Shown one piece after another: positions 1 to 32,926 of a stretch of DNA of 32,926 nucleotides. The first letter of the stretch is position 1. The number at the start of each line of letters is the position of its first letter. The DNA lies in contig NZ_VICD02000208.1 in the NCBI RefSeq assembly GCF_006546735.2, forward strand, positions 1 to 32,926, written 5' to 3'. The DNA comes from Marilutibacter maris (lineage in GTDB: Bacteria; Pseudomonadota; Gammaproteobacteria; Xanthomonadales; Xanthomonadaceae). The notes under the pieces are model-generated. The model was given only the letters and a program-made list of their open reading frames with translations. It did not search any database and had not been told where the DNA came from. A program made the translations under genes and the position numbers.

Positions 1-770
1 AGCCCCGCTACGACACCGGCGGCAGCCTCAACCCCCTGCTGCCGCAGAATCTCAAGCCGAACCTGCTCGCCACTTCCGCCGCCGGCGGCACCGGCCTCTA
101 CGACCTGGCCCGCGAGCGCCTGCGCGTGTTCAGCGCCAGCACCCCCAGCGTCGCCCTGCGCGAGTACGACGGCATCGCCGGCAGCCGCGGGCTGAGCGAG
201 GCGCAGCAATACGGACGCGCGATCGCGCTGCTGCGCGCCAGCCGCCCCGGCGAAGCCGCGCGGGCATTGTCGGACCTGCTCGCCAAGCGCCCTGGCGACA
301 CCTGGGTGACCCTGGCATTGGCCGAAGCCGAGGCGCGCAGCGGCAAGCACGCATCCGCCGACAGCCGCTTCGAATCGCTGTTGCGACGTGCGCCGGGCGA
401 CCGCGCGATCGCCCTCACCTATGCCCGCACCCTGGCCGAGCGCGACACCCGCGAGGCCGGCCAGCGCGCCCAGGCGGTGCTGCGCCCCCTGCTGGCGCGC
501 TCGGGCGAGGATCCGGAGTTCCAGCAGGTCTTCGCACGCGCCTGCGAGATCGCCGGCGACCCGGTCCGCGCCGGCGAGGCCTATGCCGAGGCGGCTTACC
601 TGAACGGGCGTCCGGAACTGGCCCTGGTCCGCCTGGAAAACCTGAAGAAGCGCGACGACCTGGATTACTACGCCCGCGCCCGGATCGACTCGCGGATCGC
701 CGCGATCACCCCGACCGTGCTCGAACTGCGCCGCCAGGGCATCCGCGACGAGGACCTGCGCAAGCGCTGA
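1..770 (+). CDS. M48-family metalloprotease (BepA-like), C-terminal TPR part
   Basis: The reading frame is open from base 3 to the TGA at 768-770, so the gene starts outside the window; internal ATGs such as 126 are not the true start. About 255 residues are visible. They are alanine-rich and helical, with tetratricopeptide-like spacing (small residues followed by paired helices such as AIALLRASRPGEAARAL and WVTLALAEAEARSG). The zinc-binding HEXXH domain would lie upstream and cannot be checked. Known of the family: periplasmic M48 proteases with C-terminal TPRs (BepA/YfgC type) act in quality control of outer-membrane protein assembly. The end of the protein, AAITPTVLELRRQGIRDED, and the position just before phoB resemble Xanthomonadaceae M48 proteins as I remember them. 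The protease assignment is therefore inference from family resemblance and context. Confidence 0.72.
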   Translation, partial: PRYDTGGSLNPLLPQNLKPNLLATSAAGGTGLYDLARERLRVFSASTPSVALREYDGIAGSRGLSEAQQYGRAIALLRASRPGEAARALSDLLAKRPGDTWVTLALAEAEARSGKHASADSRFESLLRRAPGDRAIALTYARTLAERDTREAGQRAQAVLRPLLARSGEDPEFQQVFARACEIAGDPVRAGEAYAEAAYLNGRPELALVRLENLKKRDDLDYYARARIDSRIAAITPTVLELRRQGIRDEDLRKR

Positions 771-823
771 GGGGGGAACGATATCCGGCTGCGCCCGGAG
801 GTTGGGCCCCGAGCCTTTGCCCC

Positions 824-893
824 GTAGGAGCGGCGTAAGCCGCGATGGAACCCTGCCCGGAAGATTGGAGTCGCAGCTCACGCAGCTCCTACG
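824..893. repeat. Paired REP element (BIME-like)
   Basis: A REP unit begins with the GTAG tetranucleotide at 824 followed by the hairpin GAGCGGCGTAAGCCGC. An inverted, slightly diverged copy ends at about 893 (read on the other strand it starts GTAGGAGCTGCGTGAGC). This head-to-head arrangement around a short spacer is the classic BIME layout of GTAG-type REPs mobilised by REP-associated tyrosine transposases. No such transposase is in the window. Confidence 0.85.
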
Positions 894-934
894 TAACCTG
901 GTCCGTTACGCGCGAACCGGCCGCCAGCCTCTCT

Positions 935-1015
935 TATGGCAGCGGCGCAAGCCGAGATCCCCGGGCTGCGCCCAGGAATCCCCGAAATTTGCTGCGCATA
1001 CCTCGGGCCTCACCG
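935..1015. repeat. Degenerate REP plus ~55-bp dispersed repeat unit, copy 1
   Basis: Bases 935-957 resemble the REP hairpin with several mismatches. They run directly into 961-1015, a diverged copy of the unit found twice at 9211-9266 and 9423-9478. Shared landmarks are CCGGGC...GCCC, CCGAAATTTGCTGCGCA (CCAAAGTTTGCCGCGCA in the other copies) and CCTCGGGCC. The REP-then-unit order is the same in all three copies. Confidence 0.65.
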
Positions 1016-1043
1016 TTGCGCTCTCGTCACGCGCCTTGGTGTC

Positions 1044-1111
1044 GTAGGAGCGGCGTGAGCCGCGATGGGCCTTCATGGGAAAGCCATGTCGCGGCTTACG
1101 CCGCGCTCCCA
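1044..1111. repeat. Paired REP element (BIME-like)
   Basis: GTAGGAGCGGCGTGAGCCGC starts at 1044. An inverted partner at about 1089-1110 (GCGGCTTACGCCGCGCTCCC) closes the pair. It has the same architecture as the pairs at 824 and 9343, and lies about 90 bases upstream of the putative Pho box of phoB. Confidence 0.85.
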
Positions 1112-1203
1112 AGGCCCTATCCGGAACAAAGGCCGCGCCGGAGGGGGATTTCCGTACCCCGCAAGGGCCTCTGGTACGGACAACCGCCGCTTGGCGGCTC
1201 ACG

Positions 1204-1225
1204 ATGTCACGCGACAGTCACAAAA
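1204..1225 (+). promoter_or_regulatory. Putative Pho box upstream of phoB
   Basis: ATGTCAC-GCGA-CAGTCAC-AAAA shows two 7-mers spaced exactly 11 bases apart, matching the PhoB half-site layout (consensus CTGTCAT-N4-CTGTCAT). A -10-like TAGTCT follows at 1229-1234. PhoB controls its own operon in other proteobacteria, so autoregulation is a sensible reading. The implied 5' leader is long, about 185 bases. Confidence 0.6.
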
Positions 1226-1424
1226 CCGTAGTCTACTGATGCCGCTTCGGAGGGCGGACCCGGCGCTGGAGATCGGAGGCACCGCAGCCGTGAACGCGCC
1301 GCGGACCCGGTCCGCATGCGCCCCACGAAGCCGGAACCGGCCGCGGCCGGACTCCGTCGGCTCGGAAAGCCGCCAGGCCGGCGCGCCTCCGAGATGGCTC
1401 GCATCAACCCCCACTGGTGACCGC

Positions 1425-2120
1425 GTGCAGAAGCGCATCCTGATCGTAGAAGACGAACCCGCCATCCGTGACATGGTCTCCTTCGCCCTGCGCAAGGGCG
1501 AGTACGAACCGGTCCATGCCGGCGACGCCCGTGAAGCGCAGTCCGCCATCGCCGATCGCGTGCCCGACCTGATCCTGCTCGACTGGATGCTGCCGGGCAC
1601 CAGCGGACTGGAGCTGGCCCGGCGCTGGCGCAAGGAGTCGCTGACCCGCGAGATTCCGATCATCATGCTCACCGCCCGCGGCGAGGAAAACGACCGTGTC
1701 GGCGGCCTGGAGGCCGGCGTCGACGACTACGTGGTCAAGCCGTTCTCCGCGCGCGAACTGCTGGCGCGGATCCGCGCGGTGCTGCGGCGCTCGCGCGAGG
1801 ACGACGAGGACGGCAGCGTCGCGGTCGGCAACCTGCGCATCGACGGCGCCGCCCACCGGGTGTTCGCCAGCGATCAGCCGGTCCAGATCGGTCCCACCGA
1901 ATACCGCCTGCTGCACTTCTTCATGACCCACCCCGAGCGCGTGTACTCGCGCACCCAGCTGCTCGATCACGTATGGGGCGGCAGCGTCTACGTCGAGGAG
2001 CGCACCGTCGACGTGCACATCCGGCGCCTGCGCAAGACCCTGGAACCGCACGGCCTGGACGGCATGGTGCAGACCGTGCGCGGTTCCGGCTACCGGTTCT
2101 CGGCCTCGGTCGAGGCCTGA
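1425..2120 (+). CDS. phoB: Phosphate regulon response regulator PhoB
   Basis: OmpR/PhoB-type response regulator that binds Pho boxes when phosphorylated by PhoR under phosphate limitation. The GTG at 1425 is chosen because it gives 231 residues, the usual PhoB length (about 229), beginning [11 protein letters not shown]; upstream in-frame ATGs would add a non-conserved arginine-rich tail. The receiver domain spans about residues 3-120, with acidic pocket E9/D10, phospho-acceptor D53 in [10 protein letters not shown] and the conserved lysine in DDYVVKPF. The C-terminal winged helix (about 130-228) ends with [12 protein letters not shown] and VRGSGYRF. phoR follows after about 118 bases containing its own -10-like element, so the two may not be strictly co-transcribed. 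A Pho-box-like motif lies upstream at 1204. Confidence 0.95.
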
Positions 2121-2132
2121 ACGGGGACACCG

Positions 2133-2153
2133 CGGGAGCGGCGCGAGCCGCGA
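2133..2153. repeat. Degenerate REP-like half element
   Basis: GCGGGAGCGGCGCGAGCCGC, just after the phoB stop, keeps the REP hairpin core but has lost the GTAG start and has no inverted partner. It may be a decayed REP sitting between phoB and phoR. Confidence 0.5.
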
Positions 2154-2225
2154 CCAAGCCCTACCCGCGCCTGCGATCGCAGCCCGTGCCACCCCCACCG
2201 AAGCCACGCGCCGGACCGACAACAA

Positions 2226-2231
2226 CTAGAC
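2226..2231 (+). promoter_or_regulatory. Putative -10 element of phoR, close to the start codon
   Basis: TAGACT ends 7 bases before the phoR ATG at 2239. If functional, transcription would begin at or next to the start codon, giving a leaderless mRNA. The same layout occurs before the GNAT gene at 11047 and ispH at 30420. No clear -35 is seen. Confidence 0.4.
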
Positions 2232-2238
2232 TTGCCCC

Positions 2239-3588
2239 ATGCCTCCCCGCGCTCGCTCCGCCTGGTTACGTACCCTCGGCCTGCTGGTCCTGATCCTGGC
2301 CGCCGCCACCGCGGCCGGCCTGCTGGTGGGCCAACTGTTCCCGGTGCTGGCCGCGACCGCGCTGGGCGTCGTCGCCTGGCACTACTGGCGCCTGCGCAAG
2401 GTGCTGACCCGGCTGACCGCGCGCCAGCGCCTGGCCCCCTCGAACGGCAAGGGGGTGTGGAACGAACTCGACCGCCTGCTGTACCGCAGCCAGGCCGAGA
2501 TGCGCGGCCGCAAACGGCGGCTGATGGAGATGCTGCGCGCCTACCGGGCCGCCGCCACCGCCCTGCCCGACGCGATCGTGGTGGTGGAACGCAACAGCCA
2601 GCGCATCCAGTGGTTCAACGAGTCCGGCACCCGCCTGCTGGGCCTGCGCTATCCCGACGACATCGGCACCTCGCTGGTGCAGCGCCTGCAGCCGCTGCCG
2701 CTGGCGCACTGGATGGCCGCCGGACGCAATGCCGAGGCGCTGGAGACGATGTCGCCGCTGAACCCGGCGATCACCCTCAGCCTGCGCCTGATCCCGTACT
2801 CGGAGAACCTGTGGCTGCTGGTCGCGCGCGATGTCAGCCGCCTGCTGCAACTGGAGCAGATGCGCCGCGACTTCGTCGCCAACGTGTCCCATGAGCTGCG
2901 CACGCCGCTGACCGTGATCCACGGCTATCTCGACATGCTCGACCCCGAGGAGCAGCCGGACTGGGCGCCGATGCTGGCGGAGATGCAACGGCAGTCGCAG
3001 CGCATGACCCAACTGGTCGAGGACCTGCTGACCCTGTCGCGGCTGGAATCGCAGGACCGGCTGCAGAGCGAGGAGGTCGTGTCGATGGCCTCGATGCTCA
3101 ACACCCTGCGCCGCGAGGCGCTGGCGCTGAGCCAGGGCCGCCACGACATCGAGGTCGACGACGCGGTCGACCTCGACCTGTACGGCTCCGGCAAGGAACT
3201 GCACAGCGCGTTCTCCAACCTGGTCAGCAACGCGGTGCGCTACACCCCCGCCGGCGGCCGCATCCAGATCGCGCTGCGCGCCGACGACCATGGCGGCGCG
3301 GTGCTGCAGGTCGCCGACAGCGGCTACGGCATCCCCGCCAACCACCTGCCGCGCATCACCGAACGCTTCTATCGCGTGTCCACCAGCCGCTCGCGCGAAA
3401 GCGGCGGCACCGGCCTGGGCCTGGCGATCGTCAAGCACGTGCTGAACCTGCACGAGGCCATCCTGGAGATCGCCAGCGAGGTCGGCCGCGGCAGCGTCTT
3501 CTCCTGCCGCTTCGGGCCGTCGCACGTGCGCCGGCGCGACGACGCCGCGGACCCGGCCCGGGACGATCGCACCACCTCCACCTGCTGA
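2239..3588 (+). CDS. phoR: Phosphate regulon sensor histidine kinase PhoR
   Basis: Membrane histidine kinase that phosphorylates PhoB when phosphate is scarce. The 449 residues begin with a hydrophobic N-terminal region (about 11-48, one or two membrane spans) without a large periplasmic loop, as in PhoR. A PAS-like domain follows at about 100-205 (ALPDAIVVVERNSQRIQWFN). The HisKA motif FVANVSHELRTPL carries the phospho-acceptor H218. The HATPase domain shows the N box (NLVSNAVRYTPAGG), G1 (DSGYGIP) and G2 (GGTGLGLAIVKHV). The protein ends in a short charged tail. ppk follows 32 bases downstream, so phoR-ppk-ppx may form one transcript. Confidence 0.95.
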   Translation: MPPRARSAWLRTLGLLVLILAAATAAGLLVGQLFPVLAATALGVVAWHYWRLRKVLTRLTARQRLAPSNGKGVWNELDRLLYRSQAEMRGRKRRLMEMLRAYRAAATALPDAIVVVERNSQRIQWFNESGTRLLGLRYPDDIGTSLVQRLQPLPLAHWMAAGRNAEALETMSPLNPAITLSLRLIPYSENLWLLVARDVSRLLQLEQMRRDFVANVSHELRTPLTVIHGYLDMLDPEEQPDWAPMLAEMQRQSQRMTQLVEDLLTLSRLESQDRLQSEEVVSMASMLNTLRREALALSQGRHDIEVDDAVDLDLYGSGKELHSAFSNLVSNAVRYTPAGGRIQIALRADDHGGAVLQVADSGYGIPANHLPRITERFYRVSTSRSRESGGTGLGLAIVKHVLNLHEAILEIASEVGRGSVFSCRFGPSHVRRRDDAADPARDDRTTSTC

Positions 3589-3620
3589 CCGCCCGCGGCC
3601 CCGCCCTGCCAGGAAAGCCA

Positions 3621-5720
3621 ATGAACGACGCCACCGAACCCTCACTGCCCAGCGACACGCCGCCCGTGGCCTCGTTGTACGACGGCTCCCTGTACTTCAA
3701 CCGCGAGCTGTCGCAGCTGGACTTCAATTTCCGGGTGCTGGCTCAGGCCCAGGACGAGCGGGTGCCGCTGCTGGAGCGGCTCAAGTACCTGTGCATCTCC
3801 TGCACCAATCTCGACGAGTTCTTCGAGATCCGCGCCGGATCGCTGCGCCACGCCCAGGACCTGGGCCTGCTGCCCGGTTCCGACGGGCTGGCGCCGGCGA
3901 CCGTGCTGTCGCGCATCCACGACCGCGCCGCCGATCTGGTGAGCGCCCAATACGAGTGCTGGAACGGGGTGCTGCGTCCGGCGCTGGCCGAGGCCGGCGT
4001 GCGCGTGCTCAGCCGCGACTCCTGGAACACCCGTCAGAAGCGCTGGCTGCTGTCGTACTTCCGCGACGAGATCATGCCGGTGCTGTCGCCGCTGGGACTG
4101 GACCCGGCGCACCCGTTTCCGAAGATCCTCAACAAATCGCTGAACATCGTCGTCGTGCTCGAGGGCCGCGACGCCTTCGGCCGCGCCGGCAACCTCGCCG
4201 TGGTGCGCGCGCCGCGCTCGCTGCCGCGCATCATCCAACTGCCCGAAAGCGTGTCCGGCGGTCCCAACGACTTCGTGTTCCTGTCCTCGGTGCTGTCGAC
4301 CTTCGTCGACGAGCTGTTCCCCGGCATGGAGGTCAAGGGCGCCTACCAGTTCCGGGTCACCCGCAACTCCGAACTGCTGGTCGACGAGGAGGAGGTCGAC
4401 AACATCGCGCTGGCATTGCGCGATGAGCTGGTCGGCCGCGGTTACCTGCGCGCGGTGCGGCTGGAGATCGCCGAGCAGTGCCCCGACGACATCGTCCGCA
4501 CCCTGCTGGAGAACTTCGACCTCAACGAGAACGCGGTCTACCGGATCAACGGTCCGGTCAACCTCAACCGGGTGACCCAGGTCTACGACCTGGTCGCGCG
4601 CCCGGAGCTGAAGTTCCCGCCGTTCCACTCGCGACAGCTGAGCGGCAGCGAGGCGATGTTCGAGCTGATCGGCCGTGGCGACGTGCTGCTGCACCACCCG
4701 TTCGACGCCTTCACCCCAGTGCTCGAACTGCTGCGGCAGGCGGCCGAGGACCCGCACGTGCTGGCGATCAAGCAGACCCTGTACCGCTCGGGCAAGGACT
4801 CGCCGATCGTCGAACAGCTGATCCAGGCCGCGCGCAACGGCAAAGACGTGACCGCAGTGGTCGAGCTTCGCGCACGCTTCGACGAGGAGGCCAACCTCGG
4901 TTTCGCCGATCGGCTGCAGGAGGCCGGCGTGCAGGTCGTCTACGGCGTGGTCGGCTACAAGACCCACGCCAAGATGCTGCTGATCGTGCGTCGCGAGGAC
5001 GGCCGGCTACGCCGCTACGTGCACCTGGGCACCGGCAACTACCACTCCGGAACCGCGCGCCTGTACACCGACCTGGGCCTGTTCACCGCCCATCCGGAGA
5101 TCGGCAACGACGTCCACCTGGTGTTCCAGCAACTGTCCGGACTGGCGCCGGCGATCAAGCTCAAGCGCCTGCTGCAATCGCCGTTCACCCTGCACGACGG
5201 CGTGCTCAAGCGGATCGAGCGCGAGACCCAGCATGCCCGCAACGGACGCCCGGCCCGGATCGTCGCCAAGATGAACGCCCTCAACGAACCGCAGGTGGTG
5301 CGCGCGCTTTACCGCGCCTCGCAGGCGGGCGTGAAGATCGACCTGATCGTGCGCGGCGCCTGCACCCTGCGACCGGGCGTGGCCGGCGTCTCGGAGAACA
5401 TCCGCGTGCGCTCGATCATCGGCCGCTTCCTCGAACACCACCGCGTGTACTGGTTCGGCAACGACGGCGAGCCCGACCTGCTGTGCTCCAGCGCCGACTG
5501 GCTGGAGCGCAACCTGCTGCGCCGGGTCGAGACCTGCTTCCCGGTCCTCGACCCCGAGATCGCCGCGCGCGTGCACGCCGAGACCATCACCAACTATCTC
5601 GAAGACAACCTCAACGCCTGGGAACTGCAGGCCGACGGCAGCTACGCCCGCCTCGAGCCCGACCCGGGACATCCGCCGCACTCGGCGCAGTCGGCCCTGC
5701 TCGCGTCGATCTGCGGATGA
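3621..5720 (+). CDS. ppk: Polyphosphate kinase 1
   Basis: Reversibly makes inorganic polyphosphate from ATP and works at the cytoplasmic membrane. At 699 residues it has normal PPK1 length. Domain order fits the family: N-terminal domain with YFNRELSQLDFNFRVL and CTNLDEFFEIRAG, a head domain, then two PLD-like C-terminal domains. The two catalytic histidines are visible: H449 in YKTHAKMLL (the autophosphorylated residue by family knowledge) and H606/H607 in LEHHRVYWF. A good ribosome-binding site (AGGAAAG, 3611-3617) supports the start. Its position between phoR and ppx, downstream of a Pho-regulated regulator, matches the coupling of polyphosphate metabolism to phosphate supply. Confidence 0.97.
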   Translation: MNDATEPSLPSDTPPVASLYDGSLYFNRELSQLDFNFRVLAQAQDERVPLLERLKYLCISCTNLDEFFEIRAGSLRHAQDLGLLPGSDGLAPATVLSRIHDRAADLVSAQYECWNGVLRPALAEAGVRVLSRDSWNTRQKRWLLSYFRDEIMPVLSPLGLDPAHPFPKILNKSLNIVVVLEGRDAFGRAGNLAVVRAPRSLPRIIQLPESVSGGPNDFVFLSSVLSTFVDELFPGMEVKGAYQFRVTRNSELLVDEEEVDNIALALRDELVGRGYLRAVRLEIAEQCPDDIVRTLLENFDLNENAVYRINGPVNLNRVTQVYDLVARPELKFPPFHSRQLSGSEAMFELIGRGDVLLHHPFDAFTPVLELLRQAAEDPHVLAIKQTLYRSGKDSPIVEQLIQAARNGKDVTAVVELRARFDEEANLGFADRLQEAGVQVVYGVVGYKTHAKMLLIVRREDGRLRRYVHLGTGNYHSGTARLYTDLGLFTAHPEIGNDVHLVFQQLSGLAPAIKLKRLLQSPFTLHDGVLKRIERETQHARNGRPARIVAKMNALNEPQVVRALYRASQAGVKIDLIVRGACTLRPGVAGVSENIRVRSIIGRFLEHHRVYWFGNDGEPDLLCSSADWLERNLLRRVETCFPVLDPEIAARVHAETITNYLEDNLNAWELQADGSYARLEPDPGHPPHSAQSALLASICG

Positions 5721-5727
5721 GCCACTG

Positions 5728-5761
5728 GCCTGCCGGGCTGTTCTTCAACAGCCCGGTAGGC
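5728..5761 (+). promoter_or_regulatory. Strong hairpin between ppk and ppx
   Basis: GCCTGCCGGGCTGTT and AACAGCCCGGTAGGC form a 15-bp stem (one G-U pair) around the four-base loop CTTC. No T-run follows, so it is not a standard intrinsic terminator. It begins 8 bases after the ppk stop and ends 12 bases before the preferred ppx start. It could stabilise the ppk message, attenuate read-through, or limit ppx translation. Confidence 0.6.
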
Positions 5762-5773
5762 GATCATTTCCGC

Positions 5774-7303
5774 ATGAACGGACTGCTCCACGCGGCACGA
5801 CTCCCACTGAAGGATGGCGACCTGGTCGCCGCGGTGGACCTGGGGTCCAACAGTTTCCACATGATGGTGTCCCGCTACACGCTGGGACAGCTGCGCATCG
5901 TCGATCGCCTGCGCGAGACGGTGCGCCTGGCCGAGGGCCTCGACGGCAAGGGCGGATTGGAGCCGGAGGTGAAGGCGCGCGCGCTCGACTGCCTGGCCCG
6001 CTTCGGCCAGCGCTTGCGCGACATTCCGCCGCAGCGGGTGCGCGCGATCGCCACCAACACGGTGCGCCGGCTGGCCCAGCCGCAGGGTTTCCTGGTCCCG
6101 GCCGAGACCGCCCTGGGGCACGCGATCGAGGTGGTGTCCGGCCGCGAGGAGGCGCGCCTGATCTACCTGGGCGTCGCCCACGCCCAGCCGCCCAAACCCG
6201 ACCAGTTGCGCCTGGTCATCGACATCGGCGGCGGCTCCACCGAGTGCATCATCGGCTCGGGCTTCGAGGCCATCGAACGCGAGAGCCTGCAGGTCGGCTG
6301 CGTCGCCAGCACCCGCCGCTTCTTCGGCAACGGCAAGCTGTCGAAGAAGAAATGGAACGCCGCGCTGGCCGAGGTCAGCGCCGAATTCCAGCAGTTCACC
6401 GGCGCCTACCGGGCCCTGGGCTGGAACGAAGTGCTGGGCGCCTCCGGCACCTGCAAGGCGATCGGCGAGATCTGCCGGTCGATGAAGCTGACCAAGGGCG
6501 CGGTCACCGCCGAGGCGCTGCCGCAGGTGCGCGAACGCCTGCTGCAGGCCTCGACCATCGCCGACATCGACCTGCCGGGCCTGTCGAACGAACGCCGACC
6601 GGTGATCGCCGGCGGCGTGCTGGTGCTGGAAGCCGCGTTCGATGCGCTGGGCCTGCAACGGATGATGGTCAGCAAGGCGGCGATGCGCGAGGGCGTGCTG
6701 TACGACATGGTCGGCCGCGGCGGCGCCCACGATCCGCGCGAGACCGCGGTCGCCGCGCTGATGCAGCGCTACGACATCGACGCCGGCCAGGCGCGCCGGG
6801 TCGAGGCCACCGCGCTGCGGCTGTTCGACCAGGCCGCCGAGGCCTGGGCGCTGGACGACGACGACCGGGTGATGCTGGTCCACGCCGCGCGTCTGCACGA
6901 GATCGGCCTGGCGATCGCCCACAGCCAGTACCACGTGCACGGCGCCTACCTGGCCGAGAACTCCGACATTTCCGGCTTCTCGCGCCAGCAACAGCAGTTT
7001 CTCGCCGCCCTGATCCGTACCCATCGCCGCCGGATTCCCAAATCCGCGTTCGACTCCCTGCCCGACCGCCTGCTCGACCCGGCCCGGCGCAGCGCCGCGC
7101 TGCTGCGGCTGTCGGTGCTGATGCACCGCTCGCACGAACCCGACCCGATGCCCCGGCTGGACCTGATCGTCGACGGCAACCATCTGGCGCTGACCCTGTC
7201 GCGGCGCTGGCTGGAGGCGCGTCCGCTGCTGCAGGCCGACCTCGAGGGCGAGACCGGCGACATCGCGGGACTGGGCGTGTCGTTCGAGTTCGTCACCGAC
7301 TGA
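5774..7303 (+). CDS. ppx: Exopolyphosphatase Ppx/GppA
   Basis: Degrades polyphosphate processively from its ends, opposing the neighbouring Ppk. From the ATG at 5774 the protein has 509 residues, normal for the long Ppx form. The ASKHA-fold N-terminal part shows the phosphate-1 loop VAAVDLGSNSFHMMV and the phosphate-2 motif VIDIGGGSTECI, with ASGTCKAIGEI further on. The C-terminal half contains an HD-like helical domain (HAARLHEIGLAIAHSQYHVHGAYL). An alternative ATG at 5717 overlaps the ppk stop as ATGA and would add 19 residues, but that segment encodes the strong 5728-5761 hairpin and is not conserved in character, so 5774 is preferred. Confidence 0.93.
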   Translation: MNGLLHAARLPLKDGDLVAAVDLGSNSFHMMVSRYTLGQLRIVDRLRETVRLAEGLDGKGGLEPEVKARALDCLARFGQRLRDIPPQRVRAIATNTVRRLAQPQGFLVPAETALGHAIEVVSGREEARLIYLGVAHAQPPKPDQLRLVIDIGGGSTECIIGSGFEAIERESLQVGCVASTRRFFGNGKLSKKKWNAALAEVSAEFQQFTGAYRALGWNEVLGASGTCKAIGEICRSMKLTKGAVTAEALPQVRERLLQASTIADIDLPGLSNERRPVIAGGVLVLEAAFDALGLQRMMVSKAAMREGVLYDMVGRGGAHDPRETAVAALMQRYDIDAGQARRVEATALRLFDQAAEAWALDDDDRVMLVHAARLHEIGLAIAHSQYHVHGAYLAENSDISGFSRQQQQFLAALIRTHRRRIPKSAFDSLPDRLLDPARRSAALLRLSVLMHRSHEPDPMPRLDLIVDGNHLALTLSRRWLEARPLLQADLEGETGDIAGLGVSFEFVTD

Positions 7304-7386
7304 CGACCGCCGCGCACCGGCGCCCGCCCCGGCTTTCGCGCCCGCTTCATGAGCGCCGGCTGACCGCCCGGGCCCGGCCGGCGCCT

Positions 7387-7415
7387 GCGTCATCCGCGCG
7401 TCACCTGACTGCAAC
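7387..7415 (+). promoter_or_regulatory. Putative Pho box upstream of the glycosyltransferase gene
   Basis: Three 7-mers lie exactly 11 bases apart: GCGTCAT (7387), GCGTCAC (7398) and the weaker CTGCAAC (7409). This is the phasing of tandem PhoB half-sites. It is the only recognisable regulatory motif in the 175-base gap between ppx and the glycosyltransferase. A weak -10-like TACACC stands at 7422. Confidence 0.5.
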
Positions 7416-7478
7416 GACGACTACACCTGTCCGCCTCAGGATGCTCGCAACCCTGCCGAGGGGCCGGGGGAGGCGTGC

Positions 7479-8624
7479 ATGCGCTACACCATCGTCACCG
7501 AGACCTACCCGCCGGAGATCAACGGCGTCGCACTGACCGTCAGCGGCCTGGAGCGTGGTCTTCGCGCCCGCGGTCACGAGGTCGGCGTGGTTCGTCCGCG
7601 CCAGGGCGGCGATGACCGCGCGGACGCGCACGAGCAACTGGTGCCGGGTCTGCCGCTGCCGCGCTATCCGGGGCTGCGCTTCGGCCTGCCCGCCGGCCGC
7701 CGGCTCGCCGCGCACTGGCGGCGGCAGCGTCCCGACGCGATCTACATCGCCACCGAGGGCCCGCTGGGCTGGTCGGCGCTGCGCACCGCCCGGCGCCTGC
7801 GCATTCCGGTCGCGGCCGGGTTCCACACCCGCTTCGACGAGTACATGCGCGACTATGGCCTGGCGTTCATGACCGGCCCCGCACTGGCGTGGATGCGCCG
7901 CTTCCACAACCGCGCCGATGCGACCCTGGTACCGACCCACGAACTGGCCCGCTTCCTGCGCGACAACCGCTTCGACAACGTGGTGCGGCTGCCGCGCGCG
8001 GTCGACACCCGTGCCTTCGACGCCGGCCATCGCGATGCCGGACTGCGCCGCAGCTGGGGCGTCGACGACGACGGTCTGGCCGTGCTCTACCTGGGCCGGA
8101 TCGCCGCCGAGAAGAACCTCGAACTGGCAGTACGCAGCTTCCGCGAGATCCAGCGGGTGCGCCCGGAGGCCCGCTTCGTCTGGATCGGCGACGGTCCCGA
8201 GCGGGCCCGACTGCAGCAACAGCATCCGGACTTCGTGTTCTGCGGCATGCAGCGCGGCGAGTCGCTGTCGCGCCACTGCGCCAGCGCCGACCTGTTCCCG
8301 TTCCCCAGCCGCAGCGAGACCTTCGGCAACGTGACCCTGGAAGCGATGGCCAGCGGGGTGCCGACGGTCGCCTTCGACTACGGCGCCGCGCGCGAACACC
8401 TGCGCGACGGCCGCGACGGCGCCGCGATCGCCGATGGCGACGACGATGCCTTCGTCGCCGCCGCGGTCCGCATCGCCGGCGACGAACCGCTGCGGCAGGC
8501 GATGTCCCGCGCCTGCCGCGAAGCCGTCAGCGCGCTGCGACCCGAACAGGTCGCCGCCGATCTCGATGCCGTACTCGAAGGGCTCGCCAGGAGAAGCCGC
8601 GATGCAACGGTTGCCACTGCATAA
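7479..8624 (+). CDS. Glycosyltransferase, GT4 family (GT-B fold)
   Basis: The 381-residue GT-B glycosyltransferase resembles GDP-mannose- or UDP-sugar-dependent enzymes that glycosylate lipids (SqdX, PimB and MgtA types). The N-terminal acceptor domain begins TETYPPEINGVALTVSGLERGLRARGHEV, typical of this group when read from residue 7 on. The C-terminal donor domain shows VLYLGRIAAEKNLELAV and FPSRSETFGNVTLEAMASGVPTV, which includes the E-X7-E-like motif. GGGGGAGG just upstream of the ATG is a good ribosome-binding site. The PAP2 gene overlaps its 3' end by 23 bases, so the two are translationally coupled. With the Pho-box-like repeats upstream, a role in replacing phospholipids by glycolipids during phosphate starvation is plausible but inferred. 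The sugar and acceptor cannot be told from the sequence. Confidence 0.9.
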   Translation: MRYTIVTETYPPEINGVALTVSGLERGLRARGHEVGVVRPRQGGDDRADAHEQLVPGLPLPRYPGLRFGLPAGRRLAAHWRRQRPDAIYIATEGPLGWSALRTARRLRIPVAAGFHTRFDEYMRDYGLAFMTGPALAWMRRFHNRADATLVPTHELARFLRDNRFDNVVRLPRAVDTRAFDAGHRDAGLRRSWGVDDDGLAVLYLGRIAAEKNLELAVRSFREIQRVRPEARFVWIGDGPERARLQQQHPDFVFCGMQRGESLSRHCASADLFPFPSRSETFGNVTLEAMASGVPTVAFDYGAAREHLRDGRDGAAIADGDDDAFVAAAVRIAGDEPLRQAMSRACREAVSALRPEQVAADLDAVLEGLARRSRDATVATA

Positions 8625-9165
8625 ACGACTGATCGACGGGGCGATGCACGGCGACTCGGGCTGGTGCCTGCGCGCCAACCGCTGGGGCGAACGGCGCAGC
8701 TCGTCGTGCAGCTACTTCGCCGCGATCAGCCGACTCGGCGACGGGGTGTTCTGGTACGCCTTGATGGCGGTACTGGTGCTTGCCGACGGCATGGCCGGCC
8801 TGGCCGCGTCCGCGCACATGGCCGCGACCGGACTGATCGCGCTGACCCTGTACAAGCTGCTCAAGCGCTGGACCCGGCGCCCGCGACCGTTCGCCTCCGA
8901 CCGCCGCATCCACGCGCTGATCGCGCCGCTGGACGAGTTCAGCTTCCCTTCGGGGCACACCCTGCACGCGGTCGCCTTCAGCCTGGTCGCCTGCGCCCAC
9001 TACCCGCTGCTGGCGTGGCTGCTGGTGCCGTTCACCGCCAGCGTGGCGCTGTCGCGGGTGGTGCTGGGCCTGCACTATCCCAGCGACGTGCTTGCCGCCA
9101 CCGGCATCGGCACCGCGCTGGCCGCGTTGTCGCTGTGGCTGGTGCCCGGGGTCAGCCTGTTCTGA
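8602..9165 (+). CDS. PAP2-family membrane phosphatase
   Basis: Integral membrane phosphatase of the PAP2/undecaprenyl-diphosphatase superfamily, 187 residues with about four to five membrane spans. All three signature motifs are present: KRWTRRPRP (C1), FPSGHT (C2) and SRVVLGLHYPSD (C3, with catalytic His). The ATG at 8602 lies inside the end of the glycosyltransferase gene (GGAGAAG upstream serves as ribosome-binding site), giving a tight two-gene unit. The substrate could be phosphatidic acid, which would supply diacylglycerol as acceptor for the neighbouring glycosyltransferase, or a prenyl diphosphate. The first fits the inferred phosphate-sparing pathway. Confidence 0.92.
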   Translation: MQRLPLHKRLIDGAMHGDSGWCLRANRWGERRSSSCSYFAAISRLGDGVFWYALMAVLVLADGMAGLAASAHMAATGLIALTLYKLLKRWTRRPRPFASDRRIHALIAPLDEFSFPSGHTLHAVAFSLVACAHYPLLAWLLVPFTASVALSRVVLGLHYPSDVLAATGIGTALAALSLWLVPGVSLF

Positions 9166-9183
9166 GGCTGCTGAAGGGCGCGA

Positions 9184-9266
9184 CCGGTCGAACGGCGTGA
9201 GTCGCGATTCCCGGGCCTTGCCCGGATACCTGCCAAAGTTTGCCGCGCAAGCCTCGGGCCCCGCCG
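9184..9266. repeat. Degenerate REP plus ~56-bp dispersed repeat unit, copy 2
   Basis: A REP-like stretch (GAACGGCGTGAGTCGCGATT, from about 9190) leads into 9211-9266. That segment is identical to 9423-9478 except for one base (CAAGCCTC versus CAAACCTC). The related diverged copy is at 961-1015. Confidence 0.85.
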
Positions 9267-9342
9267 GTGCGCCTCCACGCCCCATTCGCGCTGCGCGCGA
9301 ATCGCCCCCGCACCAAGGGGCGGGAGCAAACGTCCCGATGCC

Positions 9343-9409
9343 GTAGGAGCGGCGTAAGCCGCGATGGGACTTCCCATGAATGCCTCATCGCGGCTCACGC
9401 CGCTCCTAC
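9343..9409. repeat. Paired REP element (BIME-like)
   Basis: GTAGGAGCGGCGTAAGCCGC starts at 9343; a nearly perfect inverted copy ends GCGGCTCACGCCGCTCCTAC at 9409. The spacer contains ATGGGACTTCCCAT, itself a short palindrome, so the whole can fold into a three-part hairpin. It lies between convergent genes. Confidence 0.9.
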
Positions 9410-9422
9410 AGGGGGGCGGCAT

Positions 9423-9478
9423 CCGGGCCTTGCCCGGATACCTGCCAAAGTTTGCCGCGCAAACCTCGGGCCCCGCCG
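9423..9478. repeat. ~56-bp dispersed repeat unit, copy 3
   Basis: Almost identical to 9211-9266 (one mismatch by eye) and directly adjoining the BIME at 9343-9409. The start CCGGGCCTTGCCCGG is a perfect hairpin, so the unit may be a second REP-like module that travels with the GTAG REP. Confidence 0.85.
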
Positions 9479-9491
9479 ATGTGCGCTGCGG

Positions 9492-10439
9492 CTACGGTCT
9501 GGTGCCCACCAGCTTCGCCCTGACGATCGCCGGTGCGTGCTGGCCGGGCCAGTCGCGGTCGTTGGCGACCTGGGCCTGGGCGCGAGTGGCGTCCAATGCG
9601 GCGAAATCCAGCGCCGCCACCGCCCAGCGCGCGTCGCCGCGGGTCGTCGCCAGCACGCCGTCGGCGGGCAGGCCCACGTCCATCGGCGCGTACACCGCCG
9701 CCTCGCCGGTATTGCGGTCCAGCGCCGGGCTCCAGGGCGCCTCGCCGGCGGTGACCGACTGCACGACGAAACAGCGGTTCTCCAGCGCGCGCGCCAGGCA
9801 GCCGATCCGGACCCGGGTCGCGCCGGCCTCGGTATCGGTGCAACTGGGCACGACCAGGACCCGCATGCCGGCCTCGCGCTGGGCCCGCACCGGCAACGGG
9901 AACTCGCTGTCGTAGCAGACCGCGGTGCCGGCGCGCACGCCATCGACCGGGTAGACGCCGAGCGCGTCGCCCGGCTCGATCAGGCCAATCCCGCCACCAA
10001 CGAGCTGCTTCTCGAATCCGGTCAGCTGCAACTTGTCCTGGCAGTCGTGTCCGCCATCCGGCGCGAAGCGGTAGCTGCGGTTGCGATAGCGTCCATCGCC
10101 GGTCGCCAGCAGGAAGCTGCCGGCGACGATATGCATGTCCAGCTCGGCGGCCAGACGCGTGAACAACCGCATCCACGGCGCGTGCAGGGACTGGATCGCC
10201 TCCAGCGACGCGCCCAGGTCGGCGTGGACCGCCGGCGCAAAGGCCGCCGCCAGCTCCAGCGACAGGTACTCCGGCAACACCGCCAGGCGCGCGCCGAGCC
10301 GGCGCGCCTCGCCCAGCCAGTCGGCCTGCTTGCGGGCGAAGCCGTCGAAATCGAAGCCGGCCGGCCGTGGCTCGATCCGGTACCTGGCGGCGGCGACCTG
10401 CAGTGGGGACGGCGCCGTGTCCGTCGCGGATGCGATCAA
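9492..10439 (-). CDS. Carbon-nitrogen hydrolase (nitrilase superfamily)
   Basis: The 315-residue cytoplasmic amidase/nitrilase-type enzyme has the Glu-Lys-Cys triad visible: E57 in LAVLPEYLS, K136 in CQDKLQLTGFEK and C175 in GTAVCYDSEFP. The ATG at 10439 overlaps the TGA of the upstream GNAT gene (ATGA), so the two are translationally coupled. Fused or paired GNAT plus nitrilase proteins are known in bacteria, which supports a shared pathway. The substrate is unknown; an omega-amidase-like or N-acyl amide role is possible but cannot be decided from the sequence. Confidence 0.92.
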   Translation of the reverse strand: MIASATDTAPSPLQVAAARYRIEPRPAGFDFDGFARKQADWLGEARRLGARLAVLPEYLSLELAAAFAPAVHADLGASLEAIQSLHAPWMRLFTRLAAELDMHIVAGSFLLATGDGRYRNRSYRFAPDGGHDCQDKLQLTGFEKQLVGGGIGLIEPGDALGVYPVDGVRAGTAVCYDSEFPLPVRAQREAGMRVLVVPSCTDTEAGATRVRIGCLARALENRCFVVQSVTAGEAPWSPALDRNTGEAAVYAPMDVGLPADGVLATTRGDARWAVAALDFAALDATRAQAQVANDRDWPGQHAPAIVRAKLVGTRP

Positions 10440-11047
10440 ACCGAACGCTCCAGCGGTCGCAGCCAGTAGCGCAGGGCGTGCCCGACCTCGCCACTGCCGA
10501 CTTCGCGCCAGGGCATCGTCACCGCCAGGCGCGAATGCGGGGTGTAACGGCGCCGGCGCCAGAAGGCGTCGTTGTCGCGGTGGAACGGCGGTCGGCGCGG
10601 ATCGTCGGCGGCGCGCTCGACCGCGCAGAACCCGGTCCAGGCGAAACCGCCGACCGATCGCGCGTGCGCCTCGCGCTCCTCAAAGAAACGGTGACCGAAG
10701 CCACGGCCGCGATAGCGCGGCAGCAACACCGACTCGCCGCAGTAGAACACCTCCGCCGGGTCGATCGAGGCCTCGGCAAAGGGCGCGCGGAAGGCCGCTT
10801 CGGCGTCGACCAGCGGCAGGCCGGTCGAAGCGCCGACCACCGTGTCGCCGTCGAGCACCAGCACCACGACGCTGAACGGCGAGTCGAGATAGACCTGCAG
10901 GTACTTCGCCTCGTAGGCGGCATCGCCGTCGTACAGGTAGGGCCACTGACGGAAGACCTCGCTGCGCAGGCGCGCCAGATCGTCGACGTAGGGGGCGATT
11001 GCCGGACCGGACACCACACGGATGGCGGGGGAGATATGCGCGTCCAT
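10436..11047 (-). CDS. GNAT-family N-acetyltransferase
   Basis: The 203-residue acyltransferase has a central acetyl-CoA loop (LPRYRGRGFGHRFFEEREAHA, with the R/Q-x-x-G-x-G/A pattern at RGRGFG) and a preceding strand VFYCGESVLLP. It is the first gene of a two-gene unit with the nitrilase downstream (4-base ATGA overlap). A TAGAAT element ends 6 bases before the ATG, which suggests a leaderless transcript. The acceptor substrate is unknown. Confidence 0.9.
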   Translation of the reverse strand: MDAHISPAIRVVSGPAIAPYVDDLARLRSEVFRQWPYLYDGDAAYEAKYLQVYLDSPFSVVVLVLDGDTVVGASTGLPLVDAEAAFRAPFAEASIDPAEVFYCGESVLLPRYRGRGFGHRFFEEREAHARSVGGFAWTGFCAVERAADDPRRPPFHRDNDAFWRRRRYTPHSRLAVTMPWREVGSGEVGHALRYWLRPLERSV

Positions 11048-11053
11048 CTAGCG

Positions 11054-11059
11054 ATTCTA
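11054..11059 (-). promoter_or_regulatory. Putative -10 element of the GNAT/nitrilase unit
   Basis: Minus-strand TAGAAT (5 of 6 to TATAAT) stands 6 bases before the ATG at 11047, which places the expected transcription start at the A of the start codon. No convincing -35 was found. Confidence 0.45.
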
Positions 11060-11198
11060 GGGGCAGCGGACCGGCCGCGGAGACCGCCCATGCGGCAAAA
11101 TCCGCCGTCGCGCCGCCGGATGGCCCTTCCATGGGCCTTGGGCCACTCCTTCGTTCACCCGGGGGACAGCTTGAGCGCCCTGCCGCCAGCCGCGCGCA

Positions 11199-12563
11199 TC
11201 AGCCGGCGCGGCGCCCGGCCAGTTGGTACCAGTCGACCTTGCGGGTCACCGTCATCAGCGCCGCCAGGATCACGAACAACAGGCCCGAACCCAGCACCAG
11301 GGCGTTGTCCTCGGACACCAGCAGGCCGTACAGCGCCGCGTACAGCAGCCCCAGCATGGTCGCGAAGCCCAGGCCGCGGCCGACGCTGCGCAGCACCGCG
11401 CTGAGGTAGAAGCCCAGCAGGCCGATGCAGGCGGCGGCGGCGATCAGGTAGGCCCAGCCGAATGCGATGTGCTCGCTCAGGCTCACCAGCAGCAGGAAGA
11501 AGATCGCCAGCGCCAGTCCGACCAGGCCGTACTGGATCGGGTGGATCGGCAGGTGCTTGACCAGCTCGAAGATGAAGAAGCCGACGAAGGTCAGCAGCAC
11601 GAACAGCAGGCCGTACTTGGTCGCGCGGTCGGCCTGCGAGTAGACATTGACCGGCTCGACCAGGGTGACCCTGACCGCATCGAGCGAGCCGGAGGTGTCG
11701 AACATGTAGCGCTCGCCGCTGACCGGATCGAGCCCGACCTCGGGCAGGTGCCGGCCGTCCAGGTACTGGCGCTGGGCGTTGGTCGCCACCGAGGCCACCT
11801 GCCAGTCGGCGCTGAAGCCGTTGCCGTCGATCTCGCGGCTGCGCGGCAGGAAGCTGCCGGAGAAGCGCGGGTGCTGCCAGGTCGAGTCGATCGCGAAGTC
11901 GTTGTTCTTGCCCAGCGGCACCAGCGACAGCGACTCGGTGCCGCCGAGGGTGAACTCCAGACGGGTGTCGAGCACCAGTTGTTCGCCCTGCTCCGGCGCC
12001 GCCAGCTTCACGTGCACGCCGGCACCGCTGCCATCGCCGAGGCCGTCCTCGATCTCGACGCTGTTGCCGTTGAGCCGCATCTGCGGCGGCGCCAGCAGGC
12101 CGCGCACGTCGGCGATTCCATAGCCCAGCCGCGCCTCGCCGACCCTCAGATTGCGGCTGCCGTCCTCATCGCGCGGGATCGCGGCGCGGAATGTCGCCTG
12201 CGCGACCGCCTCCCACTCGTAGACCCGGACCTCGTGCAGGCCCAGCCTGCGGGTTTCGGGACGCAGCGGTCCGCCCACCTCCAGGGTCTGCGGGAAGAAC
12301 ACCCATTGCCCGTCGCGGTCGCGTTCGACCAGGCGCGGCTTGCCGTCCTCGTCCTCCTCCTCGACCAGCACGGTCTCGGTATACGGCACCACCAGCACCG
12401 GCCCGGCGAACGCCTGCGCCCCGGCGTAGCTGCGCGCGACCTCGGCCACCGCCTCGGCCCGATACTGCTGACGCTCGCCGATCACGCCGCGCACCATCAG
12501 CAGCGGCACCAGGATGGCCAGCGTCATCCCCGCCACCATCAACACCTTCAACCACAGTCGCAT
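11199..12563 (-). CDS. creD: Inner-membrane protein CreD
   Basis: The 454-residue cell-envelope protein has one N-terminal membrane span (about residues 5-24), a large periplasmic domain and a C-terminal block of five or six membrane spans (from about LLFVLLTFVGFFIFELV). Conserved CreD stretches include RATKYGLLFVLLTF and HPIQYGLVGLALAIFFLLL. The upstream GGAGAGGGA is a strong ribosome-binding site. In other proteobacteria creD is the main target of the CreBC system and is tied to beta-lactam and envelope stress responses; the Cre box at 12637-12652 fits this. It is separated from creC by about 96 bases. Confidence 0.95.
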   Translation of the reverse strand: MRLWLKVLMVAGMTLAILVPLLMVRGVIGERQQYRAEAVAEVARSYAGAQAFAGPVLVVPYTETVLVEEEDEDGKPRLVERDRDGQWVFFPQTLEVGGPLRPETRRLGLHEVRVYEWEAVAQATFRAAIPRDEDGSRNLRVGEARLGYGIADVRGLLAPPQMRLNGNSVEIEDGLGDGSGAGVHVKLAAPEQGEQLVLDTRLEFTLGGTESLSLVPLGKNNDFAIDSTWQHPRFSGSFLPRSREIDGNGFSADWQVASVATNAQRQYLDGRHLPEVGLDPVSGERYMFDTSGSLDAVRVTLVEPVNVYSQADRATKYGLLFVLLTFVGFFIFELVKHLPIHPIQYGLVGLALAIFFLLLVSLSEHIAFGWAYLIAAAACIGLLGFYLSAVLRSVGRGLGFATMLGLLYAALYGLLVSEDNALVLGSGLLFVILAALMTVTRKVDWYQLAGRRAG

Positions 12564-12636
12564 GTCCCTCTCCTGTCGAACATCGTTGCGAGGCCGACAG
12601 GATCGGCGGCGGTTGCGGAGCGACGATGGCGCGACG

Positions 12637-12652
12637 GTGAAGCGAGGGTGAA
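12637..12652 (-). promoter_or_regulatory. Cre box (CreB binding site) upstream of creD
   Basis: On the minus strand the sequence is TTCAC-CCTCGC-TTCAC, an exact match to the known CreB tag TTCAC-N6-TTCAC. It ends 73 bases before the creD ATG and lies just past the creC stop, so creD can be induced apart from creBC. Confidence 0.85.
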
Positions 12653-12659
12653 GTGATGC

Positions 12660-14132
12660 TCAGGACGGCGGCGGCACCGGCAGCCACAGACTGGCGACCG
12701 CCCCCCCGCCGTCGCGGTTGCGCAGCGCCGCGCGGCCGCCGTGCAGGGCCGCGACCTCGGCGACGAAGCTCAGGCCCAGCCCGCTGCTGCGGCTGCCGCC
12801 GTCCGGCCGGGCCAGCGAGTAGAAGCGCTCGAACACCCGCTCCAGCGCATATCCCGGGATGCCGGCGCCGCGATCGCGCACATCGATGCGCAGCCCGTCG
12901 CCATCGACATCGACCGCGATCTCGACCCGGCCACCGCGGGCGGAGAAGTCGGCGGCATTCTCGATCAGGTTGACCAGCGCCTGGCGCATCAGGAACGCAT
13001 CGCCGAGCACCCGCGGCGCGACATCGCCGGGCATCACCCGGCACGACACCCCGGCCCGCTCCAGCCCCGGCCTTGCGGCGTCGGCGGCCTCGGCGATCAA
13101 CACGTCCAGCGCCAGCGGCTGCGGGTTCTCCAGGCGCTGCCGGTGCTCGACCGAGGCCAGCGCCAGCAGTTTGTCGATCATCTGCGCCAGCCGCTCGCTC
13201 TGGTGGCGGATGCTGGCCGCGAAGCGGGCGCGATCGGCTTCGGCCATCGCCGGCGCGGTCCCGCCCTCGCCGCCTTCGTGCGCGCCCTCCAGCAGCTCGG
13301 CACTGCCGCGGATCGCCGCCAGCGGGCTCTTCATCTCATGGGTCAGCGTGTGCACGTACTGTTCGACGTACTGCTTGCCTTCCAGCCGCGTGCGCATGGT
13401 CTCCAGCGCCTCGCCGAGCGCCTTGAACTCGCCGCTGGACTTCGGCGGCAGGGTGCGCTCGCCGGCGGTGACCTCGCCGGCATAACGCTGCAACCCCTGC
13501 AGTTGCCGCGACAGCCACCATGCGGCGACCACTCCGACCGCCAATGCCACCCCCAGCAGCAGCAGGCCCCACGACAGCACCACCCGTTGGCTGCGGGCGA
13601 TGAACGGCTCGATGGCGCGGTTGGGCTTGGCCACCGTCAGCGAGCCGACGATGCGGCCGTCGACATCGCGGATCGGCGCGGCGACGTGCATCACCGTCGC
13701 ATTCGGGGCGTCGGGGCTCTCCGGGCTGGAACGGGCACCGTAGCGGCCGCGCAGGGTCAGGTAGACATCGTTCCAGCGCGAATAGTCCTTGCCCAGGTCG
13801 CGACCGCTGCTGTCGAACACCACGATGCCGCGGGCGTCGGTGATGTAGACGCGGTACTGGGCGGCGCGCTTGCCGAAGCCCCAGATCTCGGCGCCGAGAT
13901 CGCGCCGCTGCAGCGCGCGGATGCGGCCGGCGAAGGCGCCGCCGTCGATGCGCCCGGCGAGGAAGTCGTCGGTCGCCAGTTCGGCCAGCACGTTGGCGCT
14001 GTCGACCAGGGTGTCCTCCATCGCCTGGCGCACGCCGGGCTTGACCTCGGCCAGGAACACCCGCGCCAGCAGCATCGCCGCCAACGCCACGATCAGGAAG
14101 TAACCGAGAAAAATCCGCAGTCCGATCTTCAT
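12660..14132 (-). CDS. creC: Two-component sensor histidine kinase CreC
   Basis: The 490-residue membrane kinase is the partner of CreB. It has an N-terminal membrane span (about 8-28), a periplasmic sensor region with a single-Cache-like character (YRVYITDARGIVVFDSSGRD, and MHVAAPIRDVDGRIVGSLTVA read from the methionine), and a second span at about 190-212. A HAMP-like linker follows, then HisKA with H265 in HTLTHEMKSPLAAIRGSAE and an HATPase with NLIENAADFS, DRGAGIPGY and SSGLGLSFV. The ATG at 14132 (MKIGLRIFLGYF) is clear. creB ends 17 bases upstream. Confidence 0.94.
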   Translation of the reverse strand: MKIGLRIFLGYFLIVALAAMLLARVFLAEVKPGVRQAMEDTLVDSANVLAELATDDFLAGRIDGGAFAGRIRALQRRDLGAEIWGFGKRAAQYRVYITDARGIVVFDSSGRDLGKDYSRWNDVYLTLRGRYGARSSPESPDAPNATVMHVAAPIRDVDGRIVGSLTVAKPNRAIEPFIARSQRVVLSWGLLLLGVALAVGVVAAWWLSRQLQGLQRYAGEVTAGERTLPPKSSGEFKALGEALETMRTRLEGKQYVEQYVHTLTHEMKSPLAAIRGSAELLEGAHEGGEGGTAPAMAEADRARFAASIRHQSERLAQMIDKLLALASVEHRQRLENPQPLALDVLIAEAADAARPGLERAGVSCRVMPGDVAPRVLGDAFLMRQALVNLIENAADFSARGGRVEIAVDVDGDGLRIDVRDRGAGIPGYALERVFERFYSLARPDGGSRSSGLGLSFVAEVAALHGGRAALRNRDGGGAVASLWLPVPPPS

Positions 14133-14149
14133 GGCCGTACCGTCGTCGC

Positions 14150-14842
14150 TCAGACCATGCCGGCGTCGCCGCCGCCGACGTCGATCGAATAGCCCAGGCC
14201 GCGATGGGTCCGGATCGGATCGGCATCGCCATCGAGTTCGCGCAGCTTGGCGCGCACCGTCTTGACGTGGGTGTCGACGGTACGGTCGCCGCTCTCCAGC
14301 GCATCGCCCCAGACCCTGTCCATCAACTGGGCCCGCGACAGCACCGCGCCGGGACGCTGCAGCAGCGCGGCCAACAGACCGTATTCGTAGCGGGTCAGGT
14401 CCAGCAGCTGGCCGCGGTAGCGGATCCGGCGGCCGTCGCAATCGTGTTCGAAATCGCCGGCAGCCTGCACCGGCCCCGCCTGGCGCTGGCCGCGGCGCAG
14501 CACCACCCGCACCCGCGCGACCAGCTCGCGCGGCGAGAACGGCTTGGTCACGTAATCGTCGGCGCCCAGTTCCAGGCCGAGGATGCGGTCGATCTCGCCG
14601 TCCTGCGCGGTCAGGAAGATCACCGGCAGGTCGCGGTGCCGGCGCAGCTCGCGGCACAGGTCGAGCCCGCTGACGTCGGGCAGGCCGATGTCGAGGATCG
14701 CCAGATCGTGCTGGACGGCGCCGGCCAGCCGCCGCGCCTCGTCGCCGGTCAGGCAATGGTCGACGCCGAATCCCGCCGCCTGCAGGGCGTACTGCACGGT
14801 GGCGGCGATCGCGGTTTCGTCTTCGACCAGGAGAATGCGCAT
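14150..14842 (-). CDS. creB: Two-component response regulator CreB
   Basis: OmpR/PhoB-type regulator of 230 residues. The receiver has E7/D8, phospho-acceptor D51 in LAILDIGLPDVSG and the lysine in DDYVTKPFSPRE. The winged helix contains LTRYEYGLLAALLQRPG and VDTHVKTVRAKL and ends GLGYSIDVG. The ATG at 14842 (MRILLVEDE) is chosen over upstream in-frame starts because it gives the standard length. It is divergent from rlmJ with 133 bases between. Assignment to creB, rather than a generic regulator, rests on the creC-creD neighbours and the Cre box. Confidence 0.94.
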   Translation of the reverse strand: MRILLVEDETAIAATVQYALQAAGFGVDHCLTGDEARRLAGAVQHDLAILDIGLPDVSGLDLCRELRRHRDLPVIFLTAQDGEIDRILGLELGADDYVTKPFSPRELVARVRVVLRRGQRQAGPVQAAGDFEHDCDGRRIRYRGQLLDLTRYEYGLLAALLQRPGAVLSRAQLMDRVWGDALESGDRTVDTHVKTVRAKLRELDGDADPIRTHRGLGYSIDVGGGDAGMV

Positions 14843-14975
14843 GGGGTTGGAGCCGGGCAGCGGGGGGCCGCCCAATCTTATGCAATTCACGGCCGGCCGC
14901 CCCGATCGCGTACCCACGCACACCGCTGCGCGCGCAACAGGCAGAATGGACGTACGTCCCTGCCCCCGGCACCCC

Positions 14976-15833
14976 ATGAACTATCGCCATGCCTTCCATG
15001 CCGGCAACCACGCCGACGTCCTCAAGCACGTGGTGCTGCTGGCGGTCTGCGACGCGCTGACCGCGAAGCCGGCGCCGCTGTTCGCGCTGGACACCCATGC
15101 CGGCCGCGGCCTGTACCGGCTCGACGCCGACGCCGCCCGGCGCACCGGCGAGGCCGCCGACGGGATCGGCCGCCTGCTCGAACTGCCGCGCCAGTGCGCG
15201 CCGCTGGAGCGCTACCTGCGGGCGGTGCAGGCCTGCCGGATGGCGCACGGCGCCGAAGCCTACCCGGGCTCGCCCTGGCTGCTCGCGCACGCATTGCGCG
15301 AACACGACCGCGTCGCCGCCTGCGAACTGCAACCGGAGGAAGCCGAGGCCCTGCGCACGGTCTTTTCCCGCGACCCGCGCGTCGCCGTCCACCAGCGCGA
15401 CGGCTATGCCGCGCTCAAGGCGCTGCTGCCGCCGCGGATCGGCGACACCCGTTTCGCCCGCGGCCTGGTCCTGATCGACCCGCCCTACGAGGCCCAGCTG
15501 GAGGAGTTCGACCACGCGCTGGCGGCGCTGCGGCAGTCGCTGGAGCGCTGGCCGCAGGCGGTATACGCGCTGTGGTACCCGATCAAGCGGCGGCGCTCGC
15601 TGCAACCGTTCCTGCGCCGCGCGGCGACGCTGCCGGCGAAATCGTCCTTCGTCGCCGAACTGATGGTGCATCCGGACGACTCGCCGCTGCGGATGAACGG
15701 CAGCGGCCTGCTCCTGCTCAATCCGCCCTGGCGGCTCGATACCGCCCTGGCCGCGGCCCTGCCCGAACTGGTCGCCGGACTCGGCCAGGCCGGCGCCTGC
15801 TGGCGCCTGGACTGGCTCAAGGCCGCGACCTGA
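14976..15833 (+). CDS. rlmJ: 23S rRNA (adenine-2030-N6)-methyltransferase RlmJ
   Basis: Methylates A2030 of 23S rRNA using SAM. The 285 residues begin MNYRHAFHAGNHADVLKHVV, the hallmark RlmJ N-terminus. The catalytic DPPY motif is in LIDPPYEAQLEEF, and ALWYPIKRRRSLQPF is also typical. The ATG at 14976 is confirmed by the conserved start. Likely a single-gene transcript, divergent from creB. Confidence 0.96.
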   Translation: MNYRHAFHAGNHADVLKHVVLLAVCDALTAKPAPLFALDTHAGRGLYRLDADAARRTGEAADGIGRLLELPRQCAPLERYLRAVQACRMAHGAEAYPGSPWLLAHALREHDRVAACELQPEEAEALRTVFSRDPRVAVHQRDGYAALKALLPPRIGDTRFARGLVLIDPPYEAQLEEFDHALAALRQSLERWPQAVYALWYPIKRRRSLQPFLRRAATLPAKSSFVAELMVHPDDSPLRMNGSGLLLLNPPWRLDTALAAALPELVAGLGQAGACWRLDWLKAAT

Positions 15834-15855
15834 GGCTCAGAGCCGGCTCACGCGC

Positions 15856-16770
15856 TCAGATCCCGGCCTTCACGTCCGGCTCGAAGAAGCTCCAGCGCAC
15901 GTCCGGGAAGGTCTGCTTCAGCGCGCGCTCGACGCCGTTGATCCGTTCCACCAGGGAACGGCTGTCGCCGCTGTCGCGCATCTGCGCCTGCACCGAGACC
16001 ATCATGTCGTTGCCCAGCTGCAGGGTGATCAGGCTGATGACCCGCTCGATCTCCGGACGGGTGTCGAGGAAGGCGCGGATCTGGCGCTGGCGTTCCGGGT
16101 CCACGCTCTGGCCGATCAGCATCGCCTTGACCTCGACCGCGACCAGCACCGCGATCACGATCAACAGCACGCCGATGCCGATCGTGCCGACCGCATCCCA
16201 GATCGGATTGCCGGTGACCACCGCCAGCACCACCGCGACCAGGGCGAACATCAGGCCCAGCAGGGCGGCGAGGTCCTCGCCGAAGATCACCACCAGCTCG
16301 CTCTGACGGCTCTCGCGGAACCACTGCCAGATCCCGCGGTCGCCACGCGACTTGTTCACTTCCTGCATGCAGGCGCGCATCGAGATGCCCTCCACCACGA
16401 TGCCGAAGATCAGCACGCCGACCGCCCACCACCACTGCTTCAGCGGCTCGGGGTGCTGCAGCTTGTGGATGCCCTCGTACAGCGAGAACATGCCGCCGAC
16501 CGAGAACAGCATCACCGCGACCAGGAACGACCAGAAATACACCGCCTTGCCGAAGCCCAACGGGTGATCGGGCGAGGCCGGGCGCTTGGCCTGCTTCATT
16601 CCCAGCAGCAGCAGCCCCTGGTTGCCGCAGTCGGCCAGCGAGTGGACGGTCTCGGCCAGCATCGCGCCTGAGCCGGTGAAGAACGCTGCCACGCCCTTCG
16701 CGCAGGCAATCGCGAAATTGGCGCCCAGCGCGAAGAAAATCGCTCGGGTCGAATCACCACCACCGGCCAT
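15856..16770 (-). CDS. Cation diffusion facilitator family transporter
   Basis: The 304-residue CDF protein has about six membrane spans and a C-terminal cytoplasmic domain. The metal-site motif HSLAD is in ETVHSLADCGNQ, and a second acidic patch lies in FGEDLAALLG. It resembles the ZNT9/SLC30A9-like branch (GFGKAVYFWSFLVA, SLYEGIHKLQHPEP) rather than FieF or ZitB. It probably exports Zn2+ or another divalent metal by proton antiport; the metal cannot be fixed from sequence. The ATG at 16770 (MAGGGDSTRAIFFAL) is preferred; the open frame further upstream is not protein-like. Convergent with rlmJ (22-base gap). Confidence 0.92.
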   Translation of the reverse strand: MAGGGDSTRAIFFALGANFAIACAKGVAAFFTGSGAMLAETVHSLADCGNQGLLLLGMKQAKRPASPDHPLGFGKAVYFWSFLVAVMLFSVGGMFSLYEGIHKLQHPEPLKQWWWAVGVLIFGIVVEGISMRACMQEVNKSRGDRGIWQWFRESRQSELVVIFGEDLAALLGLMFALVAVVLAVVTGNPIWDAVGTIGIGVLLIVIAVLVAVEVKAMLIGQSVDPERQRQIRAFLDTRPEIERVISLITLQLGNDMMVSVQAQMRDSGDSRSLVERINGVERALKQTFPDVRWSFFEPDVKAGI

Positions 16771-17146
16771 CGGGTCACTCCATCGGTTTTTTGGGGGACG
16801 AATCGGAGCGCATCCATCCTGGACACGCCCGGACAGCATCCGCGCGCCGCACCGCGCGCGGAGTCGCGTGGATCGCGGCCATACCGGCCCGAACACGCAC
16901 CTGCCTTCCTGGCTCGCGGACCGGCATCGCGTTGGCGCGACGCGCCGGTTGCGCAGGCGGCGCGAGTCTAGCATCGGCCGGCGACCGCCGGTGATGGCGG
17001 CGCGCCCCGGGCACGGGCCGGCGCGACCGCTCCCGCCGTCGGTTGCCGTTACTGATGGCAGACGCCGGCCATCGGCCACTGGCGTAGAAGAGGACGTGAC
17101 AGCCGCATGAAGAAGTCGCCCCCACCCCCTGTGCGATCATTTGCCC
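16771..17146. other. Divergent intergenic region between CDF transporter and GNAT gene
   Basis: The 376 bases between two divergent genes hold no convincing gene. A minus-strand TAGACT at 16965-16970, the same hexamer as before phoR, could be a -10 for the transporter with a leader of about 190 bases. No repeats or strong hairpins were seen. Confidence 0.4.
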
Positions 17147-17710
17147 ATGGCCTTGCGTGAACGGCTCCCGCCCTGGCACGAATACCAGCGCCTGCCCAAC
17201 GGGCGCGAGGTGCTGATACGCCCGATCCGGCCCGAGGACGCGGTTCCATTGCGCGAGGGCTTCAGCCTGTTGCAGCCCGACGAGGTCCGCCAGCGCTTCC
17301 TGCACGCGGTCAAGGAGCTGACTCCGGAAGCGGCCGACCGCTTCTCCCGGGTCAACCCCAAGACCGAGTTCGCCCTGGTCGCCGCCGAGCCGCTGCCGCC
17401 CGGCGAGGCCCTGGTCGGAGCGGTCGCCCGGATCGCGATCGACGATGCCAGCAACGACGCCGAGTTCGCGATCCTGGTCAGCCATTACATCGCCGGCATG
17501 GGCCTGGGCCGCTACCTGATGACCCGGTTGGTCAAGTGGGCGCGCGGCAAGAAGGTGCATCGCGTCTACGGCGACGTGTTCGAGCACAACCAGCCGATGC
17601 TGCAACTGGCGCAGTCGCTGGGCTTCGTCCGCGAGCACATGCAGGAAGCCCCGGGACTGGTGCGGGTGGTGCTCGACCTCGAGCCGCCGCCGCTGCAGGC
17701 CGCCTCCTGA
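17147..17710 (+). CDS. GNAT-family N-acetyltransferase
   Basis: The 187-residue acetyltransferase has a Pat/lysine-acetyltransferase-like N-terminus (LPNGREVLIRPIRPEDAVPL) and the acetyl-CoA motif GMGLGRYLMTRLVKWAR. Conserved features further on are VYGDVFEHNQPML and SLGFVREH. Proteins of this type often occur as the C-terminal GNAT domain of large acyl-CoA synthetase-like protein acetyltransferases; here the domain is free-standing. The ATG at 17147 is the first start giving the conserved N-terminus. A GC-rich hairpin follows the stop. Confidence 0.9.
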   Translation: MALRERLPPWHEYQRLPNGREVLIRPIRPEDAVPLREGFSLLQPDEVRQRFLHAVKELTPEAADRFSRVNPKTEFALVAAEPLPPGEALVGAVARIAIDDASNDAEFAILVSHYIAGMGLGRYLMTRLVKWARGKKVHRVYGDVFEHNQPMLQLAQSLGFVREHMQEAPGLVRVVLDLEPPPLQAAS

Positions 17711-17730
17711 GTCCGCGTCCGACCGCTGCC

Positions 17731-17760
17731 GCCCGCGCCTTCGCGGGCGCGTCCGTTTCT
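17731..17760 (+). terminator. Possible terminator hairpin after the GNAT gene
   Basis: GCCCGCG-CCTT-CGCGGGC forms a 7-bp GC stem with a four-base loop, followed by GCGTCCGTTTCT with only a weak T-rich tail. It starts 20 bases after the stop codon. Confidence 0.5.
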
Positions 17761-17848
17761 GCCTCCGCATTCCGTTGACAGCAGGACAGGGGAGCCTGCG
17801 GCGGGCCGCGCCGCGTCCCCACGGATGGGCCCGACTCCAGGAGCCCAC

Positions 17849-18895
17849 ATGATCGACCAGGACCGCCTCAATCAGTTCCTTGGCCGCGCACTCGGCGACC
17901 TGGGCGGCGCGATGAGCGCCACCCTGGTCCTGATCGGCGACCAGCTCGGCCTGTACAAGGCCCTCGCCAAGGGACCGACCAGCTCGGCCGGGCTGGCGGC
18001 GAGCACCGGCACCCACGAGCGCTACGTGCGCGAATGGCTGGCCAACCAGGCCGCCGGCGGCTACGTCGAGTACGACCCGGCCAGCGACACCTATTCGATG
18101 ACCGAAGAGCAGGTCCTGTGCATGGCCGACCCGGACAGCCCGGTCGACGTGCCCGGCGCCTACAGCATCATCGAGGCGGTGTTCCACGCGCTGGAACGCA
18201 CCCGCGACAACTTCCGCAGCGGCGACGGCATGGAATGGGGCGAGCATCACGCCTGCCTGTTCCACGGCACCGAACGCTTCTTCCGCGCCGGCTACAACGC
18301 CCACCTGCTCGGCGAATGGCTGCCCGCGCTCGACGGCACGGTCGACCGGCTCGGTGCCGGCGGCAGGGTCGCCGACGTCGGCTGCGGCCATGGCGCCAGC
18401 ACCCTGCTGATGGCGCGGGCATTTCCCGCCAGCCAGTTCGTCGGCTACGACTACCACCCGCCGTCGATCGATGTCGCCCGCCAGCGCGCCCGCGACGCCG
18501 GCATCGACAACGCCAGCTTCGAAGTCGCCGACGCGACCGGTTACGACGGCAAGGGCTTCGACCTCATCGCCTTCTTCGACTGCCTGCATGACATGGCCGA
18601 TCCGATCGGGGCCGCGCGCCATGCGCGCCGCGCGCTCAGCGACGACGGCTGCTGCATGCTGGTCGAACCCTTCGCCGGCGACAGCGTGGAAAGCAACCTC
18701 AATCCGGTCGGCCGGCTCTACTACGGCGCCTCCTCGCAGATCTGCGTACCGGTGTCGCTGGCCCGCAACGGTCCCGCGCTCGGCGCCCAGGCCGGCGAGG
18801 CACGGCTGCGCGAGCTGATGGACGAGGCCGGCTTCGGACACTTCCGCCGCGCCACCGAGACCCCGTTCAACCTGGTCCTGGAAGCGCGACCGTAG
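17849..18895 (+). CDS. Class I SAM-dependent methyltransferase with winged-helix-like N-terminus
   Basis: The 348-residue protein has an N-terminal helical domain (about 1-75: GDQLGLYKALAKGPTSSAGL, HERYVREWLANQAAGG) that resembles the winged-helix part of Rv2258c-type methyltransferases. The Rossmann SAM-binding domain follows (VADVGCGHGASTLLMARAFP, motif I; FDLIAFFDCLHDMADP, motif IV). The ATG at 17849 is chosen for its ribosome-binding site CCAGGAG at the right distance; an in-frame ATG at 17825 adds eight residues. The substrate is unknown. It is a free-standing gene between GNAT and mfd. Confidence 0.9.
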   Translation: MIDQDRLNQFLGRALGDLGGAMSATLVLIGDQLGLYKALAKGPTSSAGLAASTGTHERYVREWLANQAAGGYVEYDPASDTYSMTEEQVLCMADPDSPVDVPGAYSIIEAVFHALERTRDNFRSGDGMEWGEHHACLFHGTERFFRAGYNAHLLGEWLPALDGTVDRLGAGGRVADVGCGHGASTLLMARAFPASQFVGYDYHPPSIDVARQRARDAGIDNASFEVADATGYDGKGFDLIAFFDCLHDMADPIGAARHARRALSDDGCCMLVEPFAGDSVESNLNPVGRLYYGASSQICVPVSLARNGPALGAQAGEARLRELMDEAGFGHFRRATETPFNLVLEARP

Positions 18896-18944
18896 CTCGC
18901 GGCGGCACCGGCTCTGCTGTCAGGGTCTGTCAGCAGGGCCGCGT

Positions 18945-18950
18945 TAGAAT
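18945..18950 (+). promoter_or_regulatory. Putative -10 element of mfd
   Basis: TAGAAT, the same hexamer as before the GNAT/nitrilase unit and ispH, stands 63 bases upstream of the mfd ATG. No clear -35 is seen, though two CTGTCAG repeats lie just upstream. Confidence 0.4.
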
Positions 18951-19013
18951 GCGCGACCCGATCGCGCTGGGCACTGCGGTGTCCGGCGCCGCCGTCGTTT
19001 TGCGCCAGGCCCG

Positions 19014-22000
19014 ATGACCCGATCCAAGTCCGCCCCGACCCTTCCGCCCTCCCCTCCACTGCCCCGCAGCGGCCAGCCGCGCGCCTGGTGGCGCGCGCCG
19101 GCCTCGGCCTCGGCGCTGGCCTGGCATGTGCTGCAGGCCGCGCGGACGCATGACGGGCCGTTGCTGGCGATCACCCGCGACAACCACGCCGCCCACCAGC
19201 TGGAAGCCGATCTGCGCACCCTGGTTGGCAGTGGTGCTGGCAGTGGTGCTGACGGGGGCGATGACGCGACGACGCTGCCGGTGCTCGCGTTCCCGGACTG
19301 GGAGACCCTGCCCTACGACGTCTTCAGCCCGCATCCGGACATCGTCAGCCAGCGCCTGGCGGTGCTGCACCGCCTGCCGGACCTGAGCCGCGCCAGCATC
19401 GTGATCGTGCCGGTGCAGACCCTGTTGCAACGGTTGGCGCCCAAGCGACACGTGATCGGATCCAGCTTCGACATCGCGGTCGGCCAGCGCCTGGACCTGG
19501 ATGCCGAGAAGAGGAGGCTGGAGTCGGCCGGCTACCGCCATGTCCCGCAGGTGCTCGACCCGGGCGACTTCGCGGTCCGTGGCGGCCTGCTCGACGTGTT
19601 CCCGATGGGCGCCGAGCAACCGTTCCGGGTCGAACTGCTGGACGACGAGATCGACACCATCCGCGGCTTCGACCCCGAGTCGCAGCGCTCGCTGGAGAAG
19701 ATCGACGCGGTGCGCATGCTGCCCGGTCGCGAGCTGCCGCTGGACGAGGCCTCGATCAAGGAGGTGCTCGACGCGCTGCGCGAACGCTTCGACCTGGATA
19801 CCCGCAACAGCGCGCTGTACCAGGACCTCAAGGCCGGCGTCGCCCCCGGCGGCATCGAGTACTACCTGCCGCTGTTCTTCGAAAAGCCCGGCAGCGCCCG
19901 CCGCGAGGCCGCCGAGGCGACCGCGACCCTGTTCGACTACCTCGGCGAGCGTGCGCTGCCGGTGCTCGGCGACGGCATCCACGAGGCCGCCGACGCGTTC
20001 TGGAAGCAGACCGGTGAGCGCTACGAGCAGCGCCGCCACGACATCGAACGACCGGTGCTGACCCCGGCCGAGCTGTACCTGTCGCCCGACGCCATGCGCG
20101 AGCGCCTCAACAAGGCGCCGCGCATCGAGGTCTGCGGCGAGTCGCATCCGCAGCGCGAACGCGCGCAGGCGCTGGGCGAGCAGCCCGCGCCCAGCCTGCC
20201 GGTGGCCGCGCGCGACCACGCCCCGGGCGAGGCGCTGACCTCGTTCCTGTCCAGCTACCCGGGCCGGGTACTGATCGCCGCCGACTCGCCGGGACGGCGC
20301 GAGGCGCTGCTGGAGGTGCTGGAACCCGCGCAGCTGCGTCCGGCGACGCTGCCGGGCTGGCGCGACTTCCTCGACGGCGACGCCCGCTTCGCGATCGCGG
20401 TGGCACCGCTGGAGGACGGCTTCGCCCTGGATGCGCCGCAGATCGCGGTGCTCACCGAACGCCAGCTGTTCCCCGAGCGCGCCAGCCAGCCGCGCCGGCG
20501 CCGCCGGGTCGGCCGCGAGCCGGAGACCATCATCCGCGACCTCGGCGAGCTGCGCGAAGGCGCGCCGATCGTCCACGAGGACCACGGCGTCGGCCGCTAT
20601 CGCGGGCTGATCGTGCTGGAGGCCGGCGGCGAGCCCGGCGAATACCTGGAGATCGAGTACGCCAAGGGCGACCGCCTGTACGTGCCGGTCGCCCAGTTGC
20701 ACCTGATCAACCGCTACTCCGGCGCCTCCGAGGAGACCGCGCCGCTGCATTCGCTCGGTGGCGAGCAGTGGAGCAAGGCCAAGCGCAAGGCGGCCGAGAA
20801 GGTCCGCGACGTCGCCGCCGAACTGCTGGAGATCCAGGCCAAGCGCCAGGCCCGCGCCGGACTGGCGATCGACGTCGATCGGGCGATGTACGAGCCGTTC
20901 GCGGCCACGTTCCCGTTCGAGGAGACGCCCGACCAGCACGCCGCGATCGAAGCGGTGATCCGCGACCTGCAGTCGAGCCAGCCGATGGACCGGGTGGTCT
21001 GCGGCGATGTCGGCTTCGGCAAGACCGAGGTCGCGGTGCGCGCGGCCTTCGTCGCCGCCAGCGGCGGCCGCCAGGTCGCCCTGCTGGTGCCGACCACCCT
21101 GCTGGCCGAGCAGCACTACCGCAACTTCCGCGACCGTTTCGCCGACTGGCCGCTGCGGGTCGAGGTACTGTCGCGCTTCAAGAGCAGCAAGGAGATCAAG
21201 GCCGAGCTCGACAAGCTCGCCGAGGGCCAGCTCGACGTGATCGTCGGCACCCACCGGCTGCTGCAGAAGGACGTGCGCTTCAAGGACCTGGGCCTGGTGA
21301 TCGTCGACGAGGAGCAGCGCTTCGGTGTGCGCCAGAAGGAGGCGCTGAAGGCGTTGCGCGCCAACGTGCACCTGCTGACCCTGACCGCGACGCCGATCCC
21401 GCGCACCCTGAACATGGCGATGGCCGGCCTGCGCGACCTGAGCATCATCGCCACCCCGCCCGCGCACCGGCTGGCGGTGCAGACCTTCGTCGTGCCCTGG
21501 GACGACGCCCAGCTGCGCGAGGCGTTCCAGCGCGAGCTCTCGCGCGGCGGCCAGGTCTACTTCCTGCACAACGACGTGGAAAGCATCGGCCGCATGCAGC
21601 GGCAGTTGCAGGAACTGGTGCCGGAGGCGCGCATCGGCATCGCCCACGGCCAGATGCCCGAGCGCGAGCTGGAAAAGGTCATGCTCGACTTCCACAAGCA
21701 GCGCTTCAACGTGCTGCTGTGCTCGACCATCATCGAGTCGGGCATCGACATCCCCAACGCCAACACCATCATCATCAACCGCGCCGACAAGTTCGGCCTC
21801 GCCCAGCTGCACCAGTTGCGCGGACGGGTCGGCCGCTCGCACCACCGCGCCTACGCCTACCTGGTCACCCCCGACCGCCGCTCGATCACCCCCGACGCGC
21901 AGAAGCGCCTGGACGCGATCGCCTCGATGGACGAGCTCGGCGCCGGCTTCACCCTCGCCACCCACGACCTGGAGATCCGCGGCGCCGGCGAGCTGCTGGG

Positions 22001-22562
22001 CGAGGACCAGAGCGGGCAGATGGCCGAGGTCGGCTTCAGCCTGTACACCGAGCTGCTCGAACGCGCGGTGCGCTCGATCCGCCAGGGCAAGCTGCCCGAC
22101 GCCGACGAGACCGAGGCCCGCGGCGCCGAGGTCGAACTGCACATCCCGGCGCTGATCCCCGACGACTACCTGCCGGACGTGCACACCCGTCTGACCCTGT
22201 ACAAGCGGATCAGCGGCGCCCGCGACAAGGACGCGCTGCGCGAGATGCAGGTGGAGATGATCGACCGTTTCGGCCTGCTGCCCGACCCGGCCAAGCACCT
22301 GTTCGCGGTCGCCGAACTCAAGCTCGACGCCACCGCACTGGGAATCCGCAAGCTCGACCTGGGCGAGAACGGCGGCCGCGTGCAGTTCGTCGAGAAACCC
22401 AACGTCGACCCGATGGCGATCATCAAACTGATCCAGGGCCAACCCAAGCTCTACCGCATGGACGGCCCGGACAAACTGCGGGTCACCCTGGAGCTGCCCG
22501 ACGCCATCGCCCGCCTGGCCGCGGCCAAAGGGTTGCTGGTGATGCTGTCCAAGGGGGGGTGA
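19014..22562 (+). CDS. mfd: Transcription-repair coupling factor Mfd
   Basis: DNA translocase that removes RNA polymerase stalled at lesions and recruits UvrA. 1182 residues, close to the usual length (about 1150). In order: UvrB-homology modules (LAFPDWETLPYDVFSPHPDI, then DPGDFAVRGGLLDVFP), the RNA-polymerase-interacting domain (EDHGVGRYRGL, YAKGDRLYVPVAQLHLI), Walker A GDVGFGKTEVAVRAAF, motif II DEEQRFG, motif III TLTATPIPRTLNMAM, and RID/TRG elements (ESGIDIPNANTIIINRADKFG, LRGRVGRS). Odd: a small glycine/serine insert VGSGAGSGADGG near residue 70 is encoded by a short tandem DNA repeat. The stop at 22560-22562 is followed within about 100 bases by the tRNA-like element and the cassette array. 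Confidence 0.97.
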   Translation: MTRSKSAPTLPPSPPLPRSGQPRAWWRAPASASALAWHVLQAARTHDGPLLAITRDNHAAHQLEADLRTLVGSGAGSGADGGDDATTLPVLAFPDWETLPYDVFSPHPDIVSQRLAVLHRLPDLSRASIVIVPVQTLLQRLAPKRHVIGSSFDIAVGQRLDLDAEKRRLESAGYRHVPQVLDPGDFAVRGGLLDVFPMGAEQPFRVELLDDEIDTIRGFDPESQRSLEKIDAVRMLPGRELPLDEASIKEVLDALRERFDLDTRNSALYQDLKAGVAPGGIEYYLPLFFEKPGSARREAAEATATLFDYLGERALPVLGDGIHEAADAFWKQTGERYEQRRHDIERPVLTPAELYLSPDAMRERLNKAPRIEVCGESHPQRERAQALGEQPAPSLPVAARDHAPGEALTSFLSSYPGRVLIAADSPGRREALLEVLEPAQLRPATLPGWRDFLDGDARFAIAVAPLEDGFALDAPQIAVLTERQLFPERASQPRRRRRVGREPETIIRDLGELREGAPIVHEDHGVGRYRGLIVLEAGGEPGEYLEIEYAKGDRLYVPVAQLHLINRYSGASEETAPLHSLGGEQWSKAKRKAAEKVRDVAAELLEIQAKRQARAGLAIDVDRAMYEPFAATFPFEETPDQHAAIEAVIRDLQSSQPMDRVVCGDVGFGKTEVAVRAAFVAASGGRQVALLVPTTLLAEQHYRNFRDRFADWPLRVEVLSRFKSSKEIKAELDKLAEGQLDVIVGTHRLLQKDVRFKDLGLVIVDEEQRFGVRQKEALKALRANVHLLTLTATPIPRTLNMAMAGLRDLSIIATPPAHRLAVQTFVVPWDDAQLREAFQRELSRGGQVYFLHNDVESIGRMQRQLQELVPEARIGIAHGQMPERELEKVMLDFHKQRFNVLLCSTIIESGIDIPNANTIIINRADKFGLAQLHQLRGRVGRSHHRAYAYLVTPDRRSITPDAQKRLDAIASMDELGAGFTLATHDLEIRGAGELLGEDQSGQMAEVGFSLYTELLERAVRSIRQGKLPDADETEARGAEVELHIPALIPDDYLPDVHTRLTLYKRISGARDKDALREMQVEMIDRFGLLPDPAKHLFAVAELKLDATALGIRKLDLGENGGRVQFVEKPNVDPMAIIKLIQGQPKLYRMDGPDKLRVTLELPDAIARLAAAKGLLVMLSKGG

Positions 22563-22658
22563 CCGGGCTGTTGGGGGCGGTGGTTCGGTCAGCGGACCGA
22601 CCTCATTCTGCTCGCCCGTCGGCCTCGCCCACATCTGGGAGCCGATCTGAAAGCCGCT

Positions 22659-22680
22659 GCCACACAGTTCATTGCCGACG
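22659..22680 (+). repeat. Possible attC 5' half-site remnant
   Basis: GCCACACAGTTCATT matches 13 of 15 bases of the array's GCCTAACAGTTCATT and is followed by GCCGACG, which is also the typical L'' segment, with a CAA deletion between. The last seven bases are at the same time the 5' acceptor strand of the tRNA-like element, so the match may be partly accidental. Confidence 0.35.
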
Positions 22681-22766
22681 TGACGGAATTGGTAAACGTA
22701 CCGCCACAGCGGTCCCGGGAGACTCAGGTCTCCCGGGTGCAGGTTCAATCCCTGCCGTCGGCTCCA
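22674..22766 (+). tRNA. tRNA-Leu-like gene with non-canonical anticodon region (possible pseudo-tRNA)
   Basis: Acceptor stem GCCGACG/CGTCGGC pairs perfectly (22674-22680 with 22756-22762), followed by T and an encoded CCA. D arm ACG...CGT holds the loop GAATTGGTAAA, as in tRNA-Leu. T arm GCAGG-TTCAATC-CCTGC is canonical. Between D and T arms are two perfect hairpins: ACCGC-CACA-GCGGT, which would be an anticodon arm with only four loop bases, and a 10-bp stem CCCGGGAGAC-TCAG-GTCTCCCGGG, longer than a normal variable arm. The latter contains CTCAGGT, which is like a Leu(CAG) anticodon loop but lies in the wrong register. The discriminator is T instead of the A expected for Leu. It is unlikely to decode normally; it may be a tRNA pseudogene or a tRNA-like RNA with another role. 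Confidence 0.6.
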
Positions 22767-22867
22767 GGCTCAGAGCCTTGTCGCACCTGCTCGTCCATTG
22801 CCCGGCACTTGATCTGGCTCATTGGATCCCGCCCCTCTCAACATGCCATTCACTGCGGTACAGTGCG

Positions 22868-22927
22868 CTCTAACGGTTCATTCAAACCGAGACCGCTTCG
22901 CGGCAAATCTTAATTCGGGCGTTGGCT
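22868..22927 (+). repeat. attC site 1 (60 bp)
   Basis: R'' CTCTAAC, then GGTTCATTCAAACCGAGAC, central CGCTTCGCGG, L' AATCTTAATTC, and R' GTTGGCT with the crossover GTT intact. It opens the array; no intact gene lies to its left. Confidence 0.88.
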
Positions 22928-22930
22928 AGC

Positions 22931-23203
22931 ATGGACAGAAACAAATTGCCGAGAGAAGAAGCTGAGCTCCGCGCCCGTGAGGCGATGTCCGAAGCCCGCA
23001 ACATACAGGCGGAAGCTGCGGCGCGGCAGGCCGCCCGGAGAGAAAGTGCACGCAAGTCAGCCCGTGTTTTCCCGTTGGTTTTTCTTGGCATGGCAGCTGG
23101 AGCTTTAGTGGGGCACTTTGCTTATGGCAACGCGGGCCGTGGACTCCAGATCGGGGCGGCGACCGGGTTCACTGTCGCACTTGCCGCACGGCTTGCTAGC
23201 TAA
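22931..23203 (+). CDS. Cassette 1: small membrane protein of unknown function
   Basis: 90 residues from the ATG at 22931, which follows the attC R' by three bases. The N-terminal 45 residues are highly charged and alanine-rich (REEAELRAREAMSEARNIQ), probably a helical or coiled-coil stretch. They are followed by one long or two short glycine-rich membrane segments (FPLVFLGMAAGALVGHFAYG, then IGAATGFTVALAARLAS). The TAA stop lies inside the R'' core of attC 2. I do not recognise a family. A TTG at 22922 would add three residues but lies in the attC core. Confidence 0.7.
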   Translation: MDRNKLPREEAELRAREAMSEARNIQAEAAARQAARRESARKSARVFPLVFLGMAAGALVGHFAYGNAGRGLQIGAATGFTVALAARLAS

Positions 23204-23313
23204 CAAGGCGGTCCTAGCCGAACCCGCATCGGGGCACCGGCCGGATGCTTTTACGCTACGCTAGTAGCTATCCTCCGCACCGACACAGGTTCGGCTCAAC
23301 TATGGCGTTAGTC
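23198..23313 (+). repeat. attC site 2, enlarged (116 bp)
   Basis: R'' AGCTAAC (23198-23204) and R' GTTAGTC (23307-23313) enclose a perfect 9-bp L stem, AGCCGAACC (23216-23224) with GGTTCGGCT (23288-23296). The variable terminal structure is much longer than in the other sites (about 63 bases instead of about 10) and contains a sub-hairpin GCATC...GATGC (23226-23248). It is the only long attC in an otherwise 60-bp family, so this cassette probably came from a different integron source. Confidence 0.85.
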
Positions 23314-23317
23314 CTCT

Positions 23318-23725
23318 ATGTATTTCGACCTCTACATTGATGACAGAAAGCTGGGGACGTTCGGACACCCGAGTGTCGAGAACCTCAACATCTCCCTGTC
23401 TGGTGCACCGGACCAAAACTACGTCTTTGCCGGAGCCGTATGTCGCGAGGGAGAGAGCCAGTGCCACTACCATTGGCTGCAGGAGGAGATTAGCCATGCC
23501 AGCCAGGTACGTATAGTTCCGGTCGAGGGAGGTTCCGTCCCGCTTCCAATCAGGCGATATGAGATGGGTCGCGCCGCCCGCGAAGCCTTGGGGGAGAATG
23601 TCTGTGAGTTCTGCCAGCGCAATGAAACAGAAGTTCACCGGCTGATCCCCGGAGATTCAAACCGACCTGGCATCTGCTCCGACTGCGTGGCGTTGTGCAG
23701 TGCGATTCTTCGTGACGAGGCCTGA
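23318..23725 (+). CDS. Cassette 2: protein with ClpX-type C4 zinc finger
   Basis: 135 residues. The C-terminal third reads CEFCQRNETEVHRLIPGDS and then ICSDCVALCSAIL. This matches the zf-C4 domain of ClpX (CxxC...EVxxLIxGP...CxxCVxLCxxII), with all four cysteines of the finger. The first 85 residues form an unknown beta-rich domain (YFDLYIDDRKLGTFGHPSVE...). In ClpX this finger dimerises and binds adaptors and substrates, so a link to ClpXP is possible, but there is no ATPase here. The TGA stop is inside the R'' core of attC 3. Start is the ATG five bases after attC 2. Confidence 0.82.
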   Translation: MYFDLYIDDRKLGTFGHPSVENLNISLSGAPDQNYVFAGAVCREGESQCHYHWLQEEISHASQVRIVPVEGGSVPLPIRRYEMGRAAREALGENVCEFCQRNETEVHRLIPGDSNRPGICSDCVALCSAILRDEA

Positions 23726-23779
23726 CGGTCCATTCAAGTCGAAATCTCTTCGCGGCTCGGCTTAGTTCAGGTGCTAGAT
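23720..23779 (+). repeat. attC site 3 (60 bp)
   Basis: R'' GCCTGAC, GGTCCATTCAAGTCGAA, CTTCGCGG, CGGCTTAGTTCAGGT, R' GCTAGAT. Both core triplets differ from consensus (AAC to GAC, GTT to GCT). The next gene's ATG at 23778 overlaps the end of R'. Confidence 0.88.
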
Positions 23780-24209
23780 GGCTATGCGACATCTCCTATC
23801 TATTGATATTTTCGCTGCACTTCAACGCGGCAGGTCCGTTGAGCAATTCCTTGGTTCGAGCCCTTCTGGAGCAGGCCACATCCGCCATGTCGAACTGCGT
23901 CCGTCAGGCGGATTGATAGAAATATGGGTATATGACGTCGAGGACATTGGGGATGAGGGGCATCTTGATTTGTACACCTTCCCAAATGTCGAGCCGGACG
24001 GCCCTAGTGATCCTGCGGCTACCTTTCCAGATCCGCAAGCTGCCGTTGCGTATGCAAGCGCGTCGCTAGCTGCTGATTCCAACCGCTGGGTCAATCTTGG
24101 CGTTGCCCAATCTGAATACCTTGATTACGTTCGGGCAGGCCGGCCGTCTAGATGGCCGGTTGCTGCCAACAACGCATTCAAACCGAAGCCGCTTCGCGGC
24201 CAGGTATAA
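23778..24209 (+). CDS. Cassette 3: hypothetical protein reading into its attC
   Basis: 143 residues, soluble and acidic in the middle (DVEDIGDEGHLDLYTFPNVE), with no motif I recognise. The start ATG overlaps attC 3; a second ATG at 23784 is possible. It is the only cassette whose attC core (TGCCAAC) supplies no stop, so the frame runs on through attC 4 and ends at the TAA at 24207, giving the tail NNAFKPKPLRGQV encoded by the recombination site. The true domain probably ends near DYVRAGRPSRWP. Confidence 0.72.
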   Translation: MAMRHLLSIDIFAALQRGRSVEQFLGSSPSGAGHIRHVELRPSGGLIEIWVYDVEDIGDEGHLDLYTFPNVEPDGPSDPAATFPDPQAAVAYASASLAADSNRWVNLGVAQSEYLDYVRAGRPSRWPVAANNAFKPKPLRGQV

Positions 24210-24223
24210 CTCAGTCGTCAGGC
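24164..24223 (+). repeat. attC site 4 (60 bp)
   Basis: R'' TGCCAAC, AACGCATTCAAACCGAAGC, CGCTTCGCGG, GGTATAACTCAGTC, R' GTCAGGC. The first 46 bases are also coding sequence of cassette 3. Confidence 0.88.
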
Positions 24224-24229
24224 AGCACA

Positions 24230-24544
24230 ATGATGCATCCCACCCTCTGCCCAAATTGCGGCAACCACTGTATGAACTTCTGGTCCAAGGTTGCATTCGG
24301 TCCAGCTCGCAAGAGGAAGTGCCAGTCCTGCGGGAGCATGGTGGGCGTCCCATGGCTGCAAAGCTCCCTTCATCTGCTGGCGATGGGGCTCATCCCTCTC
24401 TTCATCTGCCTGCTAGCCATTACCGTCCTGGATTCATCAGGCTGGCTATCGTGGGCGCTATCTGTAGGCGGCATACTCGCTGGCAGCACATTGGAGCTGT
24501 GGTTGTACTATCGCTTTGTCCCGTTGGTGGCGCGTGCCGCCTGA
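24230..24544 (+). CDS. Cassette 4: zinc-ribbon membrane protein
   Basis: 104 residues from ATG 24230 (a second ATG follows at once). The N-terminus holds two CxxC pairs, CPNCGNHCMNFW and KCQSCGS, that form a zinc ribbon. Two hydrophobic membrane segments follow (LHLLAMGLIPLFICLLAITV and WALSVGGILAGSTLELWLYY). The layout resembles small zinc-ribbon membrane proteins of unknown function. The TGA stop is inside the R'' core of attC 5. An in-frame start at 24152 within cassette 3 is rejected because it spans the attC. Confidence 0.78.
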   Translation: MMHPTLCPNCGNHCMNFWSKVAFGPARKRKCQSCGSMVGVPWLQSSLHLLAMGLIPLFICLLAITVLDSSGWLSWALSVGGILAGSTLELWLYYRFVPLVARAA

Positions 24545-24597
24545 CAATTCATCAAACCGATGCTGCTTCGCGTATCGGATCAGCTCTGACATCAGGC
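24539..24597 (+). repeat. attC site 5 (59 bp)
   Basis: R'' GCCTGAC, AATTCATCAAACCGATGC, GCTTCGCG, ATCGGATCAGCTCTGAC, R' ATCAGGC. R'' and R' are complementary to each other except at one end (a G-T pair), so the variant TGAC/TCA core still pairs. Confidence 0.85.
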
Positions 24598-24603
24598 CCG
24601 CAT

Positions 24604-25056
24604 ATGGATCGTCGTTATCGCAAAAGATTGCAGGTCTACTGGGCTCGCGCAGAAGCTTGTGAACGTCGAAAAATCGACCGTCTCGATCTGACGAGTTGGT
24701 TCGACCACTGGCATACTCATGTGGATTGGTGGGGCCGGGGTAACACTCATCCAGAGAACGTCCCAGAGATTGCAGCCGCTACGGTTCGACTGCTTCAGTA
24801 CTTGGAGATGCTCGCCAAGCATCGTTCGGAGCCTATCCAGCTTTGGGCAACCCTATGCGGCAACACCATGGACAATGCGGTGTACGCTCATTCACAGAAC
24901 CCCAATGGGTCCACCTACCCATATGATTTCCCTATGGTTACCTGGGACCCACCTGTTCCGGATTGGGTGGCAACTTCTGTCCGAAGTGACACCCACCAAG
25001 TTGGCGTGGCCAGATACGATGACACGGTTGTTTACGTTGTTCGGAAGCGGGCCTAA
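24604..25056 (+). CDS. Cassette 5: hypothetical protein rich in aromatic residues
   Basis: 150 residues from ATG 24604, six bases after attC 5. Notable stretches are WFDHWHTHVDWWGRGNTHPE, LLQYLEMLAKHRSEPIQLWA and a C-terminal strand DDTVVYVVRKRA. It appears soluble, with no signal peptide or membrane span. I recall similar proteins from other bacteria only as hypothetical; an immunity-protein-like role is conceivable but unsupported. The TAA stop is inside the R'' core of attC 6. Confidence 0.75.
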   Translation: MDRRYRKRLQVYWARAEACERRKIDRLDLTSWFDHWHTHVDWWGRGNTHPENVPEIAAATVRLLQYLEMLAKHRSEPIQLWATLCGNTMDNAVYAHSQNPNGSTYPYDFPMVTWDPPVPDWVATSVRSDTHQVGVARYDDTVVYVVRKRA

Positions 25057-25110
25057 CAGTTCATTCAGGCCGAGCCCGTTCCGCAGATCGGATCAGTTAA
25101 GACGTCAGGC
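25051..25110 (+). repeat. attC site 6 (60 bp)
   Basis: R'' GCCTAAC, AGTTCATTCAGGCCGAGCC, CGTTCCGCAG, ATCGGATCAGTTAAGAC, R' GTCAGGC. The R'' core is fully consensus. Confidence 0.88.
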
Positions 25111-25113
25111 ATT

Positions 25114-25449
25114 ATGAACAGCGCTTTTGATAGCATTCAGTGGGAAGAGCCTTGGCAAACCATCCAGTTCGCAGTTGAGGCCCTGCACATCCAGAATCAG
25201 CTGGAAAGTGAAATTTCCAGCCAGCACCCACTTTTCAGAATGGAGGCGAGAGTTGTTGGCCGGAGAGTTGACAACGATGATGTGGCAGCCGTCTTGAAGG
25301 ATGGAACTTATGTCAACGTGCACTTGATCTGGGGCTCTGCACCGGAAGCATTTCCTGCAGAGTACCCGCACTGGTTTCCTTATGGCAGCTTGGAACAGTT
25401 CATTCTCGCAATGAAAGCTGACTCTGCAGACTATCGCGATGGCCCCTAG
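25114..25449 (+). CDS. Cassette 6: hypothetical protein
   Basis: 111 residues from ATG 25114, three bases after attC 6. Acidic and soluble, beginning MNSAFDSIQWEEPWQTIQFA. The centre has alternating hydrophobic and polar residues (AAVLKDGTYVNVHLIW) that suggest beta strands, and the end is helical (SLEQFILAMKADSADY). No family recognised. The TAG stop is inside the R'' core of attC 7. A 118-codon frame on the opposite strand covers the same DNA but runs through attC 6 or 7 and is rejected. Confidence 0.72.
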   Translation: MNSAFDSIQWEEPWQTIQFAVEALHIQNQLESEISSQHPLFRMEARVVGRRVDNDDVAAVLKDGTYVNVHLIWGSAPEAFPAEYPHWFPYGSLEQFILAMKADSADYRDGP

Positions 25450-25497
25450 CAGCTCACTCAAGCCAACGTCGCTTGTCGGCTCGGCTTAGGGCTGCAC
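25444..25497 (+). repeat. attC site 7, shortened (54 bp)
   Basis: R'' CCCTAGC, AGCTCACTCAAGCCAACG, CGCTTGTCGG, CGGCTTAG, then only GGCTGCAC where ACTCAGGCGTTRRRY is expected. About six bases are missing from the L'-R' part and the crossover triplet is lost, so this site is probably inactive. Confidence 0.7.
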
Positions 25498-25812
25498 ATG
25501 AGCAATCCTTATCAGCCAGCAAAGGCAGCACTCCCCACAACACGGCGATCCTGGCGTCTTGCTCATTCGCTGATAGCCTTTGTTTCAGGCCTTGCGGTTC
25601 CGCCATTAACCATCTTTCTGACAGCTCGCCTGCTCGCTCCCGACGTCCCGTTGGCCAGGGGCAACTCAACATTTTGGGGTTCAGCGATCTTAGGCAGCAT
25701 GCTGGCCGCTGCTGCCGTCTATAGACATAAGCGTATTCCGCTGTGGTTAGCTGCCGCTACAGGTCCTGCCATCGTGCTTATGCTCATCTTGGCGCACGCG
25801 CTGTGGGCATAG
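25498..25812 (+). CDS. Cassette 7: small integral membrane protein
   Basis: 104 residues. Three membrane segments are apparent: SLIAFVSGLAVPPLTIFLTA, FWGSAILGSMLAAAAVY and LWLAAATGPAIVLMLILAHA. The short cytoplasmic N-terminus is basic (KAALPTTRRSWR). The ATG starts right at the end of attC 7. The stop TAG is 12 bases before attC 8. Family not recognised. Confidence 0.75.
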   Translation: MSNPYQPAKAALPTTRRSWRLAHSLIAFVSGLAVPPLTIFLTARLLAPDVPLARGNSTFWGSAILGSMLAAAAVYRHKRIPLWLAAATGPAIVLMLILAHALWA

Positions 25813-25824
25813 GCATTGAGGGCA

Positions 25825-25884
25825 GCCCAATACATCATTCAAGCCGAACCCGCTTCACGGGTCGGCTCAACTCAAGCGTTGAGG
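25825..25884 (+). repeat. attC site 8 (60 bp)
   Basis: R'' GCCCAAT, ACATCATTCAAGCCGAACC, CGCTTCACGG, GTCGGCTCAACTCAAGC, R' GTTGAGG. The L stem AGCCGA/TCGGCT is perfect and the GTT triplet is kept. Confidence 0.88.
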
Positions 25885-25899
25885 CGCGACATAGAGATC

Positions 25900-26268
25900 A
25901 TGCAGATCGTCAAAGGCACCTGTCATTGCAAAGCCGTTGAATTCGAGGTTGACCTGTTCAACGGCCACGAGAACATTCGCCGTTGCAATTGCTCCATCTG
26001 CAGCCGCAAGGGCGCGATCATGGCAGGGGTAACGCTCGACCGGCTTCGCGTCACCCGTGGCCAGGACAAGCTCAGCCTCTATCAGTGGAACACCCGGATC
26101 GCCAAACACTACTTCTGCAGTGTCTGCGGGATCTACACGCATCACCAACGTCGCAGCGTGCCTACCGAATACGGCTACAATCTGGCCTGCATCGAGGGGA
26201 TCGACCTTGCGGAGATCGGCCCAATCGGAGCCAGCAACGGCGCGAACCAGACGCTGGTTGCGCCATAG
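25900..26268 (+). CDS. Cassette 8: GFA/CENP-V family protein
   Basis: 122 residues from ATG 25900; the in-frame GTG/ATG region upstream is attC sequence. The zinc-binding GFA (glutathione-dependent formaldehyde-activating enzyme-like) fold is recognisable from GTCHCKAVEFEV, RRCNCSICSRKGAI and YFCSVCGIYTHHQRR. The order CxC...CxxC...CxxC fits the family. Members bind two zinc ions; the exact reaction of most is unknown. The TAG stop is inside the R'' core of attC 9. GFA-type genes are frequent cassette cargo in environmental integrons, as I recall. Confidence 0.88.
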   Translation: MQIVKGTCHCKAVEFEVDLFNGHENIRRCNCSICSRKGAIMAGVTLDRLRVTRGQDKLSLYQWNTRIAKHYFCSVCGIYTHHQRRSVPTEYGYNLACIEGIDLAEIGPIGASNGANQTLVAP

Positions 26269-26322
26269 CTGCTCATTCAGGCCGAAGTTGCTTCCCCGGT
26301 CGGCTTGAATCCAGCGTTGGGC
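26263..26322 (+). repeat. attC site 9 (60 bp)
   Basis: R'' CCATAGC, TGCTCATTCAGGCCGAAG, TTGCTTCCCCGG, TCGGCTTGAATCCAGC, R' GTTGGGC. R' is a full match to GTTRRRY. Confidence 0.87.
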
Positions 26323-26346
26323 TCCAGTGGCGAGGAAGTCGTAGCG

Positions 26347-26628
26347 ATGAAGAATCTACTGACTCTGGCAGTAGTTGCGATGCTGGCCTATTGGGGGTAC
26401 GACATGTACCAGTCGCATATGGCTGCTCAGGTAGAAGGCCGCCACGCATCACCAACCACAGCAGCCCGGACCGCGGCTCCAGCCCCCTTCAAGTGCGACG
26501 GCCGCACCCACTGCTCACAGATGACTTCATGCGCAGAGGCCACACACTTCATCAGGCACTGCCCCAATACCAAGATGGACGGCGACAATGACGGTATCCC
26601 CTGCGAGCAGCAATGGTGCAGGAACTAG
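26347..26628 (+). CDS. Cassette 9: Excalibur calcium-binding domain protein
   Basis: 93 residues from ATG 26347, with a GAGGAAG ribosome-binding site upstream. An N-terminal hydrophobic stretch (LLTLAVVAMLAYWGYDMY) acts as signal anchor or signal peptide. A linker rich in alanine, threonine and proline leads to an Excalibur domain: CDGRTHCSQMTSCAEATHF, then DGDNDGIPCEQQWC, where DxDxDGxxCE is the calcium-binding signature. Likely exported, with disulphides and bound Ca2+. It stops at TAG 26626, eight bases ahead of attC 10. Confidence 0.88.
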   Translation: MKNLLTLAVVAMLAYWGYDMYQSHMAAQVEGRHASPTTAARTAAPAPFKCDGRTHCSQMTSCAEATHFIRHCPNTKMDGDNDGIPCEQQWCRN

Positions 26629-26635
26629 TGTCAAG

Positions 26636-26701
26636 ACCTGACGATTCGTTCAAGCCAACACAACACCGCCTTGTGGCACAGCCCAGCCCTCACGCATAGA
26701 T
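26636..26701 (+). repeat. attC site 10, diverged (66 bp)
   Basis: R'' ACCTGAC, GATTCGTTCAAGCCAACA, then a changed centre (CACCGCCTTGTGGC) and L' reduced to CAGCCCAGCCCTCACG before R' CATAGAT. The left half is typical; the right half has decayed. Confidence 0.7.
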
Positions 26702-26717
26702 TATCAGGAAGACAAAC

Positions 26718-27104
26718 ATGAGCCCGGAGATAACCGCAGGCCTGTTCGGCATCATCGGCGTACTGGTTGGAGGCCTGGTCGCCTGGTGGCTTCAGAAGGA
26801 CCGGTCTTCGACCGACTTCAGGATCGCGCTGGAGGCGATCAAGACCGAGCACATGGCCGAGACGACCGCCAGGCACTTCCTCAGCCACCAGGGCTACACC
26901 GACCGCTCATTCGAGCTGCTGAGCGAGCGCCTCGGCGGTTTCGAGGAAGACGAGCTGAGAAGGATCCTGGTCCGCGCCGGTGCCATCCGCTATATCCGCA
27001 AGGACGGCAGCGAGTTCTGGCGCCTGCTCTCCAGGGAGTCCGAGGCCATCGCCAGGGCCCGGGCCCGAAGCGAGTCGTCCGAACCTTCCGATGACGACAT
27101 CTGA
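26718..27104 (+). CDS. Cassette 10: membrane-anchored hypothetical protein
   Basis: 128 residues. One N-terminal membrane helix (ITAGLFGIIGVLVGGLVAWW) is followed by a soluble domain of about 100 residues. Its part HFLSHQGYTDRSFELLSERL...LRRILVRAGAIRYI has the helix pattern of a winged-helix-like fold, ending with an arginine/serine/aspartate-rich tail. GC content is higher than in cassettes 1-9 and closer to the chromosome. The TGA stop is inside the R'' of the truncated attC 11. Family not identified. Confidence 0.78.
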   Translation: MSPEITAGLFGIIGVLVGGLVAWWLQKDRSSTDFRIALEAIKTEHMAETTARHFLSHQGYTDRSFELLSERLGGFEEDELRRILVRAGAIRYIRKDGSEFWRLLSRESEAIARARARSESSEPSDDDI

Positions 27105-27150
27105 CGATCCATTCGAGCCGACGCCGCTCCGCTGCGCGACCTGACCCGCC
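27099..27150 (+). repeat. attC site 11, truncated to its 5' half
   Basis: R'' ATCTGAC, GATCCATTCGAGCCGACGCC and the central GCTCCGCTGCGC are typical. The right half (GGCTTAACTCAGGCGTT...) is missing; the sequence passes into GACCTGACCCGCCCCCC and the methyltransferase ATG at 27155. It marks the right end of the recognisable array. Confidence 0.72.
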
Positions 27151-27154
27151 CCCC

Positions 27155-27757
27155 ATGACGCCATCGCAAACCGCCGCCACCTACGACAGGATCGCCCAGC
27201 ATTGGGACCACGCCGGCTTCGATCACTCCAATGGCATGGCCCAGCATGAACGCGCGCTTGCGTTCGTATCAGCGCGCGGCTCGGCGCTGGACGTGGGTTG
27301 CGGCAGCAGCGGGCGCATCGTGTCCCTGCTGTTGCAGAAAGGCTTCCGGGTCGAGGCACTCGACCTGTCCCCCGAGATGCTGCGTCGCGCGAAGCGGCAT
27401 CACCCCGATGTCACCTTCCATCACGCCGACATCTGCACGTGGGAGATAGACGAGCCCTTCGACTTCATCTCCGCCTGGGACAGCATCTGGCACGTGCCGC
27501 TGGGACACCAGACCGCGGTGGTCGACAAGCTGTGCCGCGGGCTTTCCAGCGGCGGTGTCCTGATCTTCTCGTCCGGCGGCGTGTACGCTCCGGATGAAGT
27601 CACTGGAACCTGCTTCGGGCAAGCGCTCTATCACGCTTCGCCCGGGATTCCCGCACTGCTGCGGACAATCGAGGACGCCGGCTGCCATTGCCGTCACCTC
27701 GAGTTCGATGCGGGACCCGACGACAGGCATGTCTACTTCATTGTGCAGCGGCCCTGA
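27155..27757 (+). CDS. Class I SAM-dependent methyltransferase
   Basis: 200 residues. It begins MTPSQTAATYDRIAQHWDH; motif I ALDVGCGSSGRIVSLLLQKG binds SAM, with post-I VEALDLSPEMLRRAKR and motif IV FDFISAWDSIWHVPL. These are of the small-molecule methyltransferase type; the substrate is unknown. It directly follows the truncated attC 11, at the distance expected of a cassette gene, so it may be an eleventh cassette that lost its downstream attC. Its GC content is intermediate. Confidence 0.9.
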   Translation: MTPSQTAATYDRIAQHWDHAGFDHSNGMAQHERALAFVSARGSALDVGCGSSGRIVSLLLQKGFRVEALDLSPEMLRRAKRHHPDVTFHHADICTWEIDEPFDFISAWDSIWHVPLGHQTAVVDKLCRGLSSGGVLIFSSGGVYAPDEVTGTCFGQALYHASPGIPALLRTIEDAGCHCRHLEFDAGPDDRHVYFIVQRP

Positions 27758-27818
27758 TGTTCGACCGGGCACAGGCACGGCGCGATACATGGCGAGATGA
27801 CCGGGTACTGGACACCAA

Positions 27819-28202
27819 GTGGAGACATGCTTTCGCATCCTCGGCGCGCTGCATCTGATGTACGGCGCAGTCCTCTTCGGCATCCTCGTCGATGCCTTGA
27901 AGGAGGACTCCGGCATCGAACTCCCACGCGCCCAATGGGGCATCAAGGCGGTCCTGCTGCTGGCGGAGGTGTCGTTGCTGCTCATCTGCGGCTGCGCTGC
28001 ACTCCTCTTGGAACCGAGCGCCTTCGCCTATGCGCTCCTTGCGCTCGTAGCCTGCTTCCTGGTCGCGTTCTCCGACACCGTGGCCCTTCGTGGACCACGC
28101 GCCCTTGTCGACCTCCCGCCCGGGTTCTATCTTCATGTGGCGATCCAGGGCATCGCCGCGTCGGCCTTGTTTGTTCTCGCTCCCGCTGTGGCAGGCACCT
28201 AG
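27819..28202 (+). CDS. Small integral membrane protein, unknown
   Basis: 127 residues from GTG 27819, with four hydrophobic segments: LGALHLMYGAVLFGILV, IKAVLLLAEVSLLLICGCAALLL, AFAYALLALVACFLVAF and a C-terminal HVAIQGIAASALFVLAPAVAG. The GTG start keeps the first segment whole; the ATG at 27858 would cut it. No ribosome-binding site is obvious, and no family is recognised. Confidence 0.65.
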   Translation: METCFRILGALHLMYGAVLFGILVDALKEDSGIELPRAQWGIKAVLLLAEVSLLLICGCAALLLEPSAFAYALLALVACFLVAFSDTVALRGPRALVDLPPGFYLHVAIQGIAASALFVLAPAVAGT

Positions 28203-28271
28203 GTGCGCGCGCCCCAGGCCGCTTCACCGTTTTTCGGGCCCCGCAGGCACGATTCGGGCATTGGACTCCGC

Positions 28272-28592
28272 ATGAAACGTCATCGAACTCCTCAAGAGAA
28301 GAAGGCCCTGAGTCTCGAGCGCGATCGACGCAATGTCGTCGCCGAGAGCCAATGGGGCGGGCGCGAGGCGATCGCCAGACGCAAGCAATGGGTCAACCAG
28401 TCCCATCGCAAGGCCGTGCATCAGGCGCTCTCGGCGCTCTCCGGTCACGTGCCGGCCGATCCCGAGGCGGTGGCGTCCGCGGTGGCTTCGACCAGGCGCC
28501 ACCACTGGCGCAAGACACCGGACGTCCCGCTTGGCGAGGCGCTTCTGCTGCGACGCTCCCGGAGCGCCACGGGCGACGGCAGCGATGCCTGA
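28272..28592 (+). CDS. Small basic hypothetical protein
   Basis: 106 residues from ATG 28272, strongly basic, starting MKRHRTPQEKKALSLERDRR. I recall this N-terminal pattern (TPQEKKALSLxRDRRN) from short uncharacterised proteins of other proteobacteria. The remainder has helical segments (KAVHQALSALSGHVPADPEA) and an Arg/Ser-rich end. The basic charge is compatible with nucleic-acid binding but nothing more can be said. The frame opens at 28203, directly after the previous gene. Confidence 0.65.
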   Translation: MKRHRTPQEKKALSLERDRRNVVAESQWGGREAIARRKQWVNQSHRKAVHQALSALSGHVPADPEAVASAVASTRRHHWRKTPDVPLGEALLLRRSRSATGDGSDA

Positions 28593-28690
28593 AAGGTCCT
28601 CAAGTCGCGCCCTTCGAACACGCTGACCCAACAGACAGCGGGAACGCATCACCGGCCATCCGGGCCGTGGCCTTTGACTGCCCAGGCGAC

Positions 28691-28734
28691 GGGCCAACAC
28701 GTGCATCACCTGTTGGCGCATTACCCGTTGGCCC
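28691..28734. repeat. Inverted repeat in the gap before the ABM gene
   Basis: GGGCCAAC (28691-28698) and GTTGGCCC (28727-28734) are perfect inverted copies, and a nested GCCAACA/TGTTGGC pair lies at 28693-28717. The outer ends have the form RYYYAAC...GTTRRRY, like an attC core, but the inner attC segments are missing. Confidence 0.45.
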
Positions 28735-28822
28735 AGGCGGTTCTCGCCTTGCGGTCCCAAACCCGTCCGATTCCGGCACCATGCACCTCCACCAGAACGC
28801 ATCTGCACCGGACCCATCGCAT

Positions 28823-29158
28823 ATGACCAACCCGCAACCCGCCTTCTGCGCCCTCTACCGGTGGCGCCTGCATCCCGGCACCGAGGCGTCCTTCGTCCGC
28901 GCATGGTCTCGCGTCACCCAGTTGCTGAAGGCCGAGCGCGGCTCGCTGGGGTCGCGCCTGCATCGAGGCCCGGACGACATCTGGTACAGCTACACCCAAT
29001 GGCCCTCCGCCGAGGCGAAGGCCGAGGGGCTGGCGCAGCCGTCGGTGGACCCGGAGGCCTGGCAGCAGATGCGGGACGCCATCGCCGAGCGCCTGCCGGA
29101 GATCATCCTCGAACCGGTGGCGGACTACCTGGCGCCATTGCCCAACGACGGCGATTGA
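28823..29158 (+). CDS. Antibiotic biosynthesis monooxygenase (ABM)-like protein
   Basis: 111 residues from ATG 28823, a dimeric alpha+beta-barrel type protein by resemblance. It starts FCALYRWRLHPGTEASFVRA, followed by SLGSRLHRGPDDIWYSYTQW, typical of ABM/YgiN-like small monooxygenases. Catalytic residues are poorly conserved in this family, so the function is uncertain. An in-frame ATG at 28781 would add 14 residues; neither has a clear ribosome-binding site. Confidence 0.78.
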   Translation: MTNPQPAFCALYRWRLHPGTEASFVRAWSRVTQLLKAERGSLGSRLHRGPDDIWYSYTQWPSAEAKAEGLAQPSVDPEAWQQMRDAIAERLPEIILEPVADYLAPLPNDGD

Positions 29159-29194
29159 GCGCCCATTCGCGCGAGCTGCCACCACTCGCCCAAC

Positions 29195-29217
29195 AAAAAA
29201 CCCCGCAAGCGCGGGGT
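29195..29217 (-). terminator. Intrinsic terminator downstream of tRNA-Thr
   Basis: Minus strand: ACCCCGC-GCTT-GCGGGGT followed by TTTTTG, a 7-bp GC stem with a T-run. It lies 47 bases past the tRNA 3' end and would end the minus-strand transcript. On the + strand the tail is weak (CTTCT), so it might also slow read-through from the ABM gene. Confidence 0.85.
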
Positions 29218-29263
29218 CTTCTGCGAGGCGCCGCTCCGTGCGGGCACGGGCGGAACCGTCGAT

Positions 29264-29339
29264 TGGTGCCGGAGATAGGAATCGAACCTACGACCCCATC
29301 ATTACGAATGACGTGCTCTACCAACTGAGCTACTCCGGC
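29264..29339 (-). tRNA. tRNA-Thr (anticodon CGT)
   Basis: 76 bases including encoded CCA. Acceptor GCCGGAG/CTCCGGC, D arm with AGCTCAGTTGGTAGAGC, anticodon arm CGTCA-TTCGTAA-TGATG giving anticodon CGT (reads ACG), T arm with GGTTCGATTCC, and A as discriminator. All canonical. Confidence 0.97.
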
Positions 29340-29469
29340 GGGAGCCTTGGCCGCCACCGCGTCGGGAACGCGACAGGCGAGCACAGGGAGGTGGATTCTA
29401 GGGCGCCGGAGGGTGGCGGTCAATTCGCGGCCCCGGCCAGGTCGGCCGGCACCGCAATCGACCGGCCAT

Positions 29470-30420
29470 TCAGTCGACAAGCTGCAGGCGCAGCTCCTTC
29501 GGCAGCGCGAACACCATGCTTTCCGGCTCGCCGTCCAGCTCGTTGACGTGGCCCGCGCCCAGTTCGCGCAGCCGCTCGATCACACCGCGCACCAGCACTT
29601 CCGGCGCCGAGGCACCGGCAGTCACTCCGATCCGCTCGCACCCGCGCACCCATTCCGGGTCGATCTCGATCGCGCCGTCGATCAGGTAGGCGCGAGTGCC
29701 CTCGCGTTCGGCCAGCTCGCGCAGGCGGTTGGAATTGGAGCTGTTGACCGAGCCCACGACCAGGACCAGGTCGCAGCGGGCCGCCAGCTCGCGCACCGCG
29801 TCCTGGCGGTTCTGGGTCGCGTAGCAGATGTCGTCGTTCTTCGGGCCCTGGATCGCCGGGAAGCGCTTCCGCAGGGCCTCGATCACCACCTTGGTGTCGT
29901 CGACCGACAGCGTGGTCTGGGTGGTGTAGGCCAGGTTCTCCGGCTGCCCCACCTGCAGTGCCGCGACATCCTCGATGTCCTCGACCAGGTAGATGCGCCC
30001 CTCGCCCGCCTCGCGCTGCCACTGGCCCATCGTGCCTTCGACCTCGGGATGGCCGGCGTGGCCGATCAGGACCACGTCGCGGCCGGCGCGGCAATGGCGG
30101 GCGACCTCGAAGTGGACCTTGGTCACCAGCGGACAGGTCGCGTCGAACACCTTCAGGTCGCGTCGTTCGGCCTCGGTGCGCACCGCCTGGGAGACGCCGT
30201 GGGCGCTGAAGATCACGGTCGCGCCGTCGGGCACCTCGTCCAGCTCCTCGACGAAGATCGCGCCGCGGTGACGCAGGTCGTCGACCACGAAGCGGTTGTG
30301 GACGACCTCGTGACGGACGTAGATCGGCGCGCCCAGCGTCTCCAGCGCACGCTTGACGATCTCGATCGCGCGGTCGACACCGGCGCAGAAACCACGGGGA
30401 TTGGCGAGCAGGACATCCAT
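29470..30420 (-). CDS. ispH: 4-hydroxy-3-methylbut-2-enyl diphosphate reductase IspH
   Basis: Last step of the MEP isoprenoid pathway: reduces HMBPP to IPP and DMAPP with a [4Fe-4S] cluster. 316 residues, full length. The three cluster cysteines are visible in [23 protein letters not shown] and [11 protein letters not shown]. Other conserved stretches are [10 protein letters not shown]-like [26 protein letters not shown] and [18 protein letters not shown] ends 6 bases before the ATG, so it may have its own leaderless promoter although lspA-ileS lie just upstream. Confidence 0.97.
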
Positions 30421-30426
30421 GGGGCG

Positions 30427-30432
30427 ATTCTA
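30427..30432 (-). promoter_or_regulatory. Putative -10 element of ispH
   Basis: Minus-strand TAGAAT, 6 bases before the ispH ATG, inside the 38-base lspA-ispH gap. Spacing is the same as for the GNAT gene at 11047; the predicted start of transcription falls on the start codon. Confidence 0.45.
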
Positions 30433-30458
30433 CTCCTCGACGGGCCGGCGGGGTGGCC

Positions 30459-30977
30459 TCAGCCCTCCCCGGCCGCCTCCCGCGCCTTGTGCCCGAACAC
30501 GCCCATCAGGGCGATGCCGACGGCGCCGGCGACGATCGCCGAATCGGCGATGTTGAACGCGGGCCAGTACCAGTCGCGCCAGTACCACTGGATGAAGTCG
30601 ACCACGTGCCCGTGCATCAGACGGTCGATCACGTTGCCGATCGCACCGCCGATCACCAGCGCATACGGCAGCGCGGTGCGCCAGTCGCGACGCGGCGTAT
30701 GCGACAGCCACCAGCCGAGCAGGCCGCTGATCGCGACCGCCAGCACCAGGAAGAAATACTTCTGCCAGCCTCCGGCGTCGCTGAGGAAGCTGAAGGCGGC
30801 GCCGGTGTTGTAGGTGCGGTACCAGTTCCAGAAGCCGTCGATCACCGGGATCGCGGTGTACTCCGGCAACGAGGTCAGCACCCACCATTTGGTCAGCTGG
30901 TCGAGCGCGATCACCAGCACCGAAACCAGAAGCCAGGCCAGCGCATTGGGGGACGGACGGGAAGCGGTCATCGGCAT
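30459..30977 (-). CDS. lspA: Lipoprotein signal peptidase LspA
   Basis: Inner-membrane aspartic peptidase that removes signal peptides from prolipoproteins. 172 residues with four membrane spans. Catalytic aspartates are in [19 protein letters not shown] and [20 protein letters not shown] near the N-terminus is also conserved. The ATG at 30977 is used; 30971 is an in-frame alternative. It begins 7 bases after the ileS stop, giving the usual ileS-lspA operon. Confidence 0.96.
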
Positions 30978-30984
30978 CGTGTCC

Positions 30985-32926
30985 TCAGAACCACTGCCGC
31001 TGTTCGCCGCTGCCGTCGATGTTGCTGACGCAGCGCCCGCACAGCTGCGGATGCGCCGGATCGCTGCCGACGTCGGCGCGATGGTGCCAGCAACGCACGC
31101 ACTTGGGCTTGTCGGTCGCCGCCGCCTTCACCCCGTTGCCACCGGCAACCACGCTGACGTCGCCGCTGATGAACAGGAACCGCAGCTCGTCGGCCAGCGG
31201 CGCCAGCCAGGCCTGCTCGTCGTCGCCGACCGTGAGGGTGACCTCGGCATCCAGCGCCGCGCCGATCTCGCCGGCCGCGCGCATCGGCTCCAGCACCGCG
31301 CTGACCTGCTCGCGCAGCTCCAGCAGGCGGTCGAAGCGGGCCGCCGACAGCGGCGCGTCGGCCGGCATCGGCGCCAGCCCCTCGTACCAGGTCGCGAACA
31401 GCACATTGTCCAGGCGCGCACCGTCGGCGGGCGTCGGCAGGTAGCCCCACAACTCGTCGGCGGTGAAGCTCAGCACCGGCGCGATCCAGCGCACGAAGGC
31501 CTCGATGATGCGGAACATCGCGCTCTGCGCCGAACGGCGGCCGCGCGAATCCTCCTGCATGGTGTACAGGCGGTCCTTGGTGATGTCGAGATAGACCGAG
31601 CCCAGGTCGACGCTGCAGAAGTTCAGCAGCGCCTGCACGATCTCGGCGAAGTCGTAGCGCGCGTAGGCGGCCTTGATCTTCTCCTGCACCTCCCAGGCGC
31701 GATGCACGATCCAGCGGTCCAGCGCGACCATGTCGTCCAGCGCGCGCAGGTCGCGGGCCGGCTCGAAGCCGTGCAGGTTGGACAGCAGGAAGCGCGCGGT
31801 GTTGCGGATGCGGCGGTAGGCGTCGGCGTTGCGCTTGAGGATCTCCTGCGACAGCGACATCTCGTTGCTGTAGTCGGCCGAGGCGATCCACAGGCGCAGG
31901 ATGTCCGCGCCCAGGGTCTTCATGATGTCCTGCGGCTCGATGCCGTTGCCGAGCGACTTGGACATCTTGCGGCCCTTCTCGTCGACGGTGAAGCCGTGGG
32001 TCAGGCACTGGCGGTACGGCGCCGCCTTGTCCATCGCCACGCCGGTCAGCAGCGAGGACTGGAACCAGCCGCGGTGCTGGTCGGAGCCTTCCAGGTACAG
32101 GTCGGCCGGCTTGCCGAAGCCGCGCTCGACCAGCACCGCCTCGTGGGTAACGCCGGAGTCGAACCAGACGTCGAGGATGTCGGTGATCTTCTCGTAGTCG
32201 GCCGCCTCCTCGCCCAGCAGCTCGGCCGCGTCCAGGGTGTACCAGACGTCGACGCCGCCCTGCTCGACCCGCTCGGCGACCGCGCGCATCAGCTCGCTGC
32301 TGCGCGGATGCGGCTCGCCGCTTTGCCGGTGCACGAACAGCGCGATCGGCACGCCCCAGGTGCGCTGGCGCGAGATCGTCCAGTCCGGACGCCCCTCGAC
32401 CATGCCGGCGATGCGCGCCTCGCCCCACTTCGGGAACCAGCCGACGTTCTTGATCGCCGCCAGCGCGTCGTCGCGCAGATTGGCCTGCTCCATCGAGATG
32501 AACCACTGCGGGGTCGCGCGGAACGCGATCGGCGTCTTGTGGCGCCAGCAATGCGGATAGCTGTGCTCCAGCCTGGCGAACGCCAGCAGCGCGCCGCTCG
32601 CGCGCAGCGCCTCGACGATGGCGTCGTTGGCCTTCCAGATGTGCTGGCCGGCCAGCTCGGTGTCGCCGGCCGGCGGGGTGCCGGGCAGATAGACGCCGCG
32701 CCCGTCGACCGGGTTCAGCACGGCCGCGTCGTACTTCTCGATCAGACCGTAGCGGCGGGCGGCGGCATAGTCCTCCTGGCCGTGGCCGGGGGCGGTATGG
32801 ACCGCGCCGGTGCCGTCCTCGGCGGACACGTGGTCGCCGAGGATCAGCGGGATGTCGCGGGTCGCGTAGAACGGATGCGCGAGGACCAGGTTCTCCAGCG
32901 CGGCGCCGGCGACGCGGCCGTGCACG
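30985..32926 (-). CDS. ileS: Isoleucyl-tRNA synthetase, partial (C-terminal part)
   Basis: The 5' end lies beyond the right edge of the window; 646 codons are visible of about 940. They include part of the CP1 editing domain ([17 protein letters not shown]), the KMSKS signature in [17 protein letters not shown], the tRNA-binding helical domain and the C-terminal zinc-binding part (CVRCWHHR ... [11 protein letters not shown]). The HIGH motif would be outside. First gene of ileS-lspA. Confidence 0.97.

Follow-up and report, generated by a model that had tools for sequence, protein, structure and literature searches.

The DNA analyzed here, referred to as the window, is a stretch of 32,926 nucleotides from Marilutibacter maris (contig NZ_VICD02000208.1). 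Downstream of mfd, it contains an RNA gene that resembles tRNA-Leu, has no anticodon and encodes its own CCA end (Table 1). As judged by eye, short genes with attC-like separators follow one another from here to about 27.1 kb, and this element lies at the left end of the row; the short genes between 22868 and 27150 are mostly of no known kind and lie amid degenerate attC-like sites. The first of these sites folds weakly (z = -1.41, with 20 of 200 shuffles as good). The strict core-site test for an integron gene cassette (R''/R'), which the attC-like sites of the window fail, returned zero attC sites within the window, and no integron integrase over the curated cut-off was found in the window's genome. 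Because the sites are degenerate and the genome has no integrase over this cut-off, the array looks old and devoid of its own integrase.

Table 1. Coordinates of the tRNA-like gene, its parts and its neighbors in the window.
Feature	Positions	Strand	Evidence and remarks
mfd, upstream of the element	19014..22562	+	NF007966, 1412 bits vs cut-off 1329
Anticodon-less tRNA-Leu-like RNA gene, CCA encoded	22674..22766	+	ARAGORN, folding, RF00005, family
Acceptor stem, 5' strand	22674..22680	+	Pairs with 22756-22762; 98.7% of cells paired (n=44); two-sided changes at 4/7 pairs
D arm (ACG...CGT) with A14, A15, G18, G19	22683..22699	+	The four bases in 44/44, pattern-fixed in 42 rows
Stump anticodon arm ACCGC-CACA-GCGGT, 14 nt, 4-nt loop 22705-22708	22700..22713	+	Family stem cells 220/220 paired
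Long variable arm, 10 bp + TCAG loop	22714..22737	+	Pairing largely kept in the family; length and sequence variable
T arm GCAGG-TTCAATC-CCTGC	22739..22755	+	T54, T55, C56, A58 in 44/44, pattern-fixed in 42 rows
Acceptor stem, 3' strand	22756..22762	+	Folding, family alignment
Discriminator U73 + encoded CCA	22763..22766	+	CCA encoded in 3/44 members
Degenerate attC-like site 3' of the tRNA-like gene	22868..22930	+	Resembles attC of the Lysobacter chinensis cassette; fails strict core-site test
Second attC-like site (GCTAAC...GTTAGTC)	23199..23313	+	By eye; missed by strict test

Structure of the tRNA-like element

ARAGORN labels the element 'tRNA-???' on the + strand, and reports no tmRNA within the window. 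The coordinates, strand, stems and encoded CCA of the original prediction were confirmed. The element has a minimum free energy of -49.7 kcal/mol (z = -4.88), which none of 200 shuffles reaches. Both in a whole-genome search and with permissive filters, the element scores 41.5 bits with RF00005, above the gathering threshold of 29; a fast-filter RF00005 scan of the window does not list 22674-22766. The acceptor stem (7 bp), D stem (3 bp) and T stem (5 bp) are fully paired, and the acceptor branch is of the 7/5 type.

The anticodon arm had been predicted to lack a normal loop. Folding bears this out; the pairs of the stump stem have probabilities of 0.84-0.99, and deletion of the stump hairpin costs about 7.6 kcal/mol. 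We also looked for a better fold, i.e., one with a normal 5-bp stem and 7-nt loop, starting at element positions 23-46; none was found, the best candidate having 4 of 5 pairs and lying inside the variable arm. With the anticodon arm reduced to a 14-nt stump, decoding is impossible. Processing in the absence of decoding, one of the roles raised in the original prediction, would fit such an element. The 'perfect 10-bp hairpin' that had been noted next to this arm, CCCGGGAGAC-TCAG-GTCTCCCGGG, is real, but it is not an extra hairpin; it is the class II variable arm. Long variable arms of this type are known from tRNA-Leu and tRNA-Ser.

Members and distribution of the family

BLAST searches of 59 other genomes identified one relative, with 77% identity, in Lysobacter chinensis TLK-CK17. 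A covariance model, R1, was made from these two sequences and run on 395 genomes of the bacterial family to which M. maris belongs, including the window's own. Seven elements were found at 71.3-117.9 bits when that of the window is counted, the six others scoring 71.3-107.5; the next matches score at most 57.6 bits, and the 11 of these that were checked are all tRNA-Leu(CAA).

A collection of 84,980 species genomes was scanned with a pattern, which yielded 44 loci. Of these, 42 were kept; L062 (Halobacillus) and L069 (Herbidospora) were dropped for want of a tRNA fold. In the kept loci, either 6 or all 7 of the acceptor-stem positions are paired. These members come mainly from the Sphingomonadales (Sphingomonas, Sphingobium, Sphingopyxis, Novosphingobium, Citromicrobium, Porphyrobacter and Hephaestia), and otherwise from Rhizobium, Azospirillum, Rhodanobacter, Lysobacter, Pseudoxanthomonas and several MAGs. 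ARAGORN was run on 39 of the 44 loci, L062 and L069 among them, and returned one tRNA-???, one tRNA-Arg and nothing in 37. That is, the element is easily overlooked in genomes, because this program either labels it unknown or misses it.

A further model, R2, found 38 elements at 80.8-105.6 bits in 36 carrier genomes, with the next match at 58.3; there is a single copy in 34 of the 36, and one Sphingobium lactosutens genome has two. When R2 was applied to a Sphingomonadaceae sample, with few candidates scored per genome, at least 8 of 298 genomes carried the element, four of them new. In an Alphaproteobacteria sample it matched 4 of 385 genomes; the sole clear match is a known carrier, two others read as normal tRNA-Leu, and the remaining one is L153. 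A loop-free pattern gave 2 matches in the 298 Sphingomonadaceae, both known stump-arm members; this is a weak test, as it misses 6 of the 8 R2 carriers.

The window element has no match among phage and plasmid records, nor does a Sphingobium member with its upstream region among phages. Comparison of two Sphingomonadales members with plasmids brought up nothing but a damaged copy, which is carried by two plasmids of Sphingomonas paucimobilis (L278 2989-3069 and L279 2989-3069; 49 bits with R2; unannotated stretch); in this copy the 5' acceptor strand is gone and the stump arm is retained. The first, stricter pattern had zero matches in viral contigs. Among 80 stretches read of the 92 that the loop-free pattern returned from viral contigs, the stump arm is absent (69 canonical, 11 with an odd middle). 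In the latter (L190, L194, L219, L220, L226, L231, L245, L247, L251, L252 and L257), an irregular middle replaces the anticodon arm, and the D-arm word, T arm and acceptor are the same as in the family; L194, L245, L247 and L252 have one acceptor stem in common.

Evidence for selection on the RNA

The original prediction had called for a conservation check in related genomes; this uncovered the family, with compensatory changes in every stem. Alignment A4 consists of 44 rows, namely the window element, the 42 pattern loci and L018; L118-L121 and L278/L279 are outside it. Pairing was not lost in relatives: 99.0% of 880 pair cells show standard pairing, the one damaged plasmid copy being outside the alignment. 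Two-sided changes occur at 11 of 20 pairs, in 81 cells compared with 25.3 in shuffles (0 of 500 as many). Further pair types, one of five covariation measures, are unremarkable (22 vs 20.7; 91 of 500 shuffles). In the anticodon stem, where every cell is paired, 4 of 5 pairs show two-sided changes. When the partner is shifted by 1-3 columns, pairing falls to 21-49%, and RNAalifold predicts the same arms for the family.

In 42 of 44 rows, the words of the D and T loops, the C-YNCA-G letters of the stump loop and the length of its arm were imposed by the pattern itself, and their conservation in A4 is therefore of little weight. The pairs of columns 28-31 with 38-41 are almost free of the pattern, column 41 being limited to C or T. 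The 4-nt anticodon-arm loop is seen in 44 of 44 aligned members (pattern-fixed in 42), and also in the ten model-found loci that were read (L015-L020 and L118-L121), with YNCA in nine and TCAA in one; 5 of the 6 loci L015-L020 are pattern loci too, and the models also carry sequence information. An 18-nt T arm, with either an 8-nt loop or a one-base stem bulge, occurs in 30 of 44 rows (A4 columns 79-83) and is absent from all eight gammaproteobacterial rows.

G.U occurs in 11 pair columns (25 cells) and A.C in 4 (6 cells), and this asymmetry points to a functional RNA read from the element's own strand. In all 8 same-locus pairs compared, similarity is higher within the element than in the 100 nt that precede it or the 60 nt that follow; the pairs are not independent, and six of them belong to the rpoB-rpoC set. 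In 3 of the 8, similarity in the next 240 nt exceeds that of the element. In two pairs, L053/L059 and L048/L087, flank homology ends upstream of the element.

Genomic settings and promoter-like boxes

Members are found at unrelated places, i.e., in integron cassettes, between rpoB and rpoC, or alone. Promoter-like boxes were sought in a set of 30 members, from which six rpoB-rpoC and six gammaproteobacterial members were left out; three of the 30 are MAG contigs titled no finer than Proteobacteria. GCTAW/GTTAW is present at -13 to -15 in 22 of the 30 (binomial probability about 1e-30 vs the same loci), and CGGACRTT at -41 to -43 in 12; these motifs were picked by eye on the same, related rows, so that the P values overstate. 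As read from these boxes, the transcript would start at or near base 1.

Might the element instead be a tRNA-shaped processing or stability signal, acting in cis within longer transcripts (rpoB-rpoC, queE-queC, mfd or cassettes), and either cut by RNase P/RNase Z or left as mRNA structure? Six members (L054, L058, L075, L078, L083 and L084) occupy the rpoB-rpoC interval in sense orientation, the proteins having been recognized by reading; there, CAG ahead of the element and CTG behind it can lengthen the acceptor stem, the longest such extension being GATCAG/CTGATC, in L078 and L083. One member, L019/L049, lies between genes that read, by eye, as queE and queC. However, when ORFs up to 3 kb from the 42 members were clustered by blastp, no neighbor gene other than rpoB/rpoC was common to at least three loci, and where the promoter-like box is present, RNA starting at about base 1 would leave little upstream to process. 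We therefore consider a cis signal unlikely; an RNA that acts in trans is favored because it occurs mostly as one copy per genome, changes places and has a promoter-like box. Among Sphingomonadaceae rpoC upstream regions, 2 of 22 readable ones (of 30 loci) hold the element, and several others hold GC-rich repeats, as judged by eye.

Mobility of the element

The original prediction had also raised an integration element. As a site, this is not supported by the data: the RNA gene is itself the cargo, forming one cassette in each of two integron arrays, those of L002/L052 and L016/L073, a cassette-like unit in the window, and a unit at unrelated places in Sphingomonadales. In Lysobacter chinensis (L002/L052), the stretch that holds the element is about 310 bp long, the size of a cassette, and the element is oriented as in a cassette. 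Behind it is a 60-bp site with GCCTAAC/GTTAGGC (L002 1298-1357), recognized by a laxer arm test and missed by the strict one; the attC-like site before it was seen by eye. A 96-codon open frame overlaps the element in this cassette. At L016/L073, the element comes first after a divergently oriented integron integrase (TIGR02249 at 476 bits against a cut-off of 265; 355 aa), and attC core sites that satisfy the strict test lie behind it.

Such a context could also reflect a selfish mobile repeat, which would persist by transposition or cassette exchange and whose fold would be needed as DNA or for mobility. Copies at unrelated sites share no more than the element and some 40-90 nt ahead of it, the left edge of the shared stretch being near -87 in several pairs from Sphingobium, and short repeats flank both sides at several loci. 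S. lactosutens has its two copies, Tn3 and IS110 transposases are about 2 kb from the damaged S. paucimobilis plasmid copies, and a tyrosine-recombinase N-terminal domain (PF13495; L060 197-730), divergent from the element, is found beside it in Sphingomonas sp. BAUL-RG-20F-R05-02. Against this, nearly all carrier genomes have one copy, the excess of G.U over A.C indicates a function as RNA, and no common Pfam family or transposase family was found in the 30 neighbor ORFs tested of 61. Selfish persistence is thus, in our judgment, decidedly unlikely.

TGTCCGC...GCGGACA palindromes flank genes at L081, L067, L076, L085 and others, in Lysobacter and Sphingomonas alike, and at some loci they are on both sides of the element; the Sphingobium loci have ATCGACCATTT-like repeats in their place. 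This flanking TGTCCGC repeat was rejected as a general partner of the element, being weakly enriched (4.4 vs 2.6 per kb) and found at some loci only.

Relation to tRNA-Leu and leucine identity

The window element is 0.71-0.98 alike to the other elements (median 0.83); among the tRNAs of its own genome, the best match, in the upper half, is tRNA-Leu(CAG), at 0.71. In a tree of the core, 33 distinct element cores group apart from tRNA-Leu with support 0.72, and with one misplaced tRNA-Leu. Since the upper halves group together and the elements are most like each other, a single deletion with subsequent spread is a likelier history than local decay on several occasions.

E. coli LeuRS reads the elbow of its tRNA and not the anticodon. 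According to one review, leucine identity in E. coli depends on A73, A15-U48, G18G19, A20a and the D/T (elbow) contacts, and activity is retained by variants of tRNA-Leu from which the anticodon arm and the variable arm have been removed (PMC9976931). In the window element, the bases of the elbow contacts of tRNA (8-14, 15-48, 18-55, 19-56 and 54-58) are present, as is the leucine hinge, A15-U48 with G18G19; the discriminator is U73 rather than the leucine A73. Across the family, U8, A14, A15, G18, G19, T54, T55, C56 and A58 are found in 44 of 44 members, most of the loop bases being pattern-fixed, and U48 in 42. This evidence is weakened in that such bases are kept wherever the tRNA fold is kept. 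N73 is A in 29, G in 10, T in 4 and C in 1 (n=44), with A73 in none of the eight Xanthomonadaceae and Rhodanobacter rows. Besides the few members that encode CCA, L073 has CCA one base further on, while ACCA is encoded in 20 of 20 tRNA-Leu from carrier Sphingomonadales.

Because A73 and CCA have drifted in the family in spite of their presence in these tRNA-Leu, an acceptor function common to the family is doubtful, and steady charging throughout it is unlikely. Binding without charging, or charging in the A73 members only, would be the better fit to these sequences. Exactly one LeuRS over the cut-off was found in each of 27 carriers, and no second, dedicated LeuRS over the cut-off in any of them.

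A decaying tRNA-Leu pseudogene, to which the eroding CCA and the damaged copy on two S. paucimobilis plasmids might point, is already contradicted by the compensatory changes in all five helices counted, by a core tree that depicts one family and not separate local decays, and by an element more alike than its close flanks, so we deem it highly improbable; the original prediction, too, had argued against random decay, and the kept elbow bases and common promoter-like box agree with it. Equally improbable is a working tRNA with an odd loop, in which the closing C-G would open and the 6-nt loop CYNCAG would read codons by its NCA triplet: by eye, the loop shows a likeness to the 5' portion of that of tRNA-Leu(CAG), but the arm is about five nt too short, the first base of the triplet varies (A 36, C 3, T 2, G 3; n=44), and the kept C, A and closing C-G are pattern-fixed, hence no evidence.

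Discussion

From the sequence evidence, we are highly confident that these elements constitute a conserved, non-decoding RNA family, and we think it probable that its RNA acts in trans. LeuRS is a possible but doubtful partner. It is the first candidate because the hinge set is kept while decoding is lost, and because LeuRS need not see the anticodon.

The family would descend from a tRNA-Leu that lost its anticodon. Sequence and covariation show that the upper half of the tRNA (acceptor, D and T arms with the elbow bases) has been retained, as has pairing in the variable arm. Most non-gammaproteobacterial members outside rpoB-rpoC would be transcribed from their own promoter near base 1, as suggested by the statistics of the boxes, whereas those in rpoB-rpoC, in integron cassettes and probably in the window would be co-transcribed with their neighbors. 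Ordinary tRNA enzymes would carry out maturation, and the RNA would then act in trans, outside decoding, through recognition as tRNA-Leu; A73 members could be leucylated by LeuRS, whereas the others could only bind and titrate it. Spread would be horizontal, in the Xanthomonadaceae as an integron cassette, where the context is seen and movement is presumed.

Taken as a whole, this explanation, i.e., a horizontally spread non-decoding RNA from tRNA-Leu that acts in trans as a tRNA-Leu mimic, with LeuRS as first candidate partner, seems to us evenly poised between right and wrong. It is weakened by the patchy distribution and by the single LeuRS, with no dedicated second, in each of the 27 carriers. 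A tentative version, somewhat less likely still, is that after a one-time anticodon deletion the RNA gene travels among Alpha- and Gammaproteobacteria, by integron cassettes and other routes, and serves as trans regulator, decoy or dedicated aminoacyl carrier via LeuRS or another tRNA-binding protein.

Non-decoding tRNA-shaped RNAs are known one by one, and integrons are usually seen as carriers of protein genes. The mascRNA/menRNA of mammals is a small tRNA-like RNA without a working anticodon, eukaryotic and cut from a long RNA. Allo-tRNAs, which also occur in an 8/4 form, have an anticodon. Like tRNA-Leu (class II, RF00005), the family has acceptor, D and T arms, a long variable arm, A15-U48 and G18G19; unlike it, the family has no 7-nt anticodon loop, its arm is about five nt shorter, and CCA and A73 are not maintained. 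It is like the tRNA-like domain of tmRNA in having the upper half of a tRNA without an anticodon, but in the window element the D stem and stump arm are kept. Allo-tRNAs are likewise naturally odd bacterial tRNAs (PMC7590224, PMC7609411), but with a 9/3 acceptor branch (PMC7609411) instead of the 7/5 of the window element. Among published RNAs, the closest in spirit is tRNA-Other of Bacillus cereus, which is described as a tRNA-shaped, non-translational RNA that adjoins a genomic island and is poorly charged in vitro (PMC3399842); unlike the family, it belongs to another lineage and has an anticodon (CCA, per the title of a reference cited there).

No published description of such a family was recognized in a full-text literature search thin on subscription papers and preprints, and the family is apparently undescribed. 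We place it among the non-decoding tRNA-like RNAs; it may possibly be a wholly new class. A conserved family in which the anticodon is deleted and the stump still covaries would mean that natural selection acts on a tRNA devoid of its decoding part, one borne in part by integrons. The family, scattered across both related and unrelated bacteria, suggests that its carriers maintain an RNA with the shape of a tRNA for a task other than decoding, and it offers a direct test of the uses of tRNA recognition outside translation.
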